Shown here piece after piece: positions 1 to 64,000 of a DNA stretch of 64,000 bases. Under the pieces are notes generated by a model that did not search any database, was not told the DNA's origin, and worked only from the letters and a program-made list of their open reading frames with translations. Numbering within the stretch: position 1 is the first letter of the stretch; every line of letters starts with the position of its first letter. The DNA lies in the NCBI RefSeq assembly GCF_003315245.1, contig NZ_QNRT01000001.1, positions 1,149,457 through 1,213,456 of the forward strand. The letters run 5' to 3'. The DNA is from Arenicella xantha (GTDB lineage Bacteria > Pseudomonadota > Gammaproteobacteria > Arenicellales > Arenicellaceae). The position numbers and the translations under genes are program-made.

Positions 1-175
1 TGCTGCCGGGCATGACTTCGTCAGATATGATCACGTCGAACCCACCATTACTGGCAATAAGAGCTTGTGCTTGCGCAGCTGATTCAGACGTATGAATATC
101 ATAATCCGAATCAAGCGCCGCACTCAATGCTCGTAAAACTCTCGGTTCATCATCAACCAATAAGACCTTAGCCAT
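1..175 (-). CDS. Response regulator, receiver domain (partial at window edge)
   Basis: Only the N-terminal 58 residues lie in the window; the gene continues past base 1. The translation begins MAKVLLVDDEPRVL. It has the paired acidic residues of a CheY-like receiver domain at positions 9-10 and the phospho-acceptor Asp in the motif ISDEVMPG. The output domain is out of view, so its action (DNA binding, cyclic-di-GMP turnover or other) is unknown. It lies 70 bases downstream of a sensor kinase on the same strand, so it is probably that kinase's partner and the third gene of a peroxidase-kinase-regulator operon. The receiver call is secure; the pairing is inferred from position. Confidence 0.85.
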   Translation of the reverse strand, partial: MAKVLLVDDEPRVLRALSAALDSDYDIHTSESAAQAQALIASNGGFDVIISDEVMPGS

Positions 176-245
176 ATCTCTCTCTTTTTATGTTTCGCTT
201 AAATTTTTTAAACAAACTGATTAGCTTAAACAAGCTTAATAAGGT

Positions 246-1979
246 TTAGTCGGCGACGGGAAACGATACCGTCACCGTGGTTCCAGTTCCAACCTCACTA
301 TCAAAGCGAATGCTACCTTGGTGAGACTGAATAATGCGATCCGCAATCGCTAAGCCCAAGCCAGTACCTTCACCTGCTTGCTTGGTGGTAAAGAACGGTT
401 CCACAATACGTTTTAATGACTCGGGGTCGATACCACGACCGTTGTCTTGGAATATAGCTTGAACCAAACCATTGCCAAATTTAGTCGTAACTTTAATTTC
501 ACCGGCATCGGCATCGGTAGCATGCGCCGCGTTACTAATGATATTAGTAAACACACGCACGAGCTGGTCCGGCACACCACTGATGTTAGGGAGTGGCGAA
601 CCTAGGTTAGTGGTAATGGTACGATTGGCGATGGTCGGCGTGCTGATTTTTAATGAATATTCAATACGTTCATTAATATCAACATTCTCGGTCGGCGCAT
701 CTGACTCATGACTAAAGCTGGTTAACGAAGCAACAATGCCTTTAATTTCTCGCAAGCCTTCTGAGGCATCGTCGAGCAGTAGATTCATGCTCTCGGGATT
801 ATGTTTATCACCCAGTTGTCGATACGCTGAAATTTGGTCTTTCAACATGCCACTTAGTGCTGATTTGTCGCGCTGTGGATCAGCTGCATAACTGGCTAAG
901 GCATCGACCTTAGATAACACTGGCATCAGTCCGCTAAATTTTGCTTTAATGGTTTCTAGGTTTGACAAGGTATAGCCCAACGGCGTATTCACCTCATGTG
1001 CAACGCCCGCTACTAGCTGCCCTAACGAAGCCATTTTCTCAGTTTGTTCGAGTTGCCGCTCTGATACCCGTAGCTCATCGTAGGCAACCTTAACCTCAGC
1101 CGTCTTAGCTTCTACCTCTCGATCAAGGTGTTTATAAAGATTACGTAAGCGGAAGAACAAAAAGCCTAGCAAACCCATCATTACTAGCACATAAGCGATG
1201 ATGTAATAACGCAGTACTTCGCGAGTATTATTATTGTCCAGCTGCCATAGATTCCAAGCATTTGAAATCTCTTCAACCTGCTGACTGCCATTTTTTGAAT
1301 TCAATAATTTACCAAGATATTGATCAGTTTTGGTTTTTGAATCTATCGCTGTCGCGACATGATTGGCAAACTCCAACACCTTGATTCCGACTGCTTCGGG
1401 CATGACCGCTTCAGTCGCTAAAATCTCATTCCGATAATCAATAACATCCGCAATTGGCTTTCGACTGCCCTGCCTAGTGAACTCAAGCATATCGATCACC
1501 ACCTGCTTATACAGGTCACTAACGTCTGTCAGTTCAGCTTGCTGAGCCGACTCCGTGAGCTGCGCTCCAACCAACGGAATATACGTCTCTGAGTTTCTCA
1601 ACACCGAGTTAGACGATTTAAAATCTTCGACTTGGTCGACTTTCACTTCTACCGATGTTTTGAAAGTATTAAACCGCTTCTCCAGTAAACTTCCGGAAAT
1701 CTTTGATTCGTTAAAATGGCTCTCAGACAGTTCTGACACAGCTCGCTCTAAGGCAACCGTACTGCGCACCAACATGTCGTAATTGGTATCAATGTTAGTC
1801 CGACTTCTGAGCGCTAGTTCATTGATATTAGAATCAAGCCCATCTAATTTAAGTAGCTGACTATTAACGTCTTGGTTAGTTAATACATCGTTGGGCAATC
1901 TCGATTCAACATAGAAGAGGCCTGCACCACCGGCGATGGCTATGAGAATGATCACAGCAAACAGTATTGAATTTTTCAT
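246..1979 (-). CDS. Membrane sensor histidine kinase with large periplasmic domain
   Basis: A 577-residue kinase expected to sense a signal at the inner membrane and phosphorylate a response regulator. Membrane segments at about 5-24 and 257-278 bracket a roughly 230-residue, mostly helical periplasmic domain; it could be a DAHL-type helical ligand-binding domain, but that is a guess. No HAMP domain is evident. A coiled coil (about 282-318) leads to the H-box with His328 in AGVAHEVNTPLG, then the N-box (IISNAAHA, Asn483), G1 (DNGRGID, from 512) and G2 (GEGTGLGLA, 536-544). All catalytic motifs are intact. The start codon overlaps the stop of the cytochrome c peroxidase gene in TAATG, so translation is coupled. 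A response regulator follows 70 bases downstream. Confidence 0.93.
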   Translation of the reverse strand: MKNSILFAVIILIAIAGGAGLFYVESRLPNDVLTNQDVNSQLLKLDGLDSNINELALRSRTNIDTNYDMLVRSTVALERAVSELSESHFNESKISGSLLEKRFNTFKTSVEVKVDQVEDFKSSNSVLRNSETYIPLVGAQLTESAQQAELTDVSDLYKQVVIDMLEFTRQGSRKPIADVIDYRNEILATEAVMPEAVGIKVLEFANHVATAIDSKTKTDQYLGKLLNSKNGSQQVEEISNAWNLWQLDNNNTREVLRYYIIAYVLVMMGLLGFLFFRLRNLYKHLDREVEAKTAEVKVAYDELRVSERQLEQTEKMASLGQLVAGVAHEVNTPLGYTLSNLETIKAKFSGLMPVLSKVDALASYAADPQRDKSALSGMLKDQISAYRQLGDKHNPESMNLLLDDASEGLREIKGIVASLTSFSHESDAPTENVDINERIEYSLKISTPTIANRTITTNLGSPLPNISGVPDQLVRVFTNIISNAAHATDADAGEIKVTTKFGNGLVQAIFQDNGRGIDPESLKRIVEPFFTTKQAGEGTGLGLAIADRIIQSHQGSIRFDSEVGTGTTVTVSFPVAD

Positions 1980-2950
1980 TATTGGCTAACTCCCTGGGGT
2001 TTCTCGCCCACCAGCGATTCTAAGAACGCAATAATTGCGTCTCGGTCTTCTGTCGGCACTCCACGCCCAAGCTGATACTTGATCATAATGTCGACGGCTT
2101 CTTGTATTGTTGCGACGGAACCATTGTGAAAGTAGGGCGCCGTTTTAGTTACTAAACGCAAGCTAGGAACTTTAAATACGCGCTTATCCCATTCATTATT
2201 TGTCACGGTGTAGCGCCCAAGGTCGTCGCTTAAGCTACCGTTCTGCATGCTAATATCTTCAAGCACACCAAACTTTTGAAACATATTGCCGCCAACGTTT
2301 GCGCCTTGATGACATGCTACACAACCGTATGATTTGAATAATTCGTAGCCCTTCAATTGTGTGGCGTTAATCGCGGCTGAGTCACCTCGCAGATAGCGAT
2401 CAAATGGTGCGTTCGGCGTGATCAGTGTTTTTTCAAATTCCGCGATCGCATCAACAATGAGTTCCTTCGAAATCGCTTGACCGTAAACCTCATGGAACTC
2501 CGATGAATACGACGGTCCATTCTGAAGCTTAGCGAGTGCGTCATCCCATGAGATCATGCCCATCTCCACCGGGTTAGTTACCGGCGACAAAGCTTGATGA
2601 CTAAGGTTATCAGCGCGACCATCCCAAAACTGTTTGAAATTGAACACGGTATTGAATACCGTCGGCGAATTTCGCTCGCCAAGCTGGCGTTTGATGCCTT
2701 CTGAAACATTACGCGTTTCAGCGCCCCATTTATCGAGGTCGTGGCAACTGGCACATGAAATTGTTCCGTCTGCCGATAAGCGCGTATCGAAAAAGAGTTT
2801 TTTACCGATTGCCGCCTTAGCCTCATCGACATCAACCGCGGTAGGAAGCGGCAGTATCGGTTCACTCGACTGTGCAATCGTTGAGTAGCACGCTACCAAT
2901 AGCAACAGCCAAACAGCGCGCAAAAGTTTGTTTTCAATACATTTAAGCAT
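1979..2950 (-). CDS. Di-heme cytochrome c peroxidase (CcpA/MauG family)
   Basis: A 323-residue exported c-type cytochrome predicted to reduce hydrogen peroxide with electrons from periplasmic cytochromes or quinol-linked donors. Two heme-attachment motifs are visible: CASCH (Cys66, Cys69, His70) and CVACH (Cys210, Cys213, His214). Family landmarks include the NPVEM segment near Met130 and APYFHNGS with His275. The N-terminus is a hydrophobic export segment whose end, LLVAC with Cys21, fits a lipobox, so the protein may be lipid-anchored. It is first in a minus-strand operon and overlaps the sensor kinase gene by one base. MauG-type cofactor-modifying enzymes share the fold, but no typical substrate gene is adjacent, so peroxidase is the better call. 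Confidence 0.92.
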   Translation of the reverse strand: MLKCIENKLLRAVWLLLLVACYSTIAQSSEPILPLPTAVDVDEAKAAIGKKLFFDTRLSADGTISCASCHDLDKWGAETRNVSEGIKRQLGERNSPTVFNTVFNFKQFWDGRADNLSHQALSPVTNPVEMGMISWDDALAKLQNGPSYSSEFHEVYGQAISKELIVDAIAEFEKTLITPNAPFDRYLRGDSAAINATQLKGYELFKSYGCVACHQGANVGGNMFQKFGVLEDISMQNGSLSDDLGRYTVTNNEWDKRVFKVPSLRLVTKTAPYFHNGSVATIQEAVDIMIKYQLGRGVPTEDRDAIIAFLESLVGEKPQGVSQ

Positions 2951-3348
2951 TTGTATCCCTATTATGTTTACATTAGTCGAAGGTCATTCATCGCTAGAAA
3001 AAAGTCTATACTCAGGGCTGTAATGCGCCCGCTTCGTCACCATGCATTGGAGAGGTATGCGGATAGTGAGATTTCTAGCTTAAAGTTGACAATAGGTCTA
3101 GTTCTAATAGCGCGAGTCTATATAAGCGCCTGTACGCGGTATATACGTAGATATACCAATATGACAGTTGTTTACACACTTTAAGTCGCTTTGACCACCA
3201 TTGTTAGTCACATGACTAGAATCATTGGTGAGCGCCGCTAAGCAAAGACCGAGTTTTGCTGCGCACTTTCAAACAACACGCCAATGCCCTAACGATTCAC
3301 ACAGAACGAGCAGCCATTGATGCGACTGGAGCGCGGCTATTATCAGTC

Positions 3349-3357
3349 TGATATGAT
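3349..3357 (+). promoter_or_regulatory. Putative extended -10 promoter of cls
   Basis: TG-A-TATGAT forms an extended -10 element (TGn followed by 5/6 match to TATAAT). The predicted start is near 3364, giving a leader of about 65 bases before the cls ATG. No good -35 is seen, which is usual for extended -10 promoters. Confidence 0.45.
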
Positions 3358-3359
3358 GA

Positions 3360-3379
3360 CCGTTTAAGAGCTTTAACGG
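3360..3379. promoter_or_regulatory. Imperfect 20-base dyad over the cls start point
   Basis: CCGTT at the left end and AACGG at the right end flank a near-symmetric AT-rich core; 16 of 20 positions match the reverse complement. It spans the predicted transcription start of cls, where a repressor could act. The regulator is unknown. Confidence 0.3.
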
Positions 3380-3429
3380 CCACACATGCCCACCACTTTC
3401 GACCAGCTAACTCGGAGTCAGTAACGCCA

Positions 3430-4884
3430 ATGGATATCTATGTCTTGGCAGGTTTCCTTGTACACTTCGGTGCGGCGATTTGGGCAATTTATCACAATCT
3501 ATTATTTAAACGTGATACGCGGGCGGCACTCAGCTGGATTATGATTTGCCTGTTGGTGCCGTATCTGGGGCCACTCACTTACTACCTATTTGGCATCAAT
3601 CGTATTCAACGCAGAGCGCAGGGTCTTAAGCGCGGCTTGTTAGCCGTAGCCTATGAAATAGCCGATCACAAGCCAGCAAAACACACACCTAAGGCACTCG
3701 CAGGTTCTCACTCAAGCATCACTGCCGGAGCCACACCCTATAACACTAACTTAGCTCGCATTGGTTACACAGTGTCCGGCCGCAGCTTGGTCAACGGCAA
3801 CCAAGTTAGTGCACTGCACAATGGAGATGCGGTGTATCCAGCGATGCTACTGGCGATTGAAAAAGCAACTAAGTGTGTGTACCTGACCAGCTATATTTTT
3901 AAGAGTGATCGAATCGGCAAACGCTTTATTGAAGCATTGAGCGCTGCCAGCGAACGTGGAGTCGACGTCAAAGTAATCGTTGACGGTGTAGGCAACCTGT
4001 ATTCGTTTCGACGCAGCACCACGCTGTTGCGAAACAAAGGACTAAAAGTGGTTCAGTTTTTACCGCCGACTTTGATTCCACCGAGCGCGCATATCAATCT
4101 ACGCAATCACCGCAAGATTCTGACAGTAGATAACACGCATGCCTTTATTGGTGGCATGAATATCAGTGACGACAATTTGGATTACCCCAAACGACTACGC
4201 TCGGTGACCGATATGCATTTTGAGGTATCTGGCCCAGTAGTTGATCAACTCACCAGCCTATTTAACTATGATTGGCATTATGCCCACGGTCACGATACGG
4301 CTACTGTCGATTGCGCTATATCGCCTAACACCGGTGACATGGCGTGTCGGCTTATTCCAGATGGCCCTGATGAATCGTTAGATGCCTTGGCCGTTACCAT
4401 ACAAACCGTGATCAGTTCCGCCACCGAACGGGTCGCCATTATGACCCCGTATTTTCTGCCTTCGCGAGAAATGTTGTCGGCAATACAATCAGCAGCAATT
4501 CGCGGCGTAACAGTGCAAATAGTGCTACCTCTAGAAAACAATTTATTTTACATGCATTGGGCAAATCGAAACTTGCTCGCCGAATTGCTCAATTGGGACG
4601 TGAAAATTTACTATCAACCGTCGCCATTTTGCCATACCAAATTACTCTGTGTTGACCGCAGCTATAGCTTGATTGGATCAGCGAATTTAGACCAACGCAG
4701 CTTGCGCTTGAACTTCGAACTCGGTTTAGAGGTTTTCTCTGAGAGCCTAAATGCGCAGCTGGTTGATCACGTGCACGAGGTGATTCAACGCAGTACCGAA
4801 GTCACTTATCAACAATTGGCATCGCGCTCGGTGCTAGTGCGCTTGCGCGACTCACTGGTGTCAATGATGTCGCCTTACCTCTAG
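3430..4884 (+). CDS. cls: Cardiolipin synthase (phospholipase D family)
   Basis: A 484-residue inner-membrane enzyme predicted to condense two phosphatidylglycerol molecules, or phosphatidylglycerol with another phospholipid, into cardiolipin. Two N-terminal transmembrane helices (about 4-25 and 33-54, the PLDc_N module) are followed by two phospholipase D domains. Both HKD motifs are complete: His227-x-Lys229-x4-Asp234 (HRKILTVD) and His402-x-Lys404-x4-Asp409 (HTKLLCVD), each followed by the family GGMN or GSANLDQRS segment. Length matches ClsA-type enzymes. GGAG about 11 bases before the ATG may be the ribosome site. It is monocistronic and converges on the DUF3089 gene. Confidence 0.93.
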   Translation: MDIYVLAGFLVHFGAAIWAIYHNLLFKRDTRAALSWIMICLLVPYLGPLTYYLFGINRIQRRAQGLKRGLLAVAYEIADHKPAKHTPKALAGSHSSITAGATPYNTNLARIGYTVSGRSLVNGNQVSALHNGDAVYPAMLLAIEKATKCVYLTSYIFKSDRIGKRFIEALSAASERGVDVKVIVDGVGNLYSFRRSTTLLRNKGLKVVQFLPPTLIPPSAHINLRNHRKILTVDNTHAFIGGMNISDDNLDYPKRLRSVTDMHFEVSGPVVDQLTSLFNYDWHYAHGHDTATVDCAISPNTGDMACRLIPDGPDESLDALAVTIQTVISSATERVAIMTPYFLPSREMLSAIQSAAIRGVTVQIVLPLENNLFYMHWANRNLLAELLNWDVKIYYQPSPFCHTKLLCVDRSYSLIGSANLDQRSLRLNFELGLEVFSESLNAQLVDHVHEVIQRSTEVTYQQLASRSVLVRLRDSLVSMMSPYL

Positions 4885-4907
4885 CGCGGTTAATAGACCG
4901 CCCTCGA

Positions 4908-6113
4908 CTATTCGCTGATAGCCGATACCGCAACACTCGCGCTCTGCATATAAGCCTGCACGCGATCCGCGGCATTTTGCCGAATATTCATATGAAACAG
5001 AGTCCAATCGTTCGGATGTAGGCTACGGTCCTCACCAGCACCGCGATTATCGAACGGCGAACCGAGCTGCGGATCCACCATTAGGGAGCCATCTTGATGA
5101 CAACGAGCGGACGTATAGCCAACCATCGGGGCACCGATAGTGGTGTACTTAAACCCTGGGTTTTGGTTTTTTAAAAGTTCAGGAATAGCGTCTTTCCATT
5201 GCATCGGCACGGCACCGAGGTTAGCTTGCTTCGGAACTTTTTGTTGATCAACTTTCCAACTTAGAGGGTTCACACATAACGTTCTAGGTCGGTTAGCCCA
5301 TTCCCATCCACTCGGATACCAATAAGGTAAGACGCCGTCTGGGTCGCGGCCGGTGCCTTCTACATCATAGGTGTCATAGGTCACTAAACACCCGGTCATA
5401 CCAGCCTCAGTGCATAAAGGAATATTAGGGATCGTGACGGTTAGCGCATCGCTGGGAATCCAATAACCGATTAGATATGCGGCGACCATGCTCTTTCGCA
5501 GCGCTTTGCCATCAACATGATTCGCCAGCAACCTTAAAGAGTGCAGCGTGCCTTGACTATGACTGGCCAGGATAAACGGTCGTGCTGGATCCCGATGTTT
5601 CAAAAAATAGAGAAATGCTTGCTCCACATCTTGATACGCCAAATCCAGCGCTTGAATAGCGGCTGGTGAGCCGGTTTTAATAAAGGCAGCTAGGTGTGCC
5701 TGACGGTAGCGTGGCGCATACACGCGACAACACGAACTGAACGTACTCGCCACTGTTGCCAACACATGCTCAGTCCCTTGCTCGGCAAACTCGTTAGTCG
5801 ACATCGCTGAATTCCAAGAGCCACCACTAAAATACGTGGTCGGCTGTACAAAAAACACGTCAACCGGTGCCTGCTCTGGCACGATGGTAGTAACCCCGTC
5901 TGGTGCGAGGTCGGCACTGTCGTTGACACCCGGATGCGCGCTCCAGAACGCTAGCTGACTATAGTCAGGTGCCGCTGGTACTTGCTCTATCGAAAAATCG
6001 ACTGGCGGATTGATGTACCACGCAATAATCTGCTTATGAAAGGCAAGCAAGCCACCGATGAGTAGAACAGCAACCAGCACCGCTCGTTTAATAGGCGAGT
6101 TTTTAAACAGCAT
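4908..6113 (-). CDS. DUF3089 family alpha/beta hydrolase-like protein
   Basis: A 401-residue protein with an N-terminal signal anchor (about 8-25). The family hallmark VDVFFVQPTTYF (about 84-95) and the following SGGSWN identify DUF3089. A serine-hydrolase nucleophile elbow, ASHSQGT, is at 183-189 with Ser186 as candidate nucleophile. The family adopts an alpha/beta hydrolase fold; some members are annotated as lysophospholipase- or tannase-like, but no substrate is established. It is probably membrane-tethered facing the periplasm. It stands alone, converging on cls 23 bases away with no clear terminator between. The family call is good; the function is open. Confidence 0.8.
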   Translation of the reverse strand: MLFKNSPIKRAVLVAVLLIGGLLAFHKQIIAWYINPPVDFSIEQVPAAPDYSQLAFWSAHPGVNDSADLAPDGVTTIVPEQAPVDVFFVQPTTYFSGGSWNSAMSTNEFAEQGTEHVLATVASTFSSCCRVYAPRYRQAHLAAFIKTGSPAAIQALDLAYQDVEQAFLYFLKHRDPARPFILASHSQGTLHSLRLLANHVDGKALRKSMVAAYLIGYWIPSDALTVTIPNIPLCTEAGMTGCLVTYDTYDVEGTGRDPDGVLPYWYPSGWEWANRPRTLCVNPLSWKVDQQKVPKQANLGAVPMQWKDAIPELLKNQNPGFKYTTIGAPMVGYTSARCHQDGSLMVDPQLGSPFDNRGAGEDRSLHPNDWTLFHMNIRQNAADRVQAYMQSASVAVSAISE

Positions 6114-6189
6114 ATAAGAGAGAGACCAAGCAGAGAATTATTTTATCCCAAGAAACTACTCATTTTTGTTCAATCAAACAAGCCTAAAT

Positions 6190-8490
6190 CTATAGCTCGT
6201 CTTCCGCGACCACCACCAAACAATCTTCCGCGACCAGCGTAAACACTTTGTCTTTAAGCGGGATCAACTCGACACCACTATTGGCAGCTTGATCACTCTC
6301 AAGCGCCTTAATTTTGACGCCAAAACAAACCTCTTCACGGTTCTGTGCGGCCGCAATTAAATCGGCAAAACTAAGCTCAACTGGAAATGAATCAAAATAC
6401 AACGACAGCGGCTTAAGGTAGATCTCTGAACCGTCTTCTTGAAAAATATCATCGTAAACATCCTTGATGTGCCGACTTTCAGATATTTGCGCCATGATCA
6501 TACTAACCAGTCGATTCGATATGATCATATCTTTGACGCCGGCTTTAGCGATCAACTCATAGTTTTGTGATTCCAGCACTTCGGTGATTAATTTGGTTTC
6601 ACCATGCGATGGTTCCAAGCTCTGAAAAATACTTCGCAGTAACAGCAAGGTGACAATATTTTCTGAATCCACTTGTTGCGTATCTTTGTCTTCGCGAGCA
6701 CTGGCCAAAATAATGATATTGCCGTACCGGCTGGGCTGTAAGTCGAGCAACGATGCGCGATCAAGCGGATTAATATCAATCAAATTTATTTTAATGTTTT
6801 CAATATCTTGATCGATGCGCGCCAGTTCGTCTTGCTCGCTCTGACTGGCTTGATAAATCACCACGTCAATCTCGCTACCCTCTTGCACATAGTCGGAAAA
6901 TTCTCTGAGGATAGTTTCGGATTTGTGGTTCCAACCAACAATCAGCTCTCGCTCTGTACCTTGTTCTGCGCGCGTATTAAGTGCTGGAAACTGATTCGGT
7001 AGCGCAACCGGTGTGGCCTGGAAATCAATCGTTGAATCGTCATCCGCAACAATGAGGACTTCATCGTCGCTCTGCATTTGATAATCAACCGGTGGGTTAA
7101 TCAGCAACTCACCGCTGGCATGTCTTACCCCAATCGGCACACCGTCAGGAAAATTGAACGCCAGCTTACCGAAACGCTCACCGCGCCAGTCGGTGCCATA
7201 GAAATACATTTCGCAGCCATCAAACGATAAGATTTCGTTGTAGACCACCGACAAACCGACTGATCGAGATGTTTGCACTAACAACTTAGCTAAAATATTG
7301 GCTGTATCTAACGTGACTACATAGTCTGGGAAGGTGTTTTCGATGATGTCTCGATAAGTATCGTTATACACTTCCGCAACGATTGCATAGTCGTCTTTAT
7401 CGACACTTCGCGTGGTGGCAGCCAACACAGTTTGAATGACCATTGCATCACTGGCGGTCTTGGCGGCATCGGTATCGGTATCCGCGCAGCCGGCCAAAAC
7501 AATCACCGACTTAGCTGATTCTATCGACACCATGTCTAAGTTCACCAGAATGGTGCCTTTGCCGGAGCGTGTCACCACTCGGGTACTTTTTGTATTCGGC
7601 ATTCGCAACCGAAGCACATCATCAATCTCTTGTTTGTCTCGGTCAGCTAGAATAACTACCGCAGCATCGTTTTCGCTTTCGTTAGCCCATACCAATTCAC
7701 GCAATATCTCGATAACGCGCTGCTCGTCCCAGCCAATAATCAATGTATGATCGTCTTCGATCACCTTAGAGCGGCCACGCTTTAGCTCGGCTAATTTCTG
7801 ATCTAAGCCAGTGGTGATCACTGCCACCAAAGCTGACAACATAATGACCCCAGCCAAGCCCGCAATAATGGCGAAAAATTTGTACCAAGCGGATGACAGA
7901 ATGTCCTGCGCCATATTACCGGGATCGGTCAGTTGCAGGAAAGTCACATAGAGGTTGCCAAAGAAATCCAAAGATTCATATTGTTGGGCAATACCCGGAC
8001 TGAGCATATGCAACAAACCACGCAAACCGGCAACCACCAAAAACAGTGCGACAAACACAAACAATAGAGCCTTGAACGACGACGTACTGCCTTTTGCCAT
8101 AAAGGTGTCGAAGCGATACTGCAACTTATTCTTGAGTGACACAGCGCCAACAGTATCGGCGTCCCGAGCAAAGTCCATCGACCGATCCACCACTTGCTCA
8201 ACGGCTTCAGGTTCGGTTTGATAGCTCTCGGTTTGATCGGGTATTAGCTCTTCAACATGCTCGAGTATTTCGATGTCAGCTTCCGCACCGATTTTCTCTA
8301 ATTGACCTTTAACGTGATTAGCTCGGTTCGGATTAGTGGTCCGCGAGACGATGACCGGCTCACCACTGAGTAGCACCTCAGTATAAGACTCATCTTTTTT
8401 CAAGGCTCGAGCAAGCTTACTCGCCACCGCTTGCGGATCGGCTCCGGGCTTGGTCTTGCCTGAGAAAATCACATGATATCGCTGACCCAT
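6190..8490 (-). CDS. CASTOR/POLLUX-type RCK ion channel with extra N-terminal domain
   Basis: A 766-residue membrane protein. Residues 1-75 form a small soluble domain beginning RYHVIFSGKTKPGAD. I recognise this type of domain from the N-termini of unrelated bacterial membrane proteins (a '...FSG...PG' alpha/beta module), but not its function. A linker leads to two membrane helices (about 139-161 and 203-227) around a pore loop whose filter region reads LTDPGNM (187-193), not TVGYG. Two RCK/TrkA-N-like domains follow, the first from about 248 (HTLIIGWDEQRV) and the second near 530 (ELIVGWNHKSE). This architecture matches bacterial homologues of plant CASTOR/POLLUX channels. GGGAG five bases before the ATG supports the start. 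It has no operon partner. The ion selectivity is unknown. Confidence 0.82.
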   Translation of the reverse strand: MGQRYHVIFSGKTKPGADPQAVASKLARALKKDESYTEVLLSGEPVIVSRTTNPNRANHVKGQLEKIGAEADIEILEHVEELIPDQTESYQTEPEAVEQVVDRSMDFARDADTVGAVSLKNKLQYRFDTFMAKGSTSSFKALLFVFVALFLVVAGLRGLLHMLSPGIAQQYESLDFFGNLYVTFLQLTDPGNMAQDILSSAWYKFFAIIAGLAGVIMLSALVAVITTGLDQKLAELKRGRSKVIEDDHTLIIGWDEQRVIEILRELVWANESENDAAVVILADRDKQEIDDVLRLRMPNTKSTRVVTRSGKGTILVNLDMVSIESAKSVIVLAGCADTDTDAAKTASDAMVIQTVLAATTRSVDKDDYAIVAEVYNDTYRDIIENTFPDYVVTLDTANILAKLLVQTSRSVGLSVVYNEILSFDGCEMYFYGTDWRGERFGKLAFNFPDGVPIGVRHASGELLINPPVDYQMQSDDEVLIVADDDSTIDFQATPVALPNQFPALNTRAEQGTERELIVGWNHKSETILREFSDYVQEGSEIDVVIYQASQSEQDELARIDQDIENIKINLIDINPLDRASLLDLQPSRYGNIIILASAREDKDTQQVDSENIVTLLLLRSIFQSLEPSHGETKLITEVLESQNYELIAKAGVKDMIISNRLVSMIMAQISESRHIKDVYDDIFQEDGSEIYLKPLSLYFDSFPVELSFADLIAAAQNREEVCFGVKIKALESDQAANSGVELIPLKDKVFTLVAEDCLVVVAEDEL

Positions 8491-8656
8491 CTTAACTCCC
8501 TGAAATGCGGCCGAACCCGCTTAACTTATTTAATACTCTTGGTGCGGCTCATGGTAGTGAATACACCTCAAATACTCAACATCTGGCTACTATTTTATTT
8601 ATCAGTCGAATAGTCCTTCTAGCTCATGACCTAAACGTCTGCTTGAGTCTCTCTAG

Positions 8657-9352
8657 TTAACGCTTGGATTGCGCGATTAGAGTCGGTAACGCAAACGCCA
8701 GCAAGCTAATCGCTAACCAATAAAGGCTTAAAACAACTAGCGCGGACCAATCAAATGGAACCAGAAATTTATTTAACGCGATAACCGAATCAGAAACACC
8801 AAACAGCAAGGCACCAATCGCAATCTGCCACTCGGCAGCCCCTTGATGACCCTTGGCGTTTAACGCCATGCCAATCGCTTGCGCCATCATAATGACAATT
8901 ATTAGCAAATACGCCGCCACCGGCACCAGCAGCGCACCAAGTTTGGGATACAAAATTGAATAGTACGCACCACAGATCAGTAAACTGATGCCGAGTACCT
9001 TGGGCTTAAGCTGATTGCCTCGCAGGCTAATGAAACTCACGATGAAACACAGATGTGCTACAAAAAACGCCGCTAAGCCAAATACGAAATAGTCATTTTT
9101 CAACAATAAGGCATCGCCCAACAGACACGCAAATAGCGCAATTAAGGCAATCGGCGACTCGCGACGAGACAAGCCAATCGAGCGCCATACGAATAAACCA
9201 ATGACCAAAATGGTCGTCAGGGGCTTGAGTAGCATAAACCAACCCCATTGCTCATTCAGTACTGAGCCGATAGCGGCACACGCACAAAGCGCAATTGATG
9301 CAAGAATCCAGCGGCTCACTGTCGACGACGAAGCGGTGGTTAGCGAGTCCAT
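8657..9352 (-). CDS. YhhN family membrane protein (TMEM86/lysoplasmalogenase-like)
   Basis: A 231-residue polytopic protein with about eight hydrophobic helices. Conserved acidic motifs LLGDALLL and LFGVSDSVIA match the YhhN/TMEM86 family, whose animal members are lysoplasmalogenases hydrolysing the vinyl-ether bond of lysoplasmalogens; some bacterial members share this activity. Whether this one does is not shown by sequence. I use the ATG at 9352; in-frame GTG codons at 9361 and 9358 are alternatives with no better ribosome site. It lies 39 bases downstream of apt on the same strand and may be cotranscribed. Confidence 0.75.
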   Translation of the reverse strand: MDSLTTASSSTVSRWILASIALCACAAIGSVLNEQWGWFMLLKPLTTILVIGLFVWRSIGLSRRESPIALIALFACLLGDALLLKNDYFVFGLAAFFVAHLCFIVSFISLRGNQLKPKVLGISLLICGAYYSILYPKLGALLVPVAAYLLIIVIMMAQAIGMALNAKGHQGAAEWQIAIGALLFGVSDSVIALNKFLVPFDWSALVVLSLYWLAISLLAFALPTLIAQSKR

Positions 9353-9391
9353 GCGCACCACTTAACTACTATTTTGGTTCGCGAAGCCATA

Positions 9392-9904
9392 TTAAAACTG
9401 CACCAAGGCCATCGTATCAACGTCGCCTAAACGCGCGCGACCGTTCAACTCGGCTAGTTCAATGACAAATGCGAACAATCTAACATTACCCCCGACCTGA
9501 TTAACCAAGGCTGCGGCCGCCGATGCGGTGCCGCCGGTGGCGAGCAGGTCATCAATAATCAGCACCTGGTCGCCCTGCTTAATCGCAGTTTTCTGTAATT
9601 CGACTTCCGCTTCACCATATTCTAGGGAGTAGGTTTCCGACACGCAGTCACCACCAAGCTTACCCTTCTTACGCGCCATAACGACCGGCAAACCTAACTG
9701 CAAGCCCAGCGCCGCCCCAAACAAAAATCCACGGGCATCGAGCGCCACAATGCGATCAATCGAATGGTTCTCACATTCATCGGCAAATTGCTGGATCACC
9801 CAAGCGAATGCTTCAGGGTGCTCGGTGATTGATTCAATATCTTTAAATTGAATTCCCGGTTTAGGGAAGTCGGGAATCGTTCTGATCAGTGATGCTAAGT
9901 CCAT
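9392..9904 (-). CDS. apt: Adenine phosphoribosyltransferase
   Basis: A 170-residue cytosolic purine salvage enzyme converting adenine and PRPP to AMP and pyrophosphate. The PRPP-binding loop VLIIDDLLATGGT is at about 114-126, the family motif ALDARGFLFG near 54-63, and the flexible-loop motif ARKKGKLGG at about 77-85. Length is typical. There is no strong Shine-Dalgarno before the ATG. A TATAAT box lies about 39 bases upstream. The YhhN-family gene follows. Confidence 0.96.
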   Translation of the reverse strand: MDLASLIRTIPDFPKPGIQFKDIESITEHPEAFAWVIQQFADECENHSIDRIVALDARGFLFGAALGLQLGLPVVMARKKGKLGGDCVSETYSLEYGEAEVELQKTAIKQGDQVLIIDDLLATGGTASAAAALVNQVGGNVRLFAFVIELAELNGRARLGDVDTMALVQF

Positions 9905-9942
9905 AAACGTTTAACGCTCGCCATATAAATAGTCTTTTCGCA

Positions 9943-9948
9943 ATTATA
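9943..9948 (-). promoter_or_regulatory. Putative -10 box of apt
   Basis: A perfect TATAAT on the minus strand, predicted to start transcription about 30 bases before the apt ATG. The matching -35 is weak. Confidence 0.4.
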
Positions 9949-10040
9949 ACGATTCCTTATGACTCTCGTACGGGCTTTTCCTTGTGGCGAGCCAAAGCAG
10001 GCTTTATATTGGCCATTCAGTTACTTTTACAGGGATTATT

Positions 10041-11126
10041 ATGACCATCGACACACGCGCTATTTCGATTTCGTTGGTGATATTAGCAACCATTTCGGTA
10101 TTCTACGTTTTAGTCGTAGGTCAGGCGTTTTTGGTTCCATTAGCCGTAGCGCTTATGGTTTGGTATGTCATTAATGCTTTGAGTCGCACATTTGCCCGCG
10201 CAATTCCCATTTTTGATAAGCCCAATTGGCTAACCATGTTGTTGGCGCTAATAAGTATTGGAATGTTCTTTGGTTTTGCGATCGACATGGTGTCCGACAA
10301 TATATCAGCGGTACGCGAAGCAGCTCCTCAGTACAAAGTAAACTTTGACCGCATGATGGCCGACCTCGCCGCTAACTCACGCTTTGATTTACTCAGTAAC
10401 GTCAAACAAATGGTTACCAACATCGAGATCGCACCGCTTATCTCAGCCTTGGCTAGCACCTTCACCAGTATGATCGGTAATGTGTCGTTAGTGTTGTTCT
10501 ACGTTATGTTTATGCTGCTGGAACAAGGCACTTTTCAGAATAAGATTCGCGCGATTTTCCCTGATCAGAATCGACGTGGCTCAATTATGAGTATTTTGTC
10601 GCACGCTCAGGAAGACATTCAAACCTACTTGTGGATTAAAACCGTCACTAGTTCTTTAACGGGAATCATTAGCTACGGGGTTTTACTCTGGGTCGGCGTC
10701 GATTTTGCTGGATTTTGGGCGTTCACGATTTTTATGTTGAACTTCATTCCCACCATCGGCTCCATTATTGCGACACTATTTCCCGCTATCCTGGCCATGA
10801 TACAGTTTGACACCTTCGCCCAATTCTTCATTGTATTGGCGGCGGTCGGGGCTATCCAGGTGGTGGTTGGTAACTTCTTGGAGCCACGCCTAATGGGCAA
10901 CTCACTAAATGTTAGCCCGTTTGTGGTGATGATGTCATTGACCCTATGGGGCAGCATTTGGGGCATTGCAGGCATGTTTCTGAGCGTGCCGATCACGGTA
11001 ATGATGTTGATCGTGTTCGCACATTTTAAGAAGACCCGCTACATCGCCATTTTACTATCGGGCGACGGTAGCTTAAAGTTTGCCGAGACCGACAGCAGCA
11101 CTTCTAATGAATTAAGCCGTGATTAA
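10041..11126 (+). CDS. AI-2E family transporter (PerM/TqsA-like permease)
   Basis: A 361-residue inner-membrane protein of the autoinducer-2 exporter-like (UPF0118) family. Hydrophobic helices occur in pairs near the N-terminus and in a C-terminal block holding the family motifs GFWAFTIFMLNFIPTIG and NFLEPRLMG. I chose the ATG at 10041 because AGGGA sits six bases upstream; a GTG 57 bases earlier would add 19 residues without a ribosome site. Members transport varied solutes or ions, so AI-2 itself should not be assumed. A bidirectional terminator follows, shared with metK. Confidence 0.88.
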   Translation: MTIDTRAISISLVILATISVFYVLVVGQAFLVPLAVALMVWYVINALSRTFARAIPIFDKPNWLTMLLALISIGMFFGFAIDMVSDNISAVREAAPQYKVNFDRMMADLAANSRFDLLSNVKQMVTNIEIAPLISALASTFTSMIGNVSLVLFYVMFMLLEQGTFQNKIRAIFPDQNRRGSIMSILSHAQEDIQTYLWIKTVTSSLTGIISYGVLLWVGVDFAGFWAFTIFMLNFIPTIGSIIATLFPAILAMIQFDTFAQFFIVLAAVGAIQVVVGNFLEPRLMGNSLNVSPFVVMMSLTLWGSIWGIAGMFLSVPITVMMLIVFAHFKKTRYIAILLSGDGSLKFAETDSSTSNELSRD

Positions 11127-11164
11127 TAAATGCTATTGATTAGTCGCTACCATACAAACGAAAA

Positions 11165-11188
11165 AAAAGGCCGCATTAGCGGCCTTTT
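11165..11188. terminator. Bidirectional intrinsic terminator between AI-2E transporter and metK
   Basis: GGCCGC (11169-11174), loop ATTA, GCGGCC (11179-11184), flanked by AAAA and TTTT that extend the stem and give a U-tract on either strand. It separates two convergent genes. Confidence 0.9.
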
Positions 11189-11218
11189 CTTAGATTTTAA
11201 CTGAACTATACCCGTGTA

Positions 11219-12385
11219 CTACAAACCGGCTGCGTCGCGCAAGGCGTCCGCTTTATCCGTATGCTCCCAAGTAAACTCAGGTTCAGTACGACCAAAATGG
11301 CCATAGGCAGCCGACTTTTTATAGATCGGACGTAGCAAATCAAGCGTTTGGATAATCGCTTTCGGACGTAGATCAAAATGCTCCGCCACCAAGGCTTCTA
11401 TTCTCGCTTCATCAATTTTAGCGGTTCCAAACGTATTAACCATTAAGCTTACCGGCTTGGCAACACCAATCGCGTAGGCCACTTGCACTTCGCAGCGCTC
11501 AGCAAGACCCGCAGCAACCACGTTCTTAGCCACATAACGACCAGCATAGGCCGCCGATCGATCAACTTTTGAGGGGTCTTTACCCGAAAAAGCACCGCCA
11601 CCATGATGCGCGGCACCACCGTAAGTATCGACAATGATTTTACGACCAGTAATACCACAGTCACCAACCGGTCCGCCAATCACAAATCGACCAGTAGGAT
11701 TGATCAGGTACTTAGTATCTGCGGTGATCATTTCTTTCGGTAAAACTGGCTTAACAATCTCCTCAATCACCGCCTCGACTAAATCTTCATGCTTGATTGA
11801 TTCATCATGCTGCGTCGATAACACAACCGTATCGATATAGCTCGGCTTACCGTTTTCGTAACGCACAGTCACTTGCGATTTAGCATCAGGTCGCAACCAA
11901 GCCAGTTGACCACTCTTACGCACTTCAGACTGTTTCTTGACTAAACGATGTGAATACTCGATCGGCATTGGCATCAATACATCGGTTTCCGTGCAAGCAT
12001 AACCAAACATAAGCCCTTGGTCGCCGGCTCCTTGGTCTAGGTCAAGACCTTCACCTTCGTTAACACCTTGAGCGATGTCAACAGACTGCGGATCAAGCGT
12101 AAGCATGACCGCGCAGCTAGCATGATCAAAACCCATCTCAGAGCCTTCATAGCCAATATCTTTGATTGTCTTGCGAATACGCTCAACGACACCGTCCAAA
12201 CTTCGTTTACTGGTAATTTCACCAGAAAGTACCACTAAGCCAGTATTCACCAGCGTTTCGCATGCTACACGCGAATGGGGGTCTACCTCTAACAGATAAT
12301 CAAGAACCGTATCTGAAATTTGGTCAGCCACTTTATCTGGGTGACCTTCCGAAACCGATTCGGAGGTGAATAAGTAATCACGCAT
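11219..12385 (-). CDS. metK: S-adenosylmethionine synthetase
   Basis: A 388-residue enzyme making S-adenosylmethionine from methionine and ATP. Motifs: [14 protein letters not shown] at the N-terminus, [11 protein letters not shown] in the middle, and [19 protein letters not shown] as the P-loop-like phosphate-binding segment. I prefer the second ATG (12385): AAAGG lies about seven bases before it, and MRDYLFTSE aligns without extension to E. coli MetK (MAKHLFTSE). The ATG two codons earlier sits too close to the ribosome site. The leader is short and shows no recognisable SAM riboswitch. It is followed by a terminator shared with the convergent transporter gene. Confidence 0.97.
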
Positions 12386-12510
12386 TGCCATACCTTTTCG
12401 TATTTTAAGGGTATTTGAGTAAATTTAGTCGGCGGAGTTTAGCACTAACTATGTTTTAATACACTTCACTCAAATCAAGTTGTCTTCGTTTTTGAACGAG
12501 CTTTCTAACC

Positions 12511-13104
12511 ATGGTAAATCGCTTACCTAGCTGGATATTTCTTTGCCTGGCCATATTGTTGATGGGATTTGCCTTGACGCCACTAGTGCGCGTTGCACTG
12601 GGCATTGACGACACCATTCAAATGTCTTTTTTAACGATGGTGTCGATACTCATCGGAGGCTTAATGTGTGGACTAACGGCCATGTTGCTTTTAGCCAAGC
12701 GCCAACCCGAGTTACGAACTTATTTCGACGATCAAGCTGACCACGTTCAAGCGGCCAAAATGCACGCCTGCGGCCTGCTCTTATTCACCGGGCTACCACT
12801 CGCTAATTTCTTAGCCTGTTATTACCTTTGGGTCACAAGTCGCAGTCGCTCGCGATACTTAGATTACCAAGGGCGCGAAGCGATTTGCTTTCAAATCACC
12901 ATCTATTTATATCTACTAATGTGCCTGTTCATGGCCTACGTGATCATCGGTGCACTTGCGATACCGCTGCTGTTAATTTTTAGCCTGTTGGCAAGCTTAA
13001 CCGCAGTCGCTTCGACGCTGCGCGGCAAACAGTTTCGATACCCAGCCAATATTTCGATTATTGATCGGGGCATGCAAACAGTACCGGCTACAGAGTCTGC
13101 ATAA
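12511..13104 (+). CDS. DUF4870-like membrane protein
   Basis: A 197-residue protein with about five hydrophobic segments. The C-terminal half, with [21 protein letters not shown] and a following pair of helices, matches the DUF4870/Tic20-like family (small membrane proteins with a conserved 'D..G.EA..FQ' motif). No function is known for bacterial members. It diverges from metK over about 125 bases. Its 3' end overlaps the convergent hemL gene by 17 bases, so the two transcripts overlap antisense at their ends. Confidence 0.7.
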
Positions 13105-14362
13105 CCTCAGCCGCAGACTCCAAGGTATCGGCGATATCATTTTCGCTGTGAGTAATCGAGATAAAACCAGCTTCGAATGACGACGGTGCCAAATAGACGC
13201 CGCGGTCCAGCATTCCATGAAAAAATGCATTAAATCGAGCGCCATCACAGGCCATAGAGTCAGCAAAACTTTCCACGCGATCAGCATCAGTAAAGAAGAA
13301 GCCAAACATCCCGCCCACACCATTGGTGGCCAATGGTATATCCGCGCGGCTAGCGGCATTTTTGAGCCCAATCAACAGACTCTTGGTTTTTGCTGTTAAG
13401 TTATCGAAAAAGTTAGGCACAGAGATTAATTCAAGAGTTTTGATACCTGCCGCCATTGCCACGGGGTTACCAGACAGTGTTCCCGCTTGATAAACTGGGC
13501 CATCCGGTGAAATATGATTCATGATATCGGCTCTACCGCCAAAAGCTCCAACCGGCATGCCCCCGCCAATCACCTTACCAAAGCAAGTTAGATCAGGCGT
13601 AATACCGTAAAGCCCTTGCGCGCCCTGTAAGCCCACACGGAAACCAGTCATGACCTCATCAAAAATTAATACGGTGCCGTATTGATCACAGACCTTGCGC
13701 AACCCTTCCAAATATCCAGGCTTTGGTGTAATCAAATTCATATTGCCGGCTACCGGTTCAATAATGATAGCGGCAATTTGATCACCCAATTCAGCGAAAA
13801 GAGACTCCACCTGATCTAGATCATTAAACGGCAATGTCAGCGTTTGCTCAGCTACAGCAGCCGGCACTCCCGGCGAAGTTGGCACGCCAAAAGTAAGCGC
13901 GCCTGAGCCGGCTTTAACCAACAAGCTGTCTGAATGGCCATGATAACAACCTTCAAACTTCAAGATTTTATCGCGACCAGTGTAGCCTCGCGCTAAGCGT
14001 AATGCACTCATAGTCGCTTCCGTTCCGGAGCTCACCATACGCACTTTGTCGATGCTTGGGATTAGCTCACAGATTTTCTGCGCCAGCGACGTTTCCGACT
14101 CGGTCGGCGCACCAAAACTCAAACCATTGTCCGCCGCAGTTTTAACTGCATCAATCACTTCAGGATGAGCATGCCCTAGAATCATTGGCCCCCACGAGCC
14201 GACATAGTCAATATATTGTTTACCATCAGCATCCCAAAGATACGCGCCTTTAGCTCGTTGGATGAAAACCGGCTCACCACCCACACTTTTGAAGGCGCGA
14301 ACGGGCGAGTTAACCCCGCCAGGAATGTATTGTTGTGCTTGTTCAAATCGAGAAGTAGACAT
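13088..14362 (-). CDS. hemL: Glutamate-1-semialdehyde 2,1-aminomutase
   Basis: A 424-residue PLP enzyme converting glutamate-1-semialdehyde to 5-aminolevulinate, the last step of C5-pathway tetrapyrrole precursor synthesis. The start [10 protein letters not shown] and the following [11 protein letters not shown] are typical. Substrate and cofactor motifs include [25 protein letters not shown] and the PLP lysine, Lys263, in [17 protein letters not shown]. The frame stays open another 53 codons upstream, but that stretch runs through the rpmE terminator and matches no family sequence, so I start at 14362. It lies downstream of rpmE with a terminator between, so it probably has its own promoter. 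Confidence 0.97.
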
Positions 14363-14438
14363 GCGAATGGTCTCGTGTTTGGTGGATATGGGAGATTGCC
14401 ATGATGCCGCCTTGCTCGCAATCAAAAGCAAGGCGAAA

Positions 14439-14464
14439 AAAAAGACGCAAATATGCGTCTTTTT
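14439..14464 (-). terminator. Intrinsic terminator of rpmE
   Basis: GACGCA (14444-14449), loop of four, TGCGTC (14454-14459), flanked by A and T runs. On the minus strand it ends in eight U residues. It lies just after the rpmE stop and before hemL. Confidence 0.88.
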
Positions 14465-14486
14465 CTCATTCCATAAAAATGGAACT

Positions 14487-14690
14487 CTATTTCTTGCCGT
14501 AACGCGACTTGAATCGACCAACGCGGCCTTCAGTGTCCATTACTTTCTGCTTGCCAGTATAAAACGGGTGGCACTCAGAACAAATTTCCACATGGAGGTC
14601 TTTGCCTAAGGTTGAGCCAGTTTTAAACGCGGCGCCGCATGCACAGGTGACGTTAATTTCACCGTATGCTGGATGGATGTCTGCTTTCAT
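14487..14690 (-). CDS. rpmE: 50S ribosomal protein L31 (zinc-binding form)
   Basis: A 67-residue ribosomal protein. The zinc ligands of the C+ form of L31 are present in VTCACGAAF and [13 protein letters not shown], so this is not the zinc-independent paralogue. GGAG lies eight bases before the ATG. A strong intrinsic terminator follows, so it is likely monocistronic. Confidence 0.96.
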
Positions 14691-14819
14691 GATTTTCTCC
14701 AGTTAAAAGAGATCGAACTCGTGATTTGGCGCGAATTCATACTCAGGGCGAGCGAATATAGGGCAATCGCCGCGCTAATTCAAGCGCTTAACACGCACTG
14801 CGACTAAAATTTCTCCAAT

Positions 14820-15620
14820 TTAGCTATTGTTTGGCTTAACACTTGAGTAAACATTCGCCAAAGCAGCAAACTGCCCAACCGATAAAGTCTCCGAACGAGC
14901 GGATGGATCGATATCAATTGCTTCGATTTGACTTGTAGATAGCATCGGCTTGAGGTTATTACGCAAGGTTTTACGTCGCATACTAAAAGCCTGTTTAACC
15001 AACGCCGTGAAATCCTCATGATCACTGACCGGATGTGCAATCTCCGTCAATGGCGTGAGCCGAGCGATGGCGGAATCCACTTTGGGCGCGGGAAAGAAGG
15101 CTGTTGGAGGCACACCAAACAAAAGCTCAATATGGTAGCGTTGCTGCAACATTACCGATAAACGACCATATTGCTTGCTACCCGGCTTGGACGCCATGCG
15201 TTCAACTACCTCTTTTTGCAGCATCACAATCTGCGAGTCAATTCGATCCGCGTACGGCATCAAGTGAAACAATACCGGACTAGAAATATTATACGGCAAG
15301 TTGCCGATCACCTTAATTTTGCGATCAACCTGATTAAGCACCGTAGCAAAATCAAACTTCAACACGTCAACACCGTGCACTGTGAGGCGCGGATTGTTGC
15401 GTGCTCGCCAATATTCCACCAAGTCTCGATCAAACTCGACTAAATGCAAATGCGCAGCCAGTGGTAAAATCAATTCAGTTAAAGCACCTCGCCCAGGACC
15501 AATCTCCAACACGATATCGCTTGGTTGCACACTTAAGCTACCCACTATCTTGGCAATGATATTCGGGTCCTGCAAAAAATTTTGGCCAAGAGTTTTTCTT
15601 GGCGCTGCAAATTCGGTCAT
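14820..15620 (-). CDS. rsmA: 16S rRNA dimethyladenosine transferase
   Basis: A 266-residue methyltransferase that dimethylates two adjacent adenosines (A1518/A1519 in E. coli numbering) near the 3' end of 16S rRNA during 30S assembly. The N-terminal KTLGQNFLQDPN, the SAM motif VLEIGPGRGALTEL (about 38-50) and the catalytic GNLPYNIS (106-113) are intact. Its ATG overlaps the pdxA stop in ATGA, so the two are translationally coupled, the usual gammaproteobacterial pdxA-rsmA order. The apaG gene that often follows is absent here. Confidence 0.96.
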   Translation of the reverse strand: MTEFAAPRKTLGQNFLQDPNIIAKIVGSLSVQPSDIVLEIGPGRGALTELILPLAAHLHLVEFDRDLVEYWRARNNPRLTVHGVDVLKFDFATVLNQVDRKIKVIGNLPYNISSPVLFHLMPYADRIDSQIVMLQKEVVERMASKPGSKQYGRLSVMLQQRYHIELLFGVPPTAFFPAPKVDSAIARLTPLTEIAHPVSDHEDFTALVKQAFSMRRKTLRNNLKPMLSTSQIEAIDIDPSARSETLSVGQFAALANVYSSVKPNNS

Positions 15621-16588
15621 TGGATATTCTCTGTTAACTTGCGACTGTGTTGCATACGACGCGCTTCAGCAATCGCGGTCATTAGGCTGCCGGTATCAGC
15701 CTGCCCCGAGCCGGCCAAATCAAATGCTGTGCCATGGTCAACCGAGGTGCGAATAATCGGTAGGCCCAAAGTAATATTGGCGGCTTCGCCAAACCCTTGC
15801 GACTTTAAGACTGGCAAACCTTGGTCATGATACATCGCCACCGCAATGTCAGCCTTTGCCAAATATTTAGCAGTAAATAGTGTATCCGCCGGCAATGGAC
15901 CGACCACATCCAAACCTTCAGCGCGTAAACGCGCCAACGCCGGCTCAATGATTTCGATTTCTTCCATGCCCAAATGTCCACCTTCACCAGCATGTGGATT
16001 CAACCCGCAAATCAACTGGCGCGGTGCAGCAATACCAAACTTCGACCTAAGGTCATGATCAATAATTCGACATACTTGCATAATGCGCTGCTCAGTAATC
16101 GCGGCACTGACGTCTTTTAACGGCAGATGCGTTGTTATCAGCGCAACCCGAAGGCGCGACGTCGCCAGTAGCATAACCGGCAACGGGGCGCCGGTTCGCT
16201 CGGCCAAGTATTCGGTATGCCCACTAAAAGCCATGCCGGCATCATTGATAATCCCCTTGTGTAACGGGCCAGTCACCATCGCCGAAAAATCACCTTGTAG
16301 GCAACCATCAATGGCGACATTTAACATGTTAATCACACCCGGCACGTTTACTACACTTGGCGCCCCACAAACACTTGGGTCAGCCACAGGTACATCGATC
16401 ACCCTGAGGCTCGACGGCAAGGCAATGCCTAAGCGCTCAGCTCGCGCTATCAACACTCGTCGGTCGGTGATCACCGCAATATCCAACAATTCTGATTCTT
16501 GAGCTAGCTGTAGGATGATGTCTGGGCCAATTCCGGCGGGTTCACCGACGGTATAAGCAATTCGAGGCATAGGCGTTGTGGTTGGCAT
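15617..16588 (-). CDS. pdxA: 4-hydroxythreonine-4-phosphate dehydrogenase
   Basis: A 323-residue NAD-dependent, metal-binding oxidoreductase of pyridoxal phosphate synthesis (DXP-dependent route). Motifs: YTVGEPAGIGPD near the N-terminus, the metal-binding HTEYLAER segment, and LNPHAGEGGHLG plus MYHDQGLPVLKS toward the C-terminus. The ATG at 16588 has no Shine-Dalgarno but lies six bases after a perfect TATAAT, so the message may be leaderless. An in-frame ATG at 16570 (MPRIAYTVG) fits family length equally well and also lacks a ribosome site. It is coupled to rsmA by a 4-base overlap. Confidence 0.96.
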   Translation of the reverse strand: MPTTTPMPRIAYTVGEPAGIGPDIILQLAQESELLDIAVITDRRVLIARAERLGIALPSSLRVIDVPVADPSVCGAPSVVNVPGVINMLNVAIDGCLQGDFSAMVTGPLHKGIINDAGMAFSGHTEYLAERTGAPLPVMLLATSRLRVALITTHLPLKDVSAAITEQRIMQVCRIIDHDLRSKFGIAAPRQLICGLNPHAGEGGHLGMEEIEIIEPALARLRAEGLDVVGPLPADTLFTAKYLAKADIAVAMYHDQGLPVLKSQGFGEAANITLGLPIIRTSVDHGTAFDLAGSGQADTGSLMTAIAEARRMQHSRKLTENIQ

Positions 16589-16594
16589 TTTCTG

Positions 16595-16600
16595 ATTATA
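16595..16600 (-). promoter_or_regulatory. -10 box of pdxA, six bases before ATG (leaderless candidate)
   Basis: A perfect TATAAT on the minus strand with six bases (CAGAAA) between it and the pdxA ATG. Transcription would begin at or next to the A of the ATG. The -35 region is poor. Confidence 0.5.
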
Positions 16601-16660
16601 CCGCCTGCCCTTACCTAACGGTTATTTTATGTGGTTAAGCTCGTTACCATCGACGCGGTT

Positions 16661-16669
16661 TGCTAGAAT
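16661..16669 (+). promoter_or_regulatory. Putative extended -10 promoter of glmU-glmS
   Basis: TG-C-TAGAAT forms an extended -10 element about 28 bases before the glmU ATG, in the intergenic region shared with the divergent pdxA promoter. Confidence 0.5.
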
Positions 16670-16697
16670 CATTCTTTTACTTAACGCCCCTCTCCTA

Positions 16698-18089
16698 ATG
16701 AGCAACCGACCTCTTCATATCGTGATTTTGGCCGCCGGCAAAGGCAGCCGTATGCTTTCCGACCAACCAAAGATCTTGCATCAAGTTGCCGGCAAGAGTT
16801 TGCTTGACCATGTACTCGATAGCGCATTGGGCCTCAATCCACAAATGATACATATCGTGGTGGGTCACGGTAAAGACGAAGTAATGGCGGCATTCGAGCA
16901 TCATACTAGCCGCTCTTTATTTAGCTGGGTTGAACAAACCGAGCAGCTCGGCACGGGTCATGCAGTCTCCACAGCACTTCCAGCGATTCCCGAAGAGGCA
17001 GATGTATTAACCCTAACCGCTGATGTACCCCTGATCAAACAGCAAACATTAAGCGATTTAACGGCCTGCCTAGACACCCATTGCTTGGCGATTCTTACCG
17101 CCACAGTGGCAGACCCAACTGGACTGGGCCGAATCACACGTAACGACGATGGTGACATCACAGGCATTGTTGAACATAAAGACGCGAACTCCACACAACG
17201 AGCAATTCGCGAAATTAACTCAGGCATTATTTGTGCGCGCCGATCCGAGTTGGCCGACTGGCTTACCCGAATTGACAGCGATAATGCTCAAAACGAATAC
17301 TATCTGACCGACATTCTAGGATTAGCTCACCAAGACGGTGCGCCAATAGCGAGTCGGCAGCCAGCGCAAAACCATGAAGTAATGGGCATCAACAGCCGCA
17401 AACAATTAGCCGAGGTAGAGCGGCTATATCAACGCGAATTAGCTGACCTGCTAATGGAACAAGGGGTTACACTGCGTGATCCGTCGCGAATTGATATTCG
17501 TGGCGATGTTACTATTGGTGCAGACACTATTATCGACGTTAACGTTGTCATTGAAGGCCCTACTCATATCGGCCGGCACGTAACGATTGCACCAAACTGC
17601 ATCATCACAGCAAGCCGCATTGCGGATTCTGTCAAGATTCATGCCAATACGGTGATCGAACAAACCGAGATTTCTTCAGGTGCCAACGTCGGACCATTTG
17701 CGCGCCTCCGGCCAGGCACGACCATTGGTGAAAACGCGCGTATTGGCAATTTTGTCGAGACCAAGAACTCGAAGTTAGCCGAAGGGGCCAAAGTGAACCA
17801 CCTCAGTTATGTGGGCGATGCAACTGTGGGCCGTAACACGAACATCGGTGCCGGTGTTATTACTTGCAATTACGATGGCGCCAATAAACATCAAACGACC
17901 ATTGGCAATGACGTATTTGTCGGGTCTGATTGCCAACTAGTCGCGCCAGTAGAGATTGAAGATGGCGCCACTATTGGTGCCGGATCGACCATTACGCAAC
18001 ATGTTGGTAAAAATCAACTCGCGATTAGCCGAGGCCGTCAGCGCCAGATTTCTGGCTGGCAGCGACCGGTGAAGAAAAAACTCCGTTAG
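16698..18089 (+). CDS. glmU: Bifunctional N-acetylglucosamine-1-phosphate uridyltransferase / glucosamine-1-phosphate acetyltransferase
   Basis: A 463-residue cytosolic enzyme making UDP-N-acetylglucosamine for peptidoglycan and lipid A. The N-terminal pyrophosphorylase domain carries LAAGKGSRM (11-19); the C-terminal half is a left-handed beta-helix of hexapeptide repeats with the acetyltransferase segment VNHLSYVGDATVG. I start at MSNRPLHIV; the 23 codons upstream do not match the family. glmS follows after 22 bases, giving successive steps of one pathway in one operon. The divergent pdxA shares the upstream region. Confidence 0.97.
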   Translation: MSNRPLHIVILAAGKGSRMLSDQPKILHQVAGKSLLDHVLDSALGLNPQMIHIVVGHGKDEVMAAFEHHTSRSLFSWVEQTEQLGTGHAVSTALPAIPEEADVLTLTADVPLIKQQTLSDLTACLDTHCLAILTATVADPTGLGRITRNDDGDITGIVEHKDANSTQRAIREINSGIICARRSELADWLTRIDSDNAQNEYYLTDILGLAHQDGAPIASRQPAQNHEVMGINSRKQLAEVERLYQRELADLLMEQGVTLRDPSRIDIRGDVTIGADTIIDVNVVIEGPTHIGRHVTIAPNCIITASRIADSVKIHANTVIEQTEISSGANVGPFARLRPGTTIGENARIGNFVETKNSKLAEGAKVNHLSYVGDATVGRNTNIGAGVITCNYDGANKHQTTIGNDVFVGSDCQLVAPVEIEDGATIGAGSTITQHVGKNQLAISRGRQRQISGWQRPVKKKLR

Positions 18090-18111
18090 AGAAAACGATA
18101 GGATTATTGAT

Positions 18112-19947
18112 ATGTGTGGAATTGTAGGGGCAGCAGCGGCGCGAAATATTACGCCTACGTTATTGGATGGCTTGCGCCGCCTTGAATACCGAGGCTACGA
18201 CTCCGCGGGTTTAGCCGTCGTCGACGGCAAGGGACAACTCTCACTGCGTCGCAGTGTTGGCCGCGTTGCCAGTTTGACAGCAATAGCTGATCAGGTAGAC
18301 GGTCATGTGGGTATCGCTCATACACGCTGGGCAACCCACGGCCGACCCGCCGAGAATAATGCGCATCCACACACCAGCTCATCGCAGGTTGCAGTGGTGC
18401 ATAACGGCATTATCGAGAACCACCAAGAATTACGAGCTCGGCAAATTGAGCAAGGATTTCCATTCAGTTCTGAAACCGATACTGAAGTTATTGTTCATCA
18501 AATCGATTGGCATATGCAACAAGGCTTAGGCTTGCTGGCTGCGGTGCAAGCAACAGTATCTGAGCTACGCGGCGCCTATGGTTTAGGCGTGGTGTCCAAA
18601 CTGGAACCTGACACTCTAATCGCGGCTCGCAGCGGATCCCCTTTATTGATCGGCTTAGGTGAGCATGAAAATTTTATTGCCTCCGACATGTCGGCACTAA
18701 TCCCTGTATCGAACCGCTACATGGTTATGGAAGACGGCGATATTGCAAAGATCACCAGCACTTCAGTTGAGATTTTTGACCTTAACGGCCAACCAGTTGA
18801 ACGCAAAGTGATTATCAGCCACCTCAGTGACGAAGAGACCGAGCTGGAAGGGTATGCGCATTACATGAAGAAGGAAATTCATGAACAAACGCGCGCCATA
18901 ACTGAGACATTAGAAGGTCGACTCGGTGCCGACAGCGTCTTAGAGCTGCCGTTCGGTGACAATGCGCGGGAAATATTCGACCGTACCAAAGAGGTAAAAA
19001 TCATTGCCTGTGGTACTAGTTATTACGCCGCATCGGTAGCTCGCTACTGGTTTGAAGAATTCGGCATTAAGTGTGACGTAGAAATCGCTAGCGAATATCG
19101 CTACCGCAAACACGTAGTCAATCCCGGCACGTTGTTTATGACCATCTCACAGTCAGGCGAAACACTTGACACCATGGCCGCGCTGGAAATGGCTAAGACG
19201 ATGGGTTACTCGAATACACTATGCATTTGCAACGTACCTGAAAGCTCACTTGTCCGTGCTAGCGACTTAACCATTTTCACCCATGCTGGGCGTGAGATTG
19301 GGGTCGCCTCGACTAAAGCCTTTACTACCCAATTAGTCACCTTGCTAATGGTTGCAATCTGCTTAAGACGTAGACGCTTGGGCGACGGCAGAACAATTGA
19401 TGCCATGGAAACTGAGATCGTCAACGAGCTGCGCACGCTGCCCCAACAAATTGAAAACGTGCTGAGTTTAGAAGACCAAATAATTGTCATGTCGAAGCAC
19501 TTTGGAGATAAAGAACACGCTTTATTTTTGGGTCGCGGAGCACATTTCCCAATTGCTATGGAAGGCGCACTAAAGCTTAAAGAAATTTCTTATATTCATG
19601 CTGAAGCCTACGCTGCAGGCGAATTAAAACACGGCCCGCTGGCATTAATAGACGAAGATATGCCGGTGGTTGCGGTTGCCCCGAATGACGAATTATTGGA
19701 AAAACTCAAATCCAATTTGGAAGAGGTAAGAGCACGCGGCGGTAAGCTGTTTGTATTTGCCGATGCCGAATCCGGCCTAAGGTCAGACGATCAAGTAATG
19801 GTCTTGAACGTTGCTCCGGTCAATAATTTTATAGCTCCCATACTTTATGTGGTGCCGCTACAACTGCTGGCGTACCACGTTGCGTTATTAAAAGGCACGG
19901 ACATCGATAAACCTCGAAACTTAGCCAAATCAGTGACGGTCGAATAA
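18112..19947 (+). CDS. glmS: Glutamine-fructose-6-phosphate aminotransferase (isomerizing)
   Basis: A 611-residue enzyme forming glucosamine-6-phosphate from fructose-6-phosphate and glutamine. The N-terminal glutaminase begins MCGIVGA, with Cys2 exposed as nucleophile after Met removal. Two SIS domains follow, with CGTSYYAA and SQSGET in the first and LGRGAHFPIAMEGALKLKE in the second; the C-terminus KSVTVE is typical. No glmS ribozyme is present in the short glmU-glmS gap, as expected outside Firmicutes. uvrD begins immediately after the stop codon. Confidence 0.97.
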   Translation: MCGIVGAAAARNITPTLLDGLRRLEYRGYDSAGLAVVDGKGQLSLRRSVGRVASLTAIADQVDGHVGIAHTRWATHGRPAENNAHPHTSSSQVAVVHNGIIENHQELRARQIEQGFPFSSETDTEVIVHQIDWHMQQGLGLLAAVQATVSELRGAYGLGVVSKLEPDTLIAARSGSPLLIGLGEHENFIASDMSALIPVSNRYMVMEDGDIAKITSTSVEIFDLNGQPVERKVIISHLSDEETELEGYAHYMKKEIHEQTRAITETLEGRLGADSVLELPFGDNAREIFDRTKEVKIIACGTSYYAASVARYWFEEFGIKCDVEIASEYRYRKHVVNPGTLFMTISQSGETLDTMAALEMAKTMGYSNTLCICNVPESSLVRASDLTIFTHAGREIGVASTKAFTTQLVTLLMVAICLRRRRLGDGRTIDAMETEIVNELRTLPQQIENVLSLEDQIIVMSKHFGDKEHALFLGRGAHFPIAMEGALKLKEISYIHAEAYAAGELKHGPLALIDEDMPVVAVAPNDELLEKLKSNLEEVRARGGKLFVFADAESGLRSDDQVMVLNVAPVNNFIAPILYVVPLQLLAYHVALLKGTDIDKPRNLAKSVTVE

Positions 19948-22122
19948 GTGGATATTTCACATATTTTTAATGAGCTAAACGACGCTCAACGTGAGGCCGT
20001 CGCTGCGGCTCCTTCACCGGTATTGATTCTGGCAGGGGCTGGCAGCGGTAAGACTCGCGTGCTGACGTCACGAATAGCGTACTTAGTCGAAGCACACAAC
20101 GTGTCTCCGCTGTCAATTATGGCGGTGACCTTTACCAATAAAGCCAGCAAGGAGATGCGCATACGCATTGAAGAAATGCTCGGCCTCCCCATGTCTGGAA
20201 TGTGGATCGGTACTTTTCACAGCCTTGCGCATCGCTTACTTCGTCAGCACTATCAAGAAGCTAATTTGCCGCAGGCATTCCAGATACTCGACAGTGACGA
20301 CCAGCTACGAATGATCAAACGTAGCCTCAAAGAGCTCGCGCTGGATGAAGCTTATTGGCCACCAAAACAAGTACAGTGGTTTATCAGTGGACACAAAGAA
20401 GAAGGGCGACGTCCGACCGGCGTGCCGCCCAGCAATGACCCGCAACAACAAACCCTGCTAGCGGTTTACAGTCATTACGAATCCTTATGTCAACGCTTTG
20501 GATTGATCGATTTCTCGGAGCTGCTACTGCGTGCCTACGAGTTGCTTAAAAACAATGAAGTGTTGCGCGCACGTTACCAAGACCGTTTTCAACATGTACT
20601 GGTCGACGAGTTCCAAGACACCAACTCAATCCAATATGCATGGTTACGCCTGCTGGTACAAAAGTCTCGCAATCTATTCGCGGTCGGCGATGATGACCAA
20701 AGCATTTACGGATGGCGCGGCGCCAAAGTCGAGAACATCCTGCAATTTGAGAAAGATTTTCCCGACACCAAAGTCGTGCGCCTCGAGCAAAACTATCGCT
20801 CCACCAGTCATATCTTAAGCGCCGCAAATGCTGTTATTGAAAACAACAATACACGCCTTGGCAAGAACTTATGGACCGCCGGTGAAGACGGTGAACAGGT
20901 CAAACTCTATACCGCTTATAACGAACAAGACGAAGCGCGCTTTATTATTGACCAAATCCAAGCATGGGTAGATCAAGGAGGCTTGCGCAGCGAAGTCGCT
21001 ATTCTTTATCGTTCAAATGCTCAGTCTCGAACCTTCGAGGAACGCCTATTAAATGTCGGCATGCCATATCGAGTCTACGGTGGACTACGCTTTTTCGAGC
21101 GTGCCGAGATTAAAGATGCGCTTGCGTATTTGCGACTCTGTACCCGCGGCGATGATGACCCCTCATTTGAGCGCATCGTCAACACTCCAACTCGCGGCAT
21201 TGGCAACAAAACCGTCGACACCATTCGCGAATACGCTCGACAAAACCAGCTTTCCATGTGGGATGCGGCAAATCAGCTAGTCATCGGCTCCCAGCTAACG
21301 TCTAGAGCGCAATCAGCATTAGCCGTATTTGTGAACCTAATCCAAGAAATACGCTCACAAATTCAGGACCAAGACCTGTTTCAGCAAATTGAGATTATGC
21401 TGGATCTCAGCAAGCTACTAGAGCATTTTAAGAAGGAAAAAGGTGAGAAAGGCCAAGCGCGCGTAGAAAACTTGCAAGAACTGGTGACCGCAGCACGCGG
21501 ATACGAAATTGACGAAACTGACGACGACCTGCCGCCGCTTTCTTCATTCTTGGCTCACGCGGCACTAGAAGCCGGCGAAGGCCAAGCAGAAGAGTGGGAA
21601 GACTGTGTTCAGCTTATGAGCTTACACACCGCCAAAGGGCTCGAGTTCCCCTTAGTATTCCTCACCGGCCTCGAGGAAGGCTTATTTCCACACCAACGTT
21701 CATTGGAAGAAGGCTCCGGTCGGCTCGAAGAAGAACGACGATTGTGCTACGTGGGCATGACTCGCGCAATGCAACAACTGTGGTTGACACACGCCGAGAG
21801 TCGCCGTCTATATGGCTCGGAAAAATACACTAGTCCGTCTAGATTCCTCGGTGAAATTCCCGATGAATTGGTGCTTGCAGTACGGCCCAAACCAAAAACC
21901 AATTACTCGGCACCAGAACGCAAACACTCGGCTTGGGTCGATGACCAAAGTACCCACGAAAGCGGGGTTACGGTAGGCATGCGCGTTGGACATCCTAAAT
22001 TTGGTGAGGGTATGGTAGTCAATTTGGAGGGGCACGGTGAATATGCTCGAATCCAAATCAACTTTGCCGAGGTCGGCAGCAAATGGTTGGTGCTCGCCTA
22101 CGCCAACTTAACCCAGCTGTAA
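19948..22122 (+). CDS. uvrD: DNA helicase II (UvrD/Rep superfamily 1A)
   Basis: A 724-residue 3'-5' helicase for nucleotide excision and mismatch repair. It starts with GTG directly after the glmS stop. Walker A (AGAGSGKTR) is at about 29-37, the DExx box in VDEFQDTN, motif III in GDDDQSIYGWRGA, and motifs V/VI in TAKGLEFPLVFL and RRLCYVGMTRA. The C-terminal segment VGHPKFGEGMVV plus the final beta region marks UvrD rather than Rep. Being fused to the glm operon by zero spacing is unusual but may simply reflect compaction. The next gene appears to begin inside its 3' end. Confidence 0.95.
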   Translation: MDISHIFNELNDAQREAVAAAPSPVLILAGAGSGKTRVLTSRIAYLVEAHNVSPLSIMAVTFTNKASKEMRIRIEEMLGLPMSGMWIGTFHSLAHRLLRQHYQEANLPQAFQILDSDDQLRMIKRSLKELALDEAYWPPKQVQWFISGHKEEGRRPTGVPPSNDPQQQTLLAVYSHYESLCQRFGLIDFSELLLRAYELLKNNEVLRARYQDRFQHVLVDEFQDTNSIQYAWLRLLVQKSRNLFAVGDDDQSIYGWRGAKVENILQFEKDFPDTKVVRLEQNYRSTSHILSAANAVIENNNTRLGKNLWTAGEDGEQVKLYTAYNEQDEARFIIDQIQAWVDQGGLRSEVAILYRSNAQSRTFEERLLNVGMPYRVYGGLRFFERAEIKDALAYLRLCTRGDDDPSFERIVNTPTRGIGNKTVDTIREYARQNQLSMWDAANQLVIGSQLTSRAQSALAVFVNLIQEIRSQIQDQDLFQQIEIMLDLSKLLEHFKKEKGEKGQARVENLQELVTAARGYEIDETDDDLPPLSSFLAHAALEAGEGQAEEWEDCVQLMSLHTAKGLEFPLVFLTGLEEGLFPHQRSLEEGSGRLEEERRLCYVGMTRAMQQLWLTHAESRRLYGSEKYTSPSRFLGEIPDELVLAVRPKPKTNYSAPERKHSAWVDDQSTHESGVTVGMRVGHPKFGEGMVVNLEGHGEYARIQINFAEVGSKWLVLAYANLTQL

Positions 22123-22802
22123 CGGTAAGTACGTTGTCTACTCCACCAGTGCCTGAACGCGTGGTATTGCTGCATGGCTTACTGCGCACGCGGAGCGCCA
22201 TGAGCCGCCTCGCTACGGAGTTACAAGCAGATTATGAAGTAGTCAATCAAACCTATCCGTCGCGACGTCATAATATTGAGACATTGGCAACTTTAGCTAT
22301 CGAAAACGGCTTAGCCAACCGCCAAGCCGGGCAGAAAGTGCATTTCGTTACTCACTCGCTAGGCGGTATTTTGGTACGTCAGTATCTGAGCCAGCACCAG
22401 ATCGAAGATCTTGGCCATGTGGTGATGATCGGACCACCGAATCAAGGCAGTGAAATTGTCGAAGCGTTTCAGCAGAACCCCATGCTTGCAATGTTGTTCA
22501 ACAGCCTAAATGGCCCAGCCGGAAAACAACTAGGCTCTCATCCAAACAGCAAACCCAATACCCTTGGGGCGGTAGATTTCTCGCTCGGAGTAATCGCTGG
22601 CAACCGGCGTCTGGATCCGATCTTATCTAACCTGCTACCAACCGAAAGCGACGGTAAAGTCACAGTCAAAAGCTCTATGGTGGACGGCATGCAAGACCAT
22701 ATTGTACTGCCAGTGGATCACACCTTCATGATGCGCGACAAACGCGTTATTCGCCAGGTCAAATATTTTCTCGAAAAAGGCTGCTTTCTCCACAATGATT
22801 GA
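22083..22802 (+). CDS. Alpha/beta hydrolase (lipase/PGAP1-like)
   Basis: A protein of up to 239 residues with VVLLHGLLRT (oxyanion strand), the nucleophile elbow THSLGG and IGPPNQGSE. It resembles small lipase-like or PGAP1-like esterases; the substrate is unknown. The start is uncertain. The ATG at 22083 overlaps uvrD by 40 bases with GAGG ten bases upstream, and a TTG at 22134 preceded by GGTAAG would remove the overlap. Either way it is translationally linked to uvrD, and it overlaps the next gene by eight bases. Confidence 0.75.
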   Translation: MVGARLRQLNPAVTVSTLSTPPVPERVVLLHGLLRTRSAMSRLATELQADYEVVNQTYPSRRHNIETLATLAIENGLANRQAGQKVHFVTHSLGGILVRQYLSQHQIEDLGHVVMIGPPNQGSEIVEAFQQNPMLAMLFNSLNGPAGKQLGSHPNSKPNTLGAVDFSLGVIAGNRRLDPILSNLLPTESDGKVTVKSSMVDGMQDHIVLPVDHTFMMRDKRVIRQVKYFLEKGCFLHND

Positions 22803-23331
22803 GCAACTCACCCAATTAAAAATAGAAACCGAGCGTTTACGCATTCGTCGTATTGAGGACGCCGATGTAAAAGCGATTTACCCGATCCACAGTGAACCGG
22901 TCGTCAATCGCTACTTACCATACGACACTTGGACATCTTGGGATGACGCCAAGCATTGGTATGCCAGAGTTCTCGAGCGGCGACGTATTCTCGAGGCTGA
23001 GCAATTCGTAATCGAGTTGAAGGACTCGGCGAATATCATTGGCACCTGCATTGCATTCAGTTTCTGCCCGAATGCGCGCAGTCTTGAGTTTGGCTATGTT
23101 CTAGGGCGAGCCGCATGGAAACAAGGCTACATGCTTGAAGCCATGTCGAGCTTTGTGCCAACTTTGCAACAACGGTTAGCCTTGAACACGCTGATTGCCA
23201 GAGTTGAGTCTGACAATCTTGCTTCGTTAGCTCTCGTTAAAAAACTTGGATTCAAGCACATCGACACGATGATTAGCAGCGATGGAGTACACTTATGCCA
23301 ATTACAAAAACAATACGGAAGCACAGCATGA
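22795..23331 (+). CDS. GNAT family N-acetyltransferase (RimJ/RimL-like)
   Basis: A 178-residue acetyl-CoA-dependent transferase. The N-terminal LKIETERLRIRRIEDADV and the acetyl-CoA region around LEFGYVLGRAAWKQGYMLEA, then NLASLALVKKLGF, match the RimJ/RimL-like GNAT subgroup. The acceptor (protein N-terminus or small molecule) cannot be inferred. It overlaps the upstream hydrolase by eight bases and the downstream hydratase gene by four (ATGA). Confidence 0.85.
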   Translation: MIEQLTQLKIETERLRIRRIEDADVKAIYPIHSEPVVNRYLPYDTWTSWDDAKHWYARVLERRRILEAEQFVIELKDSANIIGTCIAFSFCPNARSLEFGYVLGRAAWKQGYMLEAMSSFVPTLQQRLALNTLIARVESDNLASLALVKKLGFKHIDTMISSDGVHLCQLQKQYGSTA

Positions 23332-24083
23332 GTACCATTCTGACGACTGAAAACAGCGGCGTTTTCACGATTAGTTTAAACCGGCCCGACGCATTCAACT
23401 CATTTACCCCAGACATGCTACACGCGCTGAGCGCTGCTCTCAACGAGGCAGACCACAGTAAGACTGCCAACGTTATCGTATTAGAGGGCAACGGGCGCGG
23501 CTTCTCGGCTGGCGTTGACCTAAAGATATTACAGGGCATCGAACCTGCCGCAGGGCGTATCGGTGATGTCTTCGATACTATCGCTAACTCAGTCACTGCG
23601 GCGATTAGAAATCATCGCTTGCCAGTAATAGCCAAAGTGCATGGCGCGTGTTTCACCGGCGCTTTGGAGATTGCGTTAAGCTGTGACTTTATTATTGCCG
23701 AGGCTAAAACCAAGTTTGGTGATACGCATGCTAAATGGGGCTTACGACCAACGTGGGGGATGGCACAGAACTTGGCGCGAGCAGTCGGCGTACGTCGCGC
23801 CCGCCAGTTATCATTTTCAGCAGCGGTCTTTTCGGGCACTCAGGCGCATGCTTGGGGCTTGGTTAATGAGGTTGCCGCTGACGCCGACGCGTTAACCGAG
23901 CGGGTAGCGCAACTCGCACAAGAAATATCCAGTGGCAGCACTGCCGCGATTGAGGCTTATAAAAAGCTCTATCAATTGCACGAAGAATGTCATCCACTCG
24001 AATCCGCATTAGCCGCTGAAAACGAGCTACAGTTCCCGAACATTAGCGACACCAAAGATCGACTCGGCAACTTTGGTACATAA
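23328..24083 (+). CDS. Enoyl-CoA hydratase/isomerase family protein
   Basis: A 251-residue crotonase-fold protein. The oxyanion-hole segments RGFSAGVDLK and the GACFTGALEIALSCD region are recognisable. Catalytic acids differ between subfamilies, so hydratase, isomerase or hydrolase activity cannot be chosen. I start at the ATG that overlaps the GNAT stop (ATGA); an in-frame ATG 33 bases upstream is less likely. It is last in a coupled run behind uvrD and converges on yrfG. Confidence 0.87.
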   Translation: MSTILTTENSGVFTISLNRPDAFNSFTPDMLHALSAALNEADHSKTANVIVLEGNGRGFSAGVDLKILQGIEPAAGRIGDVFDTIANSVTAAIRNHRLPVIAKVHGACFTGALEIALSCDFIIAEAKTKFGDTHAKWGLRPTWGMAQNLARAVGVRRARQLSFSAAVFSGTQAHAWGLVNEVAADADALTERVAQLAQEISSGSTAAIEAYKKLYQLHEECHPLESALAAENELQFPNISDTKDRLGNFGT

Positions 24084-24197
24084 TTTGGCGCATAACGAGT
24101 AGGTCACTGATAGTGGCACTGATAGGACATTGGGACGGAAAACCAATTAGTTGTCAGGAACTCGTATCGTAGCCCTGAACCTAGGTGTCCTTAGGGT

Positions 24198-24839
24198 TCA
24201 AACAAGTTCATCAAGCATATGAAAGCGGCTGCCGCTGGCTCGTTGCGCTTGAGAATCAGGTTTGGCGATACTGAACACATGCGCAATGCCGTAATCATCG
24301 GCAGCCTCAAGCACCGATTCACTGTCATCCAAGAACAGCGTTCGGCTTGGGTCGAATGCTTTTAGTTTCTGCAAAGAGTCCCAAAATCCACGGTCTTCTT
24401 TCGGATAGTCCAGCTCATGCGAACAGTGCATTTGATCAAAATATTGATCGATCTGAGTATGCTGAATTTTCAGATCCAACACCTTACGATGCGCATTAGT
24501 GATTAAACGCACATCTTCGCTCTCGGTTTGGCAGCGTTGTAAAAATGCTTGCGCGTTAGGTCGATAGGCTATTTTATGCGCTGTCTCGGTTTTATGCTGC
24601 ATGATGTCGATATCCAGCGTATCACTCCAAAAATCCACGCAATACCAATTCAATGTGCCCATATGTTTGCGAAACAGTGGCATTAGCCGCTCCTTAGCCG
24701 CCTCGGCAGGCAAGCCGTGCCGCGCGCCCCACACAACGGGCAAATGCTCTTGCCAGAAATGGTTATCGTAATGCAGATCCAACAGCGTTCCGTCCATATC
24801 CAGGAGCACTGTATCAATATTTTGCCAATCTATTTGCAT
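24198..24839 (-). CDS. yrfG: GMP/IMP nucleotidase, HAD family (YrfG-like)
   Basis: A 213-residue haloacid-dehalogenase-like phosphatase. Motif I is LLDMDGTLLDL (about 12-22), with the YrfG-typical continuation HYDNHFWQEHLPVVW; motif II lies in LITNAHRK and motif IV in LFLDDSESVLEAA. E. coli YrfG dephosphorylates GMP and IMP. The ATG has no ribosome site and lies six bases from a perfect TATAAT, suggesting a leaderless message. It diverges from dapF. Confidence 0.85.
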   Translation of the reverse strand: MQIDWQNIDTVLLDMDGTLLDLHYDNHFWQEHLPVVWGARHGLPAEAAKERLMPLFRKHMGTLNWYCVDFWSDTLDIDIMQHKTETAHKIAYRPNAQAFLQRCQTESEDVRLITNAHRKVLDLKIQHTQIDQYFDQMHCSHELDYPKEDRGFWDSLQKLKAFDPSRTLFLDDSESVLEAADDYGIAHVFSIAKPDSQAQRASGSRFHMLDELV

Positions 24840-24845
24840 GCGCTG

Positions 24846-24851
24846 ATTATA
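24846..24851 (-). promoter_or_regulatory. -10 box of yrfG, six bases before ATG (leaderless candidate)
   Basis: A perfect TATAAT followed by CAGCGC and the yrfG ATG on the minus strand. Spacing and the TATAATCAG core are the same as at pdxA. Confidence 0.5.
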
Positions 24852-24935
24852 CTGAATTCGGCGTGAGTATTGCGAATACCAAACGAGTATTCGGTATTTT
24901 AAGAGTTAGCCATCAATTTATGCTTAAATACCCGC

Positions 24936-25769
24936 ATGGAACTGCACTTTACAAAAATGCACGGCTTAGGCAATGACTTTGTTGTTTTGGATTTTACCAA
25001 GCAACCGTTAGCGCTATCGTCGGCACAAGCGGCATTAATCGCTGATCGCCACTTCGGCGTGGGTTGTGATCAAATTTTGATCGTTGAGACATCTGATACC
25101 GACGGTGTCGACTTCAAATATCGCATCCTCAACGCTGATGGCTCGGAAGTAGGTCAGTGTGGCAATGGTGCACGCTGTTTCGTACGCTATGTACATGACA
25201 AAGGGTTAAGCGCTAAAAACCCGATCAGTGTAGAAACCCTAAGCGGCCAAATGACGCTCACTATCGACCCAGTTACACGACTGGTAACGGTGAATATGGG
25301 GGCCCCACGATTTGCCCCTAAAACCATACCACTGGCTGTGGGCAACAAAGCCGATCGTTACTCGCTAGATATCGACGGGCAAACTGTCGAATTTAGCGCG
25401 CTGTCGATGGGAAACCCGCATGCAGTATTAGTAATCGACGATGTACAGACCGCTCCGGTGCAGCAACTTGGGTCGATATTAGAATCACACCCGATATTTC
25501 CAGAGCGCGCCAATATTGGTTTTATGCAAATAAATGACCGGCAAAATATTAGTCTGCGCGTGTTTGAACGCGGTGCCGGTGAAACCATCGCATGCGGCTC
25601 CGGTGCCTGCGCAGCGGTGGTGGCAGGTATCCAAATGGGCTTGCTTGATCAGCATGTACTCGCTCAATTGACTGGCGGCGACCTCCAAATCACATGGGCA
25701 GGCGAAGGCCAACCCGTTATGATGACCGGACCAGCCGAGACCACGTTTGAAGGACGCTTAACTCTTTAA
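24936..25769 (+). CDS. dapF: Diaminopimelate epimerase
   Basis: A 277-residue PLP-independent racemase converting LL- to meso-diaminopimelate for lysine and peptidoglycan synthesis. The catalytic cysteine pair is present: Cys75 in GQCGNGARC and Cys218 in ETIACGSGAC. MHGLGNDFVVLD at the N-terminus is diagnostic. No Shine-Dalgarno is seen; a weak extended -10 (TG-C-TTAAAT) ends six bases before the ATG, so this could be another leaderless start, though the hexamer is poor. First of dapF-DUF484-xerC, a widely conserved order. Confidence 0.97.
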   Translation: MELHFTKMHGLGNDFVVLDFTKQPLALSSAQAALIADRHFGVGCDQILIVETSDTDGVDFKYRILNADGSEVGQCGNGARCFVRYVHDKGLSAKNPISVETLSGQMTLTIDPVTRLVTVNMGAPRFAPKTIPLAVGNKADRYSLDIDGQTVEFSALSMGNPHAVLVIDDVQTAPVQQLGSILESHPIFPERANIGFMQINDRQNISLRVFERGAGETIACGSGACAAVVAGIQMGLLDQHVLAQLTGGDLQITWAGEGQPVMMTGPAETTFEGRLTL

Positions 25770-25802
25770 ACCTCACATTAATCACAATTCAAGAAACCTC
25801 AG

Positions 25803-26474
25803 ATGAAACCAGCCGAACGCAAAGACCAGATCAGCAAACAAGATGTGGCTGCTTTTCTCAGCGACAATCCGAGCATATTTCAGCAACATCCAGAGTTACT
25901 CGAGCTAATTAGCTTGAGTGACAGTCGCGGCACGGCAAGCCTAATCGAACGACAAGTCGCCATGCTAAATGAACGCTTGCGACAGCATAAATCACAACAC
26001 TCACAATTCGTACAGGTAGCCCGTGAGAACGAGCAAATCAGTGACAATTTCACTCACGTGATATGTCAGATGATCGGATTTACTAATTTGTCCGAGTTCG
26101 CCACTGAGTTTCCTAAAGAATTACGCAACAAATTTGAAATCGACGAAGTGTCATTTAAGACCGCTCAAGCCGTCTCTCGCAAACCCAGCGATAGCAATGG
26201 CTACACTGAGACGTTACGACGCTTAATCAATAATCGCGCAGTTTGCGACAATCGCTGGCCAAGCACGATCATGAACCTGTTTTTTAGCACAGACATCAAT
26301 TCGGCAGCACTGGTGCCAATGCGTACCAACTCAAGCTCCGAAACCCTTGGTGTATTAGCACTCGGTTCACGCGACCCCGAACGCTATACTAACGACCTTG
26401 GAACCGCGCACCTAGACCGTCTAGGCTTGATGTCCGGCATTTGTTTGGCCCGACTGCAACCAAGCAGCGTATAA
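25803..26474 (+). CDS. DUF484 family protein
   Basis: A 223-residue cytosolic protein. The N-terminal segment VAAFLSDNPSIFQQHPELL is the DUF484 signature, followed by a coiled-coil stretch with ERQVAMLNERLRQHK and a GAF-like C-terminal domain (LGVLALGSRDPERY). Its function is undetermined. It sits between dapF and xerC, the position it holds in many gammaproteobacteria, eight bases before xerC. Confidence 0.9.
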   Translation: MKPAERKDQISKQDVAAFLSDNPSIFQQHPELLELISLSDSRGTASLIERQVAMLNERLRQHKSQHSQFVQVARENEQISDNFTHVICQMIGFTNLSEFATEFPKELRNKFEIDEVSFKTAQAVSRKPSDSNGYTETLRRLINNRAVCDNRWPSTIMNLFFSTDINSAALVPMRTNSSSETLGVLALGSRDPERYTNDLGTAHLDRLGLMSGICLARLQPSSV

Positions 26475-26481
26475 GTACGCC

Positions 26482-27381
26482 ATGGCAAATAGCCCGGCTG
26501 ACAATGTCGACAATTATCTGACCAGCCTCTCAGTCGAACGGCGACTATCACTACACACCACTCGTGCTTACCGGCGTGACATCACAAAACTTATCCAGTT
26601 CTGTGATCAACGCGGCGCACTGCTATGGCAAGGTCTCAATAATCATATTGCACGACTATTCGCCGCCAGCTTAAACGCCAATGGCATGAGTGCAAAAAGT
26701 ATCCAGCGCATCCTGTCGGCTAATCGCGGATTCTGCCAGTATTTAATCCAACAACGCCAGCTAACGGCAAATCCATTTGACGACGTGCGCGCGCCAAAAG
26801 GCGAGAAACGGTTGCCCAAAACACTATCGGTCGACCAAGTCACCTCGCTCGTGGAGATTAATGTGAATGACCCACTTAGCTATCGAGACAAAGCGGTGCT
26901 GGAGCTGTTTTACTCTAGCGGGCTGCGCTTGGCCGAGTTATGCGGGCTAGACTTGCACGATCTAAACCTTTCGGAACGCATGATGCGAGTTAGCGGTAAG
27001 GGCAATAAAATGCGCGATCTACCGATAGGTCGGCAAGCGGACCAAGCAATCCGAGCTTGGCTACTACAACGTAATACGCTGCCATTAAAAGATTACGATG
27101 CCTTGTTCGTTAGTCAGCATGGCCGACGCATCAGCCCCCGTTCGATTCAAGCAAGAGTAAAATATTGGGCAACTAAACAGGGCATCGAAATATCAGTCAG
27201 CCCACACATGTTACGACATTCATTTGCCAGCCATCTGTTAGAATCAAGCGGAGAATTACGTGCCGTGCAAGAACTCTTGGGGCACGCCAACATAAGCACT
27301 ACCCAGATCTACACGCATCTAGATTTCCAGCATCTTGCGCAAGTGTATGACGACGCTCATCCGAGAGCTAAAAAGAAATAG
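26482..27381 (+). CDS. xerC: Tyrosine recombinase XerC
   Basis: A 299-residue site-specific recombinase that, with XerD, resolves chromosome dimers at dif. The catalytic set is complete: Arg149 (SSGLRLAEL), Lys173 (SGKGNKMR), His242 and Arg245 (HMLRHSFASHLL), His268 (LLGHANIS) and Tyr277 (TQIYTHLD). The N-terminal SAM-like DNA-binding domain is intact. Length and position after dapF-DUF484 identify XerC rather than XerD or an integron or phage integrase. Confidence 0.95.
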   Translation: MANSPADNVDNYLTSLSVERRLSLHTTRAYRRDITKLIQFCDQRGALLWQGLNNHIARLFAASLNANGMSAKSIQRILSANRGFCQYLIQQRQLTANPFDDVRAPKGEKRLPKTLSVDQVTSLVEINVNDPLSYRDKAVLELFYSSGLRLAELCGLDLHDLNLSERMMRVSGKGNKMRDLPIGRQADQAIRAWLLQRNTLPLKDYDALFVSQHGRRISPRSIQARVKYWATKQGIEISVSPHMLRHSFASHLLESSGELRAVQELLGHANISTTQIYTHLDFQHLAQVYDDAHPRAKKK

Positions 27382-27388
27382 AGATCCT

Positions 27389-28594
27389 ATGCAACCTTAT
27401 TCGAATACGGCCAAAACCTTACACTGGTTGGTCGCCGGACTTATTGTCAGCCAATATATTCTTGCCAAGCTATCCGAAATAGCCAAAGACAACGACGAAA
27501 TACTCAATCAGCTGGCGATACTGGCGAACCATAAATCAATCGGCATCACGATATTGCTGTTAGCGATTGTACGATTAGTTCACCGACTTAGACACACACC
27601 GCCGCCGCTGCCGCAAACCATGCCTCGCTGGCAACAGCTCGCCTCAAACGCGTCACATGCGCTGTTGTACGGCTTCTTATTCGCATTGCCGATTACCGGC
27701 TGGTTAATGTCGTCAGCCAAGGCCTACTCAGTAAGCTGGTTCAACCTGTTTCCTTTGCCCGACTTAATCGCGCCAAGTGAAACCTGGTATAGCCTTATGC
27801 ACGATGCCCACCACTGGCTTGGTGAGGCTCTGTTAATTTTAGCCGTAATACACGTTGCGGCGGCACTGAAGCATCACTTTTTTGATCGCGACACCGTGCT
27901 AAAACGTATGTCTAGCAAATTAGGCTGGTGGATACTCGCCGGTTCAATCCTGTTATGTGTTGTTGTGTTTGGACGAGTTTTAAGCACCAACACTGCGCCG
28001 AATGGTCCAGACACCTCCGCACCGAGCAGCAGCACAAACAGCATCAACCAACCAGCGCCGCAGGCTACCGAAACTGAGAACACTCAGAGTACCTTAGCCG
28101 CGTGGCTAATCGATTACCCTAAGAGCTATATCCGGTTTACTGGCGACCAAGCTGGTGCCGCGTTCACTGGCGAATGGCAGCAATGGCAGGCTACTATTCG
28201 ATTTGATAAAGACACACTCGCCCAGTCGCGCTTCGAAGTGGAAATTGATCCTGCATCTGCCGACTCAGGTGATCAAGAGCGAGATCAAACAATCGCCACA
28301 GCTGATTTTTTCGACGCTACGAATCACCCAAAAGCAACCTTTCAAGCCACCGAATTTAACACCGCTGCGTCCGGCTACCGCACACTTGGAACGCTAACGA
28401 TGAAAGGCATCAATAAGCCGCTGGATTTCGTATTCAATGTCACACAAGAGCAAGGCACTCAGGTACTGACCGGATCGGCAAAGATCGACCGACTGGCATG
28501 GAATATAGGTACCGGAGACTGGCGCGACACCTCTTGGGTCGGACAAGATGTCAACGTTGAAGTGCGCGTACAAACACAGGTTGAATCAAACTAA
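27389..28594 (+). CDS. Cytochrome b561 - YceI domain fusion
   Basis: A 401-residue two-domain protein. Residues 1-165 are a b561-type four-helix di-heme cytochrome with candidate heme histidines His12, His48, His142 and His155. A further helix (about 180-196) and a Ser/Pro/Thr-rich linker (200-235) follow. Residues 237-400 are a periplasmic YceI domain, a lipocalin-like barrel that in other proteins binds polyisoprenoid lipids such as ubiquinone-8. The two domains are commonly separate adjacent genes (as in E. coli yceJ-yceI). It probably moves electrons between the membrane quinone pool and a YceI-bound lipid. It starts eight bases after xerC. Confidence 0.88.
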   Translation: MQPYSNTAKTLHWLVAGLIVSQYILAKLSEIAKDNDEILNQLAILANHKSIGITILLLAIVRLVHRLRHTPPPLPQTMPRWQQLASNASHALLYGFLFALPITGWLMSSAKAYSVSWFNLFPLPDLIAPSETWYSLMHDAHHWLGEALLILAVIHVAAALKHHFFDRDTVLKRMSSKLGWWILAGSILLCVVVFGRVLSTNTAPNGPDTSAPSSSTNSINQPAPQATETENTQSTLAAWLIDYPKSYIRFTGDQAGAAFTGEWQQWQATIRFDKDTLAQSRFEVEIDPASADSGDQERDQTIATADFFDATNHPKATFQATEFNTAASGYRTLGTLTMKGINKPLDFVFNVTQEQGTQVLTGSAKIDRLAWNIGTGDWRDTSWVGQDVNVEVRVQTQVESN

Positions 28595-28863
28595 TGAGCA
28601 TTGAATTATTTGGCAATATCGTTGGTATGCTCGGAACCATTATGGTGGTCGGCACCTATTTTCTATTGCAAATCGACGAACTGGATGCCAAGGGGCTTGC
28701 CTTTAATCTCTGGAATCTACTCGGCGCGGTGTTACTACTAATTAGCCTGTGCATTCACTTTAATTTAGCGAGCTTCGTGATCGAACTATTTTGGATCGCG
28801 GCCTCATTGGTCGGACTCTATCGATATTACAAAAAACGCAAAGCCAGAACCAAGCAGCCATGA
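28594..28863 (+). CDS. Small membrane protein, CBU_0592-like
   Basis: An 89-residue protein with three predicted helices (about 4-24, 34-54, 58-78) and a basic C-terminus. The pattern GNIVGMLGTIMVVGTYFLLQ followed by NLWNLLGAVLLLISL resembles a small conserved membrane family sometimes named after Coxiella CBU_0592. No function is known. It overlaps the b561-YceI gene by one base (TAATG), so the two are translationally coupled. It converges with the next minus-strand gene at five bases. Confidence 0.65.
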   Translation: MSIELFGNIVGMLGTIMVVGTYFLLQIDELDAKGLAFNLWNLLGAVLLLISLCIHFNLASFVIELFWIAASLVGLYRYYKKRKARTKQP

Positions 28864-28868
28864 TCAAT

Positions 28869-29108
28869 TCACACTTTCAACTTCGATGCCCATAAAGCCA
28901 GCTTGTGCTTCATGGCAGGAAGTGACAATTGCTCACTCGGCAAAGGTGTGATTAATTTGTCATGCACTAACAGGCGATAAAGAAATTCGATTTTATCGTT
29001 TTGTGAATCGCCGGCATCGAATTTAACCACGCCGCGATTTTCACCATAACGCATGCCAACGCGAATGGCCGTTTTTAGCCACTCTTTTTCGTCCTTTAAC
29101 TTGCTCAT
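28869..29108 (-). CDS. Small conserved protein, DUF5062-like
   Basis: A 79-residue soluble protein. LKTAIRVGMRYGENRGVVKFDA and NDKIEFLYRLLVHDKLI resemble the DUF5062 family of gammaproteobacteria; the function is unknown. A strong GGGGGAG five bases before the ATG supports the start. It appears to be the last gene of a minus-strand group with two envelope proteins. Confidence 0.65.
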   Translation of the reverse strand: MSKLKDEKEWLKTAIRVGMRYGENRGVVKFDAGDSQNDKIEFLYRLLVHDKLITPLPSEQLSLPAMKHKLALWASKLKV

Positions 29109-29139
29109 TAACTCCCCCGATGATCAGTCGTTAATATCA

Positions 29140-29796
29140 CTAAAAACGCGGCAAAACCGTCATACTGACCTGTTTTTTATCCAGCTTTAACTGTTGCACC
29201 ACCAAGTACTCTAAACGCAAATTAGTGTGGTTCGCACGTTCTACGTCAACGCCGAGGCCACGCAATGTCTCGTTCGAGAATGGCAGGGCGCCAACCTTGA
29301 TATGAAAATCATCTTTAACCCCGACGCTGCCTTGCCGCACTACTGGTGACGCAAATACGCTGAGCGACACGCGTGAACCATTCAAAAAAGGAAATATTTT
29401 GTCGAAGCGCTCAACCGCTTTACGTGCATTTGGATTAACCTTCTCAACCTTGTCTAGGTTAATCACCGCCGAAATCTCAATATGCTCTGGATGCAAAAAA
29501 GCTTTGACGGCATCACTAACTTGCAACAATTGTCGACCGTCCTCATCGTGCGCTAGGCTGGCTAACAAAATGGTATTGAATTCATCTTCGGTTAGCACCA
29601 CTTCGCCATTCATAACATCGGCGACTTTTTCCCCTAACAGCGAATTCGCGCCTACCGACTCTTGCGCGTCGGCTAAGGCCGTCTGTGCCTGTTGCTGCTC
29701 ACCATCAAACCACGCTGGTAGCGTCTGCATGGAATACCAAACATAAGCCCCAACCGCCAGCAATACAGCGACTATAACTAAAACAATTCGTAGCAT
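29140..29796 (-). CDS. Hypothetical membrane-anchored protein
   Basis: A 218-residue protein I do not recognise. An N-terminal hydrophobic anchor (MLRIVLVIVAVLLAVGAYVWY) is followed by a soluble, presumably periplasmic, region with alternating hydrophobic strands toward the C-terminus and few aromatic motifs. I start at 29796, where the anchor begins; the frame is open 26 codons further upstream, but that stretch lies within the preceding gene. It lies four bases downstream of the SIMPL-domain gene, so the pair is probably cotranscribed and acts in the envelope. Confidence 0.6.
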   Translation of the reverse strand: MLRIVLVIVAVLLAVGAYVWYSMQTLPAWFDGEQQQAQTALADAQESVGANSLLGEKVADVMNGEVVLTEDEFNTILLASLAHDEDGRQLLQVSDAVKAFLHPEHIEISAVINLDKVEKVNPNARKAVERFDKIFPFLNGSRVSLSVFASPVVRQGSVGVKDDFHIKVGALPFSNETLRGLGVDVERANHTNLRLEYLVVQQLKLDKKQVSMTVLPRF

Positions 29797-29800
29797 GGGC

Positions 29801-30532
29801 TTACTGTAACCTAAAGGTGATTTGGATAGTGGCACGAATCGCTTGTGTGCCGAGCATTTCGGGCGGCGGTGCATCAGCGTCCCTCGAACGGCTCATCGCC
29901 ATTTCTGGCCCCCGAAACATCGGCACATCAGAATTTTGCTCAATAATTTGCAACGCTGCCCCACGGCTTCGATCTAATTGTTTGGCCAAAAAACTCGCCT
30001 TTTGTTTAGCATCATTGACCGCTAACGCAAGCGCGCGTTGTTTAATCGCCGCGCTGTCTTGAAAGCCAGCCTGCATCGAATTAACTTCCGACACCCCTTG
30101 CTCCACTAATGCTTGTAACAAATCTGACAGCACAGAGACGTCATTAACGGTAATGGCAAGTGTTCGGCTCACGCGCTCACCTCGATGCTGGCGTTGATTG
30201 TCCGTCCACTCGTATTCAGGGTTCATCGCCAAGCGCGTTACTTTGACGTCCGCGTCCGCGATGCCGTACTTTGCTATTTGCCCGAGTACAGCTTGGTACG
30301 CACTATCGGCTTTTCGCTTAGCTGTAGCTTGATCAGGTTCTACGGCATACACGCTAACCGTCAACACTACCTGATCCGGTTCGGCGTTGATTTCACCCGT
30401 ACCAAGCACCTGTATTTGATCTTCCACTGGGCCTTCGTGCCCTATCGCAAAGTTGCCAAACATACTGCTAGCAACTAGCACCAATGCCACTATCGGCATC
30501 AGAGCTGACTGTTTAGTAAACGGCTTAGTCAT
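29801..30532 (-). CDS. SIMPL (DUF541) domain periplasmic protein
   Basis: A 243-residue exported protein with a signal peptide ending near residue 30. The start of the domain, IQVLGTGEINAEPDQVVLTVSV, and the YEWTDNQRQHRGERVSRTL segment are typical of the SIMPL/DUF541 family. E. coli YggE (same family) is linked to lowering oxidative stress, and BP26 of Brucella forms channel-like oligomers; the biochemical role is unclear. It is cotranscribed with an unknown membrane-anchored protein. Confidence 0.88.
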   Translation of the reverse strand: MTKPFTKQSALMPIVALVLVASSMFGNFAIGHEGPVEDQIQVLGTGEINAEPDQVVLTVSVYAVEPDQATAKRKADSAYQAVLGQIAKYGIADADVKVTRLAMNPEYEWTDNQRQHRGERVSRTLAITVNDVSVLSDLLQALVEQGVSEVNSMQAGFQDSAAIKQRALALAVNDAKQKASFLAKQLDRSRGAALQIIEQNSDVPMFRGPEMAMSRSRDADAPPPEMLGTQAIRATIQITFRLQ

Positions 30533-30628
30533 GATATTTCTCAGTTGATATTTGACCTTAAGTATCGCACGACGCAGCTGAACGGTAGCTTAAAGGTGAT
30601 TAAAGTGACAATATCGCAATCCATAGCT

Positions 30629-31318
30629 TTAAAGCTGTGCTTTATTAGTTCGATATCGGGAGACGTCAACGACTATCTTGGCGCCCACGAGAATCACCAG
30701 CAACCAAGTCGGCGAGCCCAGCTTCTCCAGCACGATGGCGCCAACCAATAGGCCAACATGCATTATTATAATGCGTGGATACGGCGCTCCCATAAGCCGA
30801 TTTATGCGTTCGTCTAACACGCCACCTTGCAACACAAAGTTTTCAATTAACGCAACGCCATGACTCAATATCAGCGCTAAAATCGCCCATCGCAACGGCG
30901 TACCAAATTGCTCTACAAAACTCATAAAAACTGTCGCGCCCTCAGCAAACAAGCCAAATAGACCGGATCCATGATTAGGAAAATATCCATCGACATTAAG
31001 CGGACCCAGATCGAGCAAGGACCAAAGCAGAGTTCCGTGCGCCATACAGAAAAAACCGTAGTGCACTATAAAGAAAGCACACATCAACAATTCGGAATAA
31101 CGCCGATCGCGCACCACAACCGCCAACATTTTGACCAGATTAAAGACACCAACAATAAGGTTTTCGATCCAGAATAAGGCAAGCACAAACACCACATTCC
31201 AACCGTATAACAATACCCCCAACAAGGGCACGGCATTGGCCATTAATAGCGCAATGACCGACAGACGGTTATGCCGTGGCTTAACGCCTAGTGGTTCATT
31301 TAAGCTCTGCATCGACAT
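30629..31318 (-). CDS. DUF6498-like membrane protein
   Basis: A 229-residue polytopic protein with about six hydrophobic helices. The segment LALFWIENLIVGVFNLVKML and the later histidine-bearing FFIVHYGFFCMAHG match the DUF6498 family of bacterial and archaeal membrane proteins. The function is unknown. The start is one of two close ATGs (MSMQSL). It lies 20 bases downstream of the thioesterase gene and may be cotranscribed. Confidence 0.7.
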   Translation of the reverse strand: MSMQSLNEPLGVKPRHNRLSVIALLMANAVPLLGVLLYGWNVVFVLALFWIENLIVGVFNLVKMLAVVVRDRRYSELLMCAFFIVHYGFFCMAHGTLLWSLLDLGPLNVDGYFPNHGSGLFGLFAEGATVFMSFVEQFGTPLRWAILALILSHGVALIENFVLQGGVLDERINRLMGAPYPRIIIMHVGLLVGAIVLEKLGSPTWLLVILVGAKIVVDVSRYRTNKAQL

Positions 31319-31338
31319 ACACGAAGGGCCTAGTATGG

Positions 31339-31701
31339 TTAGCTTAGAGCTTTGATTGTGTCTTTCTTGCCATTACGATCAACGCACACGAAAGTGATGT
31401 TATTTTCAAACAAAACCACTTCCGAGTTGGCTTCATAGCGCGCGCCGAACACCTGAACATTGTAAGTAACCGAGGTTTTACCAACCCGCGTCTGACAGCA
31501 GCGAAAGCGCAGTATTTGGCCTTCTCGTATTGGATGCTTGAACTCAACATTATCCAAACCAATAGTCACAAAATGTTGACCGGGGAAGTCTAAACTGACC
31601 CGAATGTATGCGATTTCGTCTACCCATTTTAAGAGAGTGCCACCGAATAGACTGCCGTAGTCATTTAGATCGGCGGGAAGAACGATTTTATAATGTTCCA
31701 T
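31339..31701 (-). CDS. Hotdog-fold acyl-CoA thioesterase
   Basis: A 120-residue single-hotdog protein of the YciA/BACH-like group: DLNDYGSLFGGTLLKWVDEIAY holds the catalytic-region Asn/Asp and the helix of the fold, followed by VGKTSVTYNVQVFG. It is expected to hydrolyse acyl-CoA thioesters; the chain length is unknown. I start at the ATG with AAGGA about eight bases upstream, giving MEHYKIVLPADL. An upstream in-frame ATG adds seven residues and lacks a ribosome site. Confidence 0.85.
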   Translation of the reverse strand: MEHYKIVLPADLNDYGSLFGGTLLKWVDEIAYIRVSLDFPGQHFVTIGLDNVEFKHPIREGQILRFRCCQTRVGKTSVTYNVQVFGARYEANSEVVLFENNITFVCVDRNGKKDTIKALS

Positions 31702-31779
31702 TGAACGGTTCCTTAAGCGCATTTAGTACTGTTTTCCAGCAATTGAAAATAGCACGTTTTACCGGCATCAGCTAAACGA

Positions 31780-31785
31780 TATACT
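31780..31785 (+). promoter_or_regulatory. Putative -10 box of the DUF971-ubiE-ubiJ-ubiB operon
   Basis: TATACT 26 bases before the DUF971 ATG, in the gap that also serves the divergent thioesterase gene. The -35 is indistinct. Confidence 0.35.
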
Positions 31786-31811
31786 GCAGGTCAACAACTC
31801 TGGTCGCTACC

Positions 31812-32189
31812 ATGAAAATTACGCCTACCGACATCCGTTTACACAGCAAGTCTCGACTATTAGAAGTCGTCTATCAAGACGAGACGTTTCGACTGCCGTG
31901 CGAATACCTAAGGGTGATGTCCCCTTCCGCCGAAGTCAAAGGTCACGGCCCTGGACAAGAAGTCTTGCAGACCAATAAAGAGGACGTCAATATCGTTGCC
32001 ATCGAGCCAGTCGGCAACTATGCTGTGCGTCTTATTTTCAACGATGCGCATAATTCAGGCCTGTATTCGTGGGACTATTTATACGAACTAGGTAGTGAAC
32101 GCTACAAAAATTGGCAAGCTTATTTGGCCAAACTGAAAGAAGCAGGCATAGAACGAGCAGACCAGCCCAACGATCAATATTTGAGTTAA
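31812..32189 (+). CDS. DUF971 (GBBH-like N-terminal) domain protein
   Basis: A 125-residue protein consisting of one DUF971 domain: EVVYQDETFRLPCEYLRVMSPSAEV and the ending YSWDYLYELG are typical. The domain also forms the N-terminus of gamma-butyrobetaine hydroxylase and occurs near Fe-S assembly proteins; the stand-alone role is unknown. It lies three bases before ubiE, so it belongs to the ubiquinone operon, a frequent arrangement in proteobacteria. Confidence 0.88.
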   Translation: MKITPTDIRLHSKSRLLEVVYQDETFRLPCEYLRVMSPSAEVKGHGPGQEVLQTNKEDVNIVAIEPVGNYAVRLIFNDAHNSGLYSWDYLYELGSERYKNWQAYLAKLKEAGIERADQPNDQYLS

Positions 32190-32192
32190 GTT

Positions 32193-32945
32193 ATGACAGA
32201 GTCACAAAACAAAACCCACTTTGGTTTTCAAGAAGTCGATGAGCAGGCCAAACAGGGCTTAGTTGGCAATGTATTCCGCGCCGTTGCCGATAATTATGAC
32301 GTGATGAACGACGCTATGTCGATGGGCGTGCACCGTGCTTGGAAGTGGTTTGCCGTCGCACAAAGCGGAGTGTCCGCTGGCGACAGCGTACTAGACTTAG
32401 CAGCAGGCAGCGGTGATTTGTCACTGAAATTCGCCAACAAGGTCGGTCCTGATGGAATGGTAATCGTCACCGACATTAACGCCGCGATGCTAGCACAAGG
32501 CCGCAAGCGACTAACCGACGCAGGCATTGCCGGCAATGTTGACTATTGCTTGGTAAATGCTGAAAAACTACCCTTTGAGGACAACCAATTTGACTGTATC
32601 TCAATCAGTTTTGGTCTACGCAATGTAACCCACAAGGACCAAGCCTTGGCTGAAATGCGCCGCTGCTTGAAACCTGGCGGGCGCGCCATCATCTTAGAGT
32701 TTTCACAACCGACCAACTCCACTTTTCGCAAATTTTACGATGCGTATTCGTTTAATGTCATTCCTAAACTAGGCGAACTTATTTCAGATGACCGCGATAG
32801 TTATCAATATTTGGTTGAGTCGATCCGCCAGCATCCACCACAAGAAGAGCTAAAACAGATGATGTTAGACGCTGGGTTTGACCGCGTGCGTTACCATAAT
32901 TTGACCGGCGGTATTGTGGCCCTGCATATGGGCTATAAGTATTAG
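32193..32945 (+). CDS. ubiE: Ubiquinone/menaquinone C-methyltransferase
   Basis: A 250-residue SAM-dependent methyltransferase for the C-methylation step of ubiquinone (and menaquinone, if made). The N-terminal VFRAVADNYDVMNDAMSMGVHRAWK, the SAM motif VLDLAAGSGDLSLK and SFGLRNVTHKDQALAEM are diagnostic. It sits between the DUF971 gene (three bases) and ubiJ (one base). Confidence 0.97.
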   Translation: MTESQNKTHFGFQEVDEQAKQGLVGNVFRAVADNYDVMNDAMSMGVHRAWKWFAVAQSGVSAGDSVLDLAAGSGDLSLKFANKVGPDGMVIVTDINAAMLAQGRKRLTDAGIAGNVDYCLVNAEKLPFEDNQFDCISISFGLRNVTHKDQALAEMRRCLKPGGRAIILEFSQPTNSTFRKFYDAYSFNVIPKLGELISDDRDSYQYLVESIRQHPPQEELKQMMLDAGFDRVRYHNLTGGIVALHMGYKY

Positions 32946-32946
32946 C

Positions 32947-33540
32947 ATGTTGTTCGAGCTACTGGAACTCGCCGGCAATAAGACCTTGGAGTTTGACCAA
33001 GCGACAAAAATTCGCTTAACCAAACTTCAGGGTAAAACCATGATGCTGCGGATAAAACCTATCGACCAAACTATTTCGGTAACACCGCAACGTGAAGGGC
33101 TCGAATTCTCGCGAAGCTCGGTCGAGCCGGTCGATGTAACCCTTACCGCGACCATCGGCGCGATGCTTAAAATTAGCCGCGACGGTCTAGCTGACGCAGA
33201 CTTAGCACCTGGCGAACTTGAAATTTCAGGCGACCCGATAGTCGGCCAGCGCTTCGCTCAAGTATTAGCCGAACTCGATATCGACTGGGAATCCTTGCTA
33301 GCAGAACAATTTGGTGAGTCGTCAGCACGCATGATGACCTACCTCGCTGGTGAAGCAAAAAATGCAGTTGAAGATGGCCGAAGTCGCTTCAAACAGTTTC
33401 TCAACGAGACGCTGACCGGTAAAGACGGTGTGGTTGCCGACGCTCCAAGCGTACACAGCTTTATGGATGACGTGGACTCGTTACGCGCCAGCGTCGACCG
33501 CTTAGCCAGTCGACTAAACAAACTTAACGCCAAGCGCTAA
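32947..33540 (+). CDS. ubiJ: Ubiquinone biosynthesis accessory factor UbiJ (SCP2 domain)
   Basis: A 197-residue protein with an N-terminal SCP2-like lipid-binding domain (about 10-110) and a C-terminal coiled coil ending in SVDRLASRLNKLNAKR. UbiJ with UbiK organises the soluble ubiquinone-synthesis metabolon and binds polyprenyl intermediates. I start at the ATG one base after the ubiE stop; the upstream in-frame ATG lies inside ubiE. Order ubiE-ubiJ-ubiB is the classical one. Confidence 0.92.
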   Translation: MLFELLELAGNKTLEFDQATKIRLTKLQGKTMMLRIKPIDQTISVTPQREGLEFSRSSVEPVDVTLTATIGAMLKISRDGLADADLAPGELEISGDPIVGQRFAQVLAELDIDWESLLAEQFGESSARMMTYLAGEAKNAVEDGRSRFKQFLNETLTGKDGVVADAPSVHSFMDDVDSLRASVDRLASRLNKLNAKR

Positions 33541-33548
33541 ATTAAGTA

Positions 33549-35174
33549 ATGGCCAAAACCCCCTCTCGGCTCAGCCGAATTATACAAATCCGGCGCGTGA
33601 TTAAACGCCACAACCTAGCCTCATTAGTTGATGATATGCAGCTGACGGGCCGCAGTCGCTGGGTTGGTCGAGCATTATTAGGTGGCACATCGCCTGACTC
33701 AAGTGAGTCTGCCGAACCACGCGGAAGACGCATTCGCTTAGCCTTAGAGGAATTGGGCCCAGTATTTGTCAAGTTGGGCCAGGCACTGTCAACTCGTCCA
33801 GACCTGTTGCCACAAGACATCGCCGACGAATTAACCCTACTACAGGATCAAGTACCGCCCTTTTCTGCCGACCAATCAATGCGTCTAATTGAGCAGGCCT
33901 ACGGTGACGACTACACGAAAATTTTCGAATCCGTGGAACCAACCCCCATGGCATCAGCATCGGTTGCGCAAGTGCACGCGGCACGACTTCGACCCGGGCT
34001 GGCTATTGCAGGTCAAAATGGCGAAAAACAATCCGATGTGGTGATTAAAGTACTGCGTCCAGGGATCCAACAAGTGGTCGAAAGTGATCTGCGCGTTATG
34101 CACACTGTTGCCGGCTTGCTACAAACACACTGGAAGCGTGGTAAACAATTCCGACCACACGACGTAATCAAAGAATACGATCAAACTATCCACGACGAGC
34201 TAGATCTGCGTGTCGAAGCCGCCAATGGCGCACGCATGGGCGCTGATTTCGAAACCACTGACATTATTTATGTACCCCGTATTTATTGGGACTATACACA
34301 TCAAAATGTAATGGTGATGGAACGGATTCATGGCACTTCAATTCGGGAGTTTGCGCAATTAGAAGCTAAAGGCTTCGACCTGCAACAACTTGCGGCCGAC
34401 GGCGTCGAAGTATTTTTCACACAGGCATTTGAAAAGAATTTTTTCCATGCCGACATGCACGCGGGCAATATTTTCGTGTCGGACCAAGGCAAATGGATCG
34501 CCATCGATTTTGGCATCATGGGCACGCTAGATGAGCACGACAAGCAATACTTAGCACAAATGCTGCTAGGCTTCTTTAACCGCGACTATCGCTCAATCGC
34601 ACAAGCCCACTTACGCGCCGGCTGGATTCCAGCCGACACACGCATCGAGGACTTTGAACAAGCGGTACGCATGGTGTGCGAACCAATTTTTGCCAAGCCA
34701 TTAAGTGAAATATCATTTGGCAATGTACTACTGCAGCTGTTCCAGACTGTACGTCGATTTGAAATGCCAGTGCAACCGCAACTGGTTTTACTATACAAAA
34801 CCATTCTAAATATCGAAGGCCTAGGTCGCCAGCTCTATCCTGAGTTAAACCTGTGGGATACCGCTAAACCGTTTCTCGAAAAGTGGATGAAAGACCAGCT
34901 TTCTCCAAAAGCATTACTGGATGATTTCAAGCGCGACTGGCCGATCTGGAAAGCACTCTTACCCGAGTTGCCGAATTATTTGCATCAACAGTTAAACCCG
35001 ATTCAAGCACCCAAACCAGCAGCGCGCCCACTACCGGTGGGCCTCATTACCGCCAGCTTAGCGGGCATCGCCTTGCTCGCAGAACAACTAGGCTGGCTGC
35101 ATTCGCCACAGGTTACGGAGACCGCACCATGGCTTATTATTGCCGGTTTGCTTCTGGTTTGGTTGCGGCGTTAG
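33549..35174 (+). CDS. ubiB: Ubiquinone biosynthesis regulatory kinase-like ATPase
   Basis: A 541-residue member of the UbiB/ADCK atypical kinase family. It has the KxGQ segment FVKLGQALSTRPDLLP, the alanine-rich loop in SASVAQVHAARL, the catalytic-loop motif FFHADMHAGNIFV and the metal-binding DFGIMG. Two C-terminal helices (about 494-515 and 521-539) anchor it in the inner membrane. It is an ATPase thought to help extract lipid ubiquinone precursors. It ends the operon. Confidence 0.96.
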   Translation: MAKTPSRLSRIIQIRRVIKRHNLASLVDDMQLTGRSRWVGRALLGGTSPDSSESAEPRGRRIRLALEELGPVFVKLGQALSTRPDLLPQDIADELTLLQDQVPPFSADQSMRLIEQAYGDDYTKIFESVEPTPMASASVAQVHAARLRPGLAIAGQNGEKQSDVVIKVLRPGIQQVVESDLRVMHTVAGLLQTHWKRGKQFRPHDVIKEYDQTIHDELDLRVEAANGARMGADFETTDIIYVPRIYWDYTHQNVMVMERIHGTSIREFAQLEAKGFDLQQLAADGVEVFFTQAFEKNFFHADMHAGNIFVSDQGKWIAIDFGIMGTLDEHDKQYLAQMLLGFFNRDYRSIAQAHLRAGWIPADTRIEDFEQAVRMVCEPIFAKPLSEISFGNVLLQLFQTVRRFEMPVQPQLVLLYKTILNIEGLGRQLYPELNLWDTAKPFLEKWMKDQLSPKALLDDFKRDWPIWKALLPELPNYLHQQLNPIQAPKPAARPLPVGLITASLAGIALLAEQLGWLHSPQVTETAPWLIIAGLLLVWLRR

Positions 35175-35356
35175 ACTCGCCGAGTTGAATTGACACTTCT
35201 TAACAAGTAGCAAAAACTGCTGCAACATACTGTATTACATGGATTAATACCTTTTCAATCGCGCTGCAACCGCGCTGGGCAGCTTGCCAAAACCAATCAC
35301 TCCGAGTTACGCTGCTAATCTGAAGTTAACCTGTTAGCCTAGCTAATACAGTACAG

Positions 35357-35368
35357 CCTTGATCAAGG
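35357..35368. promoter_or_regulatory. 12-base perfect palindrome before the kbp ribosome site
   Basis: CCTTGATCAAGG is self-complementary and ends one base before the AGGAG of kbp. A protein bound here, or a small hairpin in the mRNA, would affect expression. This could be chance. Confidence 0.25.
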
Positions 35369-35379
35369 TAGGAGATACC

Positions 35380-35817
35380 ATGGGATTATTTGATTTTGCA
35401 GCCAATATTGGCAAAAAAGTTTTTGGCATTGGTGACGCGAACGCAGCGGACCAAATCAAAGCCAACATTGAAGCTAACAACCCTGGCGTTAAGGAGCTAA
35501 ACGTCTCATTGAACGACGAGATCTGCACCTTAGAAGGCAACTGTGACTCAGTTGAAGCCAAGGAAAAGACCATTTTGATGGCCGGTAACATGAAAGGCGT
35601 CGGTTCAGTTAACGGTGAAGCATTGAGCGCGCCGGTACCTGAAGTTGAGCCAGAAGTTGAATACTATGTCATTGAAAGCGGCGACACCTTGTGGGGCATT
35701 GCAGCAAAATTTCTTGGTAATGGTTCGAAATACCCAGAAATCTTTGAAGCCAATAAAGAAGTCATTGAAGATCCAGATAAGATCTTCGTAGGTCAGAAGA
35801 TTCGTATTCCGAAATAG
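35380..35817 (+). CDS. kbp: Potassium-binding protein Kbp (BON + LysM)
   Basis: A 145-residue protein with a BON domain (about 20-85) followed by a LysM domain (about 95-144: YYVIESGDTLWGIAAKFLG, ending GQKIRIPK). The start MGLFDF and overall plan match E. coli Kbp/YgaU, a small cytoplasmic potassium sensor. No signal peptide is present, consistent with that. AGGAG six bases before the ATG fixes the start; the in-frame ATG 21 bases upstream is not used. A strong terminator follows. Confidence 0.9.
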   Translation: MGLFDFAANIGKKVFGIGDANAADQIKANIEANNPGVKELNVSLNDEICTLEGNCDSVEAKEKTILMAGNMKGVGSVNGEALSAPVPEVEPEVEYYVIESGDTLWGIAAKFLGNGSKYPEIFEANKEVIEDPDKIFVGQKIRIPK

Positions 35818-35839
35818 TCGACCAGCAGTATTCGATGTT

Positions 35840-35866
35840 AAAACAGCTCGCAATGCGGGCTGTTTT
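35840..35866 (+). terminator. Intrinsic terminator of kbp
   Basis: AAAACAGC and GCTGTTTT arms enclose an inner CGC/GCG stem with a three-base loop, followed by a T-rich run (TTTTTATT). Confidence 0.88.
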
Positions 35867-35957
35867 TATTTGTGAACACTATTTACACATCTCTAAGCAA
35901 TGACTTCACTCGTACACTGCTAAGTTGGCACTCCACAACAGTCAATGGTGCAAAAGA

Positions 35958-36698
35958 ATGAAACTAACCTTAGCCAGCCTATTGGTAGCTACCCTCGTCA
36001 GCATTGAAGTTCACGCTGCGCAGCCAGAACTGATCGGCAAGGTTTATGATATCCAGACCCAAGCACTGCTGTATCAAGAAACCCACAGTTTTGCCGATAC
36101 CACACTGAAAACAAGCTACACCGATGCTTCCGGTAATGTCATCGGCCAACGTGAGGTTCAGTTCAAACCCAATGGTCAGGTTAACGCGTATCAACTGACT
36201 CAACAAGCGGCCGCTATTACCGAATCAGTTGAGCGAAAACAACAGTCTATTGATATGTCTGTTAGCGCTGCCGGTAAGCAAACTCAGCAGGAAATTGATA
36301 TCAGTCAAGACGATGAAGTTGTCATAGACGCTGGGTTTTCCAACTTTTTACTACGCAACTGGCAGAACTTATTGGCCGGCAAAAAGGTAACAACACGTTT
36401 TGCCAGCACCGCCCAAATGGATCTGATAAAAGTCCAGCTAAACCAAGTTGACCCACAGACAAGCTCATTAGCCGACAACGGCGACACTACCGGTATCGTG
36501 ATGTTTCAAATGCGCTTGGCCAATCCCTTGATACGATGGCTTATTAGTCCAATCGAAGTCGGCTATTACGCGGACACCAAACAAATAGCCTACTACCAAG
36601 GCGCTTCAAACCTGAGCAAGGCGTCAGGCGAACACTACGGTGATGTGCGCGTTATATTTGAACGTCAACCGCAGGAAGGTTCAATTAACGCCGAGTGA
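35958..36698 (+). CDS. Hypothetical periplasmic protein
   Basis: A 246-residue protein I do not recognise. A clear signal peptide (MKLTLASLLVATLVSIEVHAAQ) ends with AxA at about residues 19-21. The mature part starts with an AQPELIGKVYD strand, has many Gln/Thr/Ser and no cysteines, and includes repeated beta-type stretches; no enzyme motif is visible. I use the ATG at the signal peptide; an upstream in-frame TTG is less likely. It stands alone between the kbp terminator and the iscR promoter. Confidence 0.65.
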   Translation: MKLTLASLLVATLVSIEVHAAQPELIGKVYDIQTQALLYQETHSFADTTLKTSYTDASGNVIGQREVQFKPNGQVNAYQLTQQAAAITESVERKQQSIDMSVSAAGKQTQQEIDISQDDEVVIDAGFSNFLLRNWQNLLAGKKVTTRFASTAQMDLIKVQLNQVDPQTSSLADNGDTTGIVMFQMRLANPLIRWLISPIEVGYYADTKQIAYYQGASNLSKASGEHYGDVRVIFERQPQEGSINAE

Positions 36699-36780
36699 TT
36701 GCAGCACCCAATGACCTAAAGATAGCCAGAGAATCCGGCTAATTCGGCTTGAATACAGTCATCAGCATGCCTATACTCCG

Positions 36781-36805
36781 ATTCCCGAGTAAATTACTCA
36801 GGTAT
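36781..36805. promoter_or_regulatory. IscR type 1 binding site upstream of iscR
   Basis: This 25-base site matches the published type 1 IscR consensus (ATASYYGACTRWWWYAGTCRRSTAT) at 22 of 25 positions. Its core GAGTAA-A-TTACTC is a perfect dyad. It ends one base before the TTGACT -35 box of the iscR-suf promoter, where the [2Fe-2S] form of IscR would block RNA polymerase. Confidence 0.75.
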
Positions 36806-36806
36806 A

Positions 36807-36836
36807 TTGACTCAAGTGTCACAGCACAGCTATTAC
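36807..36836 (+). promoter_or_regulatory. iscR-suf promoter
   Basis: -35 TTGACT (36807-36812), 18-base spacer, -10 TATTAC (36831-36836). The predicted start is near 36843, about 33 bases before the iscR ATG. The IscR type 1 site abuts the -35. Confidence 0.65.
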
Positions 36837-36875
36837 ACTCGTGTCAGCAATTAAGAGCTAGCGACGGAATCAGAG

Positions 36876-37346
36876 ATGAAATTAACCACCAAGGGCCGTT
36901 ACGCGGTCACCGCGATGATGGATTTGGCGTTACATGCCAAACTCGATCGCGTGTCATTGGTGGACATTGCCGAACGGCAAAAAATCTCATTTTCTTATCT
37001 TGAGCAATTATTTCGCAGCTTACGACAAGCTGAGCTCGTGGTGTCATCTCGCGGTGCCAAAGGCGGCTATATGCTAGCGCGCGACGCAAAAGAAATTTCT
37101 CTCGCCGACATCCTGATTGCAGCAGACGAAAAAATTAACCTAGCTTGTGGCGGCGGCAACACCTGCGACGATACGCAACCGTGTTTAACCCACAATCTAT
37201 GGACCAATCTTAGCCGAGAATTTTTTGAGTTTCTCAATAGCAAGAAACTCAGCGATCTTGTTCGCTCTCGCCACGTACAAACTTTGGCGACACAACAAGA
37301 TGTCACACAAATCGGGGACATTCCGATACAGATCAGTAGGTATTAA
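36876..37346 (+). CDS. iscR: Fe-S cluster-sensing regulator IscR (Rrf2 family)
   Basis: A 156-residue winged-helix regulator. The N-terminal [18 protein letters not shown] is characteristic of IscR, and the cluster ligands Cys91, Cys97, Cys103 and His106 keep the C-x5-C-x5-C-xx-H spacing of E. coli IscR. It should bind type 1 sites with a [2Fe-2S] cluster and type 2 sites without. It heads the suf operon, two bases before sufB, and has a type 1 site at its own promoter, so negative autoregulation is likely. Confidence 0.95.
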
Positions 37347-37348
37347 CC

Positions 37349-38806
37349 ATGTCAGAAGCATTGAACGAAAAGAATAAGGACCTGAAAGAGCTCGTCAAAC
37401 GCGAGTATAAGGAAGGTTTTATCACGGACATTGAGTCGGATACCTTTGAGCCCGGTTTGAATGAAGACGTGATTCGCCGAATTTCAGAAAAGAAAAACGA
37501 ACCCGAGTTTATGCTCGAGTATCGACTGAAAGCGTTTCGTCGCTGGCAGAAAATGCCAGAACCCGAATGGGCACACATTGATTATCCTAAAATAGATTTT
37601 CAAAGCATTGCGTATTTTTCTGCGCCAAAGAAAAAGCCCGTGCTAGACAGCTTAGACGACGTTGACCCGAAACTACTCGAGACCTATGCCAAGCTTGGCA
37701 TTCCGCTCGAAGAGCAAAAAATGTTGGCCAATGTCGCAGTCGATGCGGTCTTCGACAGTGTGTCGGTACGCACCACGTTTCGTGAAACTCTATCAAAGGC
37801 CGGCGTGATATTTATGCCGATCTCCGAGGCCTTGCAAGAGCACCCAGACTTAATTAAGCAATACCTTGGTAGTGTGGTTCCGACCCAAGACAACTATTAC
37901 GCCGCGCTCAATGCCGCGGTGTTCTCAGACGGCTCGTTTGTATTTATTCCCAAAGGCGTACGTTGCCCAATGGAGTTGTCGACTTATTTCCGGATCAATG
38001 AAGTCAATACCGGTCAGTTTGAGCGCACCCTGATTATTGCCGAAGAAGGTGCCTACGTTAGTTATCTTGAAGGCTGCACCGCACCACAACGCGATGAAAA
38101 CCAGCTGCATGCCGCAGTAGTAGAGTTAGTTGCGCATGCCGATGCAGAAATCAAATACTCAACCGTACAAAACTGGTACCCCGGTGACGAAAACGGTAAA
38201 GGCGGTATTTATAACTTCGTTACCAAACGTGGTGTATGCAAAGGCGACCGCGCTAAAATTTCATGGACTCAAGTCGAAACTGGCTCGGCCATCACGTGGA
38301 AGTATCCGAGCGTAGTACTGCAAGGTGATGACTCTGTTGGTGAATTCTATTCAGTCGCACTTACCCACAATAAGCAACAGGCTGACACTGGCACCAAGAT
38401 GATCCACATGGGCAAAAATACGTCCAGCACGATTATCTCTAAAGGCATCTCAGCAGGTCATGGCCAGAACACTTATCGCGGCCTAGTGAAAATTCTGAAG
38501 GGCGCAGACAATGCACGTAATTTCTCACAATGCGACTCTTTATTGCTCGGCGACCGTTGCGGCGCGCACACCTTCCCGTATATGGAAGTACAGAATCAAA
38601 CGGCCAATCTAGAACACGAAGCAACCACCTCTAAAATTTCAGAAGACCAATTGTTTTATCTAAAACAACGCGGCCTGAACGAGGAGGCCGCAGTGTCGAT
38701 GATTGTAAACGGGTTCTGCAAAGAAGTATTCCGTGAACTACCGATGGAGTTTGCGGTAGAAGCGCAAAAATTACTCGATGTGTCACTTGAAGGCGCGGTC
38801 GGTTAA
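37349..38806 (+). CDS. sufB: Fe-S cluster assembly scaffold SufB
   Basis: A 485-residue SufB/D-family subunit of the SufBC2D scaffold on which Fe-S clusters form. The segments [50 protein letters not shown] and the C-terminal [18 protein letters not shown] are typical, the last carrying a conserved cysteine of the cluster-forming core. Length is normal for SufB. It lies two bases after iscR. A 71-base gap with no recognised regulatory element precedes sufC. Confidence 0.97.
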
Positions 38807-38877
38807 ACCTCAGGTTAACTGCCACCACTACGCACCAGTGAATCATTCATTTAGAAGACAATTGTAAAAGTATAGCT

Positions 38878-39633
38878 ATGTTAAAGATCAAAAATTTGCA
38901 CGTTTCGGTATTCGATACCCCGATCCTCAAAGGCATCGACCTAGAGGTTAAAGCCGGCGAAGTACATGCCATTATGGGCCCGAACGGTTCAGGCAAGAGT
39001 ACGCTTTCAAATGTGATCGCGGGCCGCGAAGGCTATGAAGTAACTGAAGGGTCGATCGAGTATATGGGTAACGACCTAACCGAGCTTGAAGCCGACGAAC
39101 GCGCTTGTGAAGGAATCTTCTTAGCGTTTCAGTACCCTGTTGAAATTCCAGGTGTTAGCAACATGGCTATGCTCAAAGCGGCTATGAACTCTATGCGCAA
39201 GTATCGAGGTGAAGCGGAAATCACCGCCGGCGATTTCCTCAAGCTGATTCGCGAGAAAGCCGACTTAGTAGAGATGAAGCAAGAATTCCTTAAACGGGCT
39301 GTCAACGAAGGTTTTTCTGGCGGCGAGAAGAAGCGTAACGAAATTCTGCAAATGGCGATGTTAGAACCAAAACTAGCCTTGCTTGATGAAACCGACTCAG
39401 GACTGGATATCGACGCTTTAAAGATCGTGTCAAAAGGCGTTAATGCTCTGCGCGCGCCCGATCGCGCGATGGTACTAGTTACCCACTATCAGCGTTTACT
39501 CGACTATATCGTACCTGACTACGTACACGTACTCGCCAACGGGCGCATTGTTAAATCTGGCGATAAGTCATTGGCACTCGAGCTTGAAGCCAAAGGCTAT
39601 AGCTGGATCGACGGACTACAAAAGGCAAGTTAA
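38878..39633 (+). CDS. sufC: Fe-S cluster assembly ATPase SufC
   Basis: A 251-residue ABC-type ATPase that powers the SufBC2D scaffold. Walker [10 protein letters not shown] is at about 34-42, the signature is [12 protein letters not shown], and Walker B is [12 protein letters not shown]. No transmembrane segment, as expected. It lies two bases before sufD. Confidence 0.97.
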
Positions 39634-39635
39634 TC

Positions 39636-40925
39636 ATGATTTCAGCCGACCAAAACCAAAGCTGGATTAGTCAACATGCGGCGCTCGCAACGGCGCCAAA
39701 CTGGCTTATGCAGCAACGTCAGCAAGCACTTACTCACTTTGAGACCGTGGGACTACCCGGTGTGCGTGACGAACAATGGCGTTACACCAATCTACGCGCA
39801 TTAAAAAGCCAGCAATTTTCTGTCGGCCAAGCGGTCGAGCTGAGTCAAACACTGCCATCAGTGACACATGCACGGCTCGTTATTGTCGATGGCTTCGTAG
39901 ACCTTGCCGCCTCTACTCTGCCCTCAATGCAGGGAGTCACAGTTAATCGTCTGTCAGACGTATGGCAAGATGCATCCGTTCAAGAGGCTTTCGGCACCAC
40001 ACTACCGAGCGAACAGCATGGCTTTACCGCCCTCAATACGGCCTACGCACAAGACGGCTACGTACTGCAGCTTAGCCAAGGCGCAGTGGTTGAGATGCTC
40101 GAAATTGTGTTTATTAATCAGCATTCACAGGCCGTCAGTCATGCCAGAAACCTGATTATCGCCGCCGCAAATAGCCAATGCACGGTCGTTGAACGACATT
40201 GTGTAAGCAGCGATGCAAACGATGACATGACATATCTTAGCAATACCCTCACGGAGATTATTGCTGGCGACAACGCGCATATCGATCACTATAAAATTCA
40301 ACAACACGGCGACAGTGCATTCCATATGGGCGGCGTGTTTATCAATCAAGCGCGCTCATCTCAGGTAAAGAGTCATAACATTGCGTTAAGCGGCTTGGTT
40401 ACACGCAACGATATCCATAGCAATTTACAAGGCTCTGGGGCTCATATCGAAATGAACGGTTTAGTACTCGGCCAAGGTCGACAACATATTGATAACCACA
40501 CTCAAGTAAACCACTTGGAGCCAAGTTGCAGTAGCGACGAGTATTACAAGACTGTGCTAAGCGACCATTCACGCAGTGTGTTTCGCGGTCGTATTGTGGT
40601 CGCTCAAGACGCACAACTGACCATCGCCGATCAGCAGAATAACAACTTGCTACTATCCGGTAATGCCGAAGCAGACACCAAACCGCAGCTAGAAATCTAT
40701 GCTGACGACGTAAAGTGCTCACATGGCGCCACCGTAGGTCAGTTAGATCCTAAATCAGTTTTCTACCTTAAGTCCCGCGGCATCAATAGCGAGCAGGCCA
40801 ATGCATTGCTAACCTTTGCGTTTGCTAACCAAGTTATTGAGCGTGTCGGCGTTTCCGCGATTCGTGAAGAGCTTACGCAAATCATGGCTGGCGAATTACT
40901 AGCAGGGCTAGAAGAACTAGTCTAA
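39636..40925 (+). CDS. sufD: Fe-S cluster assembly protein SufD
   Basis: A 429-residue partner of SufB in the SufBC2D complex. DEQWRYTNLRALK at the N-terminus and the C-terminal KCSHGATVGQLDPKSVFYLKSRGI with a conserved cysteine-histidine pair are typical of SufD. It lies between sufC (two bases) and sufS (16 bases). Confidence 0.95.
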   Translation: MISADQNQSWISQHAALATAPNWLMQQRQQALTHFETVGLPGVRDEQWRYTNLRALKSQQFSVGQAVELSQTLPSVTHARLVIVDGFVDLAASTLPSMQGVTVNRLSDVWQDASVQEAFGTTLPSEQHGFTALNTAYAQDGYVLQLSQGAVVEMLEIVFINQHSQAVSHARNLIIAAANSQCTVVERHCVSSDANDDMTYLSNTLTEIIAGDNAHIDHYKIQQHGDSAFHMGGVFINQARSSQVKSHNIALSGLVTRNDIHSNLQGSGAHIEMNGLVLGQGRQHIDNHTQVNHLEPSCSSDEYYKTVLSDHSRSVFRGRIVVAQDAQLTIADQQNNNLLLSGNAEADTKPQLEIYADDVKCSHGATVGQLDPKSVFYLKSRGINSEQANALLTFAFANQVIERVGVSAIREELTQIMAGELLAGLEELV

Positions 40926-40941
40926 ACACGACTCCGAGATC

Positions 40942-42198
40942 ATGGCAATGAACAAAGCAATGAATCAAATACCCGCTAACGTAGCTGATATCAGCTCGTA
41001 TCGCGCCGATTTCCCAGCATTACACCAGCAAGTGTCCGGACATCCATTGGTATATCTAGATAACGGCGCATCAACGCAGAAGCCTCAGGCGGTGATCGAC
41101 GCAGTGTCGGAGTTTTACCAGCATGATTACTCGAATGTGCACCGCGGAATCCACACCCTGAGCCAACGTGCCACGGATCAGTTTGAGGCCGCCCGTGAGA
41201 CCGTTCGTGAGTTCATCAACGCTGGCTCCGACAAAGAAATAATATTTACTCGCGGCACTACCGACGCAATTAACTTGGTGGCTCACAGTCTCGTGCGCAG
41301 CTCATTTCAAGCGGGCGATGAAGTCATTGTGTCAATGATGGAACATCACTCGAATATTGTGCCTTGGCAAATTCTCGAGCAAGAGCTGGGTTTAAAGTTA
41401 CGCGTCATTCCGATCAATGAGCATGGCGAAATCATTTACGATGAATTCTTAAAACTGCTTAACCCCAAGACTAAATTACTCGCGATCACGCAGCTCTCGA
41501 ATGCTCTCGGAAGCTTAACGCCACTCAAGCAAATGATTGCAGACGCGCATGCAGCTGGCGCCAAAGTGCTGGTCGACGGCGCTCAGGCGGTCGCGCACAC
41601 AGTGGTCGATGTGCAAGCACTCGATTGCGATTTTTACGCGTTTTCTGGCCATAAATTGTTTGCGCCAACCGGCGTTGGTGTGCTGTATGGCAAGCACCAA
41701 TTGCTTGATGCCATGCCGCCCTATCAAGGCGGTGGCGAAATGATCAAGGTCGTAAGCTTCTCTGGCACCACCTATAATGAACTGCCACACAAATATGAAG
41801 CTGGCACACCCAATATTGCTGGCGTCATTGGCTTGGCTGCCGCAATCAAATACGTCAACGCGATCGGCATACCGGCAATACAAGACTACGAACATCAGCT
41901 ATTAGGCTACGCAACCGAACAATTGTTAGCCATCGATGGCTTACATTTGATTGGAACCGCACAAGATAAAGCCAGTATTTTATCCTTCCAAATTGATGGC
42001 ATCCATGCCTCGGACCTTGGCACACTACTAGACCAACAAGGCGTTGCTATTCGCGTCGGTCATCACTGTGCTATGCCGGTAATGGAATTCTTTGGGGTCG
42101 ACGCCACAGCGCGAGCGTCTCTAGCCTTCTACAACACGCGTGACGATATTGATGCTCTGGTAAAAGCCATCAATAAAGCTGTTTCTATGTTGAAATAA
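40942..42198 (+). CDS. sufS: Cysteine desulfurase SufS
   Basis: A 418-residue PLP enzyme of the group II desulfurases that takes sulfur from cysteine for Fe-S assembly. The PLP lysine is Lys238 (FSGHKLFAPTGVG), and the persulfide cysteine is Cys376 in RVGHHCAMPVMEFFG. The start is one of three close ATGs (positions 1, 3, 7 of the frame). SufS normally needs SufE or SufU as sulfur acceptor; neither gene is in this window. Confidence 0.96.
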   Translation: MAMNKAMNQIPANVADISSYRADFPALHQQVSGHPLVYLDNGASTQKPQAVIDAVSEFYQHDYSNVHRGIHTLSQRATDQFEAARETVREFINAGSDKEIIFTRGTTDAINLVAHSLVRSSFQAGDEVIVSMMEHHSNIVPWQILEQELGLKLRVIPINEHGEIIYDEFLKLLNPKTKLLAITQLSNALGSLTPLKQMIADAHAAGAKVLVDGAQAVAHTVVDVQALDCDFYAFSGHKLFAPTGVGVLYGKHQLLDAMPPYQGGGEMIKVVSFSGTTYNELPHKYEAGTPNIAGVIGLAAAIKYVNAIGIPAIQDYEHQLLGYATEQLLAIDGLHLIGTAQDKASILSFQIDGIHASDLGTLLDQQGVAIRVGHHCAMPVMEFFGVDATARASLAFYNTRDDIDALVKAINKAVSMLK

Positions 42199-42218
42199 CC
42201 ATCGTTGAAGAAATTATT

Positions 42219-42611
42219 ATGAACGACACACTCACTCCCTATATCGTACTGCCCGAAGGCAAAACCGAAGCTGACGCAGCCAAGCGTTCGGCTGAACCGC
42301 GCACACCCGAAGAACTAGGGCCGGATATCATCGAAGCGTTACGCACAGTCTATGACCCTGAAATTCCGGTAAACATTTACGACCTCGGCCTCATTTACAA
42401 CTTTGAAGTAGATGAAGATTTCTTTGTGGACGTCAGCATGACCTTAACCGCTCCGGGTTGCCCTGTCGCTGAGACGTTTCCAGGCATTGTCGAAAACGCT
42501 GTGAAAAGTGTCGTCGGTGTGTCCGATGCTCGCGTTGAGCTTACCTTTGATCCGCCATGGACTATGGCCAATATGTCGGAAGAAGCCAAACTAGAACTCG
42601 GAATGATCTAA
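42219..42611 (+). CDS. sufT: Fe-S assembly factor SufT (MIP18/DUF59 domain)
   Basis: A 130-residue protein with one DUF59 domain: IIEALRTVYDPEIPVNIYDLGLIY, TLTAPGCPVAE and the C-terminal FDPPWTMANMSEEAKLELGM. SufT proteins help mature Fe-S proteins downstream of the SUF scaffold. It lacks the longer N-terminal region of some SufT proteins. It lies 20 bases after sufS; an unknown gene follows after 31 bases. Confidence 0.9.
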   Translation: MNDTLTPYIVLPEGKTEADAAKRSAEPRTPEELGPDIIEALRTVYDPEIPVNIYDLGLIYNFEVDEDFFVDVSMTLTAPGCPVAETFPGIVENAVKSVVGVSDARVELTFDPPWTMANMSEEAKLELGMI

Positions 42612-42642
42612 GCGATATACCTCGACCCAGAGTACCTTCATC

Positions 42643-43362
42643 ATGCAGAAACCAGCCATTATCCAAGTATTGGAAAGTGCTCAAATCGCCCATAAATCTG
42701 GCGACTTTGTCAGTGCGCTTACATTTTATGAGCATTTTTTTGATCATGCGCTAGAAGATGACCCCTATGCATTATATGGCGTTCGCTTAAACCATTGCCT
42801 CAACGGTTGGGGCGAACTAGCTGAAATTTTTCCGGGCGCCAAAAACCGACTCGAAGGCAAAAAGCGCGAGCTATTACAAACCTATTTGGATGAACGTGAC
42901 CCGGAGCGCTTTCACGACTATTTGTGTATCTGTCGAGTATTAGGCGTGGAAAGCGATGCCTTAGAACAGTTTTTAAGCCTGCATCATAGTGAACCTAAGT
43001 CAGCTGCCAAACTAAGCAAATTTGTTTGGAATGATCTTCTGAATGCGGAACAATGGCAAGTTTGTAACGATTTCTTAGAACGCCCAGAACTTAAGCTTGA
43101 TGAATTATTTGCGGTCTTTGACGAAGCTTCTCGGATGAAGGAAATTGACCCAGCGTTCGATAATATTCAATTCGATCAACACATCGTAGAAACATTACTA
43201 GGTGATATACAAAACCTAGTTACGGTACTTCGACACGCAAATCGCAGCGACGACATCAACGACTTGGCTCGCCAATTTCAACTCGGCCTTGAACAACGAT
43301 CGCATCCATTGCTGGCTAAACAGGCTCATGCTCGAGCCGCATTCCTTTTTACCCAACATTAG
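42643..43362 (+). CDS. Hypothetical helical protein at the end of the suf operon
   Basis: A 239-residue soluble protein I do not recognise. It is almost entirely helical by composition, with paired-helix spacing such as AQIAHKSGDFVSALTFYEHFF that resembles a tetratricopeptide repeat at the N-terminus. There is no signal peptide and no cysteine motif suited to a cluster. It starts 31 bases after sufT on the same strand with no terminator between, so it may be cotranscribed with suf. Confidence 0.6.
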   Translation: MQKPAIIQVLESAQIAHKSGDFVSALTFYEHFFDHALEDDPYALYGVRLNHCLNGWGELAEIFPGAKNRLEGKKRELLQTYLDERDPERFHDYLCICRVLGVESDALEQFLSLHHSEPKSAAKLSKFVWNDLLNAEQWQVCNDFLERPELKLDELFAVFDEASRMKEIDPAFDNIQFDQHIVETLLGDIQNLVTVLRHANRSDDINDLARQFQLGLEQRSHPLLAKQAHARAAFLFTQH

Positions 43363-43408
43363 TTATCACTCAGCACCGGTAATCCACTAGCGAAGCGGTT
43401 TTGAGGTC

Positions 43409-43417
43409 TGGTAAGAT
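43409..43417 (+). promoter_or_regulatory. Putative extended -10 promoter of the lysophospholipase-like gene
   Basis: TG-G-TAAGAT, 30 bases before the ATG of the next hydrolase gene. No clear -35. Confidence 0.4.
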
Positions 43418-43447
43418 GGCTGCTTAATAATTTTCCAGAGAGCCACC

Positions 43448-44269
43448 ATGAGCCAAATCAGCGATCATACCGATCACGGACTGTATTACCGTCACTGGAC
43501 ACCTGAAGGTAAAGTAAAAGGTGTTGTCATGTTGATCCATGGTTTAGGTGAGCATTGCCAACGCTATGACGCGCTCGGCGAATTTCTCAATCAATACGGG
43601 TATGCATTAAGCGCCATCGACCTTCCATGCCATGGTCATTCTGAAGGCAAACGAGGCCACATCGACAGCTTTGACGAATTTCAAAGCGCTGCACTTAAAC
43701 TGCATGCTCGTATTCGAGAATCATACCCGGATACCCCACTATTCTTATTAGGCCATAGTATGGGCGGCCTAATTGCGGCACGCTTCCTGCTGGATCACCA
43801 AGATAAATTTAGTGGCGCACTATTATCCGGTGCCGCGATTCAAAGCCCGCAAGAACCGCCCAAGTGGCAAGTCGCAATCATTAAGGGCATAGCCAAGCTA
43901 TTTCCCAAGGCCGCCATGCTGCAGTTAGATGCCTCCGCAATTAGTCGTGACCCTGAAGTAGTCGATAAATACATGGCTGACCCGCTCGTTAGCAAAGACA
44001 AATTATCCGCACGATTCTTGGTCGAAATGACCAACACCATGGACACCGTCAAAGCCAATGCCGCCAAGATCACCTTGCCAATCTTGATAATGCACGGCAC
44101 TAAAGACGTCATGACCGCACCCGAAGGTTCGCAACTGTTGTTCAACTCGGTGTCGTCGCCGGACAAACACATCAATCTCTATGATGGCCTGTATCACGAA
44201 ATATTTAACGAGCCAGAAGGCCAACAAATATTCGCCGAAGTTGTGACCTGGTTAAACGCTCACGGTTAG
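43448..44269 (+). CDS. Monoacylglycerol lipase-like alpha/beta hydrolase
   Basis: A 273-residue serine hydrolase of the Hydrolase_4 group. The HGLGEHCQRYD oxyanion segment, DLPCHGHSEGKRGHIDSFDEF and the nucleophile Ser104 in LGHSMGG are typical of monoacylglycerol lipases and lysophospholipases. The triad is completed by Asp219 (HGTKDVMTAPEG) and His249 (YHEIFNEPE). No signal peptide; probably cytosolic or peripheral at the membrane. GAGAG precedes the ATG. Confidence 0.88.
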   Translation: MSQISDHTDHGLYYRHWTPEGKVKGVVMLIHGLGEHCQRYDALGEFLNQYGYALSAIDLPCHGHSEGKRGHIDSFDEFQSAALKLHARIRESYPDTPLFLLGHSMGGLIAARFLLDHQDKFSGALLSGAAIQSPQEPPKWQVAIIKGIAKLFPKAAMLQLDASAISRDPEVVDKYMADPLVSKDKLSARFLVEMTNTMDTVKANAAKITLPILIMHGTKDVMTAPEGSQLLFNSVSSPDKHINLYDGLYHEIFNEPEGQQIFAEVVTWLNAHG

Positions 44270-44306
44270 CAATCGGCGCGGCTGTTAAACCAACCGCTCG
44301 ACAAAG

Positions 44307-44687
44307 CTAGCCTGTCGACGAGAAAATCGATAGCACCGCGCCCGCAGGATCTTTGATCATGTAGTAAATGTCACCGGCCATCGTGCGTGGACCTTGGATA
44401 ATTTCGCCACCGAGTTCAAGCACGCGGTTAGCACTGGCATCCGCATCCGCGACTCGCACATACATCATCCACTGCGGCGGCAGACCGGCATTCGAGCCAC
44501 GAGCATGGCAAACCCCTGCGATGGTTTCACCGGAACCCGGCAAGCTCATCGTGTAATCATCGTAATCGCCCATCGACACAGAGCCGGTATTCCAGCCAAC
44601 CACTTGAGCATAAAAGTCCTTTACGCTATCAGCATCATCGACAGTTAAATCACGCCACTCAATAGCGCCTATCGGTTTGTCTGTCAT
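44307..44687 (-). CDS. VOC family protein (glyoxalase-like)
   Basis: A 126-residue vicinal-oxygen-chelate fold protein: IEWRDLTVDDADSVKDFYAQVVGW starts the first beta-alpha-beta module, and PPQWMMYVRVADADASANRVLELGG the second. It resembles the small two-module proteins related to CFP30B-like hydroxylase-associated VOC proteins; the enzyme activity and the metal ligands are uncertain. AGGAGG six bases before the ATG is a strong ribosome site. Confidence 0.85.
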   Translation of the reverse strand: MTDKPIGAIEWRDLTVDDADSVKDFYAQVVGWNTGSVSMGDYDDYTMSLPGSGETIAGVCHARGSNAGLPPQWMMYVRVADADASANRVLELGGEIIQGPRTMAGDIYYMIKDPAGAVLSIFSSTG

Positions 44688-44744
44688 TCGTCCTCCTGTT
44701 GCAATTGCGCAAATTAGCCGAGCACATCGCTAAGACCAGCATTT

Positions 44745-44753
44745 TGCTACTAT
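44745..44753 (+). promoter_or_regulatory. Extended -10 six bases before the DUF2244 ATG (leaderless candidate)
   Basis: TG-C-TACTAT followed by TCCTGT and then the ATG at 44760. No Shine-Dalgarno is present. Confidence 0.45.
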
Positions 44754-44759
44754 TCCTGT

Positions 44760-45251
44760 ATGGTTGAGTTTAGTACATATGACGGAGGGCACCAACTCGT
44801 TCTCAGTCCCAATCGCTCGATGAGTTGGCAAACCAATAAGAAGATTTTGCTAGCCTTGTTCGTAGTGAATATGAGCATCGCAGCCGCATGGGCAATGATG
44901 GGCGCATGGATGATTATGCCGTTTGCTGGGCTCGAAGTGCTGTTAGTCGGGCTAGGAATGTACTACGCGTCATGGAAACTAAGCTTTAAGGAAATAATCA
45001 CCGTAAGAGCCGACTCAATAGTGCTGCAAAAAGGCGTGTACTTCCCAAAACAGGAATGGCAATGGCAACTCAGTCAAACAAGATTACTAAAGCAACCGAG
45101 TAGCTACCGCATGAGCCCGCCCACACTGCGCTTAAAACACGTTAACGAGCAAATCGAAATCGGTCGTTTTTTGAATCGCGACGAAAAAATAGTATTGCGC
45201 GAACACCTCCTGAAACTGGGCACGCCGCTCACCGTGCTAGCCACTCAATGA
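44760..45251 (+). CDS. DUF2244 domain membrane protein
   Basis: A 163-residue protein with two adjacent helices (about 28-48 and 53-70) and a C-terminal PH-like beta domain. LSPNRSMSWQTNKKILLALFV and the arrangement of two helices before VRADSIVLQKGV match DUF2244. The function is unknown; in many proteobacteria the gene lies near cytochrome c oxidase genes, but not here. The ATG lacks a ribosome site and has an extended -10 six bases upstream. Confidence 0.82.
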   Translation: MVEFSTYDGGHQLVLSPNRSMSWQTNKKILLALFVVNMSIAAAWAMMGAWMIMPFAGLEVLLVGLGMYYASWKLSFKEIITVRADSIVLQKGVYFPKQEWQWQLSQTRLLKQPSSYRMSPPTLRLKHVNEQIEIGRFLNRDEKIVLREHLLKLGTPLTVLATQ

Positions 45252-45441
45252 CCTAAGTCACTACAAACCCATTTGCATTAAAACCAACTGACTGACATTG
45301 GCCTTATTCGCCAGCGACAAGCTTGCAGATTACTCTGCAAAACTAGCTCAAATAACCCGAAAGTACTTAATCGACTACTGTCGTGCCGAGACGCAGAACG
45401 CATATAAGCAATGCGGACTCGCCGCCGGCCCACAGAGCCGA

Positions 45442-45447
45442 TAGAAT
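45442..45447 (+). promoter_or_regulatory. -10 box six bases before the ThiF-rhodanese ATG (leaderless candidate)
   Basis: TAGAAT, then AGAACG, then the ATG at 45454. The spacing equals that at pdxA, yrfG and the DUF2244 gene. No -35 is evident. Confidence 0.45.
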
Positions 45448-45453
45448 AGAACG

Positions 45454-46434
45454 ATGCAAACTGATTCCCGCTACGCCCGCCAACTTCAACTATCTGAAAT
45501 TGGCATTGAAGGACAAGCCAAGCTGGCCGCCGCTCGAGTATTACTGCTTGGCGTCGGCGGCTTGGGCTGCACCGTCGCCACTCAATTAGTAAGCGCTGGT
45601 GTCGGCGAGTTGGTTCTAGTTGATCACGACACCATTGATCAGACTAATCTGCACCGTCAACATCTGTTTCGCGAGTCCGATTGCGGTCAATCAAAAGCCA
45701 AGGTCGCGCAACAGGCATTGCGTGAACTAAACTCCAGTGTAAACATAACAGCATTTTCAGAACGCATACTGCCGAGCAATATTGCGCGCATTGGGCAAGG
45801 CGTTGATCTTATTATTGATGCCGCCGACAACTTCGCCGTGACCTATTTAGCCTGTGACTTCAGTCGTCACAGCAACACGCCAATGCTGAGCGCTTCGGTT
45901 AATCGCGTCTATGGCCACGTTGGCGTGTTCGGTGGCCCATGGCCAAGTTTTCGTGCGGTCTTTCCACGTCTGCCGGCCAATCAGCAAAGTTGTGACAGTG
46001 TTGGTGTAACCGGACCTAGTGTTGGGGTTATCGCTAGTTTACAGGCACAAGAAGCGCTCAAAATATTGGTCGGGCAAACAACCCTAGGTGGGAAACTACT
46101 GTACGTCGACTGCTGGCATTACAATTTTCACTTATTAGACGTCAGCAATGCCAATGAAGACGCCGCTCTCAACATATCGCTAGTTGAACCCGATCAACTT
46201 AGTGAATCGGACTACGTTATAGATGTCCGTAACACCGCTGAAGTGCAAACCAGCCCACAACCATTCCATGTAGATTGTTACATACCATTGGACGAGCTAT
46301 CACAACTCGACATTAGCGGCATAAATCAGCGAATTGTATTAGCCTGCCGTAGCGGCCAACGTGCCATGCTTGGCGCGCAAACGCTAAAGCAACGAGGAGC
46401 AACAAACATAGCCGCGCTGCTACCTACGATCTAG
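45454..46434 (+). CDS. ThiF/MoeB-type adenylyltransferase fused to a rhodanese domain
   Basis: A 326-residue E1-like enzyme that should adenylate the C-terminus of a ThiS/MoaD-like sulfur carrier. GVGGLGC (33-39), the LVDHDTIDQTNLHRQHLF segment and DAADN (about 123-127) form the ATP site. Residues about 250-326 are a compact rhodanese domain with active-loop Cys298 (ACRSGQRA). The zinc cysteines of MoeB seem absent: the usual YRCLFPE-type segment reads FRAVFPR and no second CxxC exists. It could serve molybdopterin, thiamine or another carrier; no carrier gene is adjacent. It overlaps the convergent rhomboid gene by 11 bases. Confidence 0.85.
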   Translation: MQTDSRYARQLQLSEIGIEGQAKLAAARVLLLGVGGLGCTVATQLVSAGVGELVLVDHDTIDQTNLHRQHLFRESDCGQSKAKVAQQALRELNSSVNITAFSERILPSNIARIGQGVDLIIDAADNFAVTYLACDFSRHSNTPMLSASVNRVYGHVGVFGGPWPSFRAVFPRLPANQQSCDSVGVTGPSVGVIASLQAQEALKILVGQTTLGGKLLYVDCWHYNFHLLDVSNANEDAALNISLVEPDQLSESDYVIDVRNTAEVQTSPQPFHVDCYIPLDELSQLDISGINQRIVLACRSGQRAMLGAQTLKQRGATNIAALLPTI

Positions 46435-47041
46435 CGGACGATCGCAACCAAAATTGCACCATCACAAAGCCCACTATCGCGCCACCAACGTGTGCGAAAT
46501 GCGCGATATTGTAGCCAAAAATAGAAAAGCCGGTAAAGCCTGCCGTGAGGTCGATCAACAGTAATACCGGCACAAAATATTTGGCCGCAATTGGCACGGG
46601 CAAGAACAATAAGATGATTTTAAAGTTAGGGAACAACAATGCGAAGGCGACCAGTACACCGTAAATAGCGCCAGATGCACCAACCATATAACCGGAAAAA
46701 GGTCGACCCAATATAAGCGCGTCGACCAGCATTGAAATCACCGCCGCACCAACACCGCATACCAAGAAAAACACCAGAAAGCGCCGATTCCCCCAAACAC
46801 GTTCCAGCACTCGACCAAATGACCACAACGCAATCATGTTAAACAAAAGATGCGTTACGCTACCATGCAAAAACATATGCGTTAGCAACTGCCAAACTGC
46901 AAAATTGGGGCTCTGCCAGCTAAACAGCTCAAGCCCAGTGAGCTGCTGATGAAACAAGGCAGACTGTACGAAATATACAATCGCGCATAGCAATACCAAA
47001 CGGTTGGTCATACTTTGAAGTAACACACGAATAGACGGCAT
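46424..47041 (-). CDS. Rhomboid family intramembrane serine protease
   Basis: A 205-residue polytopic protein. Catalytic Ser123 in GASGAIYG and His184 in AHFAHVGGA are present, with the family segment HMFLHGSVTHLLFNMIALWSFG. It has six or so helices and no soluble N-terminal domain such as that of GlpG. Substrates cannot be inferred. It is convergent, with an 11-base overlap, with the ThiF-rhodanese gene, and divergent from galM. Confidence 0.92.
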   Translation of the reverse strand: MPSIRVLLQSMTNRLVLLCAIVYFVQSALFHQQLTGLELFSWQSPNFAVWQLLTHMFLHGSVTHLLFNMIALWSFGRVLERVWGNRRFLVFFLVCGVGAAVISMLVDALILGRPFSGYMVGASGAIYGVLVAFALLFPNFKIILLFLPVPIAAKYFVPVLLLIDLTAGFTGFSIFGYNIAHFAHVGGAIVGFVMVQFWLRSSARS

Positions 47042-47110
47042 AGATAATTACGCAGTAAAAATTACATTACCCTTAGCATAGCAAATTCGAACACCATCGA
47101 GATGAAACGG

Positions 47111-47116
47111 TATACT
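47111..47116 (+). promoter_or_regulatory. Putative -10 box of galM
   Basis: TATACT 38 bases before the galM ATG; the -35 is weak. The gap is shared with the divergent rhomboid gene. Confidence 0.35.
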
Positions 47117-47154
47117 AAGCTCATCTTTTAAGCGGCTGATTCCCTCAACACTAT

Positions 47155-48084
47155 ATGCACGTTTACACTATCAAGGATGGCCAAGGTCTGAGCGTTGATT
47201 TATTAGACTATGGCGCCCGCATTATTGGCATACAATTTAATGATGTCGATGTGGCTTGCCGGTATCGCTCGAGTAACGATTATGCTCAAGATGCTATGTA
47301 TCTTGGAGCCAGCATTGGTCCGATCACCAATCGAATTGGCAAAGGCCAAATGACGGTGTTGGGCGAGCACTTACAAATGCCACAAAATGAGGGCGAAAAC
47401 ACGCTTCATTCAGGTGGTAATGGTTTCGACAAGCAGACCTGGCAACAAATATCGCACAGCAGCAACAGCGTGACCTTTAAGCTCCACTACGATATGGCGC
47501 TAGCCGGGCTAATCGGTAGCCTCACTACCATGGCACGTTATGAGGTCGCCAACGGAACGCTTTCAGTAACCTACGAGTCCACCTGCGACCATGCCACGTA
47601 TTTGAACCAGACCAACCATGTGTATTTGAATCTAAGTGGTCAAAACCGCCCAATTGATGATCATGAGTTTCGACTGTTTGCCGACAATTTTGTCGAGGTT
47701 GATGAGAATAACATTCCCACCGGAGCGCTCATTCCCATCGTCAAGCCGTTTGACTATGCGATTAACCAAACCAGTGCTTACCCACAACTTGAGGGCAGCA
47801 GTGACCATCATTTTAACGTTGGCGATGCGGCCAGCTCGGAAATGCGACGATTACTCACAGCACACTCAAAGACCACCGGCATTCAACTCGATGTATTCGG
47901 TACGTCGCCGGGCTTTCAATTCTACACGGGCAAATCCATGAACGATCCATTCGTTGCTTCAGCTGGGTTTTGTGTTGAAACCCAGTTTGCCCCAGATGCG
48001 ATAAATCAAAGCACCTTCTACTCCCCAGTTACGCCCACTGGCGAACGATGTGTGCAGATTAGTGAGTATCGCTTCTCTGGTTAG
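47155..48084 (+). CDS. galM: Aldose 1-epimerase
   Basis: A 309-residue mutarotase interconverting alpha- and beta-anomers of sugars. Family features: LLDYGARIIGIQF near the N-terminus, PITNRIGKGQ (about 56-65), catalytic His85 (NTLHSGGNGFDKQTW), His155 (TNHVYLNLSG) and the catalytic glutamate in FCVETQFAPDAINQ. Length is slightly below that of E. coli GalM (346). No other galactose gene is nearby, so it may act generally in sugar uptake. Confidence 0.9.
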   Translation: MHVYTIKDGQGLSVDLLDYGARIIGIQFNDVDVACRYRSSNDYAQDAMYLGASIGPITNRIGKGQMTVLGEHLQMPQNEGENTLHSGGNGFDKQTWQQISHSSNSVTFKLHYDMALAGLIGSLTTMARYEVANGTLSVTYESTCDHATYLNQTNHVYLNLSGQNRPIDDHEFRLFADNFVEVDENNIPTGALIPIVKPFDYAINQTSAYPQLEGSSDHHFNVGDAASSEMRRLLTAHSKTTGIQLDVFGTSPGFQFYTGKSMNDPFVASAGFCVETQFAPDAINQSTFYSPVTPTGERCVQISEYRFSG

Positions 48085-48277
48085 TGTTATGGCTAGCTAT
48101 ATGATTAATCGGTGGCCGCATTCAAAGGCCTGGCGACTAATTCAGTCTGATTAAATGTGCCTTTACATGGGTTCACCACGCGATTAATGGCACAATACCC
48201 GCAAGACCAGCGCTCGGCCAGAAAAGCCCTGACAAAGCGGTCTATCAATGTACTTAAATCGGCCTATCCATCTACGA

Positions 48278-50086
48278 ATGAAACAATTTAGTTACATCGC
48301 TCTCCGCCTCGCCGCATTCAGCCTACTGGTCATGATGACCTCAGCCAATGCGCAATTTTGGAGTAAAAAAGAATCTCCGCTGTTACCTGAAGAACAAGCC
48401 TTTTCGGTCACGGCTGAGATCACTGACCAACAGCTGAAGTTATTTTGGACTATCGCGCCAGACTATTACATGTACCGCGACCAGTTTCAGGTGTCATCGG
48501 CAACCCCAGGCGTCGAAATTGGTGATCTACAATTCCCAGCCGGCGAAACTGAAGACGACCCACTATTCGGCCAAGTGGTGGTGTACTTTTATAATGTCGA
48601 GCTAATCGCACCACTTACTGCCCTGCCGGATACCGCCACATCAATCGAACTAACACTGCTTGGTCAAGGCTGCAATAAACCAGTTGGCGTTTGCTATCCG
48701 CCACAGACTCGCGTGGTGACAGTCGACTACACGCCATCGGCGAATGCACCAAACACCGTAACGGCAACCGACTCATCGCCTGAGAATCTCAAGCAAGCAA
48801 GCGACAAACTCGAGTCTAACGCACCACAGAAGTCGTTCTGGAGCTATGTCGCAGCGGCCTTTGTTGCCGGCTTAGTGCTAAGTTTCACGCCATGTGTGCT
48901 CCCCATGATCCCCATCTTGCTCGGCGTTATCGCCGGTCAACAGAACCCCAGCCGCCTTCGCGCCGGTTGGTTGGCATTTTGCTATGTCATGGGCACGGTC
49001 GCGGTGTATGCCGTGGCCGGTTGGCTAGCGGGTTTATCGGGCACTCAACTGCAGGCCTATTTTCAGAACCCTTGGGTTATTGGGTTCATTTGCGGTCTCT
49101 TGTTACTGCTCGCAGCTTCACTGTTTGGCGCTTTTCGATTGGAGCTACCTAGCTCAGTACAAACCAAACTAAGCGGGCAATCAATCAGCACTCGCTCAGT
49201 ATCAATCACTACCTTTTTTCTCGGGGTAATCTCCAGCTTGGTGGTCGGCGCCTGTGTCTCGCCAGTACTGTTTATCACCATCGGGGCCGCTATCAAGGCC
49301 GGCGACCCGGTGCTTGGATCAGCCATTATGAGTGCCCTCGCACTCGGCATGGGGCTGTTGTTGATCTTGGTTGGATTTGGCGCGGGCTGGATACTCCCTC
49401 GTGCTGGCGCATGGATGAAACAAGTGCAGATCTTATTCGGTTTTATGGTCATCGGCGTAGCGATCTACATCGCTGGTTTTATTGCCGCCGTACCAGTGCT
49501 AGCCTTGTGGTGTGCTCTACTGCTTTGGACCGGCTTCTACCTGTGGCAACTCGGCGAAAATAGCAGCGTAGCACTAAGTGCCGCAGTATTACGTGGGCTT
49601 GGGTTAGCCGCGTTATTATGGGGCGCCATGGCCTTGGTTGGTGTCGCCACTGGCGGGAATAATATTTTCCAACCATTGGCTACGGTTAATGTTGGCGGCA
49701 GCAATAGCGCGCTAAAGAGCAAGCTTCCGTTTAACAGCGTAACAACCTTAAACGCGGCTAAAACTCTATTAGATAAAGCCAAGACTGACAATAAACCAGT
49801 CCTCGTGGATTTCTATGCGGACTGGTGTCTAGATTGCAAGCGCATGGCAAGCTCAACCTTTTTGGAACCAGAAATTCATGAGGCATTGAGCGAGTGGGCA
49901 TTAATCGAAGTCGATGTCACCGTCACCAACGATAATAGCGAAGCCCTAAAACGTTTTTTCGACGTATTTGGTCCTCCAGCCACCTTGTTTATTCAAGCGA
50001 ATGGACAGGAGCTATCGGACCTTCGCCAATATGGTTACTTAAATAAATCTGAGCTCCTAGCACTGGTTGCACGAGCCAATAATTAA
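48278..50086 (+). CDS. dsbD: Thiol:disulfide interchange protein DsbD
   Basis: A 602-residue inner-membrane reductase passing electrons from cytosolic thioredoxin to periplasmic DsbC and cytochrome c maturation. A signal peptide (to about residue 25, SANA) leads to the N-terminal Ig-like domain with the cysteine pair in GQGCNKPVGVCYPP, then eight membrane helices with the Cys pair in SFTPCVLPM and GACVSPVLF, and a C-terminal thioredoxin domain with YADWCLDCK. I start at MKQFSYIALR, at the signal peptide; an ATG 30 bases upstream is possible. It is followed one base later by a TlpA-like gene. Confidence 0.95.
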   Translation: MKQFSYIALRLAAFSLLVMMTSANAQFWSKKESPLLPEEQAFSVTAEITDQQLKLFWTIAPDYYMYRDQFQVSSATPGVEIGDLQFPAGETEDDPLFGQVVVYFYNVELIAPLTALPDTATSIELTLLGQGCNKPVGVCYPPQTRVVTVDYTPSANAPNTVTATDSSPENLKQASDKLESNAPQKSFWSYVAAAFVAGLVLSFTPCVLPMIPILLGVIAGQQNPSRLRAGWLAFCYVMGTVAVYAVAGWLAGLSGTQLQAYFQNPWVIGFICGLLLLLAASLFGAFRLELPSSVQTKLSGQSISTRSVSITTFFLGVISSLVVGACVSPVLFITIGAAIKAGDPVLGSAIMSALALGMGLLLILVGFGAGWILPRAGAWMKQVQILFGFMVIGVAIYIAGFIAAVPVLALWCALLLWTGFYLWQLGENSSVALSAAVLRGLGLAALLWGAMALVGVATGGNNIFQPLATVNVGGSNSALKSKLPFNSVTTLNAAKTLLDKAKTDNKPVLVDFYADWCLDCKRMASSTFLEPEIHEALSEWALIEVDVTVTNDNSEALKRFFDVFGPPATLFIQANGQELSDLRQYGYLNKSELLALVARANN

Positions 50087-50087
50087 A

Positions 50088-50639
50088 ATGAAACCCATGT
50101 CCGCACAAAATAAGATACTTATACTCGCTATCGCGATTGTTGCATTCGCGATCGGCATCGCCGTTAACACTGCGCGCGTGTCGCCAGTGCTCGATAGCCA
50201 ACCACTCTTGCAAGCAAAATTGCAGTATCAAGGCAAATCCACCGCGGTTGCTAGTCAGCTCGGAGAAATAACCCTCGTTAATTTTTGGGCAACATGGTGT
50301 ACCCCGTGTCGTGAAGAAATGCCCTTATTCGAAGCCATGTATCGCAATGCGAAACCACATGGTTTTCAAGTGATTGGCATTGCCATTGATAACCCCGAGA
50401 CAGCGCAACCCATGTTGGACTCAATGGACATCAACTATCCAATTTTTTATGCTGAAAAAACCGGCACTCAAGTCATGGAAAATGTTGGCAATCCACAAGG
50501 CCTGCTACCGTATAGCCTGCTGCTTGATGCTAACGGTGATGTACTGGATCAAGTGCTTGGTAAGGTTGATGAAGCGCAGATAAGCGAATGGCTAAACACC
50601 TATCTGCCTGCGAGTGCAGGATCTAACGAAAAGGAATAA
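50088..50639 (+). CDS. TlpA-like thioredoxin-fold protein
   Basis: A 183-residue membrane-anchored periplasmic thioredoxin. An N-terminal anchor (about 9-27) precedes a TlpA/ResA-type fold with Cys71 and Cys74 in FWATWCTPCREEMP. It begins one base after the dsbD stop, so it is likely reduced by DsbD and hands electrons to substrates such as cytochrome c apoproteins. The start could also be the ATG three codons later. An upstream frame inside dsbD is not preferred. Confidence 0.88.
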   Translation: MKPMSAQNKILILAIAIVAFAIGIAVNTARVSPVLDSQPLLQAKLQYQGKSTAVASQLGEITLVNFWATWCTPCREEMPLFEAMYRNAKPHGFQVIGIAIDNPETAQPMLDSMDINYPIFYAEKTGTQVMENVGNPQGLLPYSLLLDANGDVLDQVLGKVDEAQISEWLNTYLPASAGSNEKE

Positions 50640-50643
50640 TCTA

Positions 50644-51537
50644 ATGAGTTGGATTCAGCTAATTTTCGTGGTCGATGTTAATAAGGTCGAACCACTCTCG
50701 GACGCTCTTGAAGCGTTTATGGCGCAAGCTATTACCACAGAAAACGCCGGTGCCGACGAATATTATGAAGTCGCATTTCCGGGTAACCCGACGTGGAAAA
50801 AGGTGCAATTAACAGCTCTATTCGATGACGCCATCGATGTAGCCCCCATTGTTGAATTCGTCCAAAAACAATTTGCAGATTCCGCGCAAACCGAAATTCC
50901 CGTGCAAATCGAGAAGCTGGTTGATCAAGACTGGGAACGCGTATGGTTAAGCTCATTTAAGCCTATCGAAGTCGGCTCCAATTTATGGATTTGCCCAAGC
51001 TGGTGTGAACCAACGGATCCTAACGCGCGCAATATTACGCTAGACCCTGGGCTCGCCTTTGGAACCGGCACACACGCCACCACGCATATGTGTCTACGTT
51101 GGCTTGCCGATCAATCGCTAGAAGGTCAACGAGTGCTTGATTATGGTAGCGGCACCGGCATTCTGGCAATCGCGGCGTTGCTAAGCGGTGCAAGCCATGC
51201 CGACGCCGTCGACATAGACCCACTCGCAGTTGCGGCCTGTGATGAAAATGCACAACGCAATGGCGTCACCGACCAGATTTCTTCCTTGTTGCCAGAGCAA
51301 CTAGAGCCCGAGCCAGCACATCGTTATCCCTTAGTAATTGCCAATATCCTAGCCGAGGTGATTCTCGATTTGCGCGAAACATTGTTAGCTCACTTGCAAC
51401 CAAATGGCACGCTGCTATTGACCGGCATCTTAGCCTCTCAAGCTGATCGCGTGATCGCCGCATTTGGCGAAAAAATGTCGTACACTACTCACCAACAAGA
51501 CCAATGGTGCTTAATTGTCGCCACACCTAAGACCTAA
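50644..51537 (+). CDS. prmA: Ribosomal protein L11 methyltransferase
   Basis: A 297-residue SAM-dependent methyltransferase that trimethylates ribosomal protein L11. The N-terminal L11-recognition domain is followed by DPGLAFGTGTHATTHMCLRWL, the SAM motif VLDYGSGTGILAIAA and the NILAEVILDL catalytic-site segment. AAGGA precedes the ATG at 50644; the upstream in-frame start lies inside the TlpA-like gene. It leads the conserved prmA-DUF3426-dusB-fis-purH order. Confidence 0.96.
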   Translation: MSWIQLIFVVDVNKVEPLSDALEAFMAQAITTENAGADEYYEVAFPGNPTWKKVQLTALFDDAIDVAPIVEFVQKQFADSAQTEIPVQIEKLVDQDWERVWLSSFKPIEVGSNLWICPSWCEPTDPNARNITLDPGLAFGTGTHATTHMCLRWLADQSLEGQRVLDYGSGTGILAIAALLSGASHADAVDIDPLAVAACDENAQRNGVTDQISSLLPEQLEPEPAHRYPLVIANILAEVILDLRETLLAHLQPNGTLLLTGILASQADRVIAAFGEKMSYTTHQQDQWCLIVATPKT

Positions 51538-51548
51538 CGAATCGTGCA

Positions 51549-53078
51549 ATGGGCTTAAATAAAACACAATGCCCCCACTGTTTTACAACCTATGTAATCA
51601 GTGATGAACAGTTCCGTGTCTCTGAAGGCATGGTGCGCTGTGGCACGTGCCGAGAACGCTTTCAAGCACGCCTAATTAGTGCCTCACCAAACAAGCCTCG
51701 CTTCGATCCACGCGAGGCGTTCATTGAACCCTTGTCTGAAGAACCCGCGCCACCGCCAACCACACCGACGCCATTCATTACCGACATAAAGTTCACCGAT
51801 CCGCACACCGAATCGGACCCAGCTAGTACAGCCTTTACTAATTTTTCGATCGAAGAAAGCGTTCACTCAGAGCCGAGTGCCGATAGCACAAGCGATCAGA
51901 GATTTAGCCAAGAGCCGGATCAGGAAGTAACTCACAGCACAACCTCTGAGCAACAGACTAAACAAGAATCGACGCAACAATCTACGCCAGAGTCGAGCCA
52001 AGAAAACAGTGAACCTGATTACGACCTAGCAACTGACGGTATTGAAACGCCATCGGTCGCGGTGGTAGTGGCTAGCATTAGGGCACAACGAGAGCGCAAC
52101 AAAAATGACCATAGCGCATCGCCACAGGTGGCCCAATTAGCTCCACCTACCACCACACCAGCGCCGCAACCGACTCCGGCGCCCGAACTTAAACCCGAAC
52201 CCAGCAAAGCTGCTAAGCAAGCTGAGTTAGAGTTGCCCTTGCGTGACGATGTGCGGCCATCGCGCAATACGCCGCCGTTGACAACGCCATCTAAAACTAA
52301 CGCTCCGGCACCACATAAGCCGATGACGACAGAGCCTCTGTCAAAATCATTATCAGCATCAAACCCAGAATCGAGCCCAGAATCAAAAACGGTTAACAAA
52401 GCGCGACACACCAAACCCGCTTCCAGCCGCAACGAAACTGAACTGATCGACGAAGTCGACGGTTTGATCAAAGACAAAATTCTGTCGCCTAAATCAGAAT
52501 CAATTAACGAGGCTGCAATCAACCGACGTCGCAGTAGACCGGCTGCAGCGCGCCCCATTAAGCGTAAAAAATCAGGGTTTCGTTGGTTAGCAATATTACT
52601 AGGTCTGTTACTGATTTTGCTATTTAGCGCGACTTTGTTGTATCAACTGTGGCTCAAACAATGGATCAAGCCAAACGATTCAGGCCGCTTTGATACTGCG
52701 ATGCAGGCGGTGATCGACCCATTAGTTGAACAATTAGCAACGCGTAACATCGAACTACCGGTGCGGCGTGACTTAAGTCAACTAGAGCTTGTATCGGCAC
52801 GCACCGAAACGCATCCAACCCGCCCTTCAACGACTTTATTACGAGTCAGTATGATAAATCGTGCCAGTATCACGCAACCGTTGCCTTGGCTCGAGTTAGC
52901 GTTGCGAAATTCTGAAGGTCAATTGGTGTCGCGGCGCAATCTCTCACCACGAGACTATCTCTACAACAACAAAACAACGGCCGACATCGGCCCCAATCAA
53001 CTAAAGAAAGTCACGATTGAATTATTGGCATTTCCCAAACAAGTAACCGGCTACGAGCTAAAAATAATAAGTCGCTAA
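51549..53078 (+). CDS. Zinc-ribbon (MJ0042) and DUF3426 domain membrane protein
   Basis: A 509-residue protein. The N-terminal zinc ribbon has Cys8, Cys11, Cys31 and Cys34 (CPHC and CGTC). A long low-complexity linker rich in Pro, Ser, Thr, Glu and Gln (about 75-335) leads to a membrane helix (about 344-367) and a C-terminal DUF3426 domain of about 120 residues. The zinc ribbon should be cytosolic and DUF3426 periplasmic. The function is unknown; the gene position between prmA and dusB is conserved in gammaproteobacteria. The disordered linker makes this version longer than usual. Confidence 0.88.
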   Translation: MGLNKTQCPHCFTTYVISDEQFRVSEGMVRCGTCRERFQARLISASPNKPRFDPREAFIEPLSEEPAPPPTTPTPFITDIKFTDPHTESDPASTAFTNFSIEESVHSEPSADSTSDQRFSQEPDQEVTHSTTSEQQTKQESTQQSTPESSQENSEPDYDLATDGIETPSVAVVVASIRAQRERNKNDHSASPQVAQLAPPTTTPAPQPTPAPELKPEPSKAAKQAELELPLRDDVRPSRNTPPLTTPSKTNAPAPHKPMTTEPLSKSLSASNPESSPESKTVNKARHTKPASSRNETELIDEVDGLIKDKILSPKSESINEAAINRRRSRPAAARPIKRKKSGFRWLAILLGLLLILLFSATLLYQLWLKQWIKPNDSGRFDTAMQAVIDPLVEQLATRNIELPVRRDLSQLELVSARTETHPTRPSTTLLRVSMINRASITQPLPWLELALRNSEGQLVSRRNLSPRDYLYNNKTTADIGPNQLKKVTIELLAFPKQVTGYELKIISR

Positions 53079-53090
53079 TCCATAGCAAGT

Positions 53091-53119
53091 GAAAATTGCT
53101 TAAAAAAGTGGCAATTTTT
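53091..53119 (+). terminator. Possible weak terminator after the zinc-ribbon gene
   Basis: GAAAATTGC and GCAATTTTT form a nine-base AT-rich stem over an 11-base loop, with a T run at the right arm. It is only about 12 bases past the stop codon. The GC content is too low for a strong terminator. Confidence 0.4.
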
Positions 53120-53244
53120 CGCCTCGTCATCTTTACCGGTTTTGTTCACATGGGTATGATCTGACGTCCTTTCACCACACACATTTTCTGGGGTCGCCCA
53201 GTCAGACTGTCGTTGTCTTAGACCGCTCTGAGTTAGCCGAATCA

Positions 53245-54237
53245 ATGTTGCAAATTGGACCATATCAAATATCAACACCGGTAGTGGCAGCGCCAATGGC
53301 GGGCGTAACCGATAAACCGTATCGACAAGTCTGTCGGCAATACGGTGCTGGGATGGTTGTATCTGAAATGATCACCAGCCAAAAAGATCTACGCGACTCA
53401 ACTAAAACCAAATTCCGCTCCGACCTAATTGGCGAACCAGAACCAGTGGTAGTTCAGATCGTCGGCACCGAACCGAATGTGTTAGCCGAAGCTGCGCAGT
53501 ACAATGTCGCTAATGGCGCGCAGATCATTGATATCAATATGGGTTGCCCAGCCAAAAAGGTGTGTAAGAAAGCCGCCGGCTCAGCCCTGCTGGCAAATGA
53601 ACCGCTGGTGCAACAGATACTCACAACGGTAGTGAATGCCGTCGATGTACCGGTGACGGTAAAGATTCGAACCGGCACCAGTCCCGACCAACGCAACGCG
53701 GTAAACATTGCACGTATCGCTGAAGCCGCCGGTATCAGCGCCATCACAATTCATGGCCGAACACGTCAATGTAAGTTTGTCGGCCAAGTGGAGTATGACT
53801 CAATTGCCGCCGCAAAACTGGCCGTCGATATTCCGGTGATTGTAAACGGCGATATAGACTCTCCCGAGTCGGCCCAACAAGTTTTAAACTATACCAATGC
53901 CGATGCGGTAATGATTGGGCGCGCGGCGCAAGGCCAGCCATGGCTGTTTCAACAAATCGCGGATTATCTTGCACACGGCCACTATCAAGCAATTCCGAGC
54001 GCTGATCAGCGAGCCGCCACAATACACAAGCACATAGAAGCGATACATCATTTTTACGGTGATGTCATGGGCGTACGCTTGGCACGCAAACACATCAAAT
54101 GGTATCTAAGCCACTGGTCTAGCACGCCCTCGGAAGCATACCGGCAAGCGATTACGCAAACCGAGAACCCAACTGAACAAATTGAATTACTGCAGGCGTT
54201 TCTGCAGTCAACCACAGCAATAAATAAAGCCGCTTAA
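53245..54237 (+). CDS. dusB: tRNA-dihydrouridine synthase B
   Basis: A 330-residue FMN enzyme that reduces uridine (position 17 in E. coli) in tRNA. VAAPMAGVTDKPYRQ is the FMN-barrel start, and the catalytic Cys101 lies in NMGCPAKKV, followed by AGSALL. The family's usual Asn after KKV is a Cys here (Cys107), a minor difference. The 165-base leader holds only a possible weak terminator. Its stop codon lies within a small hairpin before fis, which follows after 46 bases. Confidence 0.95.
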   Translation: MLQIGPYQISTPVVAAPMAGVTDKPYRQVCRQYGAGMVVSEMITSQKDLRDSTKTKFRSDLIGEPEPVVVQIVGTEPNVLAEAAQYNVANGAQIIDINMGCPAKKVCKKAAGSALLANEPLVQQILTTVVNAVDVPVTVKIRTGTSPDQRNAVNIARIAEAAGISAITIHGRTRQCKFVGQVEYDSIAAAKLAVDIPVIVNGDIDSPESAQQVLNYTNADAVMIGRAAQGQPWLFQQIADYLAHGHYQAIPSADQRAATIHKHIEAIHHFYGDVMGVRLARKHIKWYLSHWSSTPSEAYRQAITQTENPTEQIELLQAFLQSTTAINKAA

Positions 54238-54243
54238 GCGGCT
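54228..54243 (+). promoter_or_regulatory. Hairpin containing the dusB stop codon
   Basis: AGCCGC-TTAA-GCGGCT is a perfect palindrome; the dusB TAA is in the loop. No U-tract follows, so it is more likely an mRNA-stabilising or attenuating hairpin between dusB and fis than a terminator. Confidence 0.4.
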
Positions 54244-54283
54244 CGTTACATCAACCACTGCATTCTATACACACCTAACCGCC

Positions 54284-54520
54284 ATGACTAAAAACGACCC
54301 GCTATCCGTATGCATTACGCATTCGATGGAACAGTACTTCAAAGATTTAAATGGGGAGATGCCATCTAACCTTCATCACTTTTTTATCAATGAAGTTGAA
54401 AAACCGTTTTTACAGGTTGTCATGCAAGAGGTTAAAGGAAATCAAACTCGCGCAGCAGATATATTAGGTATCAACCGCAACACCTTGCGCAAAAAGCTCA
54501 AACACTACAATCTCGGCTAA
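54284..54520 (+). CDS. fis: Nucleoid protein Fis (short form)
   Basis: A 78-residue DNA-binding protein. The C-terminal helix-turn-helix (GNQTRAADILGINRNTLRKKL) and the preceding dimerisation helices (MEQYFKDLNG and FFINEVEKPF) are clear. It is shorter than E. coli Fis (98 residues): most of the flexible N-terminal arm needed for DNA-inversion stimulation is missing, but the DNA-binding core is complete. Position after dusB matches enteric bacteria, where dusB-fis is one growth-controlled operon. Confidence 0.93.
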   Translation: MTKNDPLSVCITHSMEQYFKDLNGEMPSNLHHFFINEVEKPFLQVVMQEVKGNQTRAADILGINRNTLRKKLKHYNLG

Positions 54521-54563
54521 GCCGCCTACCCCTCTTCCAGACCGACATTTTTAGGAATTTACC

Positions 54564-56141
54564 ATGACTGACTTCGCCTCAGAAACTCGGATACGCCCCG
54601 CACGTGCACTTATCAGTGTATCCGACAAAACCGGTATCGTTGACTTCGCTCGCGAACTTGCCGAGCTAAACATCGAAATTTTATCCACTGGCGGCACTGC
54701 TAAGCTGCTTGCTAACGAAGGCATCGCGGTTACCGAAGTGTCCGATTACACGGGTTTTCCTGAGATGATGGATGGACGTGTTAAAACTCTTCATCCTAAG
54801 GTCCATGGCGGCATATTAGGTCGCCGCGGCACCGATGACGCTGTTATGTCAGAACACGGTATTGCACCGATCGACATGGTGGTGGTGAACCTTTACCCTT
54901 TTCAAGCAACCATTGCCGACCCTAATTGTGACCTACCTACCGCCATCGAAAATATCGATATAGGCGGCCCGACAATGGTTCGCTCAGCAGCCAAAAATCA
55001 CAAAGACGTAGCAATTGTGGTCGATGCTCAAGATTACTCAGGACTAATTGAAGAAATCCAACAAGGTGGTTTGCGCTATGCGACACGTTTTGCACTCGCC
55101 ACCAAAGCGTTCGAGCATACAGCCCAATATGACGGCGCAATTGCCAACCACTTAGGCCGAATTCAACAAGACGGTGAAAAGACTGATTTCGCACGCACCT
55201 TGAATTTGCAGTTCGCGCATCAGCAAACTATGCGTTACGGCGAGAACCCACATCAGCGCGCCGCTTTCTACGTTGAGGAAAACGCACCTGTCGGCATCGC
55301 CACAGCCAAGCAACTGCAAGGTAAAGAGCTTTCATATAACAATATCGCCGACACCGACGCTGCATTAGAGTGCGTTAAGCAGTTCGATGGCGCACCAGCC
55401 TGCGTGATTGTTAAACATGCTAACCCTTGTGGCGTAGCCGTGGCTCCAACCTTACTGGAAGCCTATCAAAAAGCCTTTTCGACTGACCCAGAATCCGCGT
55501 TTGGCGGCATCATCGCGTTTAACCAAGAGCTTGATGCCACCACCGCCGCATTAATTGTAGAGAAGCAGTTTGTCGAGGTGATCATTGCGCCAAGTGTGTC
55601 AGATCAAGCTCAAGCTGCCGTCGCTAAAAAGAAAAACGTCCGCTTGCTAGTATGCGGTGCTTGGGATTCGTCATCGCACAACGCGCTTGAATATAAACGC
55701 GTCACCGGCGGGTTATTAATCCAAGACAATGATCTATCCTTAACCAATGATCTGACGGTTGTCAGTCAGGTTAAGCCAAGCGATGCGCAAATGGCCGACT
55801 TACAATTTGCCTGGAAAGTAGCCAAGTTTGTGAAGTCTAACGCCATCGTATACGCCAATAATAATATGACGGTTGGCGTCGGTGCGGGCCAAATGAGCCG
55901 CATCAACTCTGCCAGAATCGCCGGCATCAAAGCCGAGCATGCCAAACTAGAAGTAAAAGGCTCGGTCATGGCATCAGACGCATTTTTCCCATTTCGAGAT
56001 GGCATCGACAATGCCGCTGAAGCAGGAATCAGCGCGGTAATTCAACCGGGTGGCTCAATGCGTGACGAAGAAGTTATTGCCGCAGCCGATGAAGCCGGTA
56101 TGGCGATGGTATTTACCGGTATGCGCCACTTCCGACACTAG
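54564..56141 (+). CDS. purH: Bifunctional AICAR transformylase / IMP cyclohydrolase
   Basis: A 525-residue enzyme for the last two steps of de novo IMP synthesis. The N-terminal cyclohydrolase (MGS-like) begins [15 protein letters not shown], and the transformylase half contains the catalytic KHANPCGVA motif and the [12 protein letters not shown] region near the C-terminus. AGGA lies before the ATG. It is preceded by fis by 43 bases. The purD gene often found next is not present. Confidence 0.97.
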
Positions 56142-56206
56142 GCTCTCCGATACTAGCTCGCTGGCAACACGTCGGCGAGCAGTACACTCATACCAAGCAG
56201 CTGAGT

Positions 56207-56212
56207 TATACT
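56207..56212 (+). promoter_or_regulatory. Putative -10 box of the amidohydrolase gene
   Basis: TATACT 32 bases before the ATG, with no convincing -35. Confidence 0.35.
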
Positions 56213-56244
56213 GGAATTTCGTTTAACCGAAAGCGCCAATAACT

Positions 56245-57513
56245 ATGCTCCCCAAAGCCGTTCTCACCGCCGCACTGTCGGCTTTACTCTGTGTAACTCA
56301 CGCACAAGCAGCCACTTACCTTACCGCCGATGCCATGGTCGACGTTATCGATGGCAAACTAATCGCGAACCCAGTAATTGTAATTGATGGCGATCGTATT
56401 CGTGAATTTGGTAGTGATTTAACGATTCCGGCCGATGCCGAAACGGTCATCAATCTAAGCGGCATGACATTGTTACCGGGGCTGATTGATACCCATGTAC
56501 ACATGACCGGTTCCGCCACCGAACATGGCTACAAACGATTGGCGACGTCACAAACACGAGCCGCATTACGCGGCGCTAAGAACGCCGCTCGCACCTTGCG
56601 CGCTGGCGTAACAACAGTGCGAAATTTAGGCGCGCCGGGGTTTATTGACGTAGCGCTTAGAGACGCCATCAATGACGGCGACGTACTCGGCCCTCGCATG
56701 TTTGTGTCAGGTCCGTCACTTGGCATCAGTGGCGGTCATTGTGATAACAATCTACTGCCCGTCGATTTTCAAGTACAGAGTGACGGCGTTGCAGATGGTC
56801 CGTGGGAGGTTGCCAAGAAAGTACGCACGAATATTAAATACGGTGCTGACCTAATCAAGTTTTGCGCTACTGGCGGCGTATTATCAAAGGGCACTAAAGT
56901 TGGGGTTCAGCAATACTCGCTCGAAGAGATGCAAATGATCGTGCAAGAAGCACATCGACGCGGCATTACGGTAGCCGCTCACGCCCATGGCACTGAAGGT
57001 ATTTACGCAGCGATTCAAGCTGGCGTGGACTCAGTCGAACACGCGAGTTTTATCGACGATGCCGGCATCCAACTTGCGAAACAAAAAGGCACTTACCTTT
57101 CGATGGATATCTACAATACTGAGTACATTCTGGGCGAAGGAGCCAAAGCCGGAATCCTCGAAGAAAGTCTCGCTAAAGAACGTAAAACGGGCACGCTGCA
57201 ACGAGAGAGTTTCACGCGAGCGGTTAAGGCCGGAATTAAAATGACCATGGGTACCGACGCCGGTGTGTATCCTCATGGCGACAATCTCAAACAATTATCG
57301 CGCATGGTTAAATTTGGCATGACGCCAATGCAGGCACTGCAAGCCGCTTCCATTAATCCTGCAAAATTATTAAAACGGGAACAGGACTTGGGCTCGCTGA
57401 GTGCTGGCCGCTTCGCCGACATTATTGCGGTACGTGGCAATCCACTGGAAGACATCAGCCTACTAGAAAACGTAGCATTTGTAATGAAAGGCGGGGCACA
57501 GATCAAAGAGTGA
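56245..57513 (+). CDS. Exported metal-dependent amidohydrolase
   Basis: A 422-residue enzyme with a signal peptide (cleavage after AQA, near residue 23), so it acts in the periplasm or outside. Metal-site motifs: LIDTHVHMTG (HxH), a KFCATGG segment with a candidate carboxylated lysine, VAAHAHGTEG, DSVEHASFID and GTDAGVYPHGDN. It belongs to the imidazolonepropionase/prolidase-like amidohydrolases, many of which cleave dipeptides or N-acyl amino acids. The substrate is not known. It converges on a TonB-dependent receptor gene with a long perfect hairpin between. Confidence 0.88.
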   Translation: MLPKAVLTAALSALLCVTHAQAATYLTADAMVDVIDGKLIANPVIVIDGDRIREFGSDLTIPADAETVINLSGMTLLPGLIDTHVHMTGSATEHGYKRLATSQTRAALRGAKNAARTLRAGVTTVRNLGAPGFIDVALRDAINDGDVLGPRMFVSGPSLGISGGHCDNNLLPVDFQVQSDGVADGPWEVAKKVRTNIKYGADLIKFCATGGVLSKGTKVGVQQYSLEEMQMIVQEAHRRGITVAAHAHGTEGIYAAIQAGVDSVEHASFIDDAGIQLAKQKGTYLSMDIYNTEYILGEGAKAGILEESLAKERKTGTLQRESFTRAVKAGIKMTMGTDAGVYPHGDNLKQLSRMVKFGMTPMQALQAASINPAKLLKREQDLGSLSAGRFADIIAVRGNPLEDISLLENVAFVMKGGAQIKE

Positions 57514-57615
57514 AAGCCACATGCTGGTACACACTAAAGGCAAACGACCCCGGTCTACGCACTGACGTCAACACGCCTCATTACCCGGCTAACCTGCCGC
57601 CAGTTTCGTGATAAT

Positions 57616-57648
57616 TAACAATGGGGCTAATAAATAGCCCCATTGTTA
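57616..57648. terminator. Perfect 14-base-pair hairpin between convergent genes
   Basis: TAACAATGGGGCTA (57616-57629) and its exact reverse complement (57635-57648) around a five-base loop. It lies about 100 bases after the amidohydrolase stop and 31 after the receptor stop. There is no long U-tract, but the arms end AT-rich; a bidirectional terminator or transcript-end stabiliser is likely. Confidence 0.75.
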
Positions 57649-57678
57649 GCGCTGCTGCAAAGCCGCGCATTAACAAAC

Positions 57679-60159
57679 TTAAAACTTGTAAGTAAACCGC
57701 ACGCCAACCGTCCGCGGCGGTAACACCTGCGTTAAGTAAGACCTTACACTGGTATCCAGCACGATCTGATTTGATAGACGTGTACTTTGCACACCGGTTT
57801 CAGCGAACTCATCAAACACATTATCGACGTAGCCGCTTACCGACCAAGTATCAGATTGATAAACCGCAGATAGATTTGCAATACCATAGCTGTCTAAGGT
57901 CAAACTACTACCCCGCCCACCGGCTCGCGACAACACGTCGCTCTGCCACGCGTAACCAGCATTAAGTCTCAACTCATTGCTGCCCGCCATTGGAATGGTG
58001 TAATTAGCAAACATCGAAAACTGCGTTTCAGGGGAACCAGGCAAACGATCGCCATCCAGGCCATCTTCAAATGCTGAACTAAACCCTGGCGGTGTGATGG
58101 TGCGAATCAACGAAGGAACATCGGCGGTTAGCTCACTTTGCGTATAGCTAAAGCTACTCCTTAATCGCAATCGTTCCGAAGCACGCCAATCGGTAGCAAG
58201 CTCTACCCCATTAGACTCCGCACCGTTAGCATTAATGGTGATCGGGATAGAAGCATTAACCGTAGCAGAAGACAATTGCGGATCATTCCACTCAACATGG
58301 AAGATCGCACCATTTACAGTCAGTGCACCATCGAGCCACTCGGTTTTAGCGCCCAATTCAAAGTTTCGTGTTGTGTCTGGTCCAAATGCGCGCTCATCAA
58401 ACTCAGCAAAGTCATCAGGTCCCGGTCCAAACTGCTGCCCTGGTGCTAGGTTACAGTTGCCTTGCGCCGCATCTGGGTCATACGCAGGACACTCTCCACC
58501 GCCATTGCCACCACCGATTCGAAATCCCTCACTCACAGTAGCGTATAAGGTCACATCCTCTGACACAGCATAAGACGTGTTAAATTTGAATAAGCTACCA
58601 TCATCTTCCTGCCGTAAGCTTGGATCAAACTCTCGCCCTCCAACAGTGTCTAAACCTACCGCTACGAATTCCGGGTCGAACAGCGGAAAATCAACGGTAC
58701 TTTGCAGTTGAATATCATACTCATAATATCGGCCGCCTACGGTGATCTGCCATTTATCGGTTATATCGAAGCCTATTTCACCAAAAATTGCCTGCTCAAC
58801 CACTTTTGCCGACTGAGCTGAGAAATACTCAAGGTCGTCGGCTCGATCGAACCCCGCAAAGGCGGCAAAACCTGGGGTAAATTCAGCCGAAGTCGCGACT
58901 GTTTCGAGCTTGTTATAAAAACCGCCGACAATCCAATTTAGTGGACCATCTCCGGTGGAAACCAAACGTATTTCTTGATTTAGAAATTCTTCCTCTTCTT
59001 CCTCACGGGTTAACGCTGTGAAAGTTGGAAAAGTTTCATAAGAGTATTCCAAGCTCACTAATAAATCAGTTTGGTCACGTTGACCAACTTCTTCATACTT
59101 GCCCAATCCCGTTGCCGAAGTTAGTTCCGCGAAACCAAGATCTGCGACGATTTCGAGGGCTAACAACTCATTCTCTTCCTCGTTCGGCTCAAGAACCCGG
59201 CTGGCCGATGCATAACGCTCCGTCGGATAGGCGCCACGCGCACTGGATACTGATCGGCCGCCATTTTCTTCATTTTGAAAATAATAGGTTACCGTCGCAT
59301 CGATCACATCATTGGGAACCCAGCGTGCCGCAACTCGACCTGACACAGTCTCTTGCGAGTTTACGTCTTCTGCGGGACTAAAATTAGCCGCCACCGCAGT
59401 CGGATCATTTAAATCAACATCCGGCTCCGATACACCTGGCTGCTTGACGACAAACGGATAGTCGATAAAACCTTGATCGTCGAGACGGTCGAACGAACCT
59501 CGAATTGCGAACGTATCAGACACCGGTAGGTTAAACGTGGCTCCTATATCAGTGCTCAAACCAGAACTTTCACCAACCGAGTAAACATCTCCACGCACTT
59601 CGAACATGGACTCAGTTAGGTCTGGTTTGTTCGGGATGTAACGAATCGCACCGCCCAAAGTGCCGGCACCATATAACGTTCCCTGCGGGCCCAGCAACAC
59701 CTCGACTCGTTGCAAATCATTTAGTCGCAAATCAATAGGCAACGGGATTTCGCCGAGGTAAGTAGCAACTGTACCCCCCGTGTCATTGCCACTACCCTGG
59801 CCTAGCGGCTCTGCGTTCAAGCCTCGAACGATGGTTTGGTTACCGTTACGTCCACCCTGATTAACCGCGTTAATCCCAGGGACAAAAGCCAACACCTCCG
59901 AAATATCACTAAAACCTTGCTCCTGCAGACGAGTTCCGTCCAGCGCAGCAATGTTAATCGGCACATCTTGGATCGACCCTTCACGACGAGTTGCGGTTAC
60001 AATTATTTCTTCAATTGCGGTAGTGGAGGATCCCGACTCTTGAGCCTGTACTGGGCTTAACATCAGACCTCCCACCAATGGTAACGCCATCGTGCTAGCG
60101 ATCGCACGCGCCGATGGCGTTAATTTAAATCTCTTCTGATTATTTGGATGATGTTTCAT
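57679..60159 (-). CDS. TonB-dependent outer-membrane receptor
   Basis: An 826-residue receptor for active uptake of a large or scarce nutrient. A signal peptide (cleavage near VQAQE, about residue 39) is followed by a TonB-box region, EEIIVTATRREGS, and a plug domain (about 50-165) with RGLNAEP and GPQGTLYGAGTLGGAIRYI. The remainder is a 22-strand barrel with alternating aromatic strands, ending with the outer-membrane signature phenylalanine (VRFTYKF). Extracellular loops include an acidic run of five or six Glu/Asp near residue 391 and a short Cys-containing segment (GGECPAYDP to GNCNLAPG). The ligand is unknown; no siderophore or vitamin genes lie nearby. Confidence 0.92.
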   Translation of the reverse strand: MKHHPNNQKRFKLTPSARAIASTMALPLVGGLMLSPVQAQESGSSTTAIEEIIVTATRREGSIQDVPINIAALDGTRLQEQGFSDISEVLAFVPGINAVNQGGRNGNQTIVRGLNAEPLGQGSGNDTGGTVATYLGEIPLPIDLRLNDLQRVEVLLGPQGTLYGAGTLGGAIRYIPNKPDLTESMFEVRGDVYSVGESSGLSTDIGATFNLPVSDTFAIRGSFDRLDDQGFIDYPFVVKQPGVSEPDVDLNDPTAVAANFSPAEDVNSQETVSGRVAARWVPNDVIDATVTYYFQNEENGGRSVSSARGAYPTERYASASRVLEPNEEENELLALEIVADLGFAELTSATGLGKYEEVGQRDQTDLLVSLEYSYETFPTFTALTREEEEEEFLNQEIRLVSTGDGPLNWIVGGFYNKLETVATSAEFTPGFAAFAGFDRADDLEYFSAQSAKVVEQAIFGEIGFDITDKWQITVGGRYYEYDIQLQSTVDFPLFDPEFVAVGLDTVGGREFDPSLRQEDDGSLFKFNTSYAVSEDVTLYATVSEGFRIGGGNGGGECPAYDPDAAQGNCNLAPGQQFGPGPDDFAEFDERAFGPDTTRNFELGAKTEWLDGALTVNGAIFHVEWNDPQLSSATVNASIPITINANGAESNGVELATDWRASERLRLRSSFSYTQSELTADVPSLIRTITPPGFSSAFEDGLDGDRLPGSPETQFSMFANYTIPMAGSNELRLNAGYAWQSDVLSRAGGRGSSLTLDSYGIANLSAVYQSDTWSVSGYVDNVFDEFAETGVQSTRLSNQIVLDTSVRSYLTQVLPPRTVGVRFTYKF

Positions 60160-60368
60160 CTCATTATTACCTCATACTCGAGGCGCAACTATTCGGATTG
60201 CGCTCCTTAGGTTATATTGTGCTGGGTAAATAGGGGGTAACGACCCAACAGATGGAGATGACGAGCGCAGCACGTAATGCGTCAAAACTCGTCTCTCAAC
60301 GATCGCACTACGTCTTTGTAGGAATGATTCGACACCAAGTGTCTCTTACTCGCTTCAATCCTGTCAAA

Positions 60369-60374
60369 TATAAT
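60369..60374 (+). promoter_or_regulatory. -10 box of the TPR-sulfotransferase gene
   Basis: A perfect TATAAT 11 bases before the ATG, so the 5' leader would be only about five bases. The -35 is weak. Confidence 0.45.
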
Positions 60375-60385
60375 TACCTAGAACC

Positions 60386-61990
60386 ATGCCAAGCTCGTCA
60401 ATGACTCCGAAAACCTCGTTACATCAATCACTTAAGTCTGGACTAGCGTTGCTAGCTGCCGGTGACTACACGGCCGTTCATTCGCGTTCAATTAGCATGA
60501 TCAAAGCCGACGTAAACAACCCTGTTCCGTACTGTCTCTTAGGTCTTTTGGCGCAGCAACATCTAAATCACATTAAAGCTTGTGAGCTATTTGAACGTGC
60601 AGCGAGGTTAGCACCAGACTCAGCGGAAATGCATGCCTACCATGGTCAAGCCTTAACCACATTAGGTCATCAAAACCTTGCCAAACAAGCAGCCGATAGA
60701 GCCGCAAATTTAATCTCCAACGACCCGCTAATTAATGACACCATCGGCGTTATCTATAGTCGTACAGGGTTCCACGAACTAGCGATACCCTACTTTGAAA
60801 AGGCCGTATCGCTGAACCCGGAGCCCGCTAATTTTCACTACAATCTAGCCGCTTCACGACAATTTATTGGCGACTTTGAGGGAGCCGAAAATGCCTATCA
60901 AGCAACACTTAAACGAGATCCAAACGCATACCGCGCTTGGTCATCGCTGATATCGCTGAAGCGGCAGTCAAGCGAACACAATTATTTAGAGCATTTGAAA
61001 AGCTTATTCAAGCAGTATGAAGCGAATGCCGACGCCGCCTTGCATATTGGACACGCTATCGCCAAAACGCTCGAAGACTTAGAACTGTATTCTGAAAGCC
61101 TTGATTGGTTACATCGTGCTAAACGGCTTAAGCTAGCTAATTCACATGAACACACCACACTAGAAACCGTGTTTGCCGCGGCACAAGCCACACGGCCTAG
61201 CATCCACAACGCAGCTCAAATACGCCCAACCGAGCGCAGTGCGACTCAAGCACCAATATTTATTATTGGTTTGCCCCGAACCGGCACTACGCTTGTAGAT
61301 AGAATACTGTCGTCGCACCCAGATGTAACCTCAGCCGGTGAACTCAATACCTTTCCAGGCCTCATCAAAGAAGCAACGGCTACACCATCTAACTTAGTGC
61401 TCGATGCCCCGACAATGCAGCAGGCTAACAAATTGGACCTACAGGCTATAGGCCAAGCCTATCTTGAGAGTACACAGGGTTTAGTCAGAAATGGCCAACG
61501 CATCATTGACAAAATGCCATTGAATTTTTTCTATGCAGGCCTAATAAATCAGGCACTCCCAGACGCGCATATTGTGGTTTTACGGCGCGGAGCAATGGAC
61601 AGCTGTTTGAGTAACTACCGTCAACTTCTTACCGTCCAACACTCCTACTATCATTACACTTACGACCTAAATAAAACGGCGAATTTCTACCGCGCGTTTG
61701 ACCAATTAATGAGCCATTGGCGAGCCCATATACCAAGCGATCGATTCATGGAAATACAGTACGAAAACATAGTGTTCGATCAAGAAAATCAAACACGTCG
61801 ACTATTGGATTTTTGTGGCTTGGATTGGCATGAAGCCTGCCTAAGATTTCACGAAAATACGGCGCCAGTAGCAACCGCCAGCTCAGTACAAGTTAGACAA
61901 CCTCTTTATTCAGGCTCGATTGGTCGCTGGAAAAAGTACGGTGATAAACTAGACCCGTTAAAACTAGCTCTTGCAGACTTGGCAGACTAA
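60386..61990 (+). CDS. TPR-repeat sulfotransferase
   Basis: A 534-residue fusion. Residues about 15-240 contain tetratricopeptide-like repeats (CLLGLLAQQHLNHIKACELFERAARLAPDS, YFEKAVSLNPEPANFHYNLA, and others). Residues about 285-534 are a PAPS-dependent sulfotransferase domain with the 5'-phosphosulfate loop IFIIGLPRTGTTLVDRILSSH (around 289) and a 3'-phosphate motif LRRGAMDSCLSNYRQL (around 397). The domain order resembles known bacterial TPR-sulfotransferases. The acceptor is unknown; protein tyrosine, sugars or glycans are possible. No signal peptide is visible, so it may act in the cytosol. Start alternatives are the ATG at 60386 or 60401. Confidence 0.88.
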   Translation: MPSSSMTPKTSLHQSLKSGLALLAAGDYTAVHSRSISMIKADVNNPVPYCLLGLLAQQHLNHIKACELFERAARLAPDSAEMHAYHGQALTTLGHQNLAKQAADRAANLISNDPLINDTIGVIYSRTGFHELAIPYFEKAVSLNPEPANFHYNLAASRQFIGDFEGAENAYQATLKRDPNAYRAWSSLISLKRQSSEHNYLEHLKSLFKQYEANADAALHIGHAIAKTLEDLELYSESLDWLHRAKRLKLANSHEHTTLETVFAAAQATRPSIHNAAQIRPTERSATQAPIFIIGLPRTGTTLVDRILSSHPDVTSAGELNTFPGLIKEATATPSNLVLDAPTMQQANKLDLQAIGQAYLESTQGLVRNGQRIIDKMPLNFFYAGLINQALPDAHIVVLRRGAMDSCLSNYRQLLTVQHSYYHYTYDLNKTANFYRAFDQLMSHWRAHIPSDRFMEIQYENIVFDQENQTRRLLDFCGLDWHEACLRFHENTAPVATASSVQVRQPLYSGSIGRWKKYGDKLDPLKLALADLAD

Positions 61991-62036
61991 ACTGTACAGC
62001 CTTGTGATTTAATCAGATTAGTCTATGCATGCAGGT

Positions 62037-62669
62037 TTACGAACTAAGTTTGCTCAATAACAACTTGATACCAACCGCACCGAGAAACACCGCAGCAGTA
62101 CGATCAAAACCCGTTTTAGCGCGTTGATATACTCCACGTGTGCGACTAGTAGACAGGCTTAAGGCCACCACAGCGTACCAGCTAAAATCGATAACAAAAG
62201 CGATGATCGAAACCGCTAAGGTGGTGTACTGAGGAGGGTTTGCCGGCACAAATGCAGCAAAGATACCGGCGATCACCAAGGCGGTTTTGGGGTTGCTGGT
62301 TTGCGTAATCAAGCCCAACAGGAATGACTGGAACAAGGTGCCTGACGATTTCCCTTCGAGTGATTCGGTAACCAACGGCTCGCGGGCACCGCGCCAGATT
62401 TTAAACGCCAGATACAGTAAATAGGCGCCGCCGAAGAGCTTAAAGATCAGGTACGCACTTGGCACCGTCTCAATTAAGGTAGTTACCCCAAAGCTGGCCA
62501 ATATAGCGAACAATGCAACGCCCAGCCCCGTGCCTAGAGCCGTAGCAATACCGTGTGTACGCGACTTAGCCAAGGCGCTCTGCGCAACCACAAAAAAACT
62601 TGGACCAGGGCTCATAGCGCCAATCAGTAAAATACCGGCAATCGCGGCTAAAAACGTGTAATCACTCAT
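62037..62669 (-). CDS. LysE family amino-acid exporter (RhtB-like)
   Basis: A 210-residue protein with six hydrophobic segments. The N-terminal MSPGPSFFVVAQSALAKSRTHGIATALG and LLGLITQTSNPKTAL motifs are diagnostic of the LysE/RhtB translocator family. It exports an amino acid or related amine; the substrate cannot be inferred from sequence. It converges with the sulfotransferase gene and lies downstream of the glycosyltransferase gene by 73 bases. Confidence 0.88.
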   Translation of the reverse strand: MSDYTFLAAIAGILLIGAMSPGPSFFVVAQSALAKSRTHGIATALGTGLGVALFAILASFGVTTLIETVPSAYLIFKLFGGAYLLYLAFKIWRGAREPLVTESLEGKSSGTLFQSFLLGLITQTSNPKTALVIAGIFAAFVPANPPQYTTLAVSIIAFVIDFSWYAVVALSLSTSRTRGVYQRAKTGFDRTAAVFLGAVGIKLLLSKLSS

Positions 62670-62742
62670 AGTTACTTTTTAAAGCAATGCGCTCTATTAC
62701 GCAATTCGGTTTCGGCAATCTTTTAGCAACACTAGGAAAGAA

Positions 62743-63921
62743 TCAAACACCGCCTCGAGCTTGAGATTCTGCATGAACTTTATCCAGGCGTTGAATACCC
62801 GCAAAGCACGCAACATCATCAATCAACTCAATAACCGGTTGCGGCGTTATGCTGTAATAGAGCTCAAAGTATTCGGCACTACCGACTTCGAGCTGCCGAT
62901 GCACGCGCGCCTTCTCTTCCAAGCTGGTATCTACCAAATCATCCCATTCAACACCTTGATGTAAGCGTGATGAACTTGGTAACCATTCGGCCTTCTTTGC
63001 GCTCGGTGAGAAAATAGACACACTGGGCACGCCAACTGCCTGCGCAATATGGCGCGGCCCACCTTCATTGCCCACATATAAATCACACAGTGACAATAGC
63101 GCCGATAAATCCATTAAGTTAAAGGTACTGACATCGTGCAAAATAGATTCCTTATGCCGCGATGCTTGCATAAACGCCAACGCATCAGCTCGCTCGGTAT
63201 CACTCCCCGCATTCAATACGATCTGCGCGCCATAGACTTCGACACAGTGATCCATAACATGATGCAAGTAATCAACCCGCCACTTTTTATGCGGCAATTT
63301 AGCACTTACCGACACCGCAAAGATCGGGCGCGATAAATCCACACCGCGATCTAATAAGGCTTGTCGATAACGCGCTTTAGTCGCATCAGGAACCGCGATT
63401 TCCATTTGATCATAACGTTTTACATCAAAGCCCATCTTGCGCAACGGCTCCAGCAAACTCAAACGCTCTTCAATTTTGTTACCCGCTTGTTTTTGGCTGG
63501 TATCCACTTTATGCGTGTAAAAGAATCCTCGACGGCGCTTCTTACGACCGATACATATTGCATTTTTGCGCGCCAGCATCGACACCAACTCACTCTTGGC
63601 GGTCGATTGCGCGTCGACGACTAGATCATAGTTATCGTTGGTAATACGACGAATAAGTTGCCAATATTTAAAGGGATTTTTTTGCTGCGCAGGGCTAATT
63701 GCAATGACTTTATTAATGTAAGGATGATTAACAAAAAGGTCGGCGCTGGTCTGCTGGATTAGAAAATCCACACGCGCCTTCGGGAAGGTTTGCTTGAGCG
63801 TATTGCACAATACCGAAGTCAACAACACATCACCGATGTGCTTAAAGCGAATCACCAAAATTCTGGCCGTGTCCGCCGTCGGCTTTGTCAATGCTGAGGT
63901 TGTGGGGTTATAAGCGTTCAT
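62743..63921 (-). CDS. Glycosyltransferase family 9 protein (heptosyltransferase-like)
   Basis: A 392-residue GT-B enzyme. ILVIRFKHIGDVLLTSVLCNTLK is the typical heptosyltransferase N-terminus, with the later nucleotide-sugar segments FAVSVSAKLPHKKW and VGNEGGPRHIAQAVGVPSVSIF (GGPRH-type). It is predicted to add a heptose or other sugar to lipopolysaccharide core or a related glycan. It has about 30 residues more than typical heptosyltransferases, mostly at the C-terminus. No other LPS gene is in view because the window ends just upstream. Confidence 0.9.
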   Translation of the reverse strand: MNAYNPTTSALTKPTADTARILVIRFKHIGDVLLTSVLCNTLKQTFPKARVDFLIQQTSADLFVNHPYINKVIAISPAQQKNPFKYWQLIRRITNDNYDLVVDAQSTAKSELVSMLARKNAICIGRKKRRRGFFYTHKVDTSQKQAGNKIEERLSLLEPLRKMGFDVKRYDQMEIAVPDATKARYRQALLDRGVDLSRPIFAVSVSAKLPHKKWRVDYLHHVMDHCVEVYGAQIVLNAGSDTERADALAFMQASRHKESILHDVSTFNLMDLSALLSLCDLYVGNEGGPRHIAQAVGVPSVSIFSPSAKKAEWLPSSSRLHQGVEWDDLVDTSLEEKARVHRQLEVGSAEYFELYYSITPQPVIELIDDVACFAGIQRLDKVHAESQARGGV

Positions 63922-63931
63922 CCAAAAAAGT

Positions 63932-63948
63932 CTAGTTTGCCAAACTGG
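63932..63948. promoter_or_regulatory. Near-palindrome upstream of the glycosyltransferase gene
   Basis: AGTTTG-C-CAAACT is a perfect dyad and extends to 17 bases with one mismatch. It overlaps a -10-like TAGACT (63929-63934, minus strand) seven bases before the ATG. Either an operator or a chance palindrome. Confidence 0.35.
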
Positions 63949-64000
63949 CTGACCATACCCTTGCTAGATTGCAGCGGGATGACAGCAATAACAGAGCGAA

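Follow-up and report, generated by a model that had tools for sequence, protein, structure and literature searches.

A bacterial CASTOR/POLLUX-family channel carrying an L7/L12-like N-terminal domain

A channel gene in the window (the whole 64,000-nucleotide stretch of Arenicella xantha DNA analysed here) raises two questions: which ion does its product conduct, and what is the domain placed in front of the pore? The ORF (8490..6190, minus strand; Table 1) encodes a bacterial member of the CASTOR/POLLUX/DMI1 family with a two-transmembrane (2-TM) pore and a tandem RCK gating ring, as an earlier note made from the letters alone had recognized in calling it CASTOR/POLLUX-like. In Pfam searches the 766-aa ORF matched Castor_Poll_mid (PF06241, E = 3.7e-24, 85.2 bits against a cut-off of 26.7) and, also over its cut-off, Slo-like_RCK (PF22614, 5.5e-8). 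Its best PDB sequence match was the CASTOR gating ring 6o6j (6.1e-60), and a PDB profile search with the channel returned CASTOR/DMI1 rings at 1e-103 or better, with BK and MthK next and far weaker. When the full channel was predicted from 36 aligned sequences (mean pLDDT 84.8), Foldseek ranked LjCASTOR (6o7c) first (2.5e-40, TM 0.89 on the target). Pore and ring are ordinary for the family; the N-terminal addition is unusual and lineage-specific.

Table 1 Features of the channel gene and its downstream neighbour (window positions)
Feature	Position	Strand	Basis or remark
Whole channel gene	6190..8490	(-)	766 aa, ATG start
L7/L12-C-terminal-domain-like module (N-domain), residues 1-78	8257..8490	(-)	prediction, fold search, profiles; beta-alpha-alpha-beta-alpha-beta
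Poorly conserved linker, residues 79-118	8137..8256	(-)	pLDDT <50 at 79-115
First membrane helix, residues 135-163	8002..8088	(-)	structure prediction, membrane-segment scan
Pore helix and filter region, residues 176-196	7903..7965	(-)	pore helix 176-188 predicted
Second membrane helix running into RCK linker, residues 201-237	7780..7890	(-)	structure prediction, membrane-segment scan
Tandem RCK gating ring, residues 243-766	6193..7764	(-)	6o6j sequence match, 6o7c fold match
A269-S272, equivalent to CASTOR A342 and S345, Ca(III) site	7675..7686	(-)	alignment with plant chain
F423-E427, equivalent to CASTOR Ca(II) loop (E493 = E427)	7210..7224	(-)	alignment with plant chain
D484-D485, equivalent to CASTOR D553-D554, Ca(III) site	7036..7041	(-)	alignment with plant chain
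DUF3089 neighbour, downstream	4908..6113	(-), same as channel	Pfam (PF11288, 1.2e-62)

The gene is a patchy accessory one: PF06241 was found above cut-off in 3 of 18 genus genomes, 9 of 369 class genomes and none of 14 control genomes, and a match in G014 was rejected as lying below the cut-off in a RimK-like protein. Comparisons were based on 48 related loci taken from genome contigs. Alignment A4 has 36 rows, one for the window and the others for 35 of these loci; loci with cut or broken frames (L029, L034, L040, L048, L052, L053, L062, L064, L066 and L067) were left out, as were, by choice, the complete L041, L049 and L057 (L041 and L049 are near copies of included rows). The channel tree combines the 36 A4 rows with L004, L006, L008 and L009; a long-branch warning applies to L009, L058 and L051, none of which adjoins the clade with the N-domain. 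Bacterial CASTOR-like channels that lack the N-domain (L028, L030-L033, L035 and others) have the same filter and Ca sites and, in most rows, show an identity of 42-58% with the window channel across the aligned region.

The earlier note had placed the filter at LTDPGNM (residues 187-193), contrasted it with the potassium-channel signature and regarded ion specificity as an open question. The site stands, and a canonical K+ filter is rejected because TVGYG is absent; what does not stand is the anomaly, since D-x-G-N without TVGYG is the signature of the family as set out by Kim et al. 2019 (PMC6697748). The filter reads T188-D189-P190-G191-N192-M193-A194, and its plant CASTOR counterpart A-D265-S/A-G-N-H-A (PMC6697748). 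Of the 36 bacterial rows in the alignment, 34 have D189, the exceptions being L038 and L046 with Ala, and every row has G191. According to the same source, plant CASTOR is Ca2+-selective as measured (PCa/PNa ~30), and the substitution D265N abolishes its current. Taken together, this conservation and the plant data indicate that the filter is the family's own and that the likeliest permeant ion is Ca2+. Two more distant class relatives with PF06241, L011 and L016, have LPGF and LRGF, judged by eye, at the apparent filter place, without the Asp; given these, the wider PF06241 family may have other selectivities.

We then carried the published CASTOR ion sites onto the channel through the alignment with the plant chain and counted each over the 36 rows. 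The acidic ligands of the Ca(II) and Ca(III) sites are invariant: E493 of Ca(II) corresponds to E427, and D553 and D554 of Ca(III) to D484 and D485, each in 36/36 rows. Also at Ca(III), A342 corresponds to A269 in 36/36 rows and S345 to S272 in 31/36. Substitutions in the plant channel lower activity (E493A) or leave none (E493Q), as described in PMC6697748. The Ca(I) site is not kept, because its ligands D442 and D444 are replaced by N376 and T378 and the inter-lobe R589 and R590 by N521 and H522. The Ca(I) ligands are a trait of the plant members and mostly absent from the 36 aligned bacterial rows; their loss therefore lowers sameness with plant CASTOR, not kinship with the family. The plant CASTOR/POLLUX/DMI1 nuclear-envelope Ca2+ channels (6o6j, 6o7a, 6o7c and 7vm8) thus share with the bacterial channel the tandem RCK ring, Castor_Poll_mid, the D-x-G-N filter and the Ca(II) and Ca(III) ligands. 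Apart from Ca(I), they differ in lacking the L7/L12-type module and in their membrane part: four segments are predicted for them (PMC6697748), whereas two helices are predicted here, where the membrane-segment scan covered the first ~265 residues.

Neighbouring genes were surveyed in the 48 loci and the window; with a minimum length of 90 aa, 342 ORFs lie within 4.5 kb of the channel, and 84 of these within 300 bp. In 8 of the 48 loci, a gene of the Na+/Ca2+-exchanger family PF01699, which includes exchangers of other specificities, directly adjoins the channel on the same strand, the gap ranging from -10 to 268 bp. A profile built from the eight exchangers matches its building sequences by construction, so that its informative part is the other 334 of the 342 ORFs within 4.5 kb, where it found no further match. 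The exchangers are of two subtypes, ~20-31% identical to each other: type one lies upstream of the channel (L031 and L034), and type two lies upstream in L030, L035, L040 and L055 and downstream in L056 and L059. Because the channel tree places L031, the L030/L035/L055 group and L056/L059 away from one another (L034 and L040 are not in it), at least three exchanger arrangements look separate. No exchanger was seen beside the channel in the 10 loci with an N-domain or in the window, some loci ending close to the channel; the exchanger context therefore supports the family and not directly the N-domain branch. A Bax1-I gene adjoins the channel downstream in L023 and L025, and Bacillus subtilis YetJ, of the Bax1-I family, is listed in a review as a Ca2+ leak channel (PMC10574481). 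The DUF3089 gene of the window adjoins the channel in both same-genus homologues as well (L003 and L004). An upstream YhhN gene is unsupported as a conserved partner: of 18 genus genomes 7 have it, and in G015 it lies ~9 kb away from the channel. When the channel was submitted to PADLOC with its two neighbours, no defence-system match was returned, and a promoter and terminator scan gave no more sites than shuffles beyond noise.

Turning to the N-domain, the earlier note had set residues 1-75 apart as a separate alpha/beta module, and residues 1-78 are indeed predicted as a folded unit (mean pLDDT 81.8 when predicted alone from 11 sequences; in the full model, blocks of 78-94), with the low-confidence linker coming next. 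Compared with a same-genus homologue, identity is 59% over the 78 residues of the N-domain, 17.5% in the linker and 86% in the channel, with dN of 0.31, 0.88 and 0.095, respectively; no dN/dS ratio is given because synonymous sites are saturated. By these figures, the N-domain behaves as translated protein. A profile of channel N-domains also found the domain in proteins that the profile did not contain (for example, at E = 1.7e-21, 5.0e-21 and 2.8e-20), which makes it more than a chance resemblance. Since the ring is cytosolic and the membrane helices number two, the N-terminus of the channel should lie in the cytosol.

On channels, the N-domain is restricted. The same profile, whose building sequences match by construction so that the remaining loci are the informative part, found it in 10 of the 48 related loci; a six-frame search of the other 38, with E values up to 1 allowed, gave no match (L029 and L067 are cut before the place). 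The module is thus not an N-terminus shared by all bacterial homologues, and the open-access literature yielded no description of it on this channel class, in line with the earlier note. In the tree of the channel part, the 11 N-domain rows form one side of a single branch (support 99/95), and every one of 200 bootstrap trees accounts for the presence of the domain by a single change; the adjoining row, L028, lacks it. This single-clade occurrence makes one gain the simplest reading. The clade is mostly gammaproteobacterial. In genome G212 the N-domain sits in another protein, and the channel of that genome (L006) is without it.

Structure prediction and profile comparison indicate that the N-domain is a homologue of the C-terminal domain (CTD) of ribosomal protein L7/L12 with the same fold. 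Predicted alone, it shows the order of elements given in Table 1. Its best PDB match in Foldseek was the L7/L12 CTD 1ctf (E = 3.8e-3, probability 1.00), no match reaching 0.001. VIA-align gave its highest scores to ClpS (9b1p; Z 9.3, rmsd 2.5, 74 aligned) and 1ctf (Z 8.8, rmsd 2.2, 68 aligned); 39 of its first 40 rows are ClpS, L7/L12 or ribosome entries, the other is a malarial protein, and below these Z is at most 6.0. L7/L12 and ClpS part at the level of profiles. Using hhalign, the N-domain matched L7/L12 at 91.6% over 35 columns (12-row profile) and 96.1% over 54 columns (62 sequences). The controls to the latter stayed far lower: 16 channel-segment decoys did not exceed 2.2%, the reversed profile gave 0.2% and the 20 column shuffles peaked at 1.1%. 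Descent from the ClpS adaptor (PF02617) is rejected: the hhalign value was 0.9%, no better than the decoys, and the NDDYT stretch of the ClpS sequences compared is absent.

No Pfam or NCBIfam model reached its cut-off on the N-domain. PF00542, the L7/L12 model, matched the window N-domain at E = 0.045 (14.5 bits, below the cut-off of 25.9) and one of 46 N-domain-bearing proteins at 6.4e-4; with E values up to 10 allowed, it matched three of the 12 channel N-domains, the best of them at 0.013. Designed TIM barrels topped the PDB profile search with single stretches of at most 7.4 bits and were taken as a repeat artefact; L7/L12 entries followed at 0.091 and weaker. Unlike the L7/L12 CTD, the N-domain is fused to a channel, and it is about three residues longer between the first strand and the first helix. 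It also lacks the basic residues that we take to be those by which L7/L12 binds translation factors (K70, R73 and K84): the equivalents are S24, A27 and E38, and K or R occurs there in 16%, 3% and 10% of 62 sequences. The near-invariant positions (G68 in 62/62, G11 in 61/62, A57 in 59/62 and V22 in 54/62), mostly G, A, V or F, look structural. A literature search for a link between L7/L12 and ClpS, or for a fused L12 domain, found nothing relevant.

The N-domain also heads many unrelated gammaproteobacterial proteins, which bears out the remark of the earlier note that the module recurs in other bacterial membrane proteins. Matches over at least 60 model positions occurred in 55 of 232 gammaproteobacterial genomes; of 72 genomes matched in all, 17 with only shorter matches were left out, and the four of these that were examined all proved to be rplL, meaning that the profile cross-matches L7/L12 genes. 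In a phylum sample, 27 of 299 genomes matched at 1e-5, 23 from the same class and 4 from others. The domain begins within the first 45 residues in 46 of 47 proteins, and membrane-like segments are present in 20 of 21 longer carriers and none of 26 shorter ones; these 47 are not a random sample, as long frames were hand-picked for L098-L117. Among 46 proteins, the Pfam partners include DUF898 (2), M48 peptidase (2), DUF2628 (2) and a protein kinase (1), among others. One 650-aa protein (L104:1878-3827, plus strand) has four tandem copies, and many short soluble carriers (L071-L094) end in unplaced repeats of the type 'DTS..SVADVG..L'. A second carrier in the genome of the window (G000:C4:133752-133955, plus strand; locus L098:3241-6366) is 1042 aa long, has a single membrane-like segment and matches no Pfam model.

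How might these parts work together? We consider it fairly probable that the protein is a Ca2+-gated, Ca2+-permeable channel with an L7/L12-type docking head. Such a channel would be a tetrameric non-K+ cation channel of the inner membrane, in which cytosolic Ca2+ binding to the Ca(II) and Ca(III) clefts of the RCK ring would open the 2-TM pore, Asp189 of the filter would let Ca2+ in and an exchanger or pump would restore low Ca2+. By analogy with the plant channels and from gene context, Ca2+ conduction and gating are well supported. BK (Slo1) and MthK/GsuK share the RCK gating-ring architecture, with weak sequence similarity, and carry the K+ filter TVGYG. The channel described here could instead be an RCK-class channel that conducts K+, or monovalent ions without selectivity, and whose Ca sites are purely regulatory. 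The weak profile matches to BK and MthK would allow this, and PMC6697748 notes both that prokaryotic K+ channels often have RCK rings and that earlier work named the plant channels K+ channels. Such a channel seems unlikely in view of the missing TVGYG, the filter Asp in 34/36 rows, the Ca2+ selectivity of a plant channel with the same filter type (PMC6697748) and the exchangers beside the channel in 8/48 relatives.

For the N-domain, our preferred reading is that one clade gained a cytosolic head homologous to the L7/L12 CTD on a flexible tether of ~40 residues, and that this head would serve as a protein-docking module, bringing to the channel a cytosolic partner common to other carriers. 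We infer the docking role from fold kinship and the many partners: the L7/L12 CTD and ClpS bind proteins or peptides, which leans towards docking and away from ligand sensing. A ligand-sensing gate, the idea of the earlier note, in which the N-domain binds a small molecule or ion and passes the signal to the pore would suit its place next to the first membrane helix in sequence and the apparent need of the plant channel for further cellular factors (PMC6697748). It is nevertheless rather improbable, as a low-confidence linker of ~37 residues with 17.5% identity separates domain and pore, and the near-invariant positions look structural. We give even less credence to a ClpS- or L12-like adaptor whose task would be turnover or stress control, not gating, and which would deliver the channel to a protease or to translation factors. 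The fold matches to ClpS and L7/L12 would fit, as would the M48 peptidases fused to N-domains and the M48 gene directly upstream of an N-domain channel at L021:3-2345 (plus strand), but a single adjacent gene may be chance, ClpS profile similarity is nil and the factor-binding positions are seldom basic. It is similarly a long shot that the docking head ties a Ca2+-gated Ca2+ channel to a common cytosolic hub in translation or proteostasis. If so, proteins with the same head, namely M48 peptidases, DUF898 proteins, a kinase and repeat proteins, would be further contacts of the hub. Together with its exchanger-linked relatives, the channel would then be a prokaryotic signalling device for Ca2+ entry, one related to that behind legume nuclear Ca2+ spikes.

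To our knowledge, ligand-gated Ca2+ channels in bacteria are poorly known. Filter, Ca sites and neighbouring exchangers suggest that bacterial CASTOR relatives are Ca2+-gated Ca2+ channels and, if they are, the origin of a plant symbiosis channel becomes testable in small 2-TM bacterial proteins. The fold and descent of the lineage-specific N-terminal addition can now be named; the module is widespread and escaped every Pfam and NCBIfam model in this analysis, and the L7/L12 link offers a handle on its carriers.

Further genes were observed in passing. Class III cyclase genes (PF00211) occur near the channel in L022, L028 and L047, three loci that belong to the N-domain clade or are its sister row; as there can be many cyclase genes of this kind, the context carries no argument. 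Elsewhere in the window, the gene at 27335-28594 (plus strand) encodes a YceI domain fused to cytochrome b561.
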